NCBI RefSeq assembly: GCF_018070565.1
Contig: NZ_JAGPXL010000002.1
Coordinates: 186,001 to 250,000, forward strand
DNA: 64,000 nt
Direction: 5' to 3'
From: Streptomyces sp. B93
GTDB lineage: Bacteria > Actinomycetota > Actinomycetes > Streptomycetales > Streptomycetaceae
Part shown: positions 1 through 64,000 of the stretch, piece after piece
Numbering within the stretch: position 1 is the first letter of the stretch
Layout of the letters: each line of letters starts with the position of its first letter
Translations under genes and position numbers: made by a program
The notes under the pieces: model-generated
The model's database searches: none
What the model was told of the DNA's origin: nothing
The model's input: only the letters and a program-made list of their open reading frames with translations

Positions 1-173
1 CGGCGGCGCCAGACGAGCGGCACGGTGGAGGCGAGCAGCAGTGTCCAGCCCAGCGCGTCGGGGGTGCGGGCGTCGCCGACGAACGCGGCGAGGAGCGCGC
101 TGACGGCGGCCAGGACGACGGCCAGTCCCGCGTCCCGCCGAAGGCCGGGGTCTCTTCCGGTGGTTGCCCGCAC
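1..173 (-). CDS. Sensor histidine kinase, N-terminal fragment (cut by window edge)
   Basis: Only the first 57 or so codons are inside the window. The GTG at 171-173 follows a GGAAG ribosome site. The translation has a short basic N-terminus, a hydrophobic helix (LAVVLAAVSALLAAFV) and then a second hydrophobic stretch ending in TVPLVWRRR. This is the usual start of the membrane sensor part of Streptomyces HisKA_3-type histidine kinases. It lies directly downstream of an MMPL transporter gene on the same strand, so it may belong to a two-component system that controls that transporter. The kinase call rests on the N-terminus alone; any small multi-pass membrane protein could start this way. Confidence 0.55.
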   Translation of the reverse strand, partial: MRATTGRDPGLRRDAGLAVVLAAVSALLAAFVGDARTPDALGWTLLLASTVPLVWRR

Positions 174-192
174 GGGTTCATCTTCCGGGAGG

Positions 193-223
193 AGGGTGCC
201 CCTCCGGCAGGGAGGGGCACCCT
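193..223 (-). terminator. Perfect 13-bp inverted repeat between MMPL gene and kinase gene
   Basis: The arms are AGGGTGCCCCTCC (193-205) and its exact complement (211-223), with a 5-nt loop. The repeat sits 7 nt after the MMPL stop codon and just before the ribosome site of the kinase gene. It has no U-tract, as is common in Streptomyces terminators. It probably ends or attenuates transcription from the transporter gene into the kinase gene. Confidence 0.7.
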
Positions 224-230
224 GGGGACG

Positions 231-2315
231 TCAGACCGGTTCGGGCTGCCGCTGCCGTGGTACCGGCTCGGTCTCCTTGGACAGTCGTCCGGGCCACCAC
301 ACCTTGCGCCGCAGCAGCACGCTCGCCGTGGTCACCAGGTAGGTGCGGACGAGGAAGGTGTCGAGGAGGACGCCGACCGCGATGACGAAGCCGAGTTCGA
401 CGAGCGCCACCAGTGGCAGTGTGGTGAGGACGGCGAAGGTGGCGGCGAGGACGACGCCCGCGGAGGCGATGACGCCGCCGGTGGTGCGCAGCGCGGTGAG
501 CGCGGCGGCGGCGGGTTCGGTGCCCGCGAGGGACTCCTCGCGCATGCGGTGCATCAGGAAGATGCCGTAGTCGACGCCGAGGGCGACGAGGAAGACGAAG
601 GAGAGCAGGCCGAGGCCGGGGTCGGTGCCGTCGAAGCCGAACAGGGGCCCGAAGACGAGGCCGCCGATGCCGAGGGCGGCGCCCCACACGGCGACGACGG
701 CGCCGAGCAGCAGCAGCGGGGCGACGAGGCTGCGCAGCAGTCCGACGAGGATGACGAAGACGGCGGCGAGCACCAGCGGAACGATGACCTTGCGGTCGCG
801 GGCCTCGCTGTCGGCGAGGTCGAGCTGCTGGGCGCTGGGCCCGCCGACGTAGGTGTCGCCGAGGTCGTCGAGTCCGGCGCGCAGGGCGTCGATGGTGCGG
901 GTCTCGGCCGGGGTCTCGGGGGCGGCGGTGGCGTAGACGGTGATCTCCGTCCAGCCCTGTCCGCTGCGTCCGGCGGCCGCTTCGGCGACCCCGTCGGTGG
1001 AGCGGATCCCGGCCAGGGCGGCGTCGGCGCGGCCGGTGGGCGCCATCACGGTGATGGGCTGGCTGCCGCGTTCGGGGTAGGCCTCGGCGAGGGTCTTCCC
1101 GGCGCTGATGGACTCGGGCCGGTCGGTGAAGGAGTCCTCCTGCTTGAGGCTGCCGGGCAGGTTGAGCACGCCGAGGGCGAGCGCGCCGAGCAGCAGGGCG
1201 CCGCCGGTGAGGACGGCGACGGGGCGGCGGGTGGCGGAGGTGCCCATGGCGGCGAACAGGGACCGGCGGGCCTTGGGCGTGCTGCCGAAGGCGGGGACCA
1301 TCGGCCAGAAGACCCGCCGTCCGAGCAGTACGAGTACGGCGGGCAGCAGTGTCGTCATCGCCACCAGTGCCGCGAGGACGCCGACCGTGCCGACGGGGCC
1401 CATGCCGCTGCTGCTGTTGAGGTCGGCGGCGAGCAGGCAGAGCAGTCCGGCGGCGACGGTGCCGGAGGAGGCGAGGATGGCCGGTCCGCAGCCGCGCAGG
1501 GCGGCCCGCATGGCGTCGTAGGGCCGTTCGTGGCGGCGTAGTTCCTCGCGGTAGCGGGAGATGAGCAGCAGGGCGTAGTCGGTGCCCGCGCCGAGGACGA
1601 GGACGGTCATGATGCCGCCGCTCTGGCCGGTGATGGTGACGTCGAGGAGTTCGTGCATGCCGTAGGCGGCGGCCATGGACAGGGAGGCGGCCGCGCCGGC
1701 GACGGCGAGCGGGACCAGCCACAGGAAGGGGCTGCGGTAGATGACGATCAGCAGCACGGTGACGACGCCGAGGGTGGCGAGCAGCAGGGTGCCGTCGATC
1801 GTCTCGAAGACCTTGCCCATGTCGGTCTGGAGGGCGCCCGGCCCGCCGACCTCGACGCCGAGTCCGCCGCCGCCCTCGGCTCTCTCGCGGACGTCGTCGA
1901 CGAAGGCGTCCCTGGCCTCTTCGTCCTGGCCGGGTTCGGTGGTGGAGACCGGGTACATGAGGGTGGTGCCGTCGGTGGACGGGATGCCCTGGGGTGTGCC
2001 GGTCAGTGCGTGGGTGTCGGCGATCTCGGCGAGCTGTGCGGCGGCGGTGTCGCGGTCGGCGTCGGTGAGTCCGCCGTCGCGGTGGTACACCAGCACCAGG
2101 TCGGTCGACTCGCCGCCGGGCAGCCGGTCCTGGACGCGGGCGACCTGGGTGGAGTCGGCGCTGTCGGGCAGGTAGTCGACGGCGCGGTTCTGCTGCACGT
2201 CGCTGAACTTCCCGGCGAGCGGTCCCGCGAGCACCAGCGCGGCGAGCCACAGGCCGAGCACCGCCCATGGCACCACGCGTCGTCGCCGGGTGCTTGTCGT
2301 GTTGCTGCCCCCCAT
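231..2315 (-). CDS. MMPL-family RND transporter
   Basis: This 694-residue protein has the MMPL/RND layout. An N-terminal membrane helix is followed by a large extracytoplasmic loop (about residues 35-170), a block of five to six helices containing GAGTDYALLLISRYREEL, a second loop, and a second helix block containing the matching LGVDYGIFLMHRMREE. The paired GxxxDY(A/G) motifs are the proton-relay signature of the family. MMPL proteins in actinomycetes export lipids or hydrophobic drugs; the substrate here cannot be read. A two-component kinase starts just downstream and a 22-bp palindrome lies about 118 bp upstream, so the gene may be inducible. Confidence 0.9.
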   Translation of the reverse strand: MGGSNTTSTRRRRVVPWAVLGLWLAALVLAGPLAGKFSDVQQNRAVDYLPDSADSTQVARVQDRLPGGESTDLVLVYHRDGGLTDADRDTAAAQLAEIADTHALTGTPQGIPSTDGTTLMYPVSTTEPGQDEEARDAFVDDVRERAEGGGGLGVEVGGPGALQTDMGKVFETIDGTLLLATLGVVTVLLIVIYRSPFLWLVPLAVAGAAASLSMAAAYGMHELLDVTITGQSGGIMTVLVLGAGTDYALLLISRYREELRRHERPYDAMRAALRGCGPAILASSGTVAAGLLCLLAADLNSSSGMGPVGTVGVLAALVAMTTLLPAVLVLLGRRVFWPMVPAFGSTPKARRSLFAAMGTSATRRPVAVLTGGALLLGALALGVLNLPGSLKQEDSFTDRPESISAGKTLAEAYPERGSQPITVMAPTGRADAALAGIRSTDGVAEAAAGRSGQGWTEITVYATAAPETPAETRTIDALRAGLDDLGDTYVGGPSAQQLDLADSEARDRKVIVPLVLAAVFVILVGLLRSLVAPLLLLGAVVAVWGAALGIGGLVFGPLFGFDGTDPGLGLLSFVFLVALGVDYGIFLMHRMREESLAGTEPAAAALTALRTTGGVIASAGVVLAATFAVLTTLPLVALVELGFVIAVGVLLDTFLVRTYLVTTASVLLRRKVWWPGRLSKETEPVPRQRQPEPV

Positions 2316-2432
2316 GGGATGGGCTCCGTCCGTTCGGCGTCTGGGTCGTGTCCAGACTCCCGGCGGGCGGGGGCGGATTCGTCGGGCGCGGGGGCGACTT
2401 CGCGGGTACGGCGAGGGGTGACAGGAGCGCCG

Positions 2433-2454
2433 CGGTACTCCCCGGGGAGTACCG
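2433..2454. promoter_or_regulatory. 22-bp perfect palindrome upstream of MMPL gene
   Basis: The half site is CGGTACTCCCC, followed directly by its complement with no spacer. With one mismatch the symmetry extends to 2427-2460. It lies between the stop of the TerB-like gene and the start of the MMPL gene. The lack of a loop and the exact symmetry fit a dimeric regulator operator. A rho-independent terminator for the TerB-like gene is the alternative. Confidence 0.5.
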
Positions 2455-2462
2455 GGGCGCTG

Positions 2463-3158
2463 CTACGAGGGTGTACCGGCCGCCGTCAGCAGGCGCTCCA
2501 CGTCGGCGGCGGTCAGGGTGAGCGCGGCGCCGACGGTGGCGAGGACCTCGCGTTCGGCGGGGGTGTAGGGGCCGTCGGCGAGGGCGATCCGGGCGCCCTG
2601 GAGCAGGATGGCCTCGCGTCCGCCGGGGGCGAGGTGCGGGGCGAGCGGGTCGAGGGCCTCGTGCAGCTCTATGGCGAGTCCGGGACCGCAGGGTTCCCCG
2701 AAGATGCGCCCGGTGTCGGCGGCGAGCGCCTCGACGAGGGCGTTGAGCTGTTCCTCGGTGCAGTCCTGGAAGCCCGCGGCTCGGACCGCGCCCGCGGCGG
2801 CCGACAGGGACGTACGGGTGCGGGTGCTGCCCGCGGCGAGGACCGCGAGGGCGACGGTGTGCACGGCGTCGCGGAGCATCGCGGAGAAGCGGCTGGTGGT
2901 GGGGTGGTCGAGGACGTCGGTGCCGTAGTGGCGGGCGCAGGCGGCGCACTCGACGACGGGTCCCGCCTCGCCGCGCGGCAGCACGGGCACGCCGAGCAGG
3001 GTGAAGCGGCGGTGTCCGGTCAGCCGCTGGTAGTTGCGGTCGCCCCCGCAGCCGGGGCAGAAGAACTGTCCGTCGCCGACGGGCGTCCAGGCGATGCGGG
3101 TGCCCAGGATGCGCGCGAAACGACGGGCATGGCCGTTTTGTCCCCGTTCTGGCAGCAC
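2463..3158 (-). CDS. TerB-like domain protein with N-terminal zinc ribbon
   Basis: The 231-residue protein has a CPGCGG pair near residue 36 and a CAACARHYG pair near residue 73, which together look like a zinc ribbon. An all-helical C-terminal domain (about residues 90-230) follows, with the ALADGPYTPAEREVL segment typical of TerB-like tellurite-resistance proteins, where acidic residues bind metal. The GTG at 3158 is preferred because GGAGG lies 9 nt upstream; a start 22 codons earlier lacks a ribosome site. The function in Streptomyces is unknown. The family call is good; a role in tellurite resistance should not be assumed. Confidence 0.75.
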   Translation of the reverse strand: MLPERGQNGHARRFARILGTRIAWTPVGDGQFFCPGCGGDRNYQRLTGHRRFTLLGVPVLPRGEAGPVVECAACARHYGTDVLDHPTTSRFSAMLRDAVHTVALAVLAAGSTRTRTSLSAAAGAVRAAGFQDCTEEQLNALVEALAADTGRIFGEPCGPGLAIELHEALDPLAPHLAPGGREAILLQGARIALADGPYTPAEREVLATVGAALTLTAADVERLLTAAGTPS

Positions 3159-3292
3159 GTCGCAGCACCTCCGTAACCCCGCGGCAACATCGCCGCGCTG
3201 GCGTGATGTTAGCCACATACGCAAGGCCCAGTCAGTACCCCGGACGAGACCTCTCCGTGACCTGGAGGGAGGAATGGCCGACGGACGACGGT

Positions 3293-3323
3293 GTCCCGCC
3301 CGCCGTCAACCGGCGGACGGGAC
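3293..3323 (-). terminator. leuA terminator hairpin
   Basis: GTCCCGCCCGCCG pairs with CGGCGGACGGGAC around a TCAAC loop, with one mismatch. It lies 24 nt beyond the leuA stop codon. Confidence 0.7.
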
Positions 3324-3347
3324 CCTGAACGCCCCGGTCAGAAGGGG

Positions 3348-5206
<1,859 letters not shown>

Positions 5207-5216
5207 GATGCGTAGC

Positions 5217-5222
5217 ATGTTA
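5217..5222 (-). promoter_or_regulatory. Candidate -10 box of the leuA leader
   Basis: TAACAT lies 10 nt before the leader-peptide ATG. No convincing -35 hexamer is visible. Confidence 0.35.
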
Positions 5223-5277
5223 GCCGAGCCGGTCCGAATCACGGGGTCACGTTCCAGTATGCGGGACCACGACGGGC

Positions 5278-5328
5278 TCATAGGGGCGCGGGGAACCGCG
5301 CGATCAACCACACTCAACCCGCACGCGA
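5278..5328. repeat. Dispersed Streptomyces intergenic repeat, copy 1
   Basis: The core AGGGGCGCGGGGAACCGCGC is followed by GATCAACCACA and an ACCCGCA segment. The same order of blocks recurs at 34224-34273 and, in a longer form and inverted, at 18061-18137. Here it lies between the divergent leuA leader and the M4 protease gene. Confidence 0.6.
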
Positions 5329-5427
5329 TAACACAGAGCAACCACCCCGGCCGCACACACCCCCATATTTCACCAATCATGGTGACCCCTAGTGACAGCG
5401 CGTACACGCAGTGCCATCGTGCCGCAC

Positions 5428-6498
5428 ATGACGACAAACGGGGGCCGCAGGCCCGTCTTCTGCACCATCGTCCCGCCCCACGTCCTCGACAGGCTCGCCC
5501 AGGCCGAGGACCCCGCGCTCGCCGGACCCGCCCGCCGCACGCTGCAACGCGACGCCTTCGAGCGCACCCAGCGCCGCCTGACCACCGTGCTGGGCGCCCG
5601 CGCGGTCACCGCCGCCCCGGAGGCGGAACCCGGACGGCCGAAGCGCACGGTCTACGACGCCCAGCACCGGACCGCCCTGCCCGGCAGGAAGGTCCGCGGC
5701 GAGGGCGACACCCCCGGCAAGGACGCCACCGTCAACCGCGCCTTCGCGGGCCTCGGCGCCACCTTCGAGCTGCTGCTGACGGCGTACGGACGCGACTCGA
5801 TCGACGGCGCGGGCCTGCCGCTGGACGCGACCGTGCACTACGACGAGGACTACAACAACGCCTTCTGGAACGGCGAGCAGATGGTGTTCGGCGACGGGGA
5901 CGGGGAGATCTTCCTCGACTTCACCATCGCCATCGACGTCATCGGCCACGAACTGGCACACGGCCTCACCCAGTACACGGCCAACCTCACCTACTTCGGG
6001 CAGCCGGGCGCGCTCAACGAGTCGATGTCGGATGTCTTCGGCGCGCTGATCAAGCAGTACACGCTCGGCCAGAGCGCGGCCGACGCCGACTGGCTGATCG
6101 GCGCCGGGCTGCTCGCCCCGCGCGTCACCGGGGAGGCGCTGCGCTCGATGAAGGCCCCGGGCACGGCGTACGACGACGACGTCCTCGGCAAGGACCCGCA
6201 GCCCGCGACGATGGACGACTATGTGCGCACCGGCCGCGACAACGGCGGCGTCCACATCAACTCCGGCATCCCCAACCACGCCTTCTACCTCACGGCCACG
6301 TCCCTCGGCGGGAACGCCTGGGAGCGGGCGGGGCAGCTCTGGTACGACGTGCTGACCGGCGGGGAACTGAAGGAGGACGCCGACTTCGCGGAGTTCGCCG
6401 CGCTGACCGTCCGGGCGGCCCGGGACCGGTACGGCGCCGGGGACGAGCTGGACGCGGTCACCAAGGCGTGGGAGCAGGTCGGGGTGCCAACGCGGTGA
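5428..6498 (+). CDS. Protealysin-like M4 family metalloprotease
   Basis: This 356-residue protein is a thermolysin-fold (M4) zinc protease. The zinc site is HELAH at residues 174-178, with the catalytic Glu175 and the third ligand Glu198 in NESMSD, spaced as in thermolysin. The C-terminal domain carries the active-site His in GGVHINSGIPNHAFY. There is no signal peptide. The N-terminus has FCTIVPPHVLDRLA (about residues 11-24), which matches the short propeptide motif of protealysin-type precursors, so the enzyme probably matures without classical secretion. The ATG at 5428 is chosen because it starts this propeptide; a GTG 12 codons earlier is possible. A probable specific inhibitor is encoded 21 bp downstream. 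Confidence 0.88.
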   Translation: MTTNGGRRPVFCTIVPPHVLDRLAQAEDPALAGPARRTLQRDAFERTQRRLTTVLGARAVTAAPEAEPGRPKRTVYDAQHRTALPGRKVRGEGDTPGKDATVNRAFAGLGATFELLLTAYGRDSIDGAGLPLDATVHYDEDYNNAFWNGEQMVFGDGDGEIFLDFTIAIDVIGHELAHGLTQYTANLTYFGQPGALNESMSDVFGALIKQYTLGQSAADADWLIGAGLLAPRVTGEALRSMKAPGTAYDDDVLGKDPQPATMDDYVRTGRDNGGVHINSGIPNHAFYLTATSLGGNAWERAGQLWYDVLTGGELKEDADFAEFAALTVRAARDRYGAGDELDAVTKAWEQVGVPTR

Positions 6499-6519
6499 AT
6501 CCGTACTAGACACGGTGCC

Positions 6520-6786
6520 ATGCGTATTCAGGTACGGCGTACGGGAGGGTTCGCGGGCATCGAGCGCCATGCCGAGGTGAACACCTCGGGACGGCCCGAC
6601 GCGGCGGAGTGGCAGGCCCTGGCCGAGCGGGCGGTGGCCTCCGGCCGGGGGACACCACCCGTCGGGGTGCCGGACGGGTTCAGCTACCAGATCACGGTGG
6701 ACGGCCGGACGGTGTACTGCGCGGACCCGCGGCTGACGGACGAGCAGCGGCAGCTGATCAGCCGGGTGCTGAAGGAAGGGGCGTAA
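6520..6786 (+). CDS. Emfourin-like M4 protease inhibitor
   Basis: The 88-residue protein starts MRIQVRRTGGFAGIERHAEV, has a central helix-like segment (DAAEWQALAERAV) and ends with FSYQITVDGRTVYCADPRL and a helix. This pattern matches emfourin, the small cytoplasmic inhibitor first described beside protealysin in Serratia. The gene begins 21 bp after the M4 protease stop codon on the same strand, so the two form a protease-inhibitor operon. The family call is from memory of the domain pattern; the context makes it strong. Confidence 0.78.
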   Translation: MRIQVRRTGGFAGIERHAEVNTSGRPDAAEWQALAERAVASGRGTPPVGVPDGFSYQITVDGRTVYCADPRLTDEQRQLISRVLKEGA

Positions 6787-6836
6787 CCGCCTTCGGGGGT
6801 TGCGGAGCTGACCGGGCGGCCGGATGATCCGGGGTC

Positions 6837-8147
6837 ATGGTCGCCTCACCGCACCCCCCGATGCCCCGCTTTCCCCCGGACTTCCTGTGGGGCGTGTCCA
6901 CCTCGGCCCACCAGATCGAGGGCGCGGCGGACCTGCGCGAGCCCTCCGTGTGGGACACCTTCACGGCCGAGCCCGGCCGGGTGAGGGACGGCTCCACGGC
7001 GGCGGTGGCCTGCGACCACTATCACCGGCGCGGCGAGGACGTGGCACTGCTGGCCGGCCTCGGGGTGGACGCGTACCGCTTCTCGGTGTCCTGGCCGCGG
7101 GTGCTGCGCGGCGGTCTGGACTTCTACGACGCGCTGGTGGACGAACTCTGCGCGGCGGGCGTCCGTCCCGTGCCCACCCTCTTCCACTGGGACCTGCCCG
7201 AAGGGTTCGACTGGCTGGAACGGGACACCGCGCACCGGTTCGCCGAGTACGTGGAGCGGGTGGCGGAGCGGCTCGGTGACCGGGTGGCGAAGTGGATCAC
7301 CCTGAACGAGCCCGCCGAGCACACTCTGCTGGGCCACGCCCTGGGCACCCACGCGCCCGGCCGGCGGCTCCTCTTCGACGCCCTGCCGGTCGCCCACCAC
7401 CAGCTCCTCGCCCACGGTCTCGCGGTACGGGCGCTGCGGGCGACGGGCGCGACGGACGTCGGGATCGCCAACTCGCACGGTCCGGCGTGGGCGGCGTCGG
7501 CCGAGGACGCGGACGTGACGGCGGCGGACTTCTACGACGTCCTGCTGAACCGGCTGTTCGCGGAGCCCGTGCTGCTGGGCGAGTACCCGGCGGGGCTCGG
7601 GGAGCTGATGCCGGGCGACGTGGGCGCGGACCTGAAGGTGATCGCGGAGCCGGTCGACTGGTACGGGATCAACTACTACGCGCCGACGCTGGTGGGCGCC
7701 CCGCAGGGCACGGAGATCGACTTCGGTGGTGTGCGGATGCCCGCCGAGCTGCCGTTCTCGGTGCGCCGGATCGAGGGCGTGCCGACGACGGACTTCGGCT
7801 GGCCGGTGGTGCCCGAGGCGCTGACCGAGCTGCTGACGGCCTTCCGGGACCGCTACGGCGACCGGCTGCCGCCGATCGTGATCACCGAGAACGGCTGCTC
7901 CTACCAGGGCGTCGACGACCAGGCCCGGATCGCCTTCCACGACGCCCACCTCCGGGCGCTGCACGCGGCGCTGGCGGCGGGCGTCGCCGTGCACGGCTAC
8001 TTCGTGTGGTCGCTGCTGGACAACTTCGAGTGGGCGGAGGGCTACACCCAGCGGTTCGGGCTGGTGCACGTCGACTTCGAGACACTGACGCGCACCCCGA
8101 AGGCGTCCTACCGCTGGTTCCGGGAGCTGCTGCGGGAGCAGCGCTGA
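6837..8147 (+). CDS. GH1 family beta-glucosidase
   Basis: This 436-residue glycoside hydrolase family 1 enzyme probably splits beta-glucosides or related disaccharides in the cytoplasm. It starts with the GH1 signature FPPDFLWGVSTSAHQIEGA. The acid-base Glu158 is in WITLNEP and the nucleophile Glu351 is in IVITENG; the substrate pocket motif WSLLDNFEWAEGY is near residues 385-400. No signal peptide is seen. The loop after SWPRV is about eight to ten residues shorter than in typical GH1 enzymes (SWPRVLRGGLDFYD), which may alter the cleft entrance. The start may be ATG 6837 or ATG 6861; neither has a strong ribosome site. It converges on era with only 10 bp between them. Confidence 0.92.
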   Translation: MVASPHPPMPRFPPDFLWGVSTSAHQIEGAADLREPSVWDTFTAEPGRVRDGSTAAVACDHYHRRGEDVALLAGLGVDAYRFSVSWPRVLRGGLDFYDALVDELCAAGVRPVPTLFHWDLPEGFDWLERDTAHRFAEYVERVAERLGDRVAKWITLNEPAEHTLLGHALGTHAPGRRLLFDALPVAHHQLLAHGLAVRALRATGATDVGIANSHGPAWAASAEDADVTAADFYDVLLNRLFAEPVLLGEYPAGLGELMPGDVGADLKVIAEPVDWYGINYYAPTLVGAPQGTEIDFGGVRMPAELPFSVRRIEGVPTTDFGWPVVPEALTELLTAFRDRYGDRLPPIVITENGCSYQGVDDQARIAFHDAHLRALHAALAAGVAVHGYFVWSLLDNFEWAEGYTQRFGLVHVDFETLTRTPKASYRWFRELLREQR

Positions 8148-8157
8148 GCCGTCCGGC

Positions 8158-9575
<1,418 letters not shown>

Positions 9576-9605
9576 CGGGCCGGACCGCGCTCACCCTCGC
9601 GCGGG

Positions 9606-10079
9606 TCAGTCGAAGACGAACGGGCCCGGGGCCTGTGGTGCGGTCGCCGTGCAGGTGATCGCGATGCCGAAGACCGTCATCCGCAGTGTGCCGCCGTACG
9701 CCTCCAGGCTGTCGCCGGGGGCGACGGTGCCGGAGAGCGGGCCGACGGTGACCGGGTCCCCGGCGGCCATGGCCGGGTTCTCGGTGCCCGTGAAGGCGGT
9801 GCTGCCGCCGGTCCCGCCCACCAGGGTGAGCGTGGACGTGATGGAGTCCTCGCCGAGCGCGAGCGGCGCGGTGATCGCGTCGGCGGTGAGGGTCAGGGTG
9901 GCGGCGGTGCCGTCCTGGGTGGCCGTGAGGGTGGCCGCGCCACCGCCGAAGACGCCGCAGTCGGCGGTGATCGTCGCCGTGTCGGGGGTGACCGCGGCGG
10001 CGGGTGCGAGGGCGAGTCCGCAGGCCGCGAGGGTCGCCGCCGTGAGTACCGCACCTGTTCGTAAGCGCTTGCCCGTCAT
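9606..10079 (-). CDS. Secreted protein of unknown function
   Basis: The 157-residue protein has a clear Sec signal peptide: a basic start (MTGKRLRTG), a hydrophobic core and an APAAA-type cleavage region near residue 29. The mature part is rich in Thr, Ala and Gly with repeated TLT and TAT blocks and only two Cys residues (in ADCG and ITCTA), which could form one disulfide. This suggests a small beta-rich extracellular protein. GGGAG lies 7 nt before the ATG. I do not recognise the family. It sits with the PII gene as an apparent insertion in the conserved era operon. Confidence 0.75.
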   Translation of the reverse strand: MTGKRLRTGAVLTAATLAACGLALAPAAAVTPDTATITADCGVFGGGAATLTATQDGTAATLTLTADAITAPLALGEDSITSTLTLVGGTGGSTAFTGTENPAMAAGDPVTVGPLSGTVAPGDSLEAYGGTLRMTVFGIAITCTATAPQAPGPFVFD

Positions 10080-10257
10080 GGGTTCGGGCTCCCTTCACCT
10101 GTGGGGGGAATGGCTCGGCAGGTGGGTGCGGTCACACTGCGTACGAGCCGGGTCCGACGGTCCCCTTCGGAACCGTCGGTTCCATTCATGCGCGGGAGAC
10201 GGGCGACGGCAAGGATGAAATCCGGACTACCGCGGGGCCCCGGTCCCGTGCGCGCCC

Positions 10258-10611
10258 TCAGCCCGCGGCGACCGTCTCCCGTACCGCCCCGTCCGGACCC
10301 GCCACCAGCACCGGTGTCCCGGCCCCGCCCAGGTCCCGCACGGCCGCCAGGTCGGCCGCCGAGGCCGCCTCGGCCTCCGTCACCACCGCCGCCGCCTCCA
10401 GCGACTTCGCGCCGGACGCCACCGCCATCGCCACCGCCGTCTGGAGGGCGCTGAGCTTCAGCGAGTCCAGGGCGACGGTCCCGGCGACATACGTGCGCCC
10501 GGTCTCGTCGCGTACGGCGGCGCCCTCGGGGACGCCGTTGCGGGCCCGCGCGGAACGGGCCAGGGTGACGATCTTGCGGTCCTCGGGGTCAAGCGCGCTG
10601 CTGTCGGTCAT
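10258..10611 (-). CDS. Cytidine-deaminase-like protein without zinc ligands
   Basis: The 117-residue protein matches the cytidine-deaminase-like protein conserved next to era in actinobacteria. The usual catalytic motifs (C/H-A-E and P-C-x-x-C) are absent, and the protein contains no Cys and no His at all. The segment that should carry the HAE motif reads LDSLKLSALQTAVA. It therefore cannot bind zinc in the usual way and is probably a structural or ligand-binding relative. TATGCT lies 6 nt before the ATG and no ribosome site is present, so the mRNA may be leaderless. Confidence 0.75.
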   Translation of the reverse strand: MTDSSALDPEDRKIVTLARSARARNGVPEGAAVRDETGRTYVAGTVALDSLKLSALQTAVAMAVASGAKSLEAAAVVTEAEAASAADLAAVRDLGGAGTPVLVAGPDGAVRETVAAG

Positions 10612-10617
10612 GACCTG

Positions 10618-10623
10618 AGCATA
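10618..10623 (-). promoter_or_regulatory. Candidate -10 box, cytidine-deaminase-like gene
   Basis: TATGCT lies 6 nt before the ATG on the minus strand. Confidence 0.4.
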
Positions 10624-10631
10624 CGTAAGCG

Positions 10632-10991
10632 TCAGGGGCGGTCCAGGCGCAGGCGGTCCGCTCTGGGCAGACCGGCGACCACCAGGTCGTAGGAGTCCTC
10701 GATCAGCTCCCGCAGCAGGCGGTCCGGGAGGGCGCCGTCGGCGGTGACCGTGTTCCAGTGCCGCTTGTTCATGTGGTAGCCGGGGACGACCAGGCTCTCG
10801 TGGTCGGCGCGCAGCCGGACCGCGTCCTCCGGGTCGCACTTGAGGTTGACGGTCAGGGGCCGCGCGCCCAGGTCGGTGAGGGCGAAGATCTTGCCGCACA
10901 CCTTGAACACCGAGGTGTCGGGGTTGAAGGGGAAGTCCTCCACCGCCGCGTTGAACGACAGGCAGAAGGCGCGCAGTTGCTGGGGGGTCAT
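10632..10991 (-). CDS. MmcQ/YjbR family protein
   Basis: The 119-residue protein has the family's marks: FPFNPDTSVFKVCGKIFAL near the start, VNLKCDPEDA in the middle and the conserved PGYHMNKRHWNTV near residue 75. YjbR-type proteins adopt a CyaY-like fold and are usually annotated as DNA-binding, though their role is not well known. Its ATG overlaps the stop codon of the CNNM gene (ATGA), so the two are translationally coupled within the phoH-ybeY-CNNM operon. Confidence 0.88.
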   Translation of the reverse strand: MTPQQLRAFCLSFNAAVEDFPFNPDTSVFKVCGKIFALTDLGARPLTVNLKCDPEDAVRLRADHESLVVPGYHMNKRHWNTVTADGALPDRLLRELIEDSYDLVVAGLPRADRLRLDRP

Positions 10992-12295
10992 TCCGTCTCC
11001 GCCGCCACGGCGTCCGGCCGCTGCGGGCCGACCGGCTCCACCAGCACCGTCGCGATCCTGTTGCGGCGGCCCGCGGCGGCCTCCGCGGTCAGGCGCAGTT
11101 CCCGGCCGTCGGGGAGTTCCACGACGGAGGACGCCCCCGCGATCGGCACCCGGCCCAGCGCCTTGGCCATCAGCCCGCCGACGGTCTCCACGTCCTCGTC
11201 GTCGAACGCCTCCAGGCCGTACAGATCGCCCAGGTCGCCGATGTCCAGGCGGGCGGTGACCCGGTAGCGGTCCTCACCGAGGGGTTCCACGGGCGGCAGT
11301 TCCCGGTCGTACTCGTCGGTGATCTCGCCGACGATCTCCTCCAGGATGTCCTCGATGGTGACGATCCCGGCCGTGCCGCCGTACTCGTCGATGACGACGG
11401 CGACGTGGTTGCGTTCCTTCTGCATCTCGCGCAGCAGGTCGCCCGCGTTCTTGGTGTCCGGCACGAAGAACGCCGGGCGCATCGCCGTGGACACCAGCTC
11501 GCTCTCCGCGTCCCGGCTGATGTGCGTCTTGCGGGCGAGGTCCTTCAGGTACACGATCCCGACGATGTCGTCCTCGGACTCGCCGGTGACCGGGATGCGG
11601 GAGAAACCGGAGCGCAGGGCGAGGGTGAGGGCCTGGCGGATGGTCTTGAAGCGTTCGATCACGATGAGGTCGGTGCGCGGCACCATCACCTCGCGCACCA
11701 GGGTGTCGCCGAGTTCGAAGACGGAGTGCACCATCCGGCGCTCCTCGTCCTCGATCAGCGACTCCTGCTCGGCGAGGTCGACCAGCGCCCGCAGCTCCGC
11801 CTCGGAGGCGAACGGGCCGCGCCTGAAGCCCTTGCCGGGGGTGAGGGCGTTACCGATGAGGATCAGCAGCGACGGGATCGGGCCCATGATCCGGGCCAGC
11901 GGCACCAGCACGTACGCCGCCGCGGTCGCCGTGTTCATCGGGTGCTGGCGGCCGATGGTGCGCGGGGAGACCCCGACGGCGACGTACGACACCAGCACCA
12001 TGACCGCTATCGCGACCAGCAGCGCCTGCGTGGTGCCGTCGACCTCGCGCAGACAGACGTAGGTGACGATCGCGGCGGCGGCCATCTCGAAGGCCACCCG
12101 GACCAGCAGCGCCACGTTGAGATAGCGGGTCGGGTCGGCGGCGACCTGGGCGAGCTTGGCGCTGCCGCGCCGCCCGGAGCGCACCGCCTCGTCGGCCCGG
12201 AAGCTGGAGACACGGGCGATGCCGGCCTCCGCGCAGGCCGCCAGCCAGGCGACGATCACCAGGGCGACCGCGCCGAGGACCAGTTGCGCACTCAT
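10988..12295 (-). CDS. CNNM/CorC family protein with CBS domains (hemolysin family)
   Basis: This 435-residue membrane protein has an N-terminal CNNM transmembrane domain with about four helices (residues 1-145). A CBS pair follows (about residues 175-305), starting [10 protein letters not shown] and including [23 protein letters not shown], and the protein ends with a CorC/HlyC domain (about residues 320-410). Such proteins are linked to magnesium or cobalt homeostasis; hemolysin is a historical name. The ATG overlaps the ybeY stop codon and the stop overlaps the next start, so it is tightly coupled in the operon. Confidence 0.92.
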
Positions 12296-12789
12296 GACAC
12301 GGTCGGCGCGGGCGACGGGCCGGTCAGGCCCCGCTCGGTGCGCCAGCCGTCCACGATGGCGGCCTGGAGGCCGAACATCTCGGCCTTCTCGTCCGGCTCC
12401 TCGTGGTCGTAGCCCAGCAGGTGCAGCACGCCGTGGACGGTGAGCAGTTGCAGCTCCTCGTCCATGGTGTGCTGCGTGGGCGCCTCGGCCCCCTGCTTGG
12501 CGGCGACCTCCGGGCACAGCACGATGTCGCCGAGCAGGCCCTGCGGGGGCTCCTCGTCGTCCTTCGACGGCGGCCGCAGCTCGTCCATCGGGAAGGACAT
12601 GACATCGGTGGGCCCGGGCAGGTCCATCCACTGGATGTGGAGCTGCTCCATGGCATCGGCGTCCACGACGATCACCGAGAGTTCGGAGAGCGGGTGGATG
12701 CGCATCCGTGCGAGCGCGTAGCGGGCGATGTCGAGGATCGCCTGCTCGTCGACCTCGGTGCCGGACTCGTTGTTGACGTCGATCGACAT
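12292..12789 (-). CDS. ybeY: Endoribonuclease YbeY
   Basis: YbeY is a zinc-dependent RNase in 16S rRNA 3'-end maturation and ribosome quality control. The 165-residue protein carries the diagnostic zinc motif [11 protein letters not shown] (about residues 119-129) and the conserved [10 protein letters not shown] segment. It starts 14 bp after phoH and overlaps the CNNM gene by ATGA. Confidence 0.96.
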
Positions 12790-12803
12790 GGTGCTGTGCT
12801 TGT

Positions 12804-13874
<1,071 letters not shown>

Positions 13875-14053
13875 GGGCCGGCCAGCAGGCCTGCACGTCC
13901 TCCTCGATACGACTCGCCCGCCACAAGGGCGGCCTGGCGATTTCCAGGGTACGCCGGGGGACTGACATCGCCGTAGGCCTTTTCGTCGGACGATCGTCCT
14001 GTATGCGGACGGCTGCGGAGCGTGGCGGACCACCACCGGTGCCGGGGGCGCGC

Positions 14054-15190
14054 TCAGGCCGAGCGGCGGAAGCCGATGGTGGGGACCGCGCGGCGCAGCG
14101 GCCAGGGGCGGGTGGTGGCCGGGATCAGGTCCGCCAGGAAGGCGTACCGGCGCAGCGCGGCCGGGTCCTGGTCGTCGACCGACTGCACCCGGCGCCACCA
14201 GGCGGCGACCTCGGACCAGCCGGGCGCCGACAGCGAGCCGCCGAACTCCTGCACGGAAAGGGCCGCGGTGAGCCCGGCGAAGGCGAGCCGGTCGGCGAGC
14301 GGCCAGCCCGCCAGGGTGCCGGTGACGAACCCGGCGACGAAGACGTCCCCCGCGCCGGTCGGGTCCAGGGCCTCCACCTCGATGGCCGGGACCTCCGCGG
14401 TCTCCCCGGTGCGCCGGTCCACGGCGTACGCGCCCTCCGCGCCGAGGGTGACCACGGCGAGCGGCACCCGGGCGGTCAGGGCGTGCGCCGCGGCGCGCGG
14501 GCAGGTGGTGCCGGTGTAGCGCATCGCCTCCTCGGCGTTGGGCAGGAACGCCTCGCAGTGCTCCAGGTCGGCCAGGCCCGCCAGGTCCCAGGCGCCGGTG
14601 TCGTCCCAGCCGACGTCGGCGAAGATCCGGGTGCCCTTGGCGGCGGCCTGCGCGATCCACGGGGCCGGTTTGCCCGGGGTCAGCGCGGCGACGGCCGCTC
14701 GCGCGTACGGCGGGCAGTCGGGGGCGGGTTCCTCGGGCGGGGGTTCGTGGCCGTGCGAGACCATGGTGCGCTCGCCCTCGTACGCCATCGAGACCGTGAC
14801 CGGCGAGTGCCAGCCGGGGACCGTGCGGGACGGGGTGAGGTCGATGCCCTCGCCCTGCTCCAGGGCGTCCCAGCAGTAGTCGCCGTAGTGGTCGTCGCCG
14901 AAGGCGGCGGCGAGGCAGGTCTTCAGGCCGAGGCGGGACAGGGCTGCCGCCATGTTGGCGACCCCGCCCGGGCTGGATCCCATGCCGCGCGCCCAGGACT
15001 CGGTGCCGCGCACCGGGGCGGAGTCGAGTCCGGTGAAGATGATGTCGAGGAAGACGGTGCCGGTGAGGTAGACGTCCCAGGGCGGGTCCTGCGGTGTGCG
15101 CAGGCCGCCCAGCGGGTCGACGTCGGCCCGCCCTCGGGCGGACGAGGCGGGCCCCTTTCCGGTGACGGCGGGGGCGTTGGTCGCAGTCAC
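14054..15190 (-). CDS. PfkB-family carbohydrate kinase
   Basis: The 378-residue protein belongs to the ribokinase/PfkB family of sugar and nucleoside kinases. It shows the N-terminal GGVANMAAALSRLG motif, which contacts the sugar, and the C-terminal PfkB signature DPTGAGD at residues 276-281 with the catalytic Asp. A roughly 30-residue N-terminal extension precedes the fold. The GTG start at 15190 has AGGGAG 6 nt upstream. It lies 129 bp downstream of a glucarate-dehydratase-like gene on the same strand, so a sugar-acid or keto-deoxy-sugar substrate is plausible, but the sequence does not settle it. Confidence 0.85.
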   Translation of the reverse strand: MTATNAPAVTGKGPASSARGRADVDPLGGLRTPQDPPWDVYLTGTVFLDIIFTGLDSAPVRGTESWARGMGSSPGGVANMAAALSRLGLKTCLAAAFGDDHYGDYCWDALEQGEGIDLTPSRTVPGWHSPVTVSMAYEGERTMVSHGHEPPPEEPAPDCPPYARAAVAALTPGKPAPWIAQAAAKGTRIFADVGWDDTGAWDLAGLADLEHCEAFLPNAEEAMRYTGTTCPRAAAHALTARVPLAVVTLGAEGAYAVDRRTGETAEVPAIEVEALDPTGAGDVFVAGFVTGTLAGWPLADRLAFAGLTAALSVQEFGGSLSAPGWSEVAAWWRRVQSVDDQDPAALRRYAFLADLIPATTRPWPLRRAVPTIGFRRSA

Positions 15191-15319
15191 GGTGCGCTCC
15201 CTGAGATGGTGCGGATCAGGCCAGTCTGCACCACCCCACTGACAACGCGCCGGGAACGGCGTCACCACGGGCCCCGGCGGCCCCGGGTCCCGGTACCGGT
15301 CCCGGCCCCGCACGGGGGT

Positions 15320-16609
15320 TCACCAGCGCGGCACGGACGGGGTGACCCAGTCGGGGTCGGCCACCCGCATGGCCGCCGCGTCGTCGCGGTCGCGCAGCGC
15401 ACCGTCGTCTTCGAGCCACCGCCGGTGCAGCAGGGCCAGCCGGTCGCGGTCGAGTGCGACGCCGAGGCCGGGGGCGTCCGGGACGGTGACCCTGCCGTCC
15501 TCGAAGACCAGGCGTTCGGTGAGCACGTCCTCCGACTGCCACGGGTAGTGGGAGTCGCACGCGTGGTGGAGTCCGGGGACGGTGGCGGCGACATGGGTCA
15601 TGGCGGCCAGGGAGATCCCCAGGTGGGTGTTGGAGTGCATGGACACGCCGACGCCGAAGGTCCGGCACACGGCGGCGAGCTGCTGGGTGTTGCGCAGGCC
15701 GCCCCAGTAGTGGTGGTCGGAGAGCACGACCTGCACGGCGTCGCGCGTGAACGCCTCCCTGATCTCGGCGAACGTCGTCACGCACATGTTGGTGGCGAGC
15801 GGTACGCCGGTCCGCGCGGCGACCTCCGCCATGGCCGGGGTGCCGAGCGCGGGGTCCTCCAGGTACTCGAGGACGTCACCGAGTTCCTCGGCGACCCGCA
15901 GCGAGGTCGGCACGCTCCACGCCCCGTTGGGGTCGAGCCGCAGCGGACGCCCGGGGAACGCCTCGGCGAGCGCGCGTACGGCGGCGATCTCCTCCTCCGG
16001 CGGGAACACGCCGCCCTTGAGCTTGAAGGAGGTGAAGCCGTACCGCTCGGTGAACCTGCGGGCCTGTGCGACGATCCCGGCCGGGTCGAGGGCGGCGCCC
16101 CAGTCGTCGTCCTCGGCCGCGACCCGGGCCGGGTGCGCGGCCCACTTGTAGAACAGGTAGGCGCTGTACTCGACGGTGTCGCGCACCTTGCCGCCGAGCA
16201 GCGCGTGCACGGGCAGCCCGAGCGTCTTGCCCCAGGCGTCCAGGCAGGCCACCTCGAAGCCGGAGACGACGGACAGCCGCAGCTTGTCGGCGGTCTGGAC
16301 GCCGCGCAGCCCGCCGACGTCGACCTGGTCCGTGACGTGGGCGGAGTCGACGGACACCTCGTCCGCGACGGTGAACAGGCCGTTGAGGTCGTTCACCTGA
16401 CGGCCTGTCAGACGCTGTGCGAAGGGGCGCGCCAGCTCCAGGTACTTCGTATCGCCGTACGTCTCGCCGACACCGGTCACCCCGTCGGCGGTGACCACCT
16501 CCACGATCAGCCGGGGGGTGTACGGCTGGTGCACGCCCTGGGTGTTCAGCAGCGGCGGGTCGGCGACCAGGATCGGAGTCAGCCGGACGTCGGCGATGGC
16601 GAGGTTCAC
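15320..16609 (-). CDS. Glucarate dehydratase-like enolase-superfamily enzyme
   Basis: The 429-residue protein matches the D-glucarate dehydratase branch of the enolase superfamily, which converts glucarate (and idarate) to 5-keto-4-deoxyglucarate. It has the KxK catalytic pair in SFKLKGG (Lys196 and Lys198), the metal site LRLDPNGAW and the His base near residue 325 in MHSNTHLG. The N-terminal part NTQGVHQPYTPRLIVEV is typical of this group. The GTG start has GAGGAG upstream. A possible operator lies 40-56 bp upstream and an MFS transporter is divergent, which together suggest a catabolic locus. Confidence 0.85.
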   Translation of the reverse strand: MNLAIADVRLTPILVADPPLLNTQGVHQPYTPRLIVEVVTADGVTGVGETYGDTKYLELARPFAQRLTGRQVNDLNGLFTVADEVSVDSAHVTDQVDVGGLRGVQTADKLRLSVVSGFEVACLDAWGKTLGLPVHALLGGKVRDTVEYSAYLFYKWAAHPARVAAEDDDWGAALDPAGIVAQARRFTERYGFTSFKLKGGVFPPEEEIAAVRALAEAFPGRPLRLDPNGAWSVPTSLRVAEELGDVLEYLEDPALGTPAMAEVAARTGVPLATNMCVTTFAEIREAFTRDAVQVVLSDHHYWGGLRNTQQLAAVCRTFGVGVSMHSNTHLGISLAAMTHVAATVPGLHHACDSHYPWQSEDVLTERLVFEDGRVTVPDAPGLGVALDRDRLALLHRRWLEDDGALRDRDDAAAMRVADPDWVTPSVPRW

Positions 16610-16648
16610 GGGGCGGCTCCTCTGAGGAGCGGCGAGGCCATCTCCCCA

Positions 16649-16665
16649 CGTAGACGTTGTCCATG
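16649..16665. promoter_or_regulatory. Imperfect inverted repeat upstream of the dehydratase gene
   Basis: CGTAGAC and GTCCATG flank a GTT spacer, with 5 of 7 positions symmetric. The site lies in the gap between the divergent dehydratase and MFS genes and could be an operator for a local regulator. No regulator gene is adjacent. Confidence 0.3.
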
Positions 16666-16862
16666 TATGCGGATGGAGCATGGCGCCGCACTGCTACCCG
16701 GCCGCCGATTCGTCAAACACATATGTAACTCAGATCACACAATCAGCGCTCCCGTTGCGGTCCCCCGGCTTGATACAAATTGCCCGCGCGTTCCTGTCTG
16801 TCGACGGTCGTCGCCCAATCCCCCCTTTTGTGCCGTTCATTCCGCATGCCCTGGGAACGCCC

Positions 16863-18059
16863 GTGTCCGCCCGCACCACCACCCCCTGGCCCCTCGTCGC
16901 CCTCTTCACGGCCGGGTACCTCGCCCCGTACCTCCTGCCGACCGTCGTCGGCCGACTCGACTCGGGGCTCAACCTCACCGCCACCCGCTCCGGCGCCATC
17001 GGCAGCGCACTGCTGCTGAGTTCGGCGTCGGCGGGGTTCCTGTCCGCCTCACGCGTCCACCGCGTCGGCCCGCGCGTCCTCGCCCGCCTCGGCCTGACGC
17101 TCGCCGTACTCGGCTACGGGACGGCCGCGCTGACCGGCTCGCTCCCGGCGGTCGTCGGCGGCGCGGTCGTCGGCGGCTTCGGCTCCGGTACGGCCACGGC
17201 GGTCGCCGCCACGCTGATCGCGGGCCGCCTGGACCCGCACCGGACCACCACGCTCGGGCTGCTGAGCGTCTCCGCGCTGGCGGGCGCGGTCTATCTGACG
17301 GTCCCGCACCTCGGTCCCGGCCACGGTGTGCCGCTGGCCGCGATCGCCCTCACCGCGGTCGCCGTCTGGCCGCTGACCGGTCGGCTGCGCGCCGCCGTCC
17401 CTGACGCGGAGCACACCACCGACACGGCCGCCGCCCGTCTGCCCCACCGCCGCGCCGGGGTCGTCCTCGCCGCCACCCTGCTGTGCTGGTCGCTCGCCCA
17501 GAACTCCCTGTGGGGCGTCAGCGGGCGCATCGGCCTCACCCAGGCACACCTGAGCGAGGTCACGGTCGGCGCGGTGTTCGCCGTGGCGCTCGGCGCGGGG
17601 CTCGTCGGGGTCGTGCTGGCGAGCGCGCTGGGGCCGCGGCTCGGGGTCGCGCTGCCGATCGGCGGGGGTACGGCGGTGATCGCGGTGTGCATCGCGGTCA
17701 GTGCCGCCGCGACCGATCTGACCAGTTTCGCGGCCGGTGAGATCGCGTGGAACGCCCTCTACCCGATCGTGCTGTCGTACGTCATCGGGCTCGCGGCCTC
17801 GCTTGACGGGCGGGGGCGGTGGGCGGTGCTGGTGGGCTCCGCCTCTTCGCTGGGGACCGCGGCGGGGCCCGTGGTCGGCAGCGTGCTGGCGGCGCAGGTC
17901 GGCTTCGCCGGCATGGGGGTCGTGCTCGCGGGCGGCCTGCTCGTGGCCGCCGTTCCGATGACCGTGGTCGCGCTGAGGGCGGGGCGGGCGCGGGTGCCGG
18001 TTGTCTCGGTGGAGGTGGTGGCGGAGCAGCGCGCCTACGAAGCCGCCACGGCTGCGTGA
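16863..18059 (+). CDS. MFS transporter
   Basis: The 398-residue protein is predicted to have about 12 membrane helices, with the major-facilitator pattern of short basic loops between helices (for example SRVHRVGPRVLARLG after helix 2). The substrate is unknown. It is divergent from the glucarate-dehydratase-like gene, so uptake of a sugar acid is one possibility. The GTG at 16863 is chosen because GGGAA lies just upstream and the sequence before it has no membrane-protein character. An ACATATGT palindrome lies in the upstream gap near 16720-16727. Confidence 0.85.
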   Translation: MSARTTTPWPLVALFTAGYLAPYLLPTVVGRLDSGLNLTATRSGAIGSALLLSSASAGFLSASRVHRVGPRVLARLGLTLAVLGYGTAALTGSLPAVVGGAVVGGFGSGTATAVAATLIAGRLDPHRTTTLGLLSVSALAGAVYLTVPHLGPGHGVPLAAIALTAVAVWPLTGRLRAAVPDAEHTTDTAAARLPHRRAGVVLAATLLCWSLAQNSLWGVSGRIGLTQAHLSEVTVGAVFAVALGAGLVGVVLASALGPRLGVALPIGGGTAVIAVCIAVSAAATDLTSFAAGEIAWNALYPIVLSYVIGLAASLDGRGRWAVLVGSASSLGTAAGPVVGSVLAAQVGFAGMGVVLAGGLLVAAVPMTVVALRAGRARVPVVSVEVVAEQRAYEAATAA

Positions 18060-18060
18060 A

Positions 18061-18137
18061 TCGCGGGTGCGGGTGCGTCGTGGCTGGTCGCGCCCACGCG
18101 GCGGAGCCGCATATCGAGGCAGCCCCGCGCCCCTGAG
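18061..18137. repeat. Dispersed Streptomyces intergenic repeat, copy 2 (long form)
   Basis: Read on the minus strand, this segment has CTCAGGGGCGCGGGG, then a block with the hairpin GCGGCTCCGCCGC, then GCGCGACCAGCCACGACG and ACCCGCACCCGCG. The outer blocks match the repeats at 5278-5328 and 34224-34273, so this is a longer version with an internal hairpin. I recognise this sequence type as common between Streptomyces genes. It sits between convergent genes and may serve as a bidirectional terminator. Confidence 0.6.
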
Positions 18138-18157
18138 GTGCGCTGCCCCGCGGCCTC

Positions 18158-19159
18158 TCAGGACTCGTAGGCGTCCAGTTCGGCCAGATATGCGGCCCGC
18201 CGCTCCTCGTCGTCCTCCAGGAACGCCGCCAGGAACGAGTTGCGGGCCAGTTCGCGCTGCTGCTCGGGGGTGAGGGGCAGGGCGTCGAAGTTGTCGCCTA
18301 TGTAGCCGCCGAAGTACGCCGGGTCGTCGGAGTTGACCGTGCAGCGCAGGCCCGCCTCGAGCATGGCCGGGAGCGGGTGGTCGGCCAGGGTGTCGACGGC
18401 GCGCAGGCGGACGTTGGACAGGGGGCACAGGGTGAGGGGGATGCGGTCGCGGACCAGGCGGGCGACCAGCTCGGGGTCCTCCATGCAGCGCAGGCCGTGG
18501 TCGACGCGCTCCACGCCGAGGAGGTCGAGGGCCTCGGTGATGTACTCCGGCGGCCCCTCCTCGCCCGCGTGCGCCACCCGCCGCAGACCGAGGGCGGCGG
18601 CGACCTCGTACACCTCGCGGAACTTCACCGGCGGGTGCCCGACCTCGGCGGAGTCCAGGCCGACGCCGGTGATCCGGTCGAGGTGGGGCTTGGCGGCCAT
18701 CAGGGTGTCCATGGCCGACTCGGCGGACTCGTCCCGCAGGAAGCACATGATCAGCCGGGTGGAGACGCCGTGCCGGGTCTCGCTGTCGCCGAGGGCGCGC
18801 CACAGCCCCTCGACGACCGTCTCCATGGAGACGCCGCGCGCCAGGTGGGCCTGTGGGTCGAAGAAGATCTCCGCGTGCCGGACGCCCTGGGCGGCGGCGC
18901 GGGCGAGATAGGCGTCGGCGAGGTCGGCGAAGTCCCGTTCGGTGCGCAGCACCGCCATCAGCCCGTAGTAGAGGTCGAGGAAGGACTGGAGGCCGTCGAA
19001 GCGGTAGGCCTCGCGCAGGGCCCCGGTGTCCGCGTACGGCAGGGTGACGCCGTTGCGGGCGGCCAGCTCGAAGGCCAGCTCGGGCTCCAGGGTGCCTTCG
19101 ATGTGCAGGTGCAGCTCAGCTTTGGGCAGGGGCATCAGGGAATGGTACGACCGTTTCAC
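18158..19159 (-). CDS. Adenosine/adenine deaminase family protein
   Basis: The 333-residue protein is a zinc-dependent purine deaminase of the amidohydrolase superfamily. It has the metal motif [13 protein letters not shown], the HAGE motif ([11 protein letters not shown]), VDHG near residue 217 and the C-terminal [13 protein letters not shown]. The form of the first and last motifs is closer to the bacterial adenine deaminases of this family than to classical adenosine deaminases, so adenine is a real candidate substrate. The GTG at 19159 overlaps the RNase Z stop codon. An ATG eight codons later (MPLPKAELH) is an equally reasonable start. Confidence 0.88.
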
Positions 19160-20061
19160 CTGCGCTTCGGAACCGGCACCGTCAGCAGGTCGTGGGCGAC
19201 GGTCAGCTCGCCGTCGTATCCGGCCGCCCTCGCCTGGCGTTCGAAGTCGTCCGGCGCCGAGTAGCGCTGGCTGAAGTGGGTGAGCACCAGGTGCCGTACG
19301 CCCGCGTCCCGGGCCACGCGTGCGGCCTGTCCGGCGGTGAGGTGGCCGTACTCGACGGCCAGGGCCTCGTCCTCGTCGAGGAACGTGGACTCGATGACGA
19401 GCATGTCGCAGCCCTCGGCGAGGGTGTACACGCCGTCGCAGAGGCGGGTGTCCATGACGAACGCGAACCGCTGCCCGCGCCGCACCTCGCTGACGTCCTC
19501 CAGGCGTACGCCGTTCAGCTCGCCCTCGCGCTGGATACGGCCGATGTCGGGCCCCTTGACGCCGTGCGCGGCAAGCCGGTCGGGCAGCATACGGCGGCCG
19601 TCGGGTTCGGTCAGCCGGTAGCCGTAGGACTCGACCGGGTGGGACAGCTTGCGGGCGTCGAGGCGGTACGCGCGCGTGGCGGCCAGTTCGCCGTCGGTGT
19701 CGACGGGGGCCTCGGTCAGTTCGACGGTCTCGCGGTAGGCGGTGGCGTACCGCAGCCGGTCGAAGAAGCGCTGGCCGGAGCGCGGGTAGTGGGCGGTGAC
19801 GGGGTGCGGCACCCTGTCGAGGTTGATGCGCTGGATGACCCCGGCGAGGCCGAGGGAGTGGTCGCCGTGGAAGTGGGTGACGCAGATGCGGTCGATGTCG
19901 TGGGCGGCGACCCCGGCGCGCAGCATCTGCCGCTGGGTGCCCTCGCCGGGGTCGAACAGGATGCCCTCGCCGTCCCAGCGCAGCAGGTAGCCGTTGTGGT
20001 TGCGGTGCCGGGTCGGGACCTGGCTGGCGGTGCCGAGGACGACGAGTTCACGTACGGACAC
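19156..20061 (-). CDS. rnz: Ribonuclease Z
   Basis: RNase Z cuts the 3' trailer from tRNA precursors. The 301-residue metallo-beta-lactamase-fold protein has the zinc motif [13 protein letters not shown], the exosite region between about residues 150 and 200, and the [11 protein letters not shown] motif near the C-terminus. The length and motifs fit the short bacterial form. The GTG start has only a weak ribosome site. The stop overlaps the deaminase start, and the HIT gene ends 6 bp upstream, so the HIT-rnz-deaminase genes probably form one operon. Confidence 0.95.
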
Positions 20062-20067
20062 GTCGGC

Positions 20068-20421
20068 TCACCCGGGGGGCCATTCCAGGCCCCGGCCGCC
20101 CAGGACGTGGGCGTGGGCGTGGAAGACGGTCTGACCGGCGCCGCCGCCGGTGTTGAAGACGACGCGGTAGCTGTCGAGCTTGTCCTCGTCGGCGACGGCC
20201 TTCGTCTCGCGCAGCACGTCGGCGGCGAGGTCCGGGGCACCGGTGGCGAGCGACGCGGCGTCGGCGTAGTGCGCCTTGGGGATCACCAGGACGTGGGTGG
20301 GCGCCTGCGGGTTGATGTCGCGGAACGCGACGGTCGTGTCGGTCTCGCGGACGATCGTCGCCGGGATGTGCCCCGCGACGATCTTGCAGAACAAGCAGTC
20401 TTCCTGGGCTTCGCCTGTCAT
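20068..20421 (-). CDS. HIT family nucleotide-binding protein
   Basis: The 117-residue protein has the histidine-triad motif HAHAHVLGG (from about residue 101) and the N-terminal CLFC zinc pair typical of HINT-type proteins. These hydrolyse adenosine phosphoramidates or related nucleotides. GAGGAGG lies 10 nt before the ATG. It is the first gene of an apparent operon with rnz. Confidence 0.94.
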   Translation of the reverse strand: MTGEAQEDCLFCKIVAGHIPATIVRETDTTVAFRDINPQAPTHVLVIPKAHYADAASLATGAPDLAADVLRETKAVADEDKLDSYRVVFNTGGGAGQTVFHAHAHVLGGRGLEWPPG

Positions 20422-20483
20422 GCGTGTGCCTCCTCACGCCGGTGGTCCGTTGACCCGGGCATCGTAGCGAGCGGTGCCGTGCG

Positions 20484-23400
20484 CTATCCGAGGTCCAGGT
20501 CGGGCAGGGCGGGCGGGGTCTTCGCCGGGTTGCCCTCCAGGGCGGCCAGCGCGATCCGGATCGCCTCGTCGAGCTGGGTGTCGCGGTCCGCCGCGTGGTC
20601 CTGCGGGCGCTGGACGACCTCGACGTCCGGGTCGACCCCGTGGTTCTCCACGCCCCACGCGTAGTTCTCCAGCCAGAACGCGTACTTGGGCTGGGTGATC
20701 AGGGTGCCGTCGACCAGGCGGTAGCGGCTGTCGATGCCGATGACGCCGCCCCAGGTGCGGGTGCCGACGACGGGGCCGAGGCCGAGCGCCTTGACCGCGG
20801 CGTTGACGATGTCGCCGTCCGAGCCGGAGAACTCGTTGGCGACGGCGACGACCGGCCCGCGCGGCGCGTCCTCCGGGTAGCTGTACGGCCGCATGCCGCG
20901 CGGCACCGCCCAGCCGACGATCCGCCGGGCCAGCTTCTCCACGACGAGCTGGGAGGTGTGTCCGCCGCGGTTCTCGCGGACGTCGACGACCAGGCCCTCG
21001 CGGGCGACCTCCACGCGCAGGTCGCGGTGGATCTGCGCCCAGCCGGGGGCCTGCATGTCGGGGACGTGGAGGTAGCCGAGGCGGCCGCCGGACTTCTCGT
21101 GGACGTAGGCGCGCCGGTCGGCGACCCAGGCGTGGTAGCGCAGCGGCTCCTCGTCGGCGAGCGGGACGACGACGGCGTGCCGCACCTCGCCGCCGCCGGA
21201 CGGCGAGATGGTCAGCTCGACGGGCTTGCCCGCCGTGCCGACGAGCAGCGGTCCTGGGCCGGTCACCGGGTCGACGGGGCGTCCGGCGACCGCGACGACC
21301 GCGTCCCCGGGGCGCACCGCGACGCCTGGCGCGGCGAGCGGGGAACGGCCGTCGGGGTCGGAGGTCTCGGAGGGCAGGACGCGGTCGATGCGCCAGGTGC
21401 CGTCCGGGTCGCGGGAGAGGTCGGCGCCGAGGAGGCCCTGCCGGGGGCCGTCGCCGAAGGCGCCGCGCGGCATGACGTAGGCGTGCGAGGTGCCCAGCTC
21501 GCCCTGCACCTCCCACAGCAGGTCGACGAGGTCGTCGTGGGTGGCGAGGCGGTCGAGGACGGGGCGGTAGCGGTCGAGTACGCCGTCCCAGTCGACGCCG
21601 TTCATGTCGGGCCGCCAGAAGTGGTCCCGCATGATGCGGCCGGTCTCCTCGAACATCTGCCGCCACTCGGCGGCCGGGTCGACGAACTGCCGTACCCGGG
21701 CGAGGTCGACGGTGATGTTGGTGTCGCCGTCGTCGTCGTGGGCGGCGCGCCGGTCGCTGGGGACGACCTTGAGGCGGCCGTCGCTCCACAGCAGGACGCG
21801 TTTGCCGTCACCGCTGACCTCGAAGTGGTCGGCGTCGGCGGCGAGGTGTTCGAGGCGGTGCTGGGCGAGGTCGTAGCGCTCCAGTTCGCTCTTGGGGTCG
21901 GGGTCGTCCGGGGTGGCCCGGGAGACGCCGAGGACGCCGCGCACCGGGTGGCGCAGCCACAGCACGCCGTCCTTGGCGGTGCGCAGGTTGGAGTAGCGGC
22001 CCGCCTCCACCGGGAACGGCACGATCCGGTCGGCGAGCCCTTCGAGGTCGATGCGGGTGGCGGGGGTGCCCTCGCCCTCGGGGGTCTCGTCCTTGTCGGA
22101 GGTCTCGAAGGGGCGGCCGTGGCGCTGCGGACCGAACGGGGACGGCGTGGTCGCGGCGAGGGTGATCAGGTGCGGCCGGTCGCCGACGACGAACGCCAGG
22201 TCGAACACGTGCTCGTCGTAGACCGGGTCGAAGGAGCGGTTGGAGAGGAAGGCGAGGTGCTTGCCGTCGGGGGTGAACGCGGGGCTGTAGTCCTGGAAGC
22301 GCAGCGGGGTCGCCTCGGTGACCGACAGGTCGGTGGTGTTGGCGAGCTTGAGCTGGCACAGAGGGCGCGGGCCGGGGTGCGACCAGGCGAGCCAGGCGGA
22401 GTCCGGGGAGAAGACGAGGCCGGAGACGTCGCCGTCCTCGCTGCGGTCGATCTCGCGGACCTCGCCGGTCTGCCGCTCGACGAACAGCACCCGCCCGTCG
22501 TGGGAGGCGACGGCGGCGCGGCTGCCGTCCGGTGCCATCGTCAGGTCCAGGACCCGGCCGAGCTGCCCGGCGGCCAGACGGCGCGGGGTGGCGCCGGGTG
22601 CGACGCCGGTGGCGGGCGCGAACTCCAGGGCGTCGTCGCCCTCGGCGTCCGTCACCCACACCACCCACTCCTCGCCGTCCGCGCGGAACGTGCGCGGCAG
22701 CCGGGCCCGCACCCCCGGTTCGGCGGCGAGCGCGCGGGCCGGACCCGAGCGGTGGGTGACCCAGTGCACGCCACCGCGGACGGCGACCGCGCTGCCCCGC
22801 GCGGTGTGGTCGGGGGAGGCGGAGCCGAACCAGCGGGCGGTGCTCACCGGGTAGGGCTGCTGGTCGACGCGCTGCCCGCCGAGCCGGACGTCGAGCCTGC
22901 GCGGCTCGGCACCGTCGAGGTCGTCCAGGATCCACAGCTCACCGGCGCTGGAGTACGTCACCCGGGTGCCGTCGGTCGCCGCGTGGCGGGCGTAGAAGCC
23001 CCCGAGGGGGGTGTGCCGCCGCAGGTCGGAGCCGTCGGCGAGGGAGGAGTAGAGGGCGCCGGTGCCCTCGTGGTCGGAGAGGAAGGCGATCCGGTCGCCG
23101 ACCCAGAGCGGGTACTCGAGGTTCCCGTCGAGGTCCTCGTGCAGCCGTACGAACTCGCCGTCGCCGGCGCCGTCGATCCACAGCTTGCCCGCCGTGCCGC
23201 CCCGGTACCGCTTCCACCAGGCGGCCTCGCGGCCCATCGGCGCCGACAGCAGCACGGTGGACGGGCCGTACGCCACCTCGCCGACCGGCCCGTACGGCAG
23301 CCGGGTCGCCGGTCCGCCGTCGAGGGGGACGGCGTGCGCCCAGGAGCGGCGCAGGCTGGCCTGGCCGTGGGTGGTCAGGGCGAGGACCTCGCCGTCCGGG

Positions 23401-23705
23401 GTCCAGCCGCGCACCTGGGTCTTCCAGCTGCCCCAGTGGGTGAGGCGGCGGGCGGGGCCCCCGTCGACGGGCGCGATGTGCACCTCGGGCGCGCCGTCGC
23501 GGGTGGAGGTCCAGGCGACGGTGGTGCCGTCGGGCGAGACGCGCGGATGGTTCACCGGCACGTTGTCGGCGCTCACGCGCCAGGCCCGGCCGCCGTCGAG
23601 GGGGGCCAGCCAGACGTCGTCCTCGGCGGTGAACGCGATCAACTCGCCGTGCGGATGCGGGAAGCGGAGATACGCCGATGCGGCGGACGTTGCGGACTGA
23701 GTCAC
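20484..23705 (-). CDS. Tricorn protease homologue (S41)
   Basis: Tricorn is a giant cytosolic protease that degrades peptides released by the proteasome. The 1073-residue protein has the full layout: two N-terminal beta-propellers (about residues 1-310 and 320-680) built from repeats such as NHPRVSPDGTTVAW, then a helical C1 domain, a PDZ-like domain near residues 760-850 and the C2 core. The catalytic residues appear intact: Ser740-His741 in GTSHAYV and the nucleophile Ser962 with Asp963 in SGSDGD. These sit almost exactly where they do in the Thermoplasma enzyme. The GTG start has TAGGGT 7 nt upstream and probably no leader. Confidence 0.93.
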   Translation of the reverse strand: MTQSATSAASAYLRFPHPHGELIAFTAEDDVWLAPLDGGRAWRVSADNVPVNHPRVSPDGTTVAWTSTRDGAPEVHIAPVDGGPARRLTHWGSWKTQVRGWTPDGEVLALTTHGQASLRRSWAHAVPLDGGPATRLPYGPVGEVAYGPSTVLLSAPMGREAAWWKRYRGGTAGKLWIDGAGDGEFVRLHEDLDGNLEYPLWVGDRIAFLSDHEGTGALYSSLADGSDLRRHTPLGGFYARHAATDGTRVTYSSAGELWILDDLDGAEPRRLDVRLGGQRVDQQPYPVSTARWFGSASPDHTARGSAVAVRGGVHWVTHRSGPARALAAEPGVRARLPRTFRADGEEWVVWVTDAEGDDALEFAPATGVAPGATPRRLAAGQLGRVLDLTMAPDGSRAAVASHDGRVLFVERQTGEVREIDRSEDGDVSGLVFSPDSAWLAWSHPGPRPLCQLKLANTTDLSVTEATPLRFQDYSPAFTPDGKHLAFLSNRSFDPVYDEHVFDLAFVVGDRPHLITLAATTPSPFGPQRHGRPFETSDKDETPEGEGTPATRIDLEGLADRIVPFPVEAGRYSNLRTAKDGVLWLRHPVRGVLGVSRATPDDPDPKSELERYDLAQHRLEHLAADADHFEVSGDGKRVLLWSDGRLKVVPSDRRAAHDDDGDTNITVDLARVRQFVDPAAEWRQMFEETGRIMRDHFWRPDMNGVDWDGVLDRYRPVLDRLATHDDLVDLLWEVQGELGTSHAYVMPRGAFGDGPRQGLLGADLSRDPDGTWRIDRVLPSETSDPDGRSPLAAPGVAVRPGDAVVAVAGRPVDPVTGPGPLLVGTAGKPVELTISPSGGGEVRHAVVVPLADEEPLRYHAWVADRRAYVHEKSGGRLGYLHVPDMQAPGWAQIHRDLRVEVAREGLVVDVRENRGGHTSQLVVEKLARRIVGWAVPRGMRPYSYPEDAPRGPVVAVANEFSGSDGDIVNAAVKALGLGPVVGTRTWGGVIGIDSRYRLVDGTLITQPKYAFWLENYAWGVENHGVDPDVEVVQRPQDHAADRDTQLDEAIRIALAALEGNPAKTPPALPDLDLG

Positions 23706-23712
23706 CTGAGCA

Positions 23713-23718
23713 ACCCTA
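23713..23718 (-). promoter_or_regulatory. Candidate -10 box, Tricorn gene
   Basis: TAGGGT lies 7 nt before the GTG start, with no ribosome site between. Confidence 0.45.
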
Positions 23719-23780
23719 TGCAGGTGAGGTGCCCGCGAACAGCGGTTTGGATCACTTACTGTCCGTCACTTGCGCTTGTG

Positions 23781-24296
23781 TCACTTGCCGTCCGGCCAGC
23801 ACTGCGGGGCCCGCTGGCAGTACACGGTCTTGGTGACGGTCACGGTGACCGTCGGCCCGGGCTGCTGTCCGCCCGGCTGACCGGCGGGCGGGGTGCTGGG
23901 CGCGGCGTCGCAGTCGCCGAGCCCGTTGACGCGGAACCACTCCTTGCCGTCGATCTCGACGGTGAGCCGGCCGCGTACGCAGGCGCCGTTGACCGCGCGG
24001 GTCACCTTCCCGTCGACGGTGATCTCCTTGCCGGTGCCGGTGCGGCCCTGGCAGTCGACGTCGGCGACGGTGTCCTCGCCGGCGGTCGGCGTGGAGCCGC
24101 CCTGGGAGCCGAAGTTGGCGGTGCAGGTCAGCCACTGCACCTCGGCGTCCCGCCGCTCCATCTCCCGGGTCACCAGTTCGTCGGTGGTGTACGCCACCGT
24201 CGCCGAGCTGAGCCCGCCCGGCTCACAGGCCACGAGCCCGCCCACGGTGACGGCCATCAGCCCCACCACGCCTGCCATCCGTCGCGACACCCCCAT
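23781..24296 (-). CDS. Lipoprotein of unknown function
   Basis: The 171-residue protein starts MGVSRRMAGVVGLMAVTVGG and continues to a lipobox LVAC with Cys24, so it should be lipid-anchored outside the membrane. The mature part has four to six Cys residues (including LTCTANF, DVDCQGR, GACVRG and LGDCDA) and a DUF4333-like layout, followed by a Pro/Gly linker and a Thr/Val-rich end. Function is unknown. The ATG 24296 is used because it gives a clean signal peptide. The end of the gene carries AAGTGA three times within 40 bp, the first being the real stop. Confidence 0.75.
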   Translation of the reverse strand: MGVSRRMAGVVGLMAVTVGGLVACEPGGLSSATVAYTTDELVTREMERRDAEVQWLTCTANFGSQGGSTPTAGEDTVADVDCQGRTGTGKEITVDGKVTRAVNGACVRGRLTVEIDGKEWFRVNGLGDCDAAPSTPPAGQPGGQQPGPTVTVTVTKTVYCQRAPQCWPDGK

Positions 24297-24383
24297 GAAA
24301 GGCAGCCTGCCACCGCCGCGCCGGTCGCGGTAGAGCGCATACGGCCACCGGAAAATCCCGCGCGGAACGGACGTTCGACGCCA

Positions 24384-24389
24384 TAGCGT
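24384..24389 (+). promoter_or_regulatory. Candidate -10 box, gene at 24397
   Basis: TAGCGT lies 7 nt before the ATG, consistent with a leaderless transcript. Confidence 0.4.
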
Positions 24390-24396
24390 GACGGTC

Positions 24397-24771
24397 ATGG
24401 GGAACGACCGCGGACTGCGCAGGCTCGTCGTCGACGAGCGCACCGCCTACGACTGGACGTTACGGCACTCGCACGGGGAGGACGGCGCCTGCCGGGAGAC
24501 GCTGACGCTGTACCGGGACCGGCACACTGCCACCCGGATCGTCTTCCGCTCCGGCGAGGGCCGCTATGTCGCCGAGGGCTACTGGTACTCGGGCTCCGTC
24601 ACCGACGGCCACGGCAACCTGCTCAACCTGCACGAGCCGGGCGTGGTCCGCGCGTTCGTGGACGAGGCGGACCGGCGCGGGCTGCTGGCGGAGCCGGGCG
24701 CGGGGACCGTGGAGGTGGACGGCTGGGAGCTGTTCCGGGCGGTGGTGAGGGGCCGGGCGGCACTGGCCTGA
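24397..24771 (+). CDS. Conserved hypothetical protein
   Basis: The 124-residue protein starts MGNDRGLRRLVVDERTAYDW and has no Cys, membrane helix or signal peptide. The composition and alternating pattern (TATRIVFRSGEGRYVAEGYW) suggest a small alpha/beta cytoplasmic protein. I do not recognise a family. The ATG at 24397 has TAGCGT 7 nt upstream, so a leaderless mRNA is likely; a GTG three codons earlier is in frame. It converges on rsmE across the 24789-24901 repeats. Confidence 0.65.
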   Translation: MGNDRGLRRLVVDERTAYDWTLRHSHGEDGACRETLTLYRDRHTATRIVFRSGEGRYVAEGYWYSGSVTDGHGNLLNLHEPGVVRAFVDEADRRGLLAEPGAGTVEVDGWELFRAVVRGRAALA

Positions 24772-24788
24772 GGACATCAGCCCGCCGG

Positions 24789-24901
24789 GGCGTCAGCCCA
24801 GACGCCCGGACCCGCCCGGCGTCAGGTCAGCCCAAGCGCCCGGGCCCGCCGGGCGTCAGCCCAAGCGCCCGGACCCGCCCGGCGTCAGTCCCAGCGCCCG
24901 G
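24789..24901. repeat. Four tandem copies of the rsmE 3' end
   Basis: Units starting GGCGTCAG begin at 24789, 24818, 24852 and 24881 (periods 29, 34 and 29 bp). Each ends in CGCCCGGACCCGCC or a close variant. The last copy contains the real stop codon and final codons of rsmE. The first unit can fold into GGCGTC-loop-GACGCC, so the array may also act as a terminator between the converging genes. Confidence 0.85.
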
Positions 24902-25625
24902 TGCGGCCCAGCAGCAGCGCGGTGGCCGCAGTACCGGCCGTGGAGGTGCGCAGCACGCTCCGCCCCAGCCGGTAGGGCCGCGCCCCGGCCTGCGTGAACA
25001 GCGCCAACTCCTCCGGTGAGACGCCCCCTTCGGGGCCGACCACCAGCACGATGTGGCCGTCGGTGGGCAGTTCGGCGGTGGCCAGCGGCGCGTCGCCGCT
25101 CTCGTGGAGCACGGCGGCGAAGTCGGCGTCGGCCAGAAGTGAGGCAACCTGTCTGCTCGTCGCCGCGTCCGCGACCTCCGGGAAGCGCACCCGCCGGGAC
25201 TGCTTGCCCGCCTCCCGGGCGGTGGCCCGCCACTTGCCGAGCGCCTTCAGACCGCGCTCGCCCTTCCACTGGGTGATGCAGCGGGCCGCCGCCCACGGCA
25301 CGATCGCGTCGACGCCGACCTCCGTCATGGTCTCGACGGCGAGTTCACCCCGGTCGCCCTTGGGCAGCGCCTGTACGACGGTGATCCGGGGTCCCTCCTC
25401 GGGCTCCTCCCGCACCGCCGCCAACTCGCCCACCACCAGCCGGTCCCTGCCCTCGGCGGCCTTGACGACACCCTCGGTCCAGCGTCCGCGCCCGTCGGTG
25501 AGGACGACGTCCTCGCCGGGCCGCAGCCGCTTCACGGACACCGCGTGCCGCCCCTCGGCACCCTCCAGCACGAACTCGGCCCCGACCGGGTCGAGCCGGT
25601 CGACCACGAACACCGGCGCGGTCAT
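24885..25625 (-). CDS. rsmE: 16S rRNA (uracil-1498-N3)-methyltransferase
   Basis: RsmE methylates U1498 of 16S rRNA. The 246-residue protein has the N-terminal PUA-like domain (HAVSVKRLRPGEDVVLTDG) and the C-terminal SPOUT knot with LVVGPEGGVSPEEL and RLGRSVLRTSTAG, which bind S-adenosylmethionine. The ATG overlaps the nitronate monooxygenase stop codon (ATGA). The 3' end has been copied in tandem downstream. Confidence 0.96.
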   Translation of the reverse strand: MTAPVFVVDRLDPVGAEFVLEGAEGRHAVSVKRLRPGEDVVLTDGRGRWTEGVVKAAEGRDRLVVGELAAVREEPEEGPRITVVQALPKGDRGELAVETMTEVGVDAIVPWAAARCITQWKGERGLKALGKWRATAREAGKQSRRVRFPEVADAATSRQVASLLADADFAAVLHESGDAPLATAELPTDGHIVLVVGPEGGVSPEELALFTQAGARPYRLGRSVLRTSTAGTAATALLLGRTGRWD

Positions 25626-26743
25626 CGCTCCCGCCCTCCCGTCGACAACGCTGTCCAGGCCGCGTCGAGTTCACCCATCAGCACCTGCACCAGCTGCCCG
25701 GCGGGCAGCTCCCGGGCCATCCGGTGGCCCTGCCCCGCCCACAGTGCCATGCCCTGGGCGTCCCCGGCCTTCGCGGCCGCCTTCCGCAGCGGCGAGGTCA
25801 GATGGTGGACCTCCGGGTAGGCGGCGGGCGCGTACGGCCCGTGCTCCCGCATGAACCGGTTGACGAGCCCCCGCGCGGGGCGCCCGGTGAACGCCCGAGT
25901 CAGCTCCGTCCGCACGAACAGCGGGTTGGTCAGCGCCTGCTTGTGGACGTCGGCGGCACCGGACTCCGGGGTGGCGAGGAAGGCGGTGCCGAGCTGGGCG
26001 GCGCTGGCCCCCGCCGCGAGCACGGCGGCGATCTGGCTGCCGCGCATCACGCCCCCGGCGGCGACGAGCGGGACGTTCACCGCCTCGCGCACCTGGGCGA
26101 GGAGCGCCAGCAGCCCGAGTCCGGCACAGTCCCGCTCGGCCAGATCGCGATGGGTGCCCTGGTGGCCGCCCGCCTCGACGCCCTGCACGATCACCGCGTC
26201 CGCCCCGGCCTGCTCGACGGCGACGGCCTCGTCGACGGTGGTGGCGGTGACCAGGGTGAAGGTCCCGGCGCGGCGCAGCGAGTCCAGTACCTCCGGTCCG
26301 GGCACGCCGAAGTGGAACGACACCGCCGGGACGGGGTTGTCCAGCAGCACGGCGAGCTTGGCCTCGTAGCCGTCGTCACGGCCGCTGTCCGGGTCGCCCA
26401 GCTCGGTCTCGTACCAGGAGGCCTCGCCGGCCAGCTGGTGGGCGTAGACGTCGACGGCGGCGGCATTGGAGGGCGCGGCGCCAGCCGCTCCAGTGGAGCC
26501 GGTGCTCGCACCGGGATATTCGGGTTGCGGCAGGAAGAGGTTGACGCCGAAGGGGCGCTGGGTGAGGCTCCTCAGCTGCTTGATCTCCTGGTACATCCCG
26601 TCGGCGGTCTTGTACCCGGCGGCGAGGAAACCCAGCCCGCCCGCGTCGGACACGGCCGCGGCGAGCCGCGGCACGGAGACGCCGCCCGCCATGGGGGCCT
26701 GCACGATCGGGAGCTGGAGGAGATCGGTCAGTGCGGAGGACAT
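25622..26743 (-). CDS. Nitronate monooxygenase family protein
   Basis: The 373-residue FMN-dependent enzyme belongs to the nitronate monooxygenase (former 2-nitropropane dioxygenase) family. It begins LPIVQAPMAGGVSVPRLAAAVSDAGGLG and has the FMN-phosphate and substrate region VQGVEAGGHQGTH and the AAGGVMRGSQIAAVLAAGA motif. It oxidises alkyl nitronates such as propionate 3-nitronate, a plant and fungal toxin. A 24-bp palindrome 44 bp upstream suggests regulated expression. The stop overlaps rsmE. Confidence 0.92.
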   Translation of the reverse strand: MSSALTDLLQLPIVQAPMAGGVSVPRLAAAVSDAGGLGFLAAGYKTADGMYQEIKQLRSLTQRPFGVNLFLPQPEYPGASTGSTGAAGAAPSNAAAVDVYAHQLAGEASWYETELGDPDSGRDDGYEAKLAVLLDNPVPAVSFHFGVPGPEVLDSLRRAGTFTLVTATTVDEAVAVEQAGADAVIVQGVEAGGHQGTHRDLAERDCAGLGLLALLAQVREAVNVPLVAAGGVMRGSQIAAVLAAGASAAQLGTAFLATPESGAADVHKQALTNPLFVRTELTRAFTGRPARGLVNRFMREHGPYAPAAYPEVHHLTSPLRKAAAKAGDAQGMALWAGQGHRMARELPAGQLVQVLMGELDAAWTALSTGGRER

Positions 26744-26786
26744 GACGGCATGTTGTCACGTCCTCCGCGGCAGTCCGAATCGGGGC

Positions 26787-26810
26787 TTCCGTAGGTATAT
26801 GCCTACGGAA
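26787..26810. promoter_or_regulatory. 24-bp near-perfect palindrome upstream of the nitronate monooxygenase gene
   Basis: The 9-bp arms TTCCGTAGG and CCTACGGAA flank the AT-rich centre TATATG. The site is 44-67 bp upstream of the ATG, where a repressor operator would be expected. No regulator gene is adjacent. Confidence 0.6.
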
Positions 26811-26821
26811 TGCTCCGCATG

Positions 26822-26861
26822 TCAGCGGCCGTCGAAGGGGCCCCTCAGCGGCCGTTGAAGG
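26822..26861. repeat. Duplicated dnaJ 3' end including stop codon
   Basis: The last 17 bp of dnaJ (26845-26861, minus strand CCTTCAACGGCCGCTGA) recur 23 bp downstream at 26822-26838 with one mismatch. Confidence 0.75.
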
Positions 26862-27981
26862 CGTCCTTCAGCCGGGAGAACAGCCCCTGCTGGCCGGGCT
26901 GGAACTGCCCTTGCGGGCGCTCCTCGCCGCGCAGTTTGGCCAGCTCACGCAGGAGCCGCTCCTGTTCGGGGTCGAGCTTGGACGGCGTCTGCACCTCGAC
27001 GTGCACGATGAGGTCACCGCGCCCGCCGCCGCGCAGATGCGTCACACCGCGCCCGTGCAGCGGGATCGACTGCCCGGACTGGGTGCCCGGCCTGATGTCG
27101 ACCTCCTCCATGCCGTCGAGCGTCTCCAGCGGCACCTTCGTGCCGAGGGCCGCCGCCGTCATGGGGATGGTCACCGTGCAGTGCAGGTCGTCGCCGCGCC
27201 GCTGGAAGGTCGGGTGCGGCAGCTCGTGGATCTCGACGTACAGATCACCGGCCGGACCGCCACCGGGCCCGACCTCGCCCTCACCGGCGAGCTGGATGCG
27301 GGTGCCGTTGTCGACACCGGCGGGGATCTTCACGGTCAGCGTCCGCCGCGAGCGCACCCGGCCGTCCCCGGCACACTCCGGGCACGGCGTGGGGACGACG
27401 GTGCCGAAGCCCTGGCACTGCGGGCACGGCCGCGAAGTCATGACCTGGCCCAGGAAGGACCGGGTGACCTGGGAGACCTCACCGCGGCCCCGGCACATGT
27501 CACACGTCTGCGCGGTGGTGCCCGGCGCGGCGCCCTCACCGTTGCAGGTGGAGCAGACGATGGCCGTGTCGACCTGGATGTCCTTGGTCGTGCCGAAGGC
27601 CGCCTCGTCCAGCTCGACCTCGATCCGGATCATCGCGTCCTGGCCGCGGCGGGTGCGCGAGCGCGGCCCGCGCTGCGACGCCGTGCCGAAGAACGCGTCC
27701 ATGATGTCCGAGAAGTTGCCGAAGCCACCGGCGCCGAAGCCGCCCGCGCCACCGCCGCCCGCCTGGGACAGCGGGTCGCCGCCGAGGTCGTAGACCTGCT
27801 TCTTCTGCGGGTCCGACAGCACCTCGTAGGCGGCGTTGATCTCCTTGAACCGCTCCTGGGTCTTCGGATCCGGATTGACGTCCGGGTGCAGCTCGCGCGC
27901 GAGCCGCCGGAAGGCCTTCTTGATCTCTTCCTGCGACGCGTCGCGACGCACGCCGAGAACGGCGTAATAGTCCGTGGCCAC
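26845..27981 (-). CDS. dnaJ: Chaperone DnaJ (DnaJ2 type)
   Basis: DnaJ stimulates the DnaK ATPase and presents unfolded clients. The 378-residue protein has the J domain (residues 1-70) with HPD in ELHPDVN. A Gly-rich linker follows ([16 protein letters not shown]), then four CxxCxGxG zinc repeats ([32 protein letters not shown]) and the C-terminal client-binding domains. The GTG start directly abuts the hrcA stop codon, with GGAG inside the end of hrcA serving as ribosome site. It is the second gene of the CIRCE-controlled hrcA-dnaJ operon. Confidence 0.96.
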
Positions 27982-28998
27982 CTACGACTCCGCCAGGATC
28001 TGTCCGACGTACCGTGCCACCGCTCGTACCGCTCCCATCGTTCCCGGGTAATCCATGCGGGTCGGTCCGACCACGCCGAGCTTGGCTACTGCCCTGCCGC
28101 CCGAACCGTAGCCGACCGACACCACCGACGTGGAGTTGAGTCCCTCATGGGCGTTCTCGTGACCGATACGCACGGTCATGCCCGGATCCTTCGCCTCGCC
28201 CAGGAGCTTGAGGAGCACCACCTGCTCCTCAAGGGCTTCCAGGACGGGCCGGATCACGAGGGGGAAGTCATGTCCGAAGCGGGTGAGATTGGCGGTGCCG
28301 CCGATCATCAGCCGCTCCTCGTTCTCCTCGACGAGGGTCTCCAGCAGGGTGGAGAGCACCGTCGAGACCGTGCCCCGGTCCTCGACGTCGAAGGCCTCGG
28401 GCAGGTCCTCGACGAGGGTGGGCACGTCGGTGAAGCGGCGGCCCGCGACCCGGCTGTTCAGCCGCGCCCGCAGGTCCGCCAGCGAGGTCTCGCCGAACGG
28501 CGCCGGGCAGTCGACCATCCGCTGCTCGACCCGCCCGGTGTCGGTGATCAGCACCAGCATCAGCCGGGCCGGGGCCAGCGCCAGCAGCTCCACGTGCCGC
28601 ACCGTGGACCGGGTCAGCGACGGGTACTGCACGACGGCGACCTGCCGGGTGAGCTGCGCCAGCAGCCGTACCGTGCGCGCCACGACGTCGTCGAGGTCGA
28701 CGGCGCCGTCGAGGAAGTTCTGGATCGCGCGCCGCTCGGGCGCGGTCAGCGGCTTCACCTCGGCGAGCTTGTCGACGAAGAGCCGGTAGCCCTTGTCGGT
28801 GGGGATGCGCCCGGCGCTGGTGTGCGGCTGGGCGATGTACCCCTCGTCCTCCAGGGCGGCCATGTCGTTGCGCACGGTGGCCGGTGAGACACCGAGGCCG
28901 TGCCGTTCGGTGAGCGCCTTGGAACCGACGGGTTCCTCGGTGCCGACGTAGTCCTGGACGATGGCGCGCAGCACCTGGAGCCTTCGTTCACTGAGCAT
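27982..28998 (-). CDS. hrcA: Heat-inducible transcription repressor HrcA
   Basis: HrcA binds CIRCE operators and represses chaperone genes. The 338-residue protein has an N-terminal winged helix ([39 protein letters not shown]) and the GAF-like HrcA core. GGAGG lies 8 nt before the ATG at 28998. A perfect CIRCE element lies 39 bp upstream, so the gene should be autoregulated. Confidence 0.97.
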
Positions 28999-29036
28999 CG
29001 CGCACACCTCCAGCGGTCGTCCCCTTGGCGCTCCCC

Positions 29037-29063
29037 CTGGCACTCGGCGCCCGCGAGTGCCAG
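29037..29063 (-). promoter_or_regulatory. CIRCE operator
   Basis: CTGGCACTC and GAGTGCCAG are exact 9-bp arms with the canonical 9-bp spacer, upstream of hrcA. This is the HrcA binding site. Confidence 0.95.
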
Positions 29064-29147
29064 CCTTACCCGGCCCAGTGTACGGCGGTCGGGTACGCCC
29101 CCGGCAAGGCCGGTCCTGCGACGTCACGCACGCGCGGGCGTTACGGC

Positions 29148-29153
29148 TAGCGT
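29148..29153 (+). promoter_or_regulatory. Candidate -10 box, MBL gene
   Basis: TAGCGT lies 7 nt before the ATG at 29161. Confidence 0.4.
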
Positions 29154-29160
29154 CGCGGGT

Positions 29161-29892
29161 ATGACGGTGACTTGGGAAGAGCTGGGGTGGGAGCGGCTGG
29201 CGCCGGGGGTCGGACGGTGCCGTCTGCCGGTGTGGGACTGCACGGTGGGACTGGTCGTCGGGGCGGGCGCGGCGCTGGTGGTCGACTCGGGATCCAGCCT
29301 CGCGGAGGGCGCCCGGCTGCGTACGCGGGCGCAGGCGCTCACCGGTGACCGTGTGACCCATCTCGCGCTCACCCATCCGCACTTCGACCATGTCCTCGGC
29401 GCCGCGGCGTTCGCGGGCACGGAGGTGTACGGCGCGGTCGGCGTGGACGCGCTGCTCGGGTCCCGGCACGGGCGGGAGGAGATCCGCGCGGACGCCGTCC
29501 GGCACGGGCTGCCCGAGCCCTCGGCCACGGAGGCCGCCGAGACCCTGGTGCCGCCCCGCCACCACGTCTCCGGCGAGTGGACGCTGGACCTGGGCAGCGG
29601 CTGCCAGGTGCTGCTGGCCAACGTGGGCCCCGGCCACACGGCCCATGACCTCGCCGTGCTGGTCCCGGGCGACCCGGAGGTGGTGTTCTGCGGCGACCTG
29701 GTCGAGGAGTCCGGCGAACCGCAGGCGGGCCCCGACGCCGTACCGTCGCACTGGCCGGACGCCCTGGACCGGCTGCTGTCCCTGGGCGGCGAGGACGCGC
29801 TGTACGTCCCCGGTCACGGAGCGGTGGTGGACGCGGCGTTCGTGCGGGCGCAGCGCGACGCGCTGGCGGCGCGCTTCGGCGTGTCGGGCTGA
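29161..29892 (+). CDS. MBL-fold metallo-hydrolase
   Basis: The 243-residue protein has the metallo-beta-lactamase fold, with the zinc motif [15 protein letters not shown], a second metal region [12 protein letters not shown] and the later CGDLVEE and PGHG motifs. It resembles class-B lactamase-like or glyoxalase II-like hydrolases; the substrate is unknown and no signal peptide is present. A TAGCGT box 7 nt before the ATG indicates a leaderless mRNA. DUF3097 follows 32 bp later. Confidence 0.88.
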
Positions 29893-29911
29893 AGCGGCCC
29901 GGGCGTGTCCA

Positions 29912-29917
29912 TATCGT
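29912..29917 (+). promoter_or_regulatory. Candidate -10 box, DUF3097 gene
   Basis: TATCGT lies 7 nt before the ATG at 29925. Confidence 0.4.
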
Positions 29918-29924
29918 CATCCGA

Positions 29925-30725
29925 ATGCGCCAGTACTCCGCCGACCTGACCCCGCCCTGGAAGAAGCCCCGGCCCGTCCCGGAGGTCCCGGCGGACCCGG
30001 GCCTGGTGGTGGAGGAGCCGCACACCGGTTTCTGCGGCGCGGTGATCCGCTGCGAGGCGGGCACGGTCACCCTGGAGGACCGCTTCGGCAAGCACCGCGT
30101 GTTCCCGCTGGAGCCGCGCGGATTCCTCCTGGAGGGCAGGCCGGTGACCCTGGTGAAACCGGCCACCGGTCCGGTACGACCCACCCGTACCGCCTCCGGT
30201 TCCGTGGCCGTCCCCGGCGCCCGCGCCCGCGTCGCCCGCGCCGGACGGATCTATGTCGAGGGCCGCCACGACGCCGAACTCGTCGAGAAGGTCTGGGGCG
30301 ACGACCTGCGCGTGGAGGGAGTGGTCGTGGAGTACCTGGAGGGCGTCGACGACCTCCCGGGGATCGTCGAGGACTTCGCCCCCGGCCCGGACGCCCGGCT
30401 GGGCGTCCTGGTCGACCACCTCGTACCGGGCTCGAAGGAGTGGCGGATCGCGGAGTCGGTGACCAGCGCACACGCCCTGGTCGTGGGCCATCCGTACATC
30501 GACGTCTGGGAGGCGGTGAAGCCGTCCTCCCTGGGCATCGCGGGCTGGCCGAGGGTGCCGCGCGGCCAGGACTGGAAGACGGGGGTGTGCCGGGCCCTGG
30601 GATGGCCGGAAAACACCGGCGAGGCCTGGCGGGGGATCCTGGCCCGGGTCCGGTCCTACAAGGACCTGGAGCCGGAGCTACTGGGCAGTGTGGAACGACT
30701 CATCGACCACGTGACCGTGTCCTGA
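29925..30725 (+). CDS. DUF3097 family protein, possibly Toprim-like
   Basis: The 266-residue protein matches the actinobacterial DUF3097 family. Its middle part, RIYVEGRHDAELVEKVWGDD followed about 45 residues later by LGVLVDHLVPGSKEWRIA, resembles the order of motifs in Toprim folds (an acidic EG motif, then a D-containing strand). That would imply a nucleic-acid enzyme, but this is inference. The N-terminal 80 residues look like a small beta domain. TATCGT lies 7 nt before the ATG. Confidence 0.8.
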   Translation: MRQYSADLTPPWKKPRPVPEVPADPGLVVEEPHTGFCGAVIRCEAGTVTLEDRFGKHRVFPLEPRGFLLEGRPVTLVKPATGPVRPTRTASGSVAVPGARARVARAGRIYVEGRHDAELVEKVWGDDLRVEGVVVEYLEGVDDLPGIVEDFAPGPDARLGVLVDHLVPGSKEWRIAESVTSAHALVVGHPYIDVWEAVKPSSLGIAGWPRVPRGQDWKTGVCRALGWPENTGEAWRGILARVRSYKDLEPELLGSVERLIDHVTVS

Positions 30726-30851
30726 ACGCCGTCCGGCTGTTGACAGACCGGGCCTGGTGGGCTGCTCTCCGCCGCTGCGGAGGTGGTCCGTCGATCAGCT
30801 CGTCCACACGGCCGAGCGGTTCCTGCTCCCCGCCGAAGCGGGGATGACCCC

Positions 30852-32084
30852 TCAGTCCACCAGGTCCCGCACCACCGCGTCCGCCAGGAGCCGACCGCGC
30901 AGTGTCAGCGCGGCCCGCCCCTCGGCGTAGGGGCCCTCCTGGAGGAGCCCGTCCGCCAGCGCCCGACGCGCGGCCGCAAGGCCGTCCTGCCGCAGCAGCG
31001 ACAGCGGCACCCCTTCCCGGAGCCGCAGCTCCAGCAGGACGCGCTCCACGCGGCGGTCCTCGTCCGACAGCAGTTCGCGTCCCGCGCCCGGTGAGCGTCC
31101 CGCGGCCAGGGCCGCCGCGTACGCGCCCGGGTGCTTGACGTTCCACCAGCGCACGCCGCCGACGTGGGAGTGGGCGCCGGGGCCCGCGCCCCACCAGTCG
31201 GCGCCGCGCCAGTACAGCTCGTTGTGGAGGCAGCGGGCGGCCTCGGAGGTCGCCCAGTTCGAGACCTCGTACCAGTCGAAGCCCGCCCCGCAGAGCACCT
31301 CGTCCGCGATCAGGTACCGGTCCGCGTGCACGTCGTCGTCGGTCATCGGGACCTCGCCGCGGCGGATGCGGCGGGCCAGCTGGGTGCCCTCCTCGACGAT
31401 GAGGGCGTAGGCCGAGACGTGGTCGGGGCCCGCGCCCAGCGCCGCGTCCAGGGACGCCCGCCAGTCGTCGTCGGACTCGCCCGGTGTGCCGTAGATCAGG
31501 TCCAGGTTGACGTGGTCGAAGCCCGCCGCGCGGGCCTCGGCGACGCACGCCTCGGGGCGGCCGGGGGTGTGGGTGCGGTCCAGGACCTTCAGGACGTGCT
31601 GGCGGGCGCTCTGCATGCCGAAGGAGATCCGGTTGAAGCCGCCCTCGCGCAGGGTGGCCAGGTAGGCGGGGTCCACCGACTCCGGGTTCGCCTCCGTCGT
31701 GACCTCCGCGTCCGCCGCGAGCCCGAACTCGTCGCGGATCGCCCCCAGCATCCGTACGAGGTCGTCGGCGGCCAGCAGGGTGGGCGTACCGCCGCCGACG
31801 AAGACCGTGCGGACCTCTCGCGGGTCGTCGCCGAGGACCTTGCGGGCGAGGCGGACCTCGTCGGTCAGGGTGTCGGCGTAGTTGTCGCGGGAGGCGAGGA
31901 CGCCGCCGGTGCCTCGCAGCTCGGTGGCGGTGTAGGTGTTGAAGTCGCAGTAGCCGCAGCGGGTCGCGCAGTACGGGACGTGCAGGTAGAACCCGAGGGG
32001 GCGGGTCGCCGCCCCGGCGAGCGCGGACGCGGGCAGCGCGCCGTCGGCGGGGACGGGCTCGCCGTCGGGGAGTGCGGAAGGCAT
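30852..32084 (-). CDS. hemW: Heme chaperone HemW (radical SAM)
   Basis: HemW is a radical-SAM relative of HemN that inserts heme into respiratory proteins. The 410-residue protein has the CxxxCxxC cluster motif in YCATRCGYCDFN, followed immediately by a fourth aromatic residue rather than the extra Cys of HemN, which favours HemW. The GGGTPTLL motif, which binds SAM, is present. The ATG at 32084 has GGAG 4 nt upstream; an ATG three codons earlier has none. Confidence 0.94.
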   Translation of the reverse strand: MPSALPDGEPVPADGALPASALAGAATRPLGFYLHVPYCATRCGYCDFNTYTATELRGTGGVLASRDNYADTLTDEVRLARKVLGDDPREVRTVFVGGGTPTLLAADDLVRMLGAIRDEFGLAADAEVTTEANPESVDPAYLATLREGGFNRISFGMQSARQHVLKVLDRTHTPGRPEACVAEARAAGFDHVNLDLIYGTPGESDDDWRASLDAALGAGPDHVSAYALIVEEGTQLARRIRRGEVPMTDDDVHADRYLIADEVLCGAGFDWYEVSNWATSEAARCLHNELYWRGADWWGAGPGAHSHVGGVRWWNVKHPGAYAAALAAGRSPGAGRELLSDEDRRVERVLLELRLREGVPLSLLRQDGLAAARRALADGLLQEGPYAEGRAALTLRGRLLADAVVRDLVD

Positions 32085-32092
32085 GTACTCCA

Positions 32093-32140
32093 TTGTCCGG
32101 CATCGGGGGCGCTCACTTGTCCGGCATCGGGGGCGCTCAC
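32093..32140. repeat. Two tandem 24-bp copies spanning the SpoIIE-gene stop codon
   Basis: TTGTCCGGCATCGGGGGCGC followed by TCAC occurs twice head to tail (32093-32116 and 32117-32140). On the minus strand the first copy read includes the stop codon of the SpoIIE-domain gene. As the period is 24 bp, the second stop is in the same frame, eight codons later. Confidence 0.9.
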
Positions 32141-34020
32141 TCGGCCTGCAGTACCAGCAGCGCGAGGTCGTCCTCCGGCGGATGCCCGCCGAAGTCGTGC
32201 ACCAGACGCCGGATGCGTTCCGCGATCAGATCGGCGCCGAGCCCGGCGCAGCCGGACAGCGCGGCGGCGAGCCCGTCCTCGTCGTCGAACTGGCGGGAGC
32301 CGCTGCGCCGCTCGGTGACCCCGTCGGTCACGCACAGCAGGCTGTCGCCGGGGGCCAGCTCGATGGTCTCGCTGGTGTACGTCTCGTCCTCGACGACCCC
32401 GAGGAGCGTCTGCGGCCGGGCCGCGGTGCGCACGCTGCCGTCGGGGCGCAGTACCAGCGGCAGCGGGTGGCCCGCGGAGGCGAGGGTGACGCGGACGCCG
32501 CCGCCGTCCAGGGGCACCAGGTCGCCGTAGAGGAGGGAGAGGAAGCGGGTCTGCGGGCCGTCGCCGGGCAGGACGGGGCCGGCCAGGGCGCGGGCGGCGG
32601 CGTCGGCTGCCTCGGTGGCGTCGTCGAGGAGGAGCTGGTTGAGCCGGTCGAGGACGTCGGCGACGCGGTAGCCCTCGCGGGCCAGCAGCCGCAGCCAGGG
32701 CCGGGCGAGCCCGATGACGACGGCGGCCTCGGGCCCCTTGCCCTGGACGTCACCGACGGCGAAGCACCAGCGGCCGTCGCCGGCGGGGAACAGGTCGTAG
32801 AAGTCGCCGCTGGGTCCGCCCTGGTCGCAGGGTTCGTGGACGAGGGCGCTGCGCACACCGGGGATCTCGGCGACCGCGCCGGGCAGCAGACCGCGCTGGA
32901 GCACGGCGCTGATGGTGGCCTGGCGGGCGTACTGGCGGGCGGCGCCGATGGCGAGCGCCACCCGGCGGCCGAGGTCCTCGACGAGGCCGGTGATCTCGTC
33001 GGGGAAGCGGGGCAGCCCGGCCCGGCCGATGACGAGGGTGCCCAGGGGGCGGCCGCCCGCTACGAGGCGGTAGGCGAGGGCGGCTCCGTGCGTGCCGCGC
33101 GGGCCGAGCGCGGCGCCGGGCCAGGGGTAGGGGACGGGGCCGGAGCGCACCGCGTCGGCGGGCGGGCGGGGCGGGTCCTTCTCCAGGACGCGGTGGAGTT
33201 CCTCCAGGTGGTCCTCGCCGCGGTGCCAGACGCGGGCGAGCCGGGCGCCGGGCAGTCCGCCGCCGTCGCCACCCCAGCCGCCGCCGCGCCCTATTGCCTC
33301 GTCCTCCAGCCAGACCGCGCACCAGTCGGCCAGCCGGGGCACGATCAGCTGGCCGGTGAGGGCGGCGACCAGGTTCTCGTCGAGCTGTCCGGCGAGCAGG
33401 TCGGAGGCCTCGGCGAGGAAGGACAGGGCGCCGCGGCCCAGCCAGTCCCGGTCGGCGCCGTGCGGCCGGGGCTCGGGGGCGAGCAGTTCGGCGACATGGA
33501 GGCCGAGATCCGGGGGGTCGGCGGGGTCGTCGGCCTCCTCGGCGGGCAGCCGCGCCCATACGGTCTTGGTGCCGCGCCGGTAGCTGACGCCCCAGGCGTC
33601 CGCGAGGGCGGCGACCAGGCGCAGTCCGCGGCCCTGCTCCGGTGCCTCGTACGACGGTTCCGCGGACCCTTCGCGGAGGGGGCGGGAGGGGTGCCGGTCG
33701 GTGACCTCGACGACCAGGGCGCCGGTGTCGGGTTCGAGGCGGCAGGCCAGGGCGACCTCGGTCCCGGCGTGCACGACGGCGTTGGTGACGAGTTCGCTGA
33801 CGGCGACCATCGCGTCCTGGGTGAGGCGGCCGGTGATCCGCGCGGTGCCGGGCAGGCCCCGGTCGGCCCACTCCTGTAACGCCGCGCGGACCAGCCCTCG
33901 GGCGGTTCCGGGGGCGAGGGGGCTTCCGGAGAGGGTGGTGTGCAGGTGTGCGGCGGTGGCGTGCGCAGGCCCGTCGGAGGCAAGGGGAGCGGTCTCCCGT
34001 TGCGTCGGAATGGCGCCCAT
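32137..34020 (-). CDS. SpoIIE phosphatase with ATPase (anti-sigma-type) and GAF domains
   Basis: The 627-residue cytoplasmic protein has three parts. Residues about 40-165 are a HATPase_c domain of the anti-sigma kinase type, with the N-box VSELVTNAVVHAG and the GRGLRLVAALADAWG lid. Residues about 190-370 look like a GAF-type sensor. Residues about 375-627 are a PP2C/SpoIIE phosphatase with GPSGDFYDLF, VGDVQGKGPEAA and VTDGVTE. Such proteins act in partner-switching control of sigma factors. GGGAG lies 7 nt before the ATG. A 24-bp repeat spans the end of the gene. Confidence 0.92.
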   Translation of the reverse strand: MGAIPTQRETAPLASDGPAHATAAHLHTTLSGSPLAPGTARGLVRAALQEWADRGLPGTARITGRLTQDAMVAVSELVTNAVVHAGTEVALACRLEPDTGALVVEVTDRHPSRPLREGSAEPSYEAPEQGRGLRLVAALADAWGVSYRRGTKTVWARLPAEEADDPADPPDLGLHVAELLAPEPRPHGADRDWLGRGALSFLAEASDLLAGQLDENLVAALTGQLIVPRLADWCAVWLEDEAIGRGGGWGGDGGGLPGARLARVWHRGEDHLEELHRVLEKDPPRPPADAVRSGPVPYPWPGAALGPRGTHGAALAYRLVAGGRPLGTLVIGRAGLPRFPDEITGLVEDLGRRVALAIGAARQYARQATISAVLQRGLLPGAVAEIPGVRSALVHEPCDQGGPSGDFYDLFPAGDGRWCFAVGDVQGKGPEAAVVIGLARPWLRLLAREGYRVADVLDRLNQLLLDDATEAADAAARALAGPVLPGDGPQTRFLSLLYGDLVPLDGGGVRVTLASAGHPLPLVLRPDGSVRTAARPQTLLGVVEDETYTSETIELAPGDSLLCVTDGVTERRSGSRQFDDEDGLAAALSGCAGLGADLIAERIRRLVHDFGGHPPEDDLALLVLQAE

Positions 34021-34223
34021 GGACGACTCCCGGACAGCTCGGACGTACAGGCCTCGGTCAATGCCGACAGGGTGACAGAAAGACCGCGGCCATACGCACC
34101 GAGTTACCGAAGTGGGCTGTCGGGAGGGGGAGAGCTGTTGCACGCGTGCCAGAAGATGGCCGATTCCGACCGGGAAGGGGGCGTTGGCCGACCTCTGACG
34201 GCAGGGGGCGGGGTGCGAACGGA

Positions 34224-34273
34224 CCTCAGGGGCGCGGGGAACCGAGCGACCAGCCACAGACCACCCGCAGCCG
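34224..34273. repeat. Dispersed Streptomyces intergenic repeat, copy 3
   Basis: CTCAGGGGCGCGGGGAACCG is followed by AGCGACCAGCCACAG and ACCACCCGCAGCCG. It is the short form found also at 5278-5328 and lies just beyond the stop codon of the acyl-CoA synthetase gene. Confidence 0.6.
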
Positions 34274-34299
34274 CCGTCAGTCCCCCGCCACCCCCGTGC

Positions 34300-36174
34300 C
34301 TACGCCTCCCGCGCCCCCTCGTACATCTCCTCGATCAGGTGCTTGTACTCCCGCTCGACCACCGGCCGCTTGAGCTTCAGGCTGGGCGTCAGTTCCCCGT
34401 GCTCCACGTCCAGGTCCCGTGGCAGCAGCCGGAACTTCTTGATGGTCTGCCAGCGCTGCAACCCGGCGTTGAGCTGCCGCACGTACCCGTCGATCAGCTC
34501 GACCGTGGCGGGCGCGGCGACGACCTCCTCGTACGACTTGCCCTCCAGACCGTTCTCGCCCGCCCACTGGAGGATCGACGGTTCGTCGAGCGCGATCAGG
34601 GCGGTGCAGAAGTTCCGGTCGGCGCCGTGCACGAGGATGTTGGAGACGTAGGGGCACACCGCCTTGAACTGTCCCTCGACCTCGGCGGGCGCGATGTACT
34701 TGCCGCCGGAGGTCTTGATGAGGTCCTTCTTGCGGTCGGTGATGCGCAGGTAGCCGTCGGGCGACAGCTCGCCGATGTCGCCGGTGTGGAACCAGCCGTC
34801 CGGCTCCAGCACCTCGGCGGTCTTCTCGGGCAGCTTGTGGTAGCCCTCCATGATGCCGGGGCCGCGCAGCAGGATCTCGCCGTCGTCGGCGATCCGGACC
34901 TCCGTGCCGGGCAGCGGCTTGCCCACCGTCCCCGTGCGGTACGCCTCGCCCGGGTTGACGAAGGACGCGGCGGAGGACTCGGTGAGCCCGTAGCCCTCCA
35001 GGATGTGGATGCCAGCACCGGAGAAGAAGTAGCCGATGTCGGGGGCGAGGGCGGCGGAGCCGGAGATGCAGGCGCGCAGGTTGCCGCCGAACGCCTCGCG
35101 GATCTTGGCGTAGACGAGCTTGTCGGCGACCCCGTGCTTGGTCCGCAGGGCGAACGGCGCGCTCGCGGTGCCGGTGCGCCGGAAGTTGTCCTGGGTGACC
35201 TTGGCATACTCGCGGGCGACCTCGGCGGCCCACTGGAAGATCTTGTACTTGGCGCCGCCACCGGCCCGCGCCTTCGCGGCGACGCCGTTGTAGACCTTCT
35301 CGAAGATGCGCGGCACGGCCGCCATGTACGTCGGCTGCACCACCGGAAGGTTCTCGATGATCTTGTCGACGCGGCCGTCGACGGCGGTGACGTGCCCGAC
35401 CTCGATCTGGCCGGAGGTGAGCACCTTGCCGAACACGTGCGCGAGCGGCAGCCACAGGTACTGCACGTCGTCCCGCCCGACCAGCCCGGTCGCGGCGATC
35501 GCCTTGGCCATGTACGACCAGTTGTCGTGCGGCAGCCGGACACCCTTGGGGCGGCCGGTGGTGCCGGAGGTGTAGATGAGGGTGGCCAGCTGGTCCTTGG
35601 TGATCGCGCCGACCCGCTCCTTGATCAGCTCGGCGTCCTTCTCCAGCCGGGCCGCGCCCCGGCTCTCCAGCTCGGCGAGGGTCAGGATCCAGTCACCGCT
35701 CTCCACGCCGTCCCCGTCGATGACGACGACATGGGTCAGCTCCGGCAGCTCGGCCCGCTTCTCGACGGCCTTCGCCAGCTGCTCGGCGTCCTCCGCGATC
35801 AGCACCCGGCTCCCGGAGTCGGAGAGGATGTACGCCGATTCCTCAGCGTTGGTCTGCGGGTACACGGTCGTCGTGGCGGCGCCCGCGCACATGATGCCGA
35901 GGTCGGCGAGGATCCACTCCAGCCGCGTCGAGGAGGCCAGCGCCACCCGCTGCTCCGGCTCGACACCCAGCTCGATCAGCCCGGCGGCGATCCGGAAGAC
36001 CCGCTCGGCGGCCTGCCCCCAGCTCAGTGACTTCCAGTCGTCGGGGCCCTCACCGGACGCCGCGGGCACCGGGTAACGGTAGGCCTCGGCATCCGGTGTG
36101 GCCGAAACCCGCTCCAGGAAAAGCCCCGCTACGGACGGCGGACGGTTCTCGATCAAGGTCTGTGTGTCGCTCAC
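34300..36174 (-). CDS. Long-chain acyl-CoA synthetase (AMP-dependent)
   Basis: The 624-residue FadD15-like enzyme activates fatty acids to acyl-CoA through an acyl-AMP. It contains the AMP-binding motif YTSGTTGRPKGV, the EGYGLTESSA motif, TGDIGELSPDGYLRITDRKK and the catalytic Lys region. GGAGG lies 7 nt upstream of the GTG start. Two near-identical 10-bp palindromes lie 51-79 bp upstream, in an unusually AT-rich promoter, and point to fatty-acid or ligand-responsive repression. Confidence 0.93.
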   Translation of the reverse strand: MSDTQTLIENRPPSVAGLFLERVSATPDAEAYRYPVPAASGEGPDDWKSLSWGQAAERVFRIAAGLIELGVEPEQRVALASSTRLEWILADLGIMCAGAATTTVYPQTNAEESAYILSDSGSRVLIAEDAEQLAKAVEKRAELPELTHVVVIDGDGVESGDWILTLAELESRGAARLEKDAELIKERVGAITKDQLATLIYTSGTTGRPKGVRLPHDNWSYMAKAIAATGLVGRDDVQYLWLPLAHVFGKVLTSGQIEVGHVTAVDGRVDKIIENLPVVQPTYMAAVPRIFEKVYNGVAAKARAGGGAKYKIFQWAAEVAREYAKVTQDNFRRTGTASAPFALRTKHGVADKLVYAKIREAFGGNLRACISGSAALAPDIGYFFSGAGIHILEGYGLTESSAASFVNPGEAYRTGTVGKPLPGTEVRIADDGEILLRGPGIMEGYHKLPEKTAEVLEPDGWFHTGDIGELSPDGYLRITDRKKDLIKTSGGKYIAPAEVEGQFKAVCPYVSNILVHGADRNFCTALIALDEPSILQWAGENGLEGKSYEEVVAAPATVELIDGYVRQLNAGLQRWQTIKKFRLLPRDLDVEHGELTPSLKLKRPVVEREYKHLIEEMYEGAREA

Positions 36175-36224
36175 GACATCCTCCGGGGCCCGCGACGATG
36201 CGGCTCGCTCAGTGGGCTCGTTTC

Positions 36225-36253
36225 ACTCGCGAGCACTTGTTTAACTCGCGAGT
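36225..36253. promoter_or_regulatory. Twin palindromic operators upstream of the acyl-CoA synthetase gene
   Basis: ACTCGCGAGC (36225-36234) and the perfect palindrome ACTCGCGAGT (36244-36253) are 19 bp apart centre to centre, close to two DNA turns. A weaker third match, TTCGAGT, follows at about 36260. The minus-strand TAGTTA next to the second site could be the -10 box, so a bound repressor would cover the promoter. Confidence 0.6.
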
Positions 36254-36413
36254 AACTATTCGAGTGGAGATCAGGGTAGAGCCCGACCGGCCACTACGTA
36301 AGGGCTCGCGCCCTGTAACTTCCTACAGACAGCGACCGTACGCACGACGAGGGGCCCGCCGCACTTTCGTACGACGGGCCCCGTTGTGCCCGATTTGACG
36401 GACCGCGGTCCGG

Positions 36414-38282
36414 TTACTTCTTGGCCTTGCCCGACCCCGCGCTGTCATCGCTGGACAGCACCGCGATGAAGGCCTCCTGCGGAACCTCCACGGAACCCAC
36501 CATCTTCATCCGCTTCTTGCCTTCCTTCTGCTTCTCCAGCAGCTTCCGCTTACGGGAGATGTCACCGCCGTAGCACTTGGCGAGGACGTCCTTGCGGATG
36601 GCGCGGATGGTCTCGCGGGCGATCACCCGGGAGCCGATGGCGGCCTGCACCGGCACCTCGAAGTTCTGCCGCGGGATCAGCTCCTTCAGCTTGGCGACCA
36701 GCCGTACGCCGTACGCGTACGCCTGGTCCTTGTGGGTGATCGCCGAGAAGGCGTCCACCTTGTCGCCGTGCAGCAGGATGTCGACCTTGACCAGCGAGCT
36801 GGACTGCTCGCCGGTGGGCTCGTAGTCGAGGGAGGCGTAGCCGCGGGTCTTGGACTTCAGCTGGTCGAAGAAGTCGAAGACGATCTCCGCGAGCGGGAGC
36901 GTGTAGCGGATCTCCACACGGTCCTCGGAGAGGTAGTCCATGCCGAGCAGGGTGCCGCGCCGGGTCTGGCACAGCTCCATGATCGCGCCGATGAACTCGG
37001 TGGGCGCCAGGATCGTCGCCCGGACCACCGGCTCGTGCACCTCCGCGATCTTCCCCTCGGGGAACTCGCTCGGGTTGGTGACCGTGTGCTCCTCGCCGTC
37101 CTCCATGGTCACCTGGTACACCACGTTCGGCGCGGTGGCGATCAGGTCGAGGCCGAACTCGCGCTCCAGCCGCTCGCGGATCACGTCGAGGTGCAGCAGG
37201 CCCAGGAAGCCGACGCGGAAGCCGAAGCCGAGGGCCGCGGAGGTCTCCGGCTCGTAGACAAGGGCGGCGTCGTTGAGCTGGAGCTTGTCGAGGGCCTCGC
37301 GCAGCTCGGGGTAGTCGGAGCCGTCCAGCGGATACAGACCGGAGAAGACCATCGGCTTCGGGTCCTTGTAACCGCCGAGCGCCTCGGTGGCGCCCTTGTG
37401 CTGGCTGGTGACGGTGTCACCGACCTTCGACTGGCGGACGTCCTTCACACCGGTGATCAGATAGCCCACCTCACCGACGCCGAGACCGTCGGCCGGGAGC
37501 ATCTCCGGCGAGTTGGTGCCGATCTCCAGCAGCTCGTGGGTGGCGTTCGTCGACATCATCCGGATGCGCTCGCGCTTGTTGAGCTGGCCGTCGATGACAC
37601 GGACGTACGTCACGACACCGCGGTAGGAGTCGTAGACCGAGTCGAAGATCATGGCCCGCGCGGGGGCGTCCTTGACGCCGACCGGCGCGGGGATCTCCTG
37701 GACGACCTTGTCGAGCAAGGCCTCGACACCGAGCCCGGTCTTGGCGGAGACCTTGAGCACGTCGCTCGGCTCGCACCCGACCAGGTTCGCCAGCTCCTCG
37801 GCGAACTTCTCCGGCTGCGCGGCCGGAAGGTCGATCTTGTTGAGTACGGGGATGATCGTGAGGTCGTTCTCCATCGCCAGGTAGAGGTTGGCGAGGGTCT
37901 GGGCCTCGATGCCCTGGGCGGCGTCGACGAGGAGGATGGTCCCCTCGCAGGCGGCGAGCGACCGCGAGACCTCGTAGGTGAAGTCGACGTGCCCCGGGGT
38001 GTCGATCATGTTGAGGATGTGCGTGTTGCCCTGGTCGTGGGTGGGAGCCCACGGCAACCGCACCGCCTGGGACTTGATCGTGATGCCGCGCTCGCGCTCG
38101 ATGTCCATGCGGTCGAGGTACTGAGCGCGCATCTGCCGCTGCTCGACCACCCCGGTCAGCTGGAGCATCCGGTCGGCGAGCGTGGACTTGCCGTGGTCGA
38201 TGTGCGCGATGATGCAGAAGTTGCGGATCAGAGCCGGGTCGGTACGGCTCGGCTCGGGCACATTGTTAGGGGTCGCGGGCAC
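36414..38282 (-). CDS. lepA: Elongation factor 4 (LepA)
   Basis: LepA is a ribosome-associated GTPase that affects translocation and 30S biogenesis. The 622-residue protein has the GTPase motifs [17 protein letters not shown] and NKIDLP, then EF-G-like domains and the LepA-specific C-terminal domain ([19 protein letters not shown]). The GTG at 38282 begins the conserved MPATPNN-type start and has AGGA upstream. An ATG 20 codons earlier is in frame but lies in a non-conserved stretch. Confidence 0.97.
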
Positions 38283-38371
38283 GCAGGGTCCTGTCTCTTG
38301 AGGCGCCTTATGCCTCGGGTCGGATCGATACGTAGCTTCCATGGTCCCACGGGCGGCGACCGGGAGCGGGT

Positions 38372-38401
38372 TTGGGCCACTCAATGGGCCGCTGGTAGTG
38401 T
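38372..38401 (+). promoter_or_regulatory. Candidate rpsT promoter
   Basis: TTGGGC (38372-38377) and TAGTGT (38396-38401) are spaced 18 bp apart on the plus strand. They lie about 125 bp before rpsT, leaving an mRNA leader of some 120 nt that could hold a control element. Confidence 0.45.
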
Positions 38402-38527
38402 GGGGGGCTGTGTCTCATGCCCTCTCAGCGCGAGGCACGTCTCAAGAAATCACCTGGCAAATCATCCGGCACGGGTCGCGCGGGGTCTCTCCGGCGGGTC
38501 CGTTCCTGAACCTGAAAAGGCTCATTC

Positions 38528-38794
38528 GTGGCGAACATCAAGTCCCAGATCAAGCGGAACAAGACCAACGAGAAGGCCCGGCTGCGCAACAAGGCCGTCA
38601 AGTCCTCTCTGAAGACCGCGATCCGCAAGGCCCGTGAGGCCGCTGCCGCGGGTGACGTCGAGAAGGCCACCGAGTACCAGCGCGCTGCCGCGCGTCAGCT
38701 CGACAAGGCCGTCTCCAAGGGCGTCATCCACAAGAACCAGGCCGCCAACAAGAAGTCGGCGCTGGCTTCGAAGGTCGCGTCCCTCAAGGGCTGA
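38528..38794 (+). CDS. rpsT: 30S ribosomal protein S20
   Basis: The 88-residue basic protein starts [20 protein letters not shown], the hallmark of S20, and is predicted to be all-helical. It binds 16S rRNA early in 30S assembly. The start is GTG with AAGG upstream. It is divergent from lepA. Confidence 0.98.
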
Positions 38795-38919
38795 CACCTT
38801 CTTCTGATCTGACCGTCGGCGGGACGTAGAGCGGGCCCTCTCTCATCCGCTCCCCACCGGCACCTACGAGCCGCCCGCGGCCTGCGTTCGCCACGCGGGG
38901 GCGGCTCATCCCGCTTCAA

Positions 38920-38971
38920 CCGGAGGCCCCGGTGCCACGCCCTTCCCCAGGGCAGGCGCCGGGGCCTCCGG
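38920..38971. terminator. Bidirectional hairpin between rpsT and the SnoaL-like gene
   Basis: CCGGAGGCCCCGG (38920-38932) pairs exactly with CCGGGGCCTCCGG (38959-38971). It lies between two converging genes and should serve both. Confidence 0.75.
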
Positions 38972-38989
38972 CGTGACCGTCACCGGCCG

Positions 38990-39385
38990 TCAGGCCCAGA
39001 ACTCGTCGGCCTTGTCGATGTCACCGACGCATTCGTCGAGGTCGGTGACCTTGTCCCCGACGATCCGGAAGATCAGGCACCCGGTGTCGTCGTACTTCTT
39101 GCCGCCCCGCTCGGCCTGGAAGTGATGCACGGCGACCGCGTGCCCGCGTCCGTCGACCATGACGTTCATCAGCTCGACACGCATCGTCCCGCCGGTCTCC
39201 TGGGCGAGCCTGCCGTACATGTCGATGATCGCGTCCTGCCCCTTGAAGTCCCCGGACAGCGGGTGACTGCCGGGCACATGGTGCGTACAGTCCGCCGCGA
39301 TCAGCCCACGCAGGGTGTCCATGTCCCCACGGACAAACGCCTCGTACCCCTTGCGAACAAGTTGCGCGTGCGCGTGCTCAGCCAT
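38990..39385 (-). CDS. SnoaL/NTF2-like small protein
   Basis: The 131-residue protein matches the NTF2-like SnoaL group: an N-terminal helix pair (LVRKGYEAFVRGDMDTLRGL), then ADCTHHVPGSHPLSGDFKG, and a curved sheet with HHFQAERGGKKYDDTGC. These folds hold small ligands and may be enzymes or binding proteins. No function can be assigned. The ATG 39385 is used, with GGAGAGG 10-16 nt upstream. Confidence 0.82.
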   Translation of the reverse strand: MAEHAHAQLVRKGYEAFVRGDMDTLRGLIAADCTHHVPGSHPLSGDFKGQDAIIDMYGRLAQETGGTMRVELMNVMVDGRGHAVAVHHFQAERGGKKYDDTGCLIFRIVGDKVTDLDECVGDIDKADEFWA

Positions 39386-39738
39386 CTGAACCGCCACCTC
39401 TCCGTCATCTCGGCGATTACGGCTGATGCGTCCGATTGTCCTCCGGTTGGGGGGATGGCGCCGCTGGGGGGAAGGGGGAGCGAGCTGGTGGAGGGGAGGG
39501 GTGGGCGGCGAGGGTGGGGTGCCCGGCGGGTGCGCGCGGGGAAGGGGCGCCCCACCGGGTGGCGGAAGGGCGACGCATCCGTCGAGGGGGCGGCACACAC
39601 GGTAGGGCGAGGGCGTCCAAAACGGCCGGGGGCCAGCACGACGCATCCGGCAGGGCGAGGCGCCCGGGCAGGCCGGGGGCGTGCAGCAGAAGGCGGGCGC
39701 CAATGCCAGCGCGCCCGGCCGAGGGCACCCCGTTTCTA
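39386..39738. other. Gene-free region, G-rich on the plus strand
   Basis: No convincing gene is visible. The plus strand between about 39450 and 39560 has many G runs (for example CTGGGGGGAAGGGGGAGCG), so G-quadruplexes are possible. The lower part should carry the promoter of the SnoaL-like gene. Confidence 0.5.
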
Positions 39739-39793
39739 CCTACGGGCCCGGGAACGCGCCCCGTGCGCCTACGCCCGGCCCCGGGAACGCGCC
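39739..39793. repeat. Imperfect duplication of the holA 3' end
   Basis: The end of holA (39768-39793, plus strand CCTACGCCCGGCCCC then GGGAACGCGCC) is partly copied at 39739-39760 (CCTACGGGCCC then GGGAACGCGCC). Both copies contain the stop-codon triplet. Confidence 0.65.
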
Positions 39794-40758
39794 GCGCGGG
39801 CGATGGCGACGACCGCCTTCTCCAGCGCGTACTCGGGGTCGTCACCGCCGCCCTTCACCCCGGCGTCCGCCTCGGCGACGGCTCGCAGGGCCGCGGCGAC
39901 GCCGTCCGGGGTCCAGCCACGCATCTGCTGCCGGACCCGGTCGATCTTCCAGGGCGGCATGCCCAGCTCACGGGCCAGATCGGCGGGGCGTCCGCCGCGC
40001 GCGGAGGACAGCTTGCCGATCGCCCGGACGCCCTGGGCGAGCGCGCTGGTGATCAGCACGGGGGCCACTCCCGTCGCCAGCGACCACCGCAGCGCCTCCA
40101 GCGCCTCGGCCGTCCGCCCCTCCACCGCCCGGTCGGCGACGGTGAAGCTCGACGCCTCGGCCCGTCCGGTGTAGTACCGCCCGACGACCGCCTCGTCGAT
40201 CGTGCCCTCGACATCGGCGACCAGCTGCGACACCGCCGACGCCAGCTCCCGCAGATCGCTGCCGATGGCGTCGACGAGCGCCTGGCAGGCCTCCGGCGTC
40301 GCCGACCGGCCGAGCGTCCGGAACTCCTGCCGCACGAACGCCAGCCGGTCCGCGGGCTTGGTCATCTTCGGGCAGGCCACCTCCCGCGCCCCCGCCTTGC
40401 GCGCCGCGTCCAGCAGCCCCTTGCCCTTGGCCCCGCCCGCGTGCAGCAGCACCAGCGTGATCTCCTCGGCGGGCGCCGTGAGATACGCCTTCACGTCCTT
40501 CACCGTGTCCGCCGACAGGTCCTGCGCGTTGCGCACCACCACGACCTTGCGCTCCGCGAAGAGCGACGGACTGGTCAGCTCGGCGAGTGTCCCCGGCTGC
40601 AACTGCTCCGGCCCCAGGTCCCGCACATCCGTGTCCGCGTCGGCGGCCTTCGCCGCGGCCACCACCTCCTGCACGGCGCGGTCCAGCAGCAGCTCCTCCT
40701 GCCCCACGGCAAGGGTCACCGCGGCGAGAGGCTCGTCATTCACACTCTTCCTGGCCAT
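39769..40758 (-). CDS. holA: DNA polymerase III subunit delta
   Basis: HolA opens the beta sliding clamp in the clamp loader. The 329-residue protein is divergent in sequence, as delta subunits are, but keeps LAVGQEELLLDRAVQEV at the start, the RKVVVVRNAQDL region, a linker and the C-terminal collar domain (GMPPWKIDRVRQQMRGW). The ATG at 40758 (MARKSV) is the conserved start. Its place after the comEA-comEC block matches other actinobacteria. Confidence 0.93.
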   Translation of the reverse strand: MARKSVNDEPLAAVTLAVGQEELLLDRAVQEVVAAAKAADADTDVRDLGPEQLQPGTLAELTSPSLFAERKVVVVRNAQDLSADTVKDVKAYLTAPAEEITLVLLHAGGAKGKGLLDAARKAGAREVACPKMTKPADRLAFVRQEFRTLGRSATPEACQALVDAIGSDLRELASAVSQLVADVEGTIDEAVVGRYYTGRAEASSFTVADRAVEGRTAEALEALRWSLATGVAPVLITSALAQGVRAIGKLSSARGGRPADLARELGMPPWKIDRVRQQMRGWTPDGVAAALRAVAEADAGVKGGGDDPEYALEKAVVAIARAARSRGRA

Positions 40759-40818
40759 CGCGCCCAGCATCCCACGCCCCACTGACAGCGCCCCGCCAGT
40801 CCCCGGTCACCGGGCGGA

Positions 40819-41064
40819 CTACGGCTCCTCCCGCCACCCCTCCCACTCCCCCGCGAACGCGTCCAGCTCCCCCGGGTCCAGCCGCCCCTCCGCATCCCGC
40901 AGCAGCACCAGCCACTGCGCGTCCTCCGCGTCGTCCTCACCGGCCAGCGCGTCCCGCACCAGCCGCGGCTCCTCCCGCACCCCGAACCGCTCCCCGAGCG
41001 CCTCCGCCACCTCCTCCGCGGCATCACGGTCGGGCAGCACCAGCACATGTCTCACATCACTCAC
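40819..41064 (-). CDS. Small acidic conserved hypothetical protein
   Basis: The 81-residue protein has an alpha/beta-like start (RHVLVLPDRDAAEEVAEALG) and a very acidic C-terminal half. Its GTG overlaps the stop codon of the N-acetyltransferase gene (GTGA), so translation is coupled. No family is recognised. The coupling and the coding-type codon use support a real gene. Confidence 0.65.
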   Translation of the reverse strand: MSDVRHVLVLPDRDAAEEVAEALGERFGVREEPRLVRDALAGEDDAEDAQWLVLLRDAEGRLDPGELDAFAGEWEGWREEP

Positions 41065-41876
41065 CCCGCCATTTTCGCCCCCCGCACCTCCGGCACCCGC
41101 GCCAGCTCGATGCCGAAGCTCTCCCGGTAGGCCGCCAGCACCTCGGCGTCGTCCGCCAGCTCACGCACCTCCGACTCCCCGTCGGCGCCGGTGGTCTTCA
41201 GCTTCCGCCCGCTCAACGTCACCCGTCCGCCGTCCTCGGTGACCCGGGAGCACACCAGCGACCGCGTGAAGTGCGACTCGGGCGAGGTCCGATGCCACCA
41301 CGCCCCGGCGACGAAGTCCCCCAGCGCCCGCGGCCTCGGCTCCAGCCGGTACTGCGCCCTGCCGTCCTTCACCACATCCACTTCACCCCCCGACTCCGGC
41401 ACCGCCCCCGCCACGTCCACGAGCCGGAACACCCCCGCGGCATCCACCTGCTCCCCTCGCTCCCGCCACGCCAGCACCCCGTTGCTCAACCCACCGAACC
41501 CCACGTCGGCCAGCCACTCCCCGCCGTCCACCGTCCCCACCCGCAGGGCGAGATGGTCGTACGGGATGCCGAGCCCGCCGCCCGGGACGTGCACCCGCGC
41601 CGCCAGCAGCGTGACGTCGAAGCCCAGCGCGGTGAGCAGCCCCGCGAACGCACCGTTCAGCTCGTAACAGAACCCGCCCCGGCCGGAACCCAGCAGCTTG
41701 CCAAGCAACCGCTCCTCCGTGAGCACGATCTCCTCTCCGAGGTGGATCGACAGGTTCTCGAAGGGCACGGTCTGGAGGTGCCGCAGATGCAGTTCGCGGA
41801 GGGCGTCGCTGGTGGGCCGGGCGGGGCGCTCGACCCCGAGTCGGCGGAGATAGGCGTCGGTCTGCACAGGTTCCAT
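41061..41876 (-). CDS. Arylamine N-acetyltransferase
   Basis: The 271-residue enzyme transfers acetyl groups from acetyl-CoA to arylamines or hydrazines, or acts on an amide-forming step. The catalytic triad is visible: Cys in GRGGFCYELNGAF, His in YDHLALRV and Asp in WLADVGFGG. It begins MEPVQTDAYLRRLG; ATG 41876 is preferred over an in-frame ATG 11 codons earlier that lies inside comEC. It follows comEC by 4 bp. Confidence 0.93.
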   Translation of the reverse strand: MEPVQTDAYLRRLGVERPARPTSDALRELHLRHLQTVPFENLSIHLGEEIVLTEERLLGKLLGSGRGGFCYELNGAFAGLLTALGFDVTLLAARVHVPGGGLGIPYDHLALRVGTVDGGEWLADVGFGGLSNGVLAWRERGEQVDAAGVFRLVDVAGAVPESGGEVDVVKDGRAQYRLEPRPRALGDFVAGAWWHRTSPESHFTRSLVCSRVTEDGGRVTLSGRKLKTTGADGESEVRELADDAEVLAAYRESFGIELARVPEVRGAKMAG

Positions 41877-41880
41877 GCCC

Positions 41881-44466
41881 TCAGTCTCCCGCCACCCGCA
41901 ACTCCCCACCGTCCACGGTGACGGCCAGCGCCCCGTCCCGGTCCGTCCGCGACACCATCGCTCCCCCGGCCCGCAGCGCGTCGACCGTCCCGGGCGCCGG
42001 ATGCCCGTACGAGTTGTCCGCGCCCGCCGAGATCAGCGCCAGCCTCGGTGCCACCAGGCGTATCAGGTCCGGGTCCTGGTAGGCCGAGCCGTGATGCGCC
42101 ACCTTCAGGACGTCCACGCCGCCCAGCACCCCGGCCGCCGGGCTCCTCAACAGCGCCCGCTGACCGTCGGGTTCGAGGTCCCCCAGCAGCAGGATGCGCA
42201 GTCCCGCCGTACTGACCAGCAACGTGACACTGGCGTCGTTGGGCGCCCGCGGTTCGGCGGCGGGGCCCGGCGGGGGCCACAGCACCTCCCAGGAGAGGTC
42301 GCCCGTGCGCCGCCGTTCCCCGGCGACGGCGGGGCGGACGGGGATGCCCCGAGTGGTGGCCGTCCTCCGTACGAACCCGGCCTGGTCCACGGGCTCCGCA
42401 AGCGCCGTCGTCTCGATCGCCCCCACCGAACGGCCCCGCAGCACGCCCGGCAGGCCCGCCACATGGTCGGCGTGGAAGTGCGTCAGCACGACCAAGGGAA
42501 TCCGGGTGACCCCGAGATCGCGCAGACAACCGTCCACCAGCCCGGGATCGGGCCCGGCGTCCACGACCACACCGGCACCGCCCCCCGCCGCCAGCACCAT
42601 CGCGTCACCCTGCCCCACATCGCACATCACCAGCCGCCACCCCGGCGGCGGCCACCCCGTGATCGTCCGGGTCAGCGGTGGCGGCTGCACCACGGCCAGC
42701 ACCAGCAGCACCCCGCAGACACCGCACAGCCACGGCCGCCGCAGCACCCGCCGCCCGACCAGGACGACCCCCACCACGACGAGCCCGAGCAGCGCCGCCC
42801 CCGTCCAGTCGCCCGGCCAGTCGACCCCCGCACCGGGCAGCGCCGCCCCGGCACGCGCCACGCCCGCGAGCCACTCCGTGGGCCAACTCGCCAGCCACGC
42901 CACCGCCTTCGCGAGCGGCATCGCCACCGGTGCCACGGCCAGCGCCGTGAAACCCAGCACCGTGGCCGGAGCCAACGCGAACTCCGCCAGCAGATTGCAG
43001 GGCACCGCCACCAGGCTCACCCGCGCCGACAGCACCACGACGACCGGCGCGCACACCGCCTGGGCCGCCGCCGCAGCCGCCAGCGCCTCCGCCAGCCTCG
43101 GCGGCACCCCCCGCCCTCGCAGTCCGGCGCTCCAGCGCGGCGCGAGGGTGAGCAGGGCGCCGGTGGCCAGCACGGAGAGCAGGAAGCCGTAACTCCGGGA
43201 CAGCCACGGGTCGTACAGCACCAGCAGCAGTACCGCCGCCGCCAGCGCCGGAATCAGCGACCTGCGCCGTCCGGTCGCCAGGGCCAGCAGCACCACCGCC
43301 CCGCAGGCCGCGGCCCGCAGCACACTGGGGTCCGGTCGGCACACCACCACGAAGGCCAGCGTCAGCGCCCCGCCGAGCAGCGCGGTCGCCCGCAGGGAGA
43401 CACCGAACCGCGGCGCCAGCCCCCGGCGTTCACTGCGCTGCGCCAGACCCGGCGGCCCCAGCAGCAGCACCAGGACGATCGTGAGGTTGCTGCCGGACAC
43501 GGCGAGCGTGTGCGCGAGGTCGGTCGCCTTGAACGCCTCGTCCAGCTCCGGGGTGATCCGGGAGGTGTCCCCGACCACCAGCCCCGGCAGCAGGGCGCGC
43601 GCATCCGGGGGCAACCCGTCGGTGGCCTCCCGCAGCCCGGCGCGCAGCCGTCCCGCCAGCCGCTGCGGCCCGGACGGCTCCCGCGTCACCCTCGGTGCCG
43701 CCGCCTGCCGGACCCGCAGCACCGCCGCGATCCGGTCGCCGCCGCTCAGCGGGGGCGCCAGCTGTCCGGTGACTCGCACCCGCGTCGACGGCAGCAGACC
43801 CAGCCACGCCGACCGCACGGACCCGCCCTCCGAAGCCCGGGCTCCCGTATCGACGATCACCAGCACCGGCGCCCGTGTCACGGTCACCGTCCCGCCCGGC
43901 TCCTCGACACCGCGCACCCGCGCCCCCACCAGCACCGTGGCCGGTGGCAGCCGGTTACCCGAGACGCGGGGCCGGGAGAGCCGGGGGTCGGCGGTGACCT
44001 CGACCTCGGCGGTGACCGTGGCATACCGACGCGCCAGCTCCGGCACGGGCCCGCGGCGCAGATCCGCCCCGTGCAACCCGGCCGACGCGGCGGCCCCGGC
44101 GACACAGAGCAGCACGGCACCGACCGCGACGAGCACCGAGGTGCCGTCCGCGCCGCCCGTGCCCCCCGTACCAGCCCTGCCACCCCTGCCGCCCTCGCCG
44201 CCCGCCCGGCGCCGTCTCCGCGCCAGCAGCAGCCCTCCCACCGCCATCAGGCAGACGGCGACGACTGCCGTGACCCGGCCCGGCGACGCATGCAGCGTCA
44301 GCGCCGCCGTGGCCCACGCGGCGAGTGCGGGCGGTACGAGTCGCAGGTCCGTCGGCCCTTCCTGCCGCGGATGGGCGTCACCGAGCCGTCGGCCCGAGGC
44401 CGCGTGCACGGCCCGACGCGCCCGCTCGGCATCGCCCTGGTCACGGTCGCCGTGGACGAGGCTCAT
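41881..44466 (-). CDS. comEC: ComEC/Rec2 DNA-uptake channel protein
   Basis: The 861-residue protein has the three ComEC parts. An N-terminal extracytoplasmic OB-like DUF4131 region lies near residues 125-250. The Competence domain follows, with about ten helices (TDLAHTLAVSGSNLTIVL is its signature). The C-terminal metallo-beta-lactamase domain contains LTHFHADHVAGLPGVL and KVAHHGSAYQDPDL. ComEC passes single-stranded DNA across the membrane in competent bacteria. Streptomyces are not known to be naturally competent, so the role here is open. The ATG overlaps the comEA stop codon. Confidence 0.93.
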   Translation of the reverse strand: MSLVHGDRDQGDAERARRAVHAASGRRLGDAHPRQEGPTDLRLVPPALAAWATAALTLHASPGRVTAVVAVCLMAVGGLLLARRRRRAGGEGGRGGRAGTGGTGGADGTSVLVAVGAVLLCVAGAAASAGLHGADLRRGPVPELARRYATVTAEVEVTADPRLSRPRVSGNRLPPATVLVGARVRGVEEPGGTVTVTRAPVLVIVDTGARASEGGSVRSAWLGLLPSTRVRVTGQLAPPLSGGDRIAAVLRVRQAAAPRVTREPSGPQRLAGRLRAGLREATDGLPPDARALLPGLVVGDTSRITPELDEAFKATDLAHTLAVSGSNLTIVLVLLLGPPGLAQRSERRGLAPRFGVSLRATALLGGALTLAFVVVCRPDPSVLRAAACGAVVLLALATGRRRSLIPALAAAVLLLVLYDPWLSRSYGFLLSVLATGALLTLAPRWSAGLRGRGVPPRLAEALAAAAAAQAVCAPVVVVLSARVSLVAVPCNLLAEFALAPATVLGFTALAVAPVAMPLAKAVAWLASWPTEWLAGVARAGAALPGAGVDWPGDWTGAALLGLVVVGVVLVGRRVLRRPWLCGVCGVLLVLAVVQPPPLTRTITGWPPPGWRLVMCDVGQGDAMVLAAGGGAGVVVDAGPDPGLVDGCLRDLGVTRIPLVVLTHFHADHVAGLPGVLRGRSVGAIETTALAEPVDQAGFVRRTATTRGIPVRPAVAGERRRTGDLSWEVLWPPPGPAAEPRAPNDASVTLLVSTAGLRILLLGDLEPDGQRALLRSPAAGVLGGVDVLKVAHHGSAYQDPDLIRLVAPRLALISAGADNSYGHPAPGTVDALRAGGAMVSRTDRDGALAVTVDGGELRVAGD

Positions 44467-45515
44467 GGCCGTACCAGATCCCGTAGATCGGCGAACCGCC
44501 GTTCACCGATGCCCTTGACCTCCCGCAGTTCGTCCACCGAGCGGAATCCGCCGTGCTGGGTGCGGTAGTCGAGGATGTGCTGGGCCAGCACCGGGCCGAC
44601 CCCCGGCAGCGTGTCGAGCTGCTCCGCCGTGGCCGTGTTCAGGGACACCGGCGCGACGGGCGCCACCCCGGCCAGAGCGTCGCCGCCCCCGGCACCGGCG
44701 GCCGGAACCGGTGCGGCGGCAGGAGCGGGACCCCCGACGACCACCTGCTCCCCGTCCACCAGGAACCGCGCCCGGTTGAGCCCGTCGGTGTCCGTCCCCG
44801 GCCGCACCCCACCGGCAGCGTCCAGCGCGTCGGCGACCCGCGACCCGGCCGGAAGACGGTGAACTCCCGGCTCCCGCACCTTGCCGCTGACATCGACGAC
44901 GATCTCGCCCATGGGCGCGCCGGCTGCACTGGGAGCGGCGGAAGCACCTGCCGCGCTCACGCCCGCGGCTTCGGCCCCGGCCTCAGCCGGGAACGGATCC
45001 GCCGCCCGTACCACCTCCGGCGCCCGCACCGACTGCGTCCGCCCGGTCCAGAAGTGCTGGACGGCGAGGACAGCCGCGACGGCCAGCAGCACCGCCAGCG
45101 CGGCGACGCTCCTCGGCCGCAGCCCGCACCTCGCCTGAAGCCACACCGGCATCCGCTCCCGCACGGCGAGCCGCGCACGGGCCGGCCCCGGCTCCGGCGC
45201 CCGGTCGAGGGCCACCTCGGCCCTCAGGTCCGGCCCGGTCTCCCCGGGCGGCCCACTCCCCGACTCCCGCCGTTCGCGGACCCGTTCGGCGAAGAGGATC
45301 TCCGCGCGTCGGCGCACCTCCTCCGCGGTCGGCGCCGTCCGGTGCCGGAACCGCCCGTCGGAGGCGGGCGCCCGCCCGGGCCCGCTGGTGGCGGCCGTGG
45401 CCGCGAGTCGCGACCGGGCGCGAGGGCCGGTGCCGAGCCGGCCCCCGCCCCCGGTACCGGCGCCCGTGCCGGTACGAGTGATGCTGTGCGTACGTGTACG
45501 TGATCGAAGTGCCAT
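44463..45515 (-). CDS. comEA: ComEA-like helix-hairpin-helix DNA-binding protein
   Basis: The 350-residue protein has a long basic and Gly-rich N-terminal cytoplasmic part, a membrane helix near residues 130-150 and an SLBB-type domain (VDVSGKVREPGVHRLPAGSR). It ends with two helix-hairpin-helix motifs (LNTATAEQLDTLPGVGPVLA). ComEA proteins bind incoming double-stranded DNA outside the membrane. It overlaps comEC by 4 bp. Confidence 0.92.
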   Translation of the reverse strand: MALRSRTRTHSITRTGTGAGTGGGGRLGTGPRARSRLAATAATSGPGRAPASDGRFRHRTAPTAEEVRRRAEILFAERVRERRESGSGPPGETGPDLRAEVALDRAPEPGPARARLAVRERMPVWLQARCGLRPRSVAALAVLLAVAAVLAVQHFWTGRTQSVRAPEVVRAADPFPAEAGAEAAGVSAAGASAAPSAAGAPMGEIVVDVSGKVREPGVHRLPAGSRVADALDAAGGVRPGTDTDGLNRARFLVDGEQVVVGGPAPAAAPVPAAGAGGGDALAGVAPVAPVSLNTATAEQLDTLPGVGPVLAQHILDYRTQHGGFRSVDELREVKGIGERRFADLRDLVRP

Positions 45516-45633
45516 GCGCCGAGAATGACCTGACCGACCACATCCCCGATGATCTTGGTCAATTCCCGTGGATTACCCGCCGGTTGTGGATATCCCGGTC
45601 ACCCACACGCGTGAGGCACGGTGTGAAGCAAGC

Positions 45634-46479
45634 TCACCGCGCGGAGACCACGACCCCCAGCAGCCCGGGCCCCGTATGCGCCCCGATCACCGCCCCCACC
45701 TCGCTGACATGCAGGTCCGCCAGCCCTGGCACCCGGGTCCGCAGTCGTTCGGCCAGTGCGGACGCGCGGTCGGCGGCGGCGAGGTGGTGCACCGCGATGT
45801 CGACCTTGGCGCTGCCCGCCCGGTCGGCCGCGATCTCCTCCAGCCGGGCGATCGCCTTCGACGCCGTCCGTACCTTCTCCAGCGGCTCGATACGGCCGTC
45901 CGCCAGCTGGAGCAGCGGCTTGACCGCGAGCGCGGAGCCGAAGAGGGCCTGTGCGGCGCCGATACGGCCGCCGCGGCGCAGATAGTCGAGGGTGTCGACG
46001 TAGAAGTAGGCGGCGGTGCCGGAGGCCCGTTTCTGGGCGGCGGCGACCGCCTCGTCGACCGTGCCGCCCGCCTCCGCGGTCTCGGCCGCGGTCACGGCGC
46101 AGAAGCCCAGGGCCATCGCGATCATGCCGGTGTCCACGACCCGTACCGGCACCGGCGCCTCGCGGGCCGCGAGTACGGCGGCGTCATGGGTGCCCGACAG
46201 CTCGGCGGAGAGGTGGAGGGAGACGATGTCGGTGGCGCCCGCCTCGGCGACCTTGCGGTAGTGCTCGGCGAAGAGCTGGGGGCTGGGGCGGGAGGTGGTG
46301 ACGGGGCGTCGCTTCTGGAGTGCCTGGGCCAGGGAACGGGTCGAGATCTCGGTGCCCTCTTCGAGCGCCCGGTCGCCCAGGACGACGGTCAGGGGTACCG
46401 CCGTGATGCCGTGACGCTCCATCGTCCGTGGCGGCAGGTAGGCCGTTGAATCGGTGACGATCGCGACATGGCGGGACAT
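45634..46479 (-). CDS. DegV family fatty-acid-binding protein
   Basis: The 281-residue protein has the DegV signature: IVTDSTAYLPPRTMERHGI at the start, TSRPSPQLFAEHYR with the lipid-binding Ser, SLHLSAELSGT, and a C-terminal VGAVIGAHTGPGLLG. DegV/FakB proteins bind fatty acids for a kinase partner in Firmicutes. The partner is not in the window. Confidence 0.94.
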   Translation of the reverse strand: MSRHVAIVTDSTAYLPPRTMERHGITAVPLTVVLGDRALEEGTEISTRSLAQALQKRRPVTTSRPSPQLFAEHYRKVAEAGATDIVSLHLSAELSGTHDAAVLAAREAPVPVRVVDTGMIAMALGFCAVTAAETAEAGGTVDEAVAAAQKRASGTAAYFYVDTLDYLRRGGRIGAAQALFGSALAVKPLLQLADGRIEPLEKVRTASKAIARLEEIAADRAGSAKVDIAVHHLAAADRASALAERLRTRVPGLADLHVSEVGAVIGAHTGPGLLGVVVSAR

Positions 46480-46548
46480 GAGCTGGAGGTTACCTGCCGT
46501 AGTGCCCGTGCGGCAGCCCGGGCTTGTCAGCGGGACGCGGTGGCGGGA

Positions 46549-47295
46549 TCAGGTGGTGCTCTCGGGGCGGGTCTTCTTCTGCCAGGGGTAGGTGGGCCGC
46601 GGGCCCGGCGGGGTGATCGCGGGGCGCGTCGGTTCCTCGGCGGTGCGCGACCGCGGTGTCTCCGGCCAGGTCTGCCGGGCCGACTCACCGGGGTCGGTGG
46701 CCTCGGGCCAGGGGGGCGGGGTGGTGGCGGGGCCCGGGGTCGGGTCGTCCGTGGTGGTCCAGTGCCGCAGGGCGCCGGTCTCCACGTCGATCTGGGCGCT
46801 GAGCGAGTCCAGCTCGTCGTCGGCGAAGTGCCGGGCGCGGTCGCGGGCGGCCCAGCGCAGGGAGTCCGCCGAGTGTGTGATGCGCTGGGTGCGCTCCCGC
46901 AGGGCGGGCAGGCGCTCGGCGAGCCTGGCGCGGTCCGGTTCGGACTCCAGGCGGCGCAGTTCGTCGTCGAGTTCGTATCCATGGGCGCTGAGGCGCTGGA
47001 AGAGGCCGAGGGCCTCCTTCAGGGACTCGTCCTCGGCGGCGCCCGCCCGCAGCGCCTCCTGGGTGGCCCGCATCGAGGTGCGCAGGCTCAGGCGCAGCTG
47101 GGCCAGCTCGCCCGCCGGGCCGGGCTGGGCGAAGGACTTGGCGCGCAGGGTGTGGTCCTCGACGGTGCGGCGGGCCTGGGTGAGGGTGCGGTCCACGCCG
47201 CGCTTGGCGGCGCCGACGGCCTTCACGGTGGCGTAGGCGCCCAGCACCAGGAAGAGCACGAAGAGCAGGGCGAAAACTGCGATCACTGCTTCCAC
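46549..47295 (-). CDS. Single-pass membrane protein with coiled coil
   Basis: The 248-residue protein starts with one membrane helix (EAVIAVFALLFVLFLVLGAY). A charged helical region with heptad character follows (about residues 30-150) and a Pro/Thr-rich tail. It probably sits in the membrane with a long cytoplasmic helix. The GTG at 47295 has AAGGAG 5 nt upstream. It is codirectional between leuS and degV, as in relatives. Function unknown. Confidence 0.75.
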   Translation of the reverse strand: MEAVIAVFALLFVLFLVLGAYATVKAVGAAKRGVDRTLTQARRTVEDHTLRAKSFAQPGPAGELAQLRLSLRTSMRATQEALRAGAAEDESLKEALGLFQRLSAHGYELDDELRRLESEPDRARLAERLPALRERTQRITHSADSLRWAARDRARHFADDELDSLSAQIDVETGALRHWTTTDDPTPGPATTPPPWPEATDPGESARQTWPETPRSRTAEEPTRPAITPPGPRPTYPWQKKTRPESTT

Positions 47296-47357
47296 TGGTG
47301 CTCCTTGTCCGCCGGGCCGCGGCGCTCCGCGCGCCACCTCTCAACGGTAAACGGAAC

Positions 47358-47396
47358 GGGCAGGCCCGGAGTTCCAGAAAAACCCCGAACCTGCCC
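47358..47396 (-). terminator. leuS terminator hairpin
   Basis: GGGCAGG and CCTGCCC form the outer stem of a hairpin that starts 38 nt after the leuS stop codon; the loop side contains a U-run on the transcript. Confidence 0.6.
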
Positions 47397-47434
47397 GTAG
47401 GGGACTACCCCGAGTCCCGCCGATGCCTCGGCAG

Positions 47435-50314
<2,880 letters not shown>

Positions 50315-50382
50315 GGTCCTCAAAGCTCCATCGATCGTCTTCGCCAGCTGCTGCGATTGTCCGAAGGGGTGGTCCGGAAACG

Positions 50383-50407
50383 AAAAATCCCCTCGCACAG
50401 GAGGGGA
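50383..50407 (-). terminator. leuS attenuator terminator
   Basis: On the minus strand, TCCCCTC pairs with GAGGGGA across a 6-nt loop and is followed by a run of five U residues. It lies between the leader peptide and leuS. A U-tract is rare in Streptomyces, which makes this a strong call. Confidence 0.85.
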
Positions 50408-50420
50408 CGCCGCGCCGACT

Positions 50421-50447
50421 CCGGCCACTCTCTCGGGCGGTGGCCGG
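50421..50447 (-). promoter_or_regulatory. leuS leader stem-loop
   Basis: CCGGCCAC pairs exactly with GTGGCCGG, 7 nt after the leader-peptide stop codon and just before the terminator. It could act as a pause hairpin or take part in an antiterminator fold. Confidence 0.65.
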
Positions 50448-50453
50448 TGCTGA

Positions 50454-50492
50454 TCAGCGCGGCTCGCTAAGCAGAAGGCGTACGGCACGCAT
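50454..50492 (-). CDS. leuS leader peptide (12 residues)
   Basis: The peptide is [12 protein letters not shown]. It has three consecutive Leu codons, CTT CTG CTT, with the rare CTT used twice. A stem-loop and a U-tract terminator follow, and then leuS. This is the classical plan of ribosome-mediated attenuation. No ribosome site is visible; TACCCT lies 6 nt before the ATG, as for a leaderless start. Confidence 0.8.
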
Positions 50493-50498
50493 GGCGTC

Positions 50499-50504
50499 AG
50501 GGTA
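50499..50504 (-). promoter_or_regulatory. Candidate -10 box of the leuS leader
   Basis: TACCCT lies 6 nt before the leader-peptide ATG on the minus strand. Confidence 0.4.
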
Positions 50505-50703
50505 CCGCAGCCGTCGAGCCGTCCGCGACGGCGTTCCACGGGCGCCCCGGGCCCGCCCGGAGTCGCACAGAACCCCTCGGACTCCACTCGGTGACCACTC
50601 GAACACTGAACAGAAGTCAAGAATTACTTCGCGTAACACCCCACACCCGCACATCACCGCAACTAGATCACCTGTTGATAACGACGCAATAACTCAAACC
50701 TCG

Positions 50704-50731
50704 TACCCATGGGTATGACGCGACTTAGAGT
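50704..50731 (+). promoter_or_regulatory. Candidate promoter and operator of the redox module
   Basis: TAGAGT (50726-50731) is a good -10 box. The perfect palindrome TACCCATGGGTA (50704-50715) covers the place of the -35 box, where no TTGAC-like hexamer is seen. A regulator bound here would control the two redox genes. Confidence 0.5.
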
Positions 50732-50775
50732 GCGGCACCGGGACCGCTTTCCCGATACCGCTCGGAGTTGCCCCC

Positions 50776-50853
50776 ATGAATCCTCCTCGCAGTACCCGCC
50801 CCCTCCCCCAACGGGGCACATCGCCCGTCGTCAGCTGGGGAGGCCTGTCATGA
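50776..50853 (+). CDS. Possible 25-residue upstream ORF coupled to the redox module
   Basis: A short frame with GGAG 8 nt upstream runs from ATG 50776 and ends in a TGA that overlaps the ATG of the membrane cytochrome gene (ATGA). The peptide (MNPPRSTRPLPQRGTSPVVS and five more residues) is Pro/Arg-rich. It may be a translated leader that controls the next gene, or chance. Confidence 0.35.
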   Translation: MNPPRSTRPLPQRGTSPVVSWGGLS

Positions 50854-52049
50854 CGACGGACAGCACGGTCGACGACCGGGTCGTGGAGTACCTCAACTTC
50901 GGCGTGGGCGTCCTGTCGCTCGTGTGCCTGACCTGCTCGGTGATCTGGGGTCTGGTCGCCCAGGACCGGATCCTGCTCGACGCCCGCCGCCGCATCCTGG
51001 CGCAGGCGGTGCACCGGACCACCGCGCTCGCCTCGCTGGTCTTCCTGGTCGTGCACATCGTGGTCAAGCTGCTGCTGGACCACACGACCTGGATCGCCGT
51101 GGTGATCCCCTTCGGCCTCGCCCTCACCGACGACGAGGTCGCCACCGGCCGGGCCTTCCTGATCGGCCTGGGCACGCTGGCCGGCCTGCTGATGGTCTTC
51201 GTGGCCATCACCGGTCTGGTGCGCAACCGGTTCGCCTCCCCGGCGCCCGTCGCGGCCCGCTGGCGGGCCGTGCACATGCTGGCCTACCCGGCCTGGTGCG
51301 CGGGCCTGGTCCACGGGCTCTACGCGGGTCGAGCGGCCGCGCCGCTGTTCACGACCCTGTACGCCCTGTCCGTCGTCGCCGTCGGCGGCGCCCTCGCGCT
51401 GCGCGCGGCGCCCCGCCCGGTCAAGCGCAGGGTCGCCGACAAGATCACCGCGCTGCTCAGCACCGAGCAGCAGCCGGGCCGCGAGGAACTGGACGCCAGC
51501 CGGGCCCGGGCCACGGCCGAGTCCGCGCTGCCCGGCTACGAGAGCGCCCCAGCCGGACGGGGCGACCGGCGGGCCGAGGCCCCCATGGCGACCCCCGCCG
51601 AGACCACGAACGGCTTCGCCGCCGCCTACCGGGCCGTGTCGCGCCCGGCACGCGCGCGTGAGGCGTCGTACGCCGACGACCGCACGGCCCCCATGGAGCT
51701 GCCCGACCTCCAGCCGACGCAGGCCGTCCCCCGCGTCGACACCGGCACCTCGGGCTCCTGGCCGGTCCCGTCCCCGCCGCCGGTCGGCGAGGCCCCGCCC
51801 TCCGCCTACGACCCGCTCCAGGACACCGGCTACAACATCCCGGCGTACGGCAGCCCGGCCCCCGCGGGGTACGGATCGAGTGATCTGTACGACACCGGTG
51901 AGACGAACACCCTCTACGGCACGTACAACACCAACGACACGTACGACAACAGCGGTCCCGCCACAGAAACACTCCCCGGTGCGTCCTACGACTTCGACGC
52001 ACCGGGTTCGGGCGAACCTTGGAACACGCCTTCCGGAGGCTTTAAGTGA
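50850..52049 (+). CDS. Ferric-reductase/NOX-like bis-heme membrane protein
   Basis: The 399-residue protein has about five or six membrane helices in residues 20-200. Four His residues have the spacing of bis-heme electron-transfer domains: His55 and His69 (HxxxxxxxxxxxxxH, 13 between) and His142 and His155 (12 between). This equals the heme-ligand spacing of NADPH oxidase and ferric reductase cores. A long tail (about residues 205-399) is rich in Pro, Tyr, Asp and Thr with repeated YGS/YNT/YD blocks and looks disordered. ATG 50850 has GGGGAGG 6 nt upstream. The stop overlaps the next gene's GTG. Confidence 0.75.
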   Translation: MTTDSTVDDRVVEYLNFGVGVLSLVCLTCSVIWGLVAQDRILLDARRRILAQAVHRTTALASLVFLVVHIVVKLLLDHTTWIAVVIPFGLALTDDEVATGRAFLIGLGTLAGLLMVFVAITGLVRNRFASPAPVAARWRAVHMLAYPAWCAGLVHGLYAGRAAAPLFTTLYALSVVAVGGALALRAAPRPVKRRVADKITALLSTEQQPGREELDASRARATAESALPGYESAPAGRGDRRAEAPMATPAETTNGFAAAYRAVSRPARAREASYADDRTAPMELPDLQPTQAVPRVDTGTSGSWPVPSPPPVGEAPPSAYDPLQDTGYNIPAYGSPAPAGYGSSDLYDTGETNTLYGTYNTNDTYDNSGPATETLPGASYDFDAPGSGEPWNTPSGGFK

Positions 52050-53659
52050 ACGAGGCCCTGCCCGACGTCCCAGAAGTCCGCGTGGTCGGCCTTCCGCAGC
52101 TCACGTCGGGCTTCGACCTTGTGGAACGACTCGATCTGCCCATGCACCTGAAGGTGCACGGGCCGCTCGAACCGATGGGCGGCGAGCAACTCGCGAAGCT
52201 CGCCGAGAACATCAGCCTGAAGGGCCGCGGCGGCGCGGGCTTCCCCTTCCACAAGAAGCTGCGCTCGGTCGCCGAATCGGCGATCAAGCGCGGCGTACGG
52301 CCGGTGGTGGTCGTCAACGGCAGTGAGGACGAACCGGCCTGCCGCAAGGACACGGTGCTCATCAACCGTGCCCCGCACCTGATCCTGGACGGCGCGCTGC
52401 TGTGCGCCGAGGCCCTGGGCGCCCGCACGCTGGTGGTGGGGGTCACCCGGGAGTCCACCCAGCGCTCGATGGAGGCGGCACTCGCCGAACGCGGTCTCAG
52501 CAACGGCCGTAGATCGGCGCTCCGCGCGCGCGTGCAGCGCAATCCGGTACGGATGGTCACCGGCGCCGCCGCCTCCCTCATCCGCTCGATCGACGGCGGC
52601 CCGGCCATCCCGCCGGGCCGCAAGATCAGCGCCTCCAAGAGCGGCGTCGGCGGCGCGCCCACCCTGCTGTCCAACGCGGAGACCTTCGCCCAACTGGCGA
52701 TCGCCGCCCGCATCGGCCCCGAGCGCTACGGCAACACCGGCCTGTACGACGAGCCGGGCACCGTCATGCTCACGGTCTCCGGCGCGGTCGCCCGCCCGAT
52801 GGTGCTCGAGGTGCCCACAGGGGTGCCGCTGCGCTACGTCCTCCAGCTGGCCGGCGCCCCGCCGGTACCGCAGGGCGTGCTCACCGGCGGCTACCACGGC
52901 AAGTGGATCGACGCGGCCACCGTCAACGAGGCGATCGTCTCCCGTAACTCCCTGGACGCCGTGGGCGGTTCGCTGGGCGCCGGGGCGATCCTGCCGATCA
53001 GTCAGGACACCTGCCCACTGGGCGAGTCCCTGCGGGTCGCCCAGTGGCTGGCGGAGGAGAGCGCGGGGCAGTGCGGCCCCTGCTACCTCGGTCTGCCCGC
53101 CGCCGCGCGCGGTCTGGAGGACATCCTCAACGGCGGCGGACCGGCCGCCCTGGAGGCGGTCAAGCAGGTCGCGAAGAACGTCAAGCGGCGCGGCGCCTGC
53201 TCGCACCCCGACGGCTCCGCGATGTTCCTGGAGTCGACGCTGAAGGCCTTCACCGACGACCTGGCCGCCCATGTCCTCGGCAACGGCTGCGGACGGCGCG
53301 TGACGGGCGTCCTGCCGCTCTTCGAGGGCGGCAGGGCCCCCACGGGCATCCCGGGCGGCGGCGAGTCCGAGGAGAACGGCCCCAGCCGCCAGAAGATCTA
53401 CGTCGACTGGACGCTGTGCCGGGGCCACGGCCTGTGCGCGGACATCCTCCCGGAGGTCTTCGAGCTGGGCGCGGACGGCTTCCCGACCGTGGCGCAGGCG
53501 TCGGTCCCGCGTTTCGCGGAGGCCAAGGCGATGCGGGCGGTGCGCCGCTGCCCGGCGCTCGCCCTGCGCATCGAGGAGGACACCCGGGCGCAGGAGAGCA
53601 CCCGCAGCAATCTGCCGGTCCTCTCGCAGGGGCGGGGACGCCGGGCCCTGGGCCGCTGA
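52046..53659 (+). CDS. NuoF-like flavo-iron-sulfur protein fused to a 3Fe-4S ferredoxin
   Basis: The 537-residue protein resembles the 51-kDa (NuoF) subunit of complex I. The FMN/NADH region has SLKGRGGAGFPFHKKL and VVNGSEDEPACRKD, and an SLBB domain follows. The iron-sulfur site reads ESAGQCGPC plus a later GACSHPDG, so the first Cys of the usual CxxCxxC is Ala. The last 80 residues are a ferredoxin of 3Fe-4S type: DWTLCRGHGLCADILPEVF and RRCPALA. It is coupled by GTGA to a bis-heme membrane protein, so it probably feeds electrons from NAD(P)H or another donor to the hemes. Confidence 0.82.
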   Translation: MNEALPDVPEVRVVGLPQLTSGFDLVERLDLPMHLKVHGPLEPMGGEQLAKLAENISLKGRGGAGFPFHKKLRSVAESAIKRGVRPVVVVNGSEDEPACRKDTVLINRAPHLILDGALLCAEALGARTLVVGVTRESTQRSMEAALAERGLSNGRRSALRARVQRNPVRMVTGAAASLIRSIDGGPAIPPGRKISASKSGVGGAPTLLSNAETFAQLAIAARIGPERYGNTGLYDEPGTVMLTVSGAVARPMVLEVPTGVPLRYVLQLAGAPPVPQGVLTGGYHGKWIDAATVNEAIVSRNSLDAVGGSLGAGAILPISQDTCPLGESLRVAQWLAEESAGQCGPCYLGLPAAARGLEDILNGGGPAALEAVKQVAKNVKRRGACSHPDGSAMFLESTLKAFTDDLAAHVLGNGCGRRVTGVLPLFEGGRAPTGIPGGGESEENGPSRQKIYVDWTLCRGHGLCADILPEVFELGADGFPTVAQASVPRFAEAKAMRAVRRCPALALRIEEDTRAQESTRSNLPVLSQGRGRRALGR

Positions 53660-53667
53660 ACACGAGA

Positions 53668-53698
53668 AATCCCGCCGGATCATTGATCCGGCGGGATT
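53668..53698. terminator. Bidirectional terminator
   Basis: AATCCCGCCGGATCA and its exact complement form a long hairpin 9 nt after the redox module and 7 nt from the 3' end of the first tRNA-Ala gene. Confidence 0.85.
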
Positions 53699-53704
53699 CG
53701 CCTG

Positions 53705-53777
53705 TGGAGCTAAGGAGAATTGAACTCCTGACCTCCTGCATGCCATGCAGGCGCTCTACCAACTGAGCTATAGCCCC
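53705..53777 (-). tRNA. tRNA-Ala (anticodon GGC), copy 1
   Basis: The 73-nt gene reads GGGGCTATAGCTCAGTTGG at its 5' end. The acceptor stem has the G3-U70 wobble pair that identifies tRNA-Ala. The anticodon stem CCTGC/GCAGG encloses ATGGCAT, giving anticodon GGC. The T-arm is GGAGTTCAATTCTCC. CCA is not encoded. Confidence 0.97.
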
Positions 53778-53900
53778 TTGCCGTTCCGCCCGGTCTCCCC
53801 GGCGGCGACGCCAACATTACAGGTCCCCCCGGCGCGGCACCAAATCGTTTCCCGCCCCCGGAAGACCGGCGGACCGGAAGGCCACAAGACCCTCAGGCCC

Positions 53901-54134
53901 TCAGGCCGTCACGAACGAGTAGAACCGCTTGAGCGTGCAGTGCTCCTCCAGCAGACGCCCGTAGATCGGTTCCCCCTCCAGTTCGCGGTAGGTCTCGATC
54001 GGGTCGCCCTTTATGATCAGCGCCCGCGCGCATTCCTCGCACCAGTACTGGTAGTCGGGGTTGACCGGCTCCATGTCGCGGACGATCGGCGTACCGCTGC
54101 CGCACCAGTCGCACTTCCGCCTGTGTGCACCCAT
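53901..54134 (-). CDS. Small zinc-ribbon protein
   Basis: The 77-residue protein has two CxxC pairs, CDWCGSG and WCEECARA, spaced as in a zinc ribbon. It continues with an acidic helix and a basic C-terminus (CTLKRFYSFVTA). No known family is recognised. It starts 3 nt after the stop of another small zinc-ribbon gene, so the two are a unit. Both lie between the two tRNA-Ala genes. Confidence 0.75.
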   Translation of the reverse strand: MGAHRRKCDWCGSGTPIVRDMEPVNPDYQYWCEECARALIIKGDPIETYRELEGEPIYGRLLEEHCTLKRFYSFVTA

Positions 54135-54137
54135 CGA

Positions 54138-54314
54138 TCAGCTCCAGCTGTGGCCGCAGGCCGTGCACACGTAGGAGATCCCGCCGTTGTCGCCGAGGAC
54201 CTGGGCGACGTGCGCGGAACCGCAGGAAGGGCAGCTGAGCCGGGTGGCCGTGTTCCGTGTCACCGCCGCTTCACCAGAGAGGTGGCCGACCTCCCTGAGG
54301 ATGCTCGCAGGCAT
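54138..54314 (-). CDS. Small zinc-ribbon protein (58 residues)
   Basis: The protein starts MPASILREVGHLSGEAAV and has SCPSCGSAHVAQV followed by YVCTACGHSWS at the very end. The two CxxC pairs form a classic short zinc ribbon. It overlaps no other gene and precedes the 77-residue zinc-ribbon gene by 3 nt. The function is unknown; a nucleic-acid or protein-binding role is usual for such ribbons. Confidence 0.7.
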   Translation of the reverse strand: MPASILREVGHLSGEAAVTRNTATRLSCPSCGSAHVAQVLGDNGGISYVCTACGHSWS

Positions 54315-54505
54315 CACTACTCCCTCCCGTCGGGCCGCGCCCCCTTCCGGCCGTTTGATTCTGCCACGAGCGGACCGACACGGTCAGCGACGCCTGGGTT
54401 CCAGTCCGGACACGGCAGCCGCCGGGAGCGCCCGCACAGAGGTATACGCCTCTCGGGGCCCGTGTGCTCAATCGGCGGCGAAAGATCCCGGGCCGGTACA
54501 CGCGA

Positions 54506-54537
54506 AAGATCCCGTCCCCCTGAGGGAACGGGATCTT
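54506..54537 (-). terminator. Terminator of tRNA-Ala copy 2
   Basis: AAGATCCCGT pairs exactly with ACGGGATCTT, with a further CCCT/AGGG inside. It starts 9 nt beyond the tRNA 3' end. Confidence 0.8.
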
Positions 54538-54546
54538 CACCGGGCG

Positions 54547-54619
54547 TGGAGCTAAGGAGAATTGAACTCCTGACCTCCTGCATGCCATGCAGGCGCTCTA
54601 CCAACTGAGCTATAGCCCC
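54547..54619 (-). tRNA. tRNA-Ala (anticodon GGC), copy 2
   Basis: The 73 nt are identical to the gene at 53705-53777, including anticodon GGC and the G3-U70 pair. Both are on the minus strand, 842 bp apart. Confidence 0.97.
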
Positions 54620-54717
54620 TTGCGTTCCTCCTGGCCGACCGGCCGGGCGAACAAGAAGAACTCTAGCCTGCGACCTGCCGGAAAGTGAAATCCGGGCCCC
54701 GGGCCCCGGTACGCGGA

Positions 54718-55392
54718 TCAGTCGTCGTCGCCCAGCACCGGCTCCGGCAGCGTGCCCGCGTTGTGCTCCAGCAGCCGCCAGCCCCGGGCGCCCTCGCCGA
54801 GAACGGACCAGCAGCAGTTCGACAGGCCCCCCAGGCTCTCCCAGTTCCGGGAGTCCAGGCCGAGGAGACGGCCGATGGTGGTGCGGATCGTGCCACCGTG
54901 GCTGACGACGACGAGCGTGCCGTCCTCGGGGAGCTTCTCGGCGTGCCGCAGCACCACGGGGGCGGCGCGGTCGGCGACCTCGGTCTCCAGTTCACCGCCG
55001 CCACGGCGCACCGGCTCGCCCCGCTTCCAGGCGGCGTACTCCTCGCCGTGCCGGGCGATGATCTCGTCGTGGGTCAGGCCCTGCCAGACACCCGCGTACG
55101 TCTCCCGCAGACCCTCGTCGTGGGTGACGTCGAGGCCGGTGAGCGCGGCCAGCTCGGCGGCCGTGTTCGCGGCCCGCCTCAGGTCGGAGGCGACGATCGC
55201 GTCGGGGCGCAGCGAGGCGAGCAGCCGGGCGGCGCGGCGGGCCTGGGCGACGCCGGTCTCGGTGAGTTCGACGTCGGTGGTGCCCTGGAAGCGGCGCTCG
55301 ACGTTCCAGGAGGTCTGCCCGTGCCGCCACAGGATGACGCGGCGGCCCCGGCCGGCGGGCCGGGACCCGGTGACCTCACCGGTGGTGCTCAT
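54718..55392 (-). CDS. Histidine phosphatase family protein, GpgP-like
   Basis: The 224-residue protein has the phosphoglycerate-mutase-like RHG motif in ILWRHGQTSWNVERR and the second His in LVVVSHGGTIR. It is probably a phosphatase. In mycobacteria the neighbour of rsfS and nadD in this position is the glucosyl-3-phosphoglycerate phosphatase, so that is the best guess by context. The ATG overlaps the rsfS stop codon. Confidence 0.85.
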   Translation of the reverse strand: MSTTGEVTGSRPAGRGRRVILWRHGQTSWNVERRFQGTTDVELTETGVAQARRAARLLASLRPDAIVASDLRRAANTAAELAALTGLDVTHDEGLRETYAGVWQGLTHDEIIARHGEEYAAWKRGEPVRRGGGELETEVADRAAPVVLRHAEKLPEDGTLVVVSHGGTIRTTIGRLLGLDSRNWESLGGLSNCCWSVLGEGARGWRLLEHNAGTLPEPVLGDDD

Positions 55393-55835
55393 CGCCACTC
55401 ACCGCCCGTCTCGGCGGCCTCCTCGGCGGCCTGAAGCTTGGCGTGCTCTTCGGCCTTGCCGCGGGTGGCCTTGGCGTCGGCGGGCAGCTCGAGCTCGGGG
55501 CAGTCCTTCCACAGCCGCTCCAGGGCGTAGAAGACGCGCTCCTCGCTGTGCTGGACGTGGACGACGATGTCGACGTAGTCGAGCAGGATCCAGCGGGACT
55601 CCCGGTCGCCCTCACGGCGCACCGGCTTGGCGCCGAGTTCCTTCTGGAGGCGCTCCTCGATCTCGTCGACGATCGACTTGACCTGGCGGTCGTTGGGCGC
55701 GGAGGCCAGCAGGAAGGCGTCGGTGATCGACAGGACGTCGCTGACGTCGTAGGCGATCACGTCGTGCGCCAGTTTGTCGGCGGCCGCCTGGGCGGCGGTG
55801 TTGATGAGGGTCAGGGAGCGGTCGGTTGCGGTCAC
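55389..55835 (-). CDS. rsfS: Ribosome silencing factor
   Basis: RsfS binds L14 on the 50S subunit and blocks subunit joining during starvation. The 148-residue protein has the family's core: IAYDVSDVLSITDAFLLAS, NDRQVKSIVDEIEE and SRWILLDYVDIVVHVQ. A charged tail follows. GTG start; coupled with the phosphatase gene downstream. Confidence 0.95.
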   Translation of the reverse strand: MTATDRSLTLINTAAQAAADKLAHDVIAYDVSDVLSITDAFLLASAPNDRQVKSIVDEIEERLQKELGAKPVRREGDRESRWILLDYVDIVVHVQHSEERVFYALERLWKDCPELELPADAKATRGKAEEHAKLQAAEEAAETGGEWR

Positions 55836-55887
55836 TGCGAGGCTTTCCGTCGGTGGTCACTTGACATCAAGGGTCTCACGGACGGAG

Positions 55888-55919
55888 AGGGGCGCCCCAG
55901 GATATTCCGGGGCGCCCCT
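55888..55919 (-). terminator. Terminator of the nadD-LCP unit
   Basis: AGGGGCGCCCC pairs exactly with GGGGCGCCCCT across a 10-nt loop, just beyond the LCP-like gene. It separates that gene from rsfS. Confidence 0.8.
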
Positions 55920-55921
55920 TA

Positions 55922-55961
55922 CGTGATCCGGTGGCCGGCTGCGTGATCCGGTCGCCGGGCC
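55922..55961. repeat. Two tandem 20-bp copies after the LCP-like gene
   Basis: CGTGATCCGGTGGCCGGCTG and CGTGATCCGGTCGCCGGGCC lie head to tail 3 nt from the stop codon of the LCP-like gene. Confidence 0.75.
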
Positions 55962-55964
55962 CGG

Positions 55965-57701
55965 TTACGACGCCGGTTCGTAGTCCTGCCCGAGGACGAC
56001 GGTCACGCTCGCGTTGGAGGCGACGTCACCCTTGGTGACGGTTTCCGTGGACAGGCCGAGCGTCTTGGCGACCTCCTCGGCGTCGGCCTTGTCGGCGGCG
56101 TCGGCGTAGCGGACCTCGGAGGTGGCCTGCGCGGTGTCGGCGGTGCCGCCGCCGAGGAAGGTGAAGCCGCCGTTGAGGAGGACCACACGGGCGCTCTCCG
56201 TGTTGTCCGCCACACCGCTGGCGTTGCGCACGGAGACCCGCACGGCCGCGCCCTGGTCGGGGCTCTTGGCGGTGCCGCCGAGGATGTCCTTGACGACGCT
56301 GTCGCTGGCCTCGGCGGTGAGGGAGCCGTCGTCCTGGACGGGCAGCAGCGCGGTCTTGTGGTCGCCGCCCTTGGCCAGCTCGGACATCTTGGCCAGGAAG
56401 GCACCGAGGTCCTTGTCGGTGAGCGACGGGTCGAGGATCTGCGCCAGCGTCTGCACGGTGACCGTGGCGGCCCGCTCGTCCGACGACATCTTGCGCAGCA
56501 CGCCCTGCATGACCTGCCCGAACCGCTCCAGCTGGGCGTTCTGGGCCTCGCCGGAGGCGCGGTAGGTGGCGTAGGCGACGGCCATCTTGCCGCTGAGGGT
56601 CTGGTCCTCGCCCTTGTTGACCAGGGGTGCGGCGCCCTTCTTCTCGGCGGACGGGTCGGGCACGTCGGCGTTGGTGTCGATGTCGATGTTGCCGACGAGG
56701 TCGACGAGGTTCTGGAGGTAGGGGGTGTCGAGGCGCCAGGTGCCCTCGATGTCGGTCCCGAGGACGGTGTCGAGCGCCTCGCGCGTGCCGGAGGAGCCGT
56801 CGTCCTCGACCGACTTGGCGAGGGTGGTCGTGGTGCCGTCCTCGCCGGTCATGGCGAGGGAGTTGGGCAGCAGGACCGTGGTCGCCTGCTGGGTGGTGGT
56901 GTTGTCGACGAGCAGCGCGGTGGACGTGCCGCCCTTCTTGGTGTCGTGCAGGTGGACGACGATCACGTCCCGTTTCTGGGCGCCCGCCGCCGTCGTACCG
57001 CCGGTCTTCTCGTCGGACGAGGACAGGCCGGGCAGCTTCCCGGCGTACCAGAGGTAGCCGACGCCGCCGACCGCCACCAGCGCCAGGACGACGACCAGGG
57101 CGACCACCCGGCTGCGGGCGCGGCGCCTGGCCTCCTCGCGGCGCTCGGTGCGGTTCTCGGTGAAGGCCAGCCAGTCGATGACGTCCTCGGAGTCACCGTC
57201 GGGTTCCTCGACGAAGGCGAACTGCTCGGTGCGGTAATCGCGGTCCTGGTGGCCGCCATGTCCGTCGTCGTATCCGTCGTCGCGCCCGTCGTCGCCGCGG
57301 CGGTCGTCCCGCGCGTGCCGTTCGTACCGCTCCGTGTGGTCCTCCGCCGGTCCCGGCTGCTCGGGGATGTAGGCGGTCTGTTCGGCGACGCGCGGCTGCT
57401 GCCCGGTGCCCGCGCCCTGCCCGTAGGGGTCGTACGGGTTGTAGGTGTCGTACGACGACGGCACGGGGGGTTGCTGACCCGTGCCGTAGGGGTCGTACGG
57501 GGGCACCGGCTGCTGCTGCGCCGTGTTCCCGCCCGTGCCGTAGGGGTCGTAGCCGTAGCCCTGCTGGGGGGCGTAGGGGTCGTAGCCCTGCTGAGGAGCC
57601 TGCTGGGCCGGTACCTGCCGGTACACGGGTTGGCCGTACTCGTCGTAGCCGACGAGTTCGTACTGGTCGCCCCCGTAACCAGCGTCGTATCGGTCGTTCA
57701 C
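55965..57701 (-). CDS. LCP-related membrane protein with LytR C-terminal domain
   Basis: The 578-residue protein has a long N-terminal cytoplasmic region rich in Tyr, Gln, Pro and Gly (repeats such as YDPYGTG), then an acidic part and a membrane helix near residues 187-209. The extracytoplasmic part follows the LytR-CpsA-Psr order (TEQ-like loops, LDTPYLQNLVDLVGNIDI), but the usual SIPRD segment reads LLPNSLAM, so the catalytic Arg is missing. The last 90 residues are a LytR_C domain (RVSVRNASG). GAGAGGGG lies before the GTG. It follows nadD by 16 bp. Confidence 0.82.
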   Translation of the reverse strand: MNDRYDAGYGGDQYELVGYDEYGQPVYRQVPAQQAPQQGYDPYAPQQGYGYDPYGTGGNTAQQQPVPPYDPYGTGQQPPVPSSYDTYNPYDPYGQGAGTGQQPRVAEQTAYIPEQPGPAEDHTERYERHARDDRRGDDGRDDGYDDGHGGHQDRDYRTEQFAFVEEPDGDSEDVIDWLAFTENRTERREEARRRARSRVVALVVVLALVAVGGVGYLWYAGKLPGLSSSDEKTGGTTAAGAQKRDVIVVHLHDTKKGGTSTALLVDNTTTQQATTVLLPNSLAMTGEDGTTTTLAKSVEDDGSSGTREALDTVLGTDIEGTWRLDTPYLQNLVDLVGNIDIDTNADVPDPSAEKKGAAPLVNKGEDQTLSGKMAVAYATYRASGEAQNAQLERFGQVMQGVLRKMSSDERAATVTVQTLAQILDPSLTDKDLGAFLAKMSELAKGGDHKTALLPVQDDGSLTAEASDSVVKDILGGTAKSPDQGAAVRVSVRNASGVADNTESARVVLLNGGFTFLGGGTADTAQATSEVRYADAADKADAEEVAKTLGLSTETVTKGDVASNASVTVVLGQDYEPAS

Positions 57702-57717
57702 CGGTGCCCCTCTCGGC

Positions 57718-58353
57718 TCACTCGCCGCGGTACAGCTCACGTTTGGCGATGTAGCGCACGACTCCGTCCGGCACCAGATACCAGATGGGGTCGCCCTTGG
57801 CGACTCTGGACCGGCAGTCCGTGGACGAGATGGCGAGCGCGGGCACCTCGACCAGCGAGACACCGCCCTCGGGCAGCCCGGCGTCGTTCAGGTGGTGGCC
57901 GGGCCGGGTGACGCCGATGAAGTGCGCGAGGGAGAACAGTTCGGCCGAGTCCCGCCAGGTGATGATCTGGGCGAGGGCGTCGGCGCCCGTGATGAAGAAC
58001 AGGTCCGTGTCGGGGTTGAGTTCCCGCAGGTCCCGCAGGGTGTCCACGGTGTAGGTGGGGCCGCCGCGGTCGATGTCGATCCGGCTCACCGAGAACTGCG
58101 GGTTCTCGGCGGTGGCGATGACCGTCATCAGGTAGCGGTCCTCGGCCGGGGAGACCGCGCGGTGGCTTTTCTGCCAGGGCTGGCCGGTGGGTACGAACAC
58201 CACCTCGTCGAGGTGGAACTGCGCCGCGACCTCGCTGGCCGCGACCAGGTGCCCGTGGTGGATCGGGTCGAACGTCCCGCCCATGACACCGAGGCGGCGC
58301 TTGCCGCGCCACGTGTCACTCGCCGGACCGGTAGGCATGTCCTGCTCTCCCAT
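57718..58353 (-). CDS. nadD: Nicotinate-nucleotide adenylyltransferase
   Basis: NadD makes deamido-NAD from nicotinate mononucleotide and ATP. The 211-residue protein has the nucleotidyl-transfer motif [11 protein letters not shown] and the C-terminal ISSTDCRSR. The start is uncertain. ATG 58353 has TAGTGT 8 nt upstream and could be leaderless. ATG 58338 (five codons later) has GGAG at a normal distance. Gene order with the LCP-like gene and rsfS matches mycobacteria. Confidence 0.94.
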
Positions 58354-58361
58354 GCGTGCAG

Positions 58362-58367
58362 ACACTA
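58362..58367 (-). promoter_or_regulatory. Candidate -10 box of nadD
   Basis: TAGTGT, a good match to the Streptomyces -10 consensus, lies 8 nt before ATG 58353. Confidence 0.45.
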
Positions 58368-58399
58368 CCGGCCCGGCCTGTGGGGCCCGCCTGGCCGGG

Positions 58400-58564
58400 T
58401 CAGCGGTCGCGGTTGAAGAGGGTGGTGATCCACAGCAGCAGCATCAGGGCGATGAAGGCGCCGCCACCGGTGACCAGGGGGTTGATGCTGGAGTGGTTTC
58501 CACCGTGCTCCTCGCCCTCGGCGGCGAGGGTGACCAACTGGGCAGCGGCGCTGTGGAAGCTCAT
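58400..58564 (-). CDS. Small membrane protein (54 residues)
   Basis: The protein starts [20 protein letters not shown], then GGNHSSIN, then one membrane helix ([18 protein letters not shown]) and a short charged end NRDR. It is too short for most gene finders, but the clean topology and codon use support it. It lies just upstream of nadD on the same strand. Function unknown. Confidence 0.65.
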
Positions 58565-58739
58565 CGTCGGCAGAACCTATCGGTGTGGGCGGGATAAAGA
58601 TGTCGGCCCATCGTAAGCGTCCGCCCCTTCGGCGATCACGCCGACTCCGCCATTGGCGCCGTGCGCGAGGGGGGCCGTCGGCGGGGGCACACCGGGGGAC
58701 GGACCGCGGGACGCGCCGCGGGGGAACTTTCGCGCCCGC

Positions 58740-58901
58740 TCAGTCGTCTTTCCGCTTGTAGCCCCGCAGCAGGAACCACGCGGTCAGCACACAGCCCAGC
58801 ACCATCACGACGAGCACGACCCGGAGCAGATTCCCTGCCCCCTGCTGCTGAGCGGCGTCCGCCGCCTCGGTGAGCCAGGCGGCTGCGGCGGTGTGCTCCA
58901 T
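58740..58901 (-). CDS. Small membrane protein (53 residues)
   Basis: The protein has an amphipathic start (MEHTAAAAWLTEAADAAQQQ) and one membrane helix (LLRVVLVVMVLGCVLTAWFLL), ending RGYKRKDD. Its layout mirrors the 54-residue protein at 58400-58564. It is divergent from the M48 protease gene. Function unknown. Confidence 0.65.
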   Translation of the reverse strand: MEHTAAAAWLTEAADAAQQQGAGNLLRVVLVVMVLGCVLTAWFLLRGYKRKDD

Positions 58902-59003
58902 GGCGCGGGACTCCCTTCGGTGTGGTGCCCGTCCACGGTAACTCCGCCTAGGCTGGGCCCTGCCTCGGGGGCAGACAGAGCACTGAGACGCTTGGGGGAA
59001 GAC

Positions 59004-60149
59004 ATGTCCGACGACGGCCACCAGCAGGACGGACACGAGCACGTACCGAGCCGGCAGCGCAGGCGCTTCCCCGGGATCTCCTCGCGCGCGTACGAGCATC
59101 CCGCCGACCGCTCCGCGCTGATCGCCCTGCGCAAGCTCAGCGGCTTCGACACGGTGTTCAAGGCGCTCAGCGGGCTGCTGCCCGAGCGGAGTCTGCGACT
59201 GCTGTTCCTCTCCGACTCGGTGCGGGTCTCCGACCGGCAGTTCTCACACCTGAACGACATGCTGCGGGACGCCTGTTACATCCTGGACCTGGAGAAGGTC
59301 CCGCCGATGTACGTCAACCAGGACCCGCAGCCCAACGCCATGTGCATCGGCCTGGACGAGCCGATCATCGTCGTCACGACCGGTCTGGTCGAGCTGCTCG
59401 ACGAGGAGGAGATGCGGGCGGTCATCGGCCACGAGGTCGGTCACGCCCTGTCCGGGCACTCCGTCTACCGCACCATCCTGCTGTTCCTGACCAGCCTCGC
59501 CGTGCGGGTGGCGTGGATCCCGCTGGGCAGTGTGGCGATCATGGCGATCGTGACCGCCCTGCGGGAGTGGTTCCGCAAGTCGGAGCTGTCCGCCGACCGC
59601 GCGGGCCTGCTGGTCGGCCAGGACCTCCAGGCCTCGATGCGCGGTCTGATGAAGATCGCGGGCGGCAACCACCTGCACCAGATGAACGTGGACGCGTTCC
59701 TGGAGCAGGCCGACGAGTACGAGGCGGGCGGCGACCTGCGCGACTCCGTCCTGAAGATCCTGAACGTGCTGCCCCGCTCCCACCCCTTCACCACGGTCCG
59801 CGCCGCCGAGCTGAAGAAGTGGGCCGCCTCCCGCGACTACCAGCGGATCATGGACGGCCACTACCCGCGCCGCGACGAGGACAAGGACACCAAGGTCTCG
59901 GACTCCTTCCGGGAGTCGGCGGCGCACTACGCCGGTCATGTCCGCAGCTCCAAGGACCCGCTGATGAAGCTGGTCACCGACATCGCGGGCGGGGCGGGCG
60001 ACCTGGGCAGCCGGGTACGACGCGGCTTCGAGGGCTTCACGGGCTCCGGCTCCGCGGACTCCTCCGGCTCCCGGGGGACGAACAGCGCCACCGGGACCGG
60101 TACCACCGAGGCCCCGCCCAGGGACCAGCCGCCGCGCGAGGACGACTGA
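59004..60149 (+). CDS. M48 family membrane metalloprotease
   Basis: The 381-residue protein is related to HtpX. It has the zinc motif AVIGHEVGHALSGH and a third ligand in RKSELSADRAGLL; two hydrophobic segments flank this region (TILLFLTSLAVRV and GSVAIMAIVTAL). The C-terminal tail is Ser/Thr/Gly-rich and acidic. It probably degrades or trims membrane proteins. GGGGGAA lies 4 nt upstream of ATG 59004. Tandem repeats span its stop codon. Confidence 0.9.
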   Translation: MSDDGHQQDGHEHVPSRQRRRFPGISSRAYEHPADRSALIALRKLSGFDTVFKALSGLLPERSLRLLFLSDSVRVSDRQFSHLNDMLRDACYILDLEKVPPMYVNQDPQPNAMCIGLDEPIIVVTTGLVELLDEEEMRAVIGHEVGHALSGHSVYRTILLFLTSLAVRVAWIPLGSVAIMAIVTALREWFRKSELSADRAGLLVGQDLQASMRGLMKIAGGNHLHQMNVDAFLEQADEYEAGGDLRDSVLKILNVLPRSHPFTTVRAAELKKWAASRDYQRIMDGHYPRRDEDKDTKVSDSFRESAAHYAGHVRSSKDPLMKLVTDIAGGAGDLGSRVRRGFEGFTGSGSADSSGSRGTNSATGTGTTEAPPRDQPPREDD

Positions 60150-60172
60150 CCGAGGACGACTGACCGAGGACG
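60138..60172. repeat. 2.5 copies of a 14-bp repeat spanning the M48 stop codon
   Basis: GAGGACGACTGACC occurs at 60138-60151 and 60152-60165, followed by GAGGACG. The first copy contains the real stop codon. The period is not a multiple of three, so the second stop is in another frame. Confidence 0.9.
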
Positions 60173-60193
60173 CCGGGCCTCGGGGCCGTCGGC

Positions 60194-61267
60194 TCACACC
60201 TTCGGCTGCGCCCGGTCGGCCAGCGTCCCGCAGAGCGCCGTGGCGCCGCCGCCGGAGTACGGGTCCGTGCCCGCGGGGCCACCGCCGGTCGCCGTCTCAC
60301 CGGCGAGCAGCGGGCGCAGCTGGTCGGCGGAGTCGGCGGCGCAGGACAGCGGCCCGGCCTGCGTGGACGAGCCGACCACCTGGGTCTGGTGCAGTCGCAG
60401 GTCGTCACGGTCGAAGCGGAAGTGCAGCTCGCGCCGGACGGTGAACAGGGACGCCTCGGCCTTGCCGTCGCTGTCCGCGGGGCGCAGGGCGTAGACGAAG
60501 GTGTGGTCGGTGGTGACCTCGAGGGTGCCGGAGTCGGCTTCGGTGACCCGCAGACTGCCCTGGACCCGGACCTCGTCGTCGGCCAGCTGGGCCACGGTGG
60601 GGTCGAAGCGGACCAGCCAGCCGGTCGGAGCGTGCCGTCCGTCGGCGGCGGGCTCCTGGAAGCTGCGGTCGAACTGGTCGAGCTGGTCCCCGTCGACCAG
60701 GATGCGCACCGGGCGCACCTGCTCGCCCGAGAGCACCTCGGGGTAGAGGGAGGAGCGGACGAGGTAGTCCTTGGCGGTGGTCAGGGCGTTGATGACCTGC
60801 CCGTCCGAGAAGTTCGCGGTGCGCCGGGAGGCGGGCAGCGCGATCCCGTCGGCGCCGATCTTGTAGTGCGCGGCGGGGCTCTGGGCGAACAGCTGGTCGA
60901 CGTCGGAGGTGCCGGGCACCTCACCCGTGGGCGCGAGCGGGACGACGGTCGAGCGCAGCGCCTCGACGGGCTGCTGGGCGGCCGCCGGGTCCTGGTAGGG
61001 ATGGCGTACGCCCATGTAGAGCGCGGTGCCGAAGGCGACCGCGATCAGCAGCACCAGGATGAGCGCCTGCCGGGACAGCCTGCGGTGGGGCGACGGACGG
61101 CTGCGTACGGCGGGGGCGTGCTCCGTGGTCCGCTCGTGCGCCGAGAACTCCTGGAGGCGGGCAGCACGGACGAACGACTCGTCGAACACGACGGATCGGT
61201 ACTCGTCCTCCGCACCTCCGGGGAAGCCGTCGGGTGTCCCCTCAGGCGGGTCTGAAGGCCCTCCCAT
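60194..61267 (-). CDS. Single-pass membrane protein of an FVRAA pair
   Basis: The 357-residue protein has a cytoplasmic N-terminus with SVVFDESFVRAARLQEFSA, one membrane helix near residues 68-88 (ALILVLLIAVAFGTALYMG) and a large extracytoplasmic part with few Cys. The motif VVFDE[SA]FVRAA is shared with the next gene upstream at 61357. No known family is recognised. The ATG has TACCCT 6 nt upstream and no ribosome site, so it is probably leaderless. Confidence 0.78.
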   Translation of the reverse strand: MGGPSDPPEGTPDGFPGGAEDEYRSVVFDESFVRAARLQEFSAHERTTEHAPAVRSRPSPHRRLSRQALILVLLIAVAFGTALYMGVRHPYQDPAAAQQPVEALRSTVVPLAPTGEVPGTSDVDQLFAQSPAAHYKIGADGIALPASRRTANFSDGQVINALTTAKDYLVRSSLYPEVLSGEQVRPVRILVDGDQLDQFDRSFQEPAADGRHAPTGWLVRFDPTVAQLADDEVRVQGSLRVTEADSGTLEVTTDHTFVYALRPADSDGKAEASLFTVRRELHFRFDRDDLRLHQTQVVGSSTQAGPLSCAADSADQLRPLLAGETATGGGPAGTDPYSGGGATALCGTLADRAQPKV

Positions 61268-61273
61268 ATCTTC

Positions 61274-61279
61274 AGGGTA
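61274..61279 (-). promoter_or_regulatory. Candidate -10 box, gene at 60194-61267
   Basis: TACCCT lies 6 nt before the ATG on the minus strand. Confidence 0.45.
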
Positions 61280-61356
61280 GGTTCTCGGAGCGCACCGTAA
61301 ACGCCTGGCTACTCGCCAAGTTGTGGCAGGTTCTCGACCGTGGTGGCCAGGGCCGG

Positions 61357-61914
61357 TCAGGGCGTGCGGGGCACCGCGGAGACGGGTGGCTGGGAGTAGT
61401 CGGCCGAGGCGGAGGGCGAGACGGCGCCGCCCTGCTCCAGACCGGTCGTGGCGGGCGGCGGGACCTGGTCCTGGCGGCCCGAGGCGGCGCCGCGGTACAC
61501 GGCGGCGAAGGCCAGCGCGACCATGCCGACGCCCATCACCACGGCGAGCACCCAGGCGACGGGGCGGTGCCAGCGCACCTGCTTGCCGTAGGGGCCGTAG
61601 TGGTCGTCCTCGAAGGCGTCGGGGTCGTCCGGGTCGTACTCCGGATCATGGCCGAATTCACCCGGGCCGTACGGGTCGTCGTACCGCTCGCCTCTGGGGC
61701 GGGCGCGACGGGCTTCGGCCTCGGAGGCCTCGGCTCTCGCCTCGGCGGCGGCCAGGAGGCGTTCGACGGCGGTGGGCTCGTGCACCACGGCCGCGCGTAC
61801 GAAGGCCTCGTCGAAGACCACGGGGGCGAACTCTTCGTCCGAGACCCCGCGGTCGTGGTCGTCGTCGGGCATCCAGCCGTCAGGGAACGGCGTGCCCCCC
61901 ACGTCCTCCGGCAC
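61357..61914 (-). CDS. Smaller single-pass membrane protein of an FVRAA pair
   Basis: The 185-residue protein has an acidic N-terminus, then APVVFDEAFVRAAVVHEPTA, a charged helix rich in Ala/Glu/Arg, an Asp/Pro/Tyr stretch and one membrane helix near residues 121-145 (VAWVLAVVMGVGMVALAFAAV). A short Ser/Pro-rich outer tail ends it. It shares the FVRAA motif with the protein encoded just downstream. The GTG 61914 has TACTCT 6 nt upstream, which supports a leaderless start there. Confidence 0.72.
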   Translation of the reverse strand: MPEDVGGTPFPDGWMPDDDHDRGVSDEEFAPVVFDEAFVRAAVVHEPTAVERLLAAAEARAEASEAEARRARPRGERYDDPYGPGEFGHDPEYDPDDPDAFEDDHYGPYGKQVRWHRPVAWVLAVVMGVGMVALAFAAVYRGAASGRQDQVPPPATTGLEQGGAVSPSASADYSQPPVSAVPRTP

Positions 61915-61920
61915 GGGTCC

Positions 61921-61926
61921 AGAGTA
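61921..61926 (-). promoter_or_regulatory. Candidate -10 box, gene at 61357-61914
   Basis: TACTCT lies 6 nt before the GTG on the minus strand. Confidence 0.45.
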
Positions 61927-62046
61927 GACCTGAGGGGTCAATTTGGGCAGACCGTACGGAAATTCATCCGCCTGCTGAGACGTCGTCCGGACGGCCCCGG
62001 CCCGCACGGGGGGCGTGTGCCGGGCGCATATGCCGGGGCGGGTGCC

Positions 62047-63333
62047 TCAGCGTCGTACGTGTCCGTCGCCGGTGACGATGTACTTCGTGCTGGTCAGCTC
62101 GGGCAGGCCCATCGGGCCGCGGGCGTGCAGCTTCTGCGTGGAGATGCCGATCTCGGCGCCGAAGCCGAACTGACCGCCGTCGGTGAACCGCGTGGAGGCG
62201 TTCACGGCGACCGTGGTCGAGTCGACCAGTTGGGTGAACCGGCGGGCCGCCTGCTGCGAGGTGGTGACGATGGCCTCGGTATGGCCGGAGGTCCACAGCC
62301 GGATGTGCTCGACGGCCCGGTCGAGGGAGTCGACGACGGCGGCGGCGATGTCGTGGGAGAGGTACTCCGTCTCCCAGTCCTCGGCGGTGGCCTCCACGAC
62401 GGTCGCCCGGGAGTCCTTGGCGTACGCCAGCACCCGTTCGTCGGCGTGCACGGTCACCCCGGCGTCCGCGAGCGCGTCCAGCGCGCGGGGCAGGAACTCG
62501 GCGGCGATGTCCTGGTGCACCAGCAGCGTCTCGGCGGCGTTGCAGACGCTCACCCGCTGCGCCTTGGAGTTGATGAGGATGTCGACCGCCATGTCGAGGT
62601 CGGCCCGGGCATCGACGTAGACGTGGCAGTTGCCGGTGCCGGTCTCGATCACCGGGACGGTGGACTCGTTCACCACGGTCCGGATGAGGGAGGCGCCGCC
62701 GCGCGGGATCAGTACGTCGACCAGGCCGCGGGCGCGCATCAGCTCCCGGACGCTCTCGCGGCTCTCGCCGGGCACCAGCTGTACGGCGTCGGCGGGCAGC
62801 CCGGCGCCGCCGACCGCGTCCCGGATGACCCGGACGAGGGCGGTGTTGGACTCGTAGGCGGAGGCGGAGCCGCGCAGCAGGACCGCGTTGCCGGACTTCA
62901 GGCAGAGCGCGGCGGCGTCGACGGTGACGTTCGGGCGGGCCTCGTAGATGATGCCGACGACGCCGAGCGGGACCCGGACCTGCCGCAGGTCGATGCCGTT
63001 GGGCAGGGTGGAGCCGCGGACGACCTCGCCGACCGGGTCGGGCAGCGCGACGACGTCCCGCACGTCGGAGGCGATCGCGCGCACCCGCTCCGGCGTCAGC
63101 GTCAGCCGGTCGACGATCGCCTCGCTGGTCCCGGCCTCGCGGGCCTTGGCCACGTCCCTGGCGTTGGCCTCGACGATCTCACTCGTACGGACCTCCAGCG
63201 CGTCCGCGATGGCGAGCAGCGCGTCGTCCTTCACGGACCGCGGCAGCGGGGCGAGGTCGGCGGCGGCGGCCTTGGCCCGGTAGGCGGCCTGGGTGACCGG
63301 GGACATCGAGTCGTACGGCGAGAGCGTGGTCAT
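62047..63333 (-). CDS. proA: Glutamate-5-semialdehyde dehydrogenase
   Basis: ProA reduces glutamyl-5-phosphate to the semialdehyde in proline synthesis. The 428-residue protein has the aldehyde-dehydrogenase fold with [20 protein letters not shown], the catalytic Cys in [12 protein letters not shown] and the C-terminal [19 protein letters not shown]. The ATG 63333 has TACCCT 6 nt upstream. A short conserved gene precedes it. proB is not in the window and may lie beyond its end. Confidence 0.97.
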
Positions 63334-63339
63334 GGGGGA

Positions 63340-63345
63340 AGGGTA
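63340..63345 (-). promoter_or_regulatory. Candidate -10 box of proA
   Basis: TACCCT lies 6 nt before the ATG on the minus strand. Confidence 0.4.
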
Positions 63346-63396
63346 GTGCGCCGCGCGGGCCGTTCCCCGGGTCATCCCAAACCCCGAGACACCTGC

Positions 63397-63891
63397 TTAA
63401 AAGGGGTGGACGCCGACCGGGGAGGCGGGCGGTGGGCCGTACCCCTCGGCGATGCGCTGGTGGTAGGTGGCGCGGTCGATGACCTCCAGGCCGACGATCT
63501 CCCAGGGCGGCAGTCCGGCGGTCTGCCGGTGCTCGCCCCACAGGCGCAGGGCGACGGCCGCCGCGTCGTGCAGGTCGCGGGCCTCCTCCCAGTAGCGGAT
63601 CTCGGCGTGGTCGGTGGCGTACCGGCTGGTCAGCAGGAAGGGGTGGTCGTGCGCGAGCTGTTCCAGGGCCCGCCGGACCTCACCGAGCGGGGCCGCCTCG
63701 CCGGAGACGCTGAGGGTGACGTGCCACAGGCGCGGGGTGTCCTCGGGGCGCCCTCCGCCCGTCGCGCCCTCGCCCTTGTAGCGGTCGCCCGCGGCGACGC
63801 TGGTCAGGGCGCGCTCCTCCCCGGCCGCACGGCCGAGGCCCCCACCGGCGCCGCCGCGGTGCCCCGCGGTCCCCGGGCGCACTCGTCTCAC
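63397..63891 (-). CDS. Conserved hypothetical protein upstream of proA
   Basis: The 164-residue protein has a Gly/Arg-rich N-terminal 50 residues, then a compact alpha/beta part with LWHVTLSVSGEAAPLGEVRR, HPFLLTSRYATDHAEIRYWE and AAAVALRLWGEHR. The second part looks like a small ferredoxin-like domain. AAGGAGG lies 5 nt before the GTG, a strong ribosome site. No known family or function is recognised. It may be cotranscribed with proA, 63 bp further on. Confidence 0.7.
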   Translation of the reverse strand: MRRVRPGTAGHRGGAGGGLGRAAGEERALTSVAAGDRYKGEGATGGGRPEDTPRLWHVTLSVSGEAAPLGEVRRALEQLAHDHPFLLTSRYATDHAEIRYWEEARDLHDAAAVALRLWGEHRQTAGLPPWEIVGLEVIDRATYHQRIAEGYGPPPASPVGVHPF

Positions 63892-63945
63892 GACGGCCTC
63901 CTTCGTACGGTGCGCTGCGGTGCCCCGCAGTGCTCGTGCGGAATG

Positions 63946-63958
63946 TGTCCCTGGGACA
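63946..63958. promoter_or_regulatory. Palindrome TGTCCC-T-GGGACA
   Basis: A perfect 13-bp palindrome lies 55-67 bp upstream of the gene at 63397-63891, where an operator would be expected. Confidence 0.4.
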
Positions 63959-64000
63959 AAGTTGAGCAGGCCGCAAGGGTTCGCGGGGCGCTTTTGCGGA

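Follow-up and report, generated by a model that had tools for sequence, protein, structure and literature searches.

A predicted diheme membrane protein paired with a NuoF-ferredoxin fusion in Streptomyces: a likely electron exporter whose outside end may have been exchanged in evolution

What would supply electrons to a ferric reductase-type membrane protein that carries no flavin domain of its own, and what would take them up on the other side of the membrane? This question is raised by two adjoining genes in a 64,000-nucleotide stretch of a Streptomyces sp. B93 contig (the window), whose products, P0001 and P0002, seem rather likely to work as one electron exporter leading from NAD(P)H to an acceptor outside. 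The two genes are as follows:

50850..52049 including the stop (coding 50850-52046), plus strand: P0001, 399 aa, MsrQ-like/ferric reductase-kind membrane protein with a long disordered tail predicted to be cytosolic
52046..53659 including the stop (coding 52046-53656), plus strand: P0002, 537 aa, NuoF-like flavoprotein with a fused C-terminal ferredoxin

The best start of P0001 is the ATG at 50850, preceded by GGGGAGG (50837-50843), and a second in-frame ATG lies at 50709. P0002 starts with the GTG at 52046, which the stop of P0001 overlaps through GTGA (52046-52049), an overlap pointed out by a first-pass annotation of this DNA, and GGAGG lies ahead of it at 52035-52039. The pair is divergent from a neighbouring gene that we take, by eye, to be leuS, and it lies upstream of a tRNA-Ala gene. 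The following sites of P0001 bear on its predicted hemes:

51012..51014, plus strand: His55, predicted inner-heme ligand (His in 140 of 141 aligned rows, one gap; membrane side judged from positively charged loops)
51054..51056, plus strand: His69, predicted outer-heme ligand (His in 140 of 141 rows, one gap)
51273..51275, plus strand: His142, predicted inner-heme ligand (His in 139 of 141 rows)
51312..51314, plus strand: His155, predicted outer-heme ligand (His in 140 of 141 rows, one gap)
51330..51332, plus strand: Arg161, shortly after the outer His (the ApbE-linked branch described below reads G-[T/S]-D or close there)

In NADPH oxidases (NOX), 13 and 12 residues stand between the heme-ligand histidines. 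The same spacing is present in P0001 where the first-pass annotation had placed it, with 13 residues between His55 and His69 and 12 between His142 and His155. All four histidines are invariant in a 25-sequence alignment and are kept by 137 of 141 P0001-type membrane proteins; in the exceptions (L123, L125, L147 and L150) a gap or another letter occupies one or two of the sites, and a truncation or frameshift is suspected. PF01794 matches P0001 with an E value of 1.1e-4 and 22.7 bits against a curated cut-off of 28, which the ApbE-linked relatives L042 and L090 pass (33.8 and 38.5 bits). No FAD or NAD(P)H domain was found on P0001 in a Pfam domain search, so it is not a NOX proper. The structure model resembles the membrane domains of STEAP and NADPH oxidases, with helices at residues 5-37, 45-76, 101-125, 132-159 (kinked), 165-186 and 189-225, while residues 226-399 are rich in Ala, Pro, Gly, Thr, Ser, Asp and Tyr and mostly have a pLDDT below 50. 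The positive charge of stretches 38-50, 123-137 and 186-205 would place the N-terminus outside and the tail inside; the inner pair, His55 and His142, would then lie towards the cytosol, and the outer pair, His69 and His155, towards the exterior. P0001 is like NOX, STEAP and SpNOX in its four histidines at NOX spacing and its similar predicted helix arrangement; unlike NOX and ferric reductases, its chain has no flavin/NADPH domain, and a NuoF-ferredoxin protein is found instead. Together, the model and the conserved histidines support a four-His membrane protein of the ferric reductase type without a flavin domain and with two predicted hemes. This is much as the first-pass annotation had described it, including the missing FAD/NADPH domain and the long tail rich in Tyr and Pro.

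The domains and sites of P0002 are given below:

52211..52696, plus strand: Nuo51 FMN-binding domain, residues 56-217 (PF01512, Complex1_51K, E 1.1e-30)
52565..52570, plus strand: Ala174-Ala175 in place of Glu182-Glu183 of E. coli NuoF (alignment)
52769..52864, plus strand: SLBB domain, residues 242-273 (PF10531, E 1.5e-6)
53033..53272, plus strand: NADH_4Fe-4S domain with the N3-type site Cys343/Cys346/Cys385 and Ala340 for the fourth Cys (PF10589, E 9.3e-17)
53396..53572, plus strand: ferredoxin domain, residues 451-509, with Cys458/Cys464/Cys502 (PF13459, Fer4_15, E 7.4e-15)

The four Pfam domains and the fold match agree with the earlier description of P0002 as a NuoF-like protein with an SLBB domain and a C-terminal ferredoxin. 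Its best sequence and fold matches are NuoF and the HydB/NfnB-type subunits of bifurcating enzymes. It is like NuoF of complex I, HydB and NfnB in its FMN and SLBB domains and its cluster region, and unlike NuoF it has three of the four N3 cysteines plus a Fer4_15-type ferredoxin. P0002 stays far below the NCBIfam NuoF equivalog cut-off (160.9 against 558.65 bits), and the same genome has at another site a NuoF-like gene, L002, that is more similar to E. coli NuoF (48%). When the NuoF-like proteins of 138 of the 139 loci classed below (those giving more than 300 residues) were aligned with E. coli NuoF, the first N3 cysteine (E. coli C351) was found replaced in all 138 rows (by Ala in 129, Ser in 8 and Gly in 1), the next two positions were Cys in 138 and the last in 137. 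The three-Cys N3-type site, on which the first-pass annotation had been silent, and the three-Cys ferredoxin suggest 3Fe-4S clusters. Cys323, which is invariant in the alignment and absent from E. coli NuoF, was considered as a replacement N3 ligand and set aside as no specific gain, since L002 also has a Cys there and Cys323 precedes a 16-residue helix.

Relatives of P0001 were found in 58 of 396 genomes of the phylum (E<=1e-3), and those of P0002 in 126 of 394 genomes of the class (E<=1e-50) and 151 of 199 Streptomyces genomes (E<=1e-60); the least significant of these Streptomyces matches, near 1e-76, might belong to the ApbE type. Named genomes were scanned with nine ApbE-type sequences, which matched at least 595 stretches, at least 526 of them encoding relatives, and the best 80 were kept. 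A script then classed 139 loci, namely the window, 18 of 32 fetched regions, the best 80 of the at least 526 and 40 further loci; they were drawn from more than one genome collection, and the same species may be counted twice. In 86 of the 139, apbE lies no more than 6 kb away on the same strand; 85 of these have a separate ferredoxin gene and 84 a membrane gene, usually in the order apbE, membrane, NuoF-like, ferredoxin (L116 differs). The ferredoxin is fused in 33 loci, the window included, with apbE so placed in none of them and a membrane gene adjacent in all except L195; the figure of 33 comprises 31 loci assigned by the script plus L189 and L204, which the script gave as lacking a ferredoxin and which were assigned by the tree. 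The other 20 loci, several at contig ends, have neither apbE nor the fusion. The pair, whose co-occurrence in other genomes the first-pass annotation had named as a check, thus recurs across actinobacteria.

A quick tree with 89 rows (24 of the 31 fused, 42 ApbE-linked and 21 others), for which two NuoF proteins served as root, places the NuoF-like family in one clade (SH-aLRT 100). Within it a clade of 27 (SH-aLRT 100) unites the fused rows with L189, L204 and L209; this clade is sister to the ApbE-linked L214 and L216 (95) and nested inside the ApbE-linked rows. The branch of L209 is very long (1.53), and this locus was left out of the fused count. The ferredoxin fusion and the loss of apbE look derived and single because the fused clade is single and nested; the fused label needs four changes on the tree owing to L189 and L204, which the script gave as lacking a ferredoxin and the tree puts in this clade. 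On this rooting the older form of the paired system would be apbE with a separate ferredoxin gene. A restriction of the fusion to Streptomyces was ruled out, as further families of the class have it as well. A basal branch (L218, L219, L220 and L224) has the NuoF-like protein and a ferredoxin match without the membrane gene; a Rieske oxygenase is found in L220.

For the exporter that the two proteins likely form, we infer the bound cofactors, the order of the steps, the direction of flow and the outside acceptor as follows. NAD(P)H would reduce the predicted flavin of P0002, from which electrons would pass through the remaining three-Cys iron-sulfur site to the fused ferredoxin; the ferredoxin would reduce the predicted inner heme of P0001, and the outer heme would in turn deliver the electrons to an acceptor outside the membrane. 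Transfer from the NuoF-like protein to the ferredoxin is supported by the fusion, by the adjacency of the two as separate genes and by the basal branch without a membrane gene. The role that the first-pass annotation had given to the ferredoxin gains support from those relatives that encode it separately, downstream of the NuoF-like gene.

The two branches differ at the predicted outer face of the membrane protein. The position of Arg161 is Arg in all 32 fused-branch proteins, which read G-R; it is Asp in 83 of 84 ApbE-linked proteins (the remaining row is empty), within G-T-D, G-S-D or close, in 11 of 11 proteins without apbE nearby and in 13 of 14 without a NuoF-like gene, the other exception to Asp being L063, a Streptomyces paralogue. 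From sequence, the change from Asp to Arg fits a changed outside partner. In the ApbE-linked branch, a small protein is encoded upstream of apbE: its N-terminus is charged, a single hydrophobic stretch and a low-complexity linker follow, and the residues just before the stop codon resemble the ApbE motif. The motif is Dxx[S/T]GA[S/T], seven residues are enough and tagging is most effective at a terminus, according to the accessible part of PMC12052999. Among the 80 ApbE loci with at least 400 nt upstream (6 of the 86 were excluded), 40 have a strict C-terminal [ST]G[AG][ST], 4 a relaxed form, 15 a Cys-bracketed Ser-Gly loop and 21 none; some of the 21 end in TGGS, TSGS or SSGS but missed the filter or pattern, and others (L103, L115, L116, L136 and more) end otherwise. 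In 970 control ORFs of these loci that likewise encode a hydrophobic stretch, the strict form occurs 2 times, the relaxed form 9 times (strict included) and the loop 0 times, and among loci fetched after the pattern was first noticed the strict motif is present in 37 of 73. The third motif place in the 40 strict peptides is Ala in 15 and Gly in the rest; the Asp that belongs to the seven-residue form is present as well in 12 of these 40.

The peptides appear to be domain-free, as a Pfam search of 20 aligned peptides (E<=0.01) gave one weak match. No FMN_bind carrier was found near any of the 86 ApbE-linked loci by tblastn with two queries from the window's genome, a search of limited sensitivity. 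By eye, the ApbE proteins of these loci are without a signal peptide, and so is the ApbE beside an FMN_bind protein on contig C44 of the window's genome, so the missing signal does not argue against export of the substrate. The outside carrier of the ApbE branch is probably a membrane-anchored disordered peptide that would bear FMN on its last residue. We did not find a peptide carrier of this type in the open-licence flavinylation literature searched, including the accessible part of PMC8238504.

The outside partner of the window's branch is probably a different one, given the fused ferredoxin, the lack of apbE and the Arg in place of Asp. No apbE (PF02424) or FMN_bind (PF04205) match was found on the window's contig (C47) and matches were found on C24 and C44, in a search that covered these two families. 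An ApbE of the same genome might serve the pair in trans, but each one is accompanied by an FMN_bind protein and another membrane reductase, and this candidate was set aside. The C24 and C44 clusters likewise have predicted heme membrane reductases near ApbE; these differ from P0001 in their length (469 and 460 aa), in having by eye a flavin/NAD part of their own, and in the presence of a Pfam-recognised FMN_bind protein. The first-pass annotation had been without an extracytosolic half, for which the larger branch has ApbE and a putative flavin-bearing peptide, both missing here. As counted over the stretch examined for each locus, with domain names from Pfam on one locus, the 23 fused loci away from leuS include DUF1996 in 20, DUF4142 in 18, PF03640 in 14 and an ECF sigma factor in 10. 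The same four families occur in 0, 0, 0 and 1 of the 86 ApbE loci, and in none of the 20 other loci or of the 10 loci beside leuS, the window's type. The DUF1996, DUF4142 and PF03640 proteins are secreted-looking by eye, and they are the best partner candidates, being neighbours of the pair in most fused loci not beside leuS; since they are absent from leuS-type loci, the window's partner would be either the product of some other locus or a small molecule. At other sites the window's genome has a single PF03640 protein, made up of four repeats, and two DUF1996 matches. By eye, a CcdA-like gene follows the pair in L037 and L186, and L037 also has a secreted thioredoxin-like gene.

These findings can be joined in a wider reading, which we offer tentatively and rate as somewhat short of probable. 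It describes an actinobacterial modular exporter that combines a NuoF-ferredoxin reductase with a diheme membrane wire and the outside end of which would have been swapped in evolution. In the older branch, the domain-free anchored disordered peptide would act as carrier, its terminal Ser or Thr holding the FMN; the window's Streptomyces branch, with its fused ferredoxin, no ApbE and Arg for Asp beside the outer heme, would use secreted DUF1996, DUF4142 and PF03640 proteins as acceptors. A rival proposal is that the pair is itself an oxidase or metal reductase, passing electrons to O2, Fe(III) or Cu(II) at the outer heme with no outside protein partner. The STEAP- and NOX-like fold predicted for P0001 and the absence of candidate partner genes from all 10 loci of the window's type speak for it, but DUF1996 in 20 and DUF4142 in 18 of the 23 fused loci away from leuS, and the apparent dedicated outside carrier of the related ApbE branch, make it rather unlikely. 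That menaquinol from the membrane pool reduces the hemes, as for MsrQ or superoxide oxidase, with P0002 serving soluble acceptors and the genes merely co-regulated, is unlikely in view of the adjacency of the membrane and NuoF-like genes in 32 of 33 fused and 84 of 86 ApbE loci, which is more than co-regulation would be expected to keep.

NuoF-type flavoproteins, for example the bifurcating HydB/NfnB relatives, can run both ways, and such relatives are the top matches of P0002. Electrons might then flow inward, an outside donor reducing the hemes and P0002 making NAD(P)H or reduced ferredoxin; this would require a low-potential outside donor, the families shared by fused loci (only some of which were identified) showed no further redox-pump subunit that recurs, and we regard it as very unlikely. 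Another possibility is that P0002 has ceased to use NAD(P)H and only relays electrons from some other cytosolic donor. In favour of this, one N3 cysteine is lost in all 138 aligned rows, and in all 31 fused rows Glu183 is replaced (by Ala, Gly or Ser; Glu is kept in 59 of 85 ApbE rows), as is the Phe at E. coli position 203, which has an adenine-stacking role. Position 182 is Glu in 21 of the 31 fused rows, and in the window's clade both Glu of the GEE motif are Ala. A preference for NADPH through the loss of Glu183 would be attractive, as mutant work on E183 of E. coli NuoF reportedly bears on the NADH/NADPH preference, but a literature search on it gave nothing and the idea was not adopted. 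The relay is nonetheless quite unlikely, since the glycine loop, N91, E94, E96, D102 and N210 are kept in all 31 fused rows. The NADH contacts of A. aeolicus NuoF named in the accessible part of PMC6560083 are E95, E97, D103 and E184; the first three have motif counterparts in E94, E96 and D102 of the family, and E184 has none in the window's clade. As far as sequence can tell, the nicotinamide side of P0002 looks able to work, and the remaining nucleotide site is changed.

The first-pass annotation knew of no described enzyme of this composition. Its four-His protein and its NuoF-SLBB-ferredoxin partner stand, and the two are widely paired, but its claim of an undescribed composition does not hold as worded, since the accessible part of Meheust et al. 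2021 (PMC8238504) already reports MsrQ-like proteins together with NuoF-like ones in 31 flavinylation clusters, with NAD(P)H as the proposed donor, among MsrQ-like flavinylation systems that are common in Actinobacteria. According to the same part, five genes on either side were examined and a signal was required on one of them, by which the window's branch would be missed. The window's pair is like those systems in its membrane protein with two predicted heme sites, which PF01794 matches here below the curated cut-off, and in the NuoF-like partner of a subset there, and unlike them in its fused ferredoxin and in Arg for Asp at the outer face; of the markers that define them within five genes (apbE, FMN-binding, DUF3570 or DUF2271), PF02424 and PF04205 were searched for and gave no match on the window's contig. 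A limited literature search, made in part with guessed S. coelicolor locus tags, found no experimental paper on the pair. The pairing itself is foreshadowed in print; new are the two-branch split, the Asp/Arg switch, the peptide upstream of apbE and the DUF1996, DUF4142 and PF03640 neighbours. The fused branch and the peptide carrier were not found in the literature searched, and the system is real and conserved. If our reading is true, about three quarters of the sampled Streptomyces genomes (151 of 199) would have a heme-and-flavin electron exporter, the uncharacterised DUF1996, DUF4142 and PF03640 proteins would be tied to a defined redox source, and the sister branch would offer an apparent domain-free class of ApbE substrate.

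Downstream of the fused pair, the window carries two tRNA genes, with 0.8 kb between them, and a small cysteine-containing protein:

53704-53777, reverse strand, tRNA-Ala (GGC) gene
53901-54134, reverse strand, 77-aa protein with CxxC pairs
54546-54619, reverse strand, tRNA-Ala (GGC) gene

The family of the 77-aa protein was found in 10 loci, all 10 of which are of the leuS type to which the window belongs (leuS named by eye). Among the 23 fused loci away from leuS, an ECF sigma factor lies close to the fused pair together with DUF1996 and DUF4142 genes in 10 (L188-L193, L197-L199, and L202), and in some of these a small putative anti-sigma gene, recognized by eye, joins it.

In the basal NuoF-like branch (L218, L219, L220, and L224), the membrane gene is absent and a ferredoxin match is present along with other enzyme genes, including a Rieske oxygenase gene in L220. 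A membrane paralogue in L063 (genome G352) carries the G-R motif, and no NuoF-like match was found within the examined stretch of that locus. A relative of P0002, the NuoF-like protein, matches in two pieces in another Streptomyces (G246:C1:186093-187215) and is likely a decayed copy. The window's own genome contains two separate FMN_bind/ApbE clusters (L073 and L074, on contigs C24 and C44), which differ in that each has its own, longer membrane reductase.

In 40 of the 80 ApbE-linked loci with at least 400 nt upstream, we show that a small, low-complexity, membrane-anchored protein encoded 5' of apbE ends exactly in [ST]G[AG][ST] (for example in L117, at 8039-8419, L122, L131, L140, L079, L091, and others). 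Among 970 control ORFs from the same loci, each with a hydrophobic stretch, this strict ending occurs in 2. In a variant found in 15/80 loci (L044, L050, L052, L101, L141, L151, and others), the C-terminal end is a Cys-bracketed Ser-Gly loop. A second small protein close to the peptide ends in a run of Asp in L041, L043, L045, L051, and L066. It is possible, from their sequences, that the [ST]G[AG][ST]-ending proteins represent a domain-free class of ApbE substrates.
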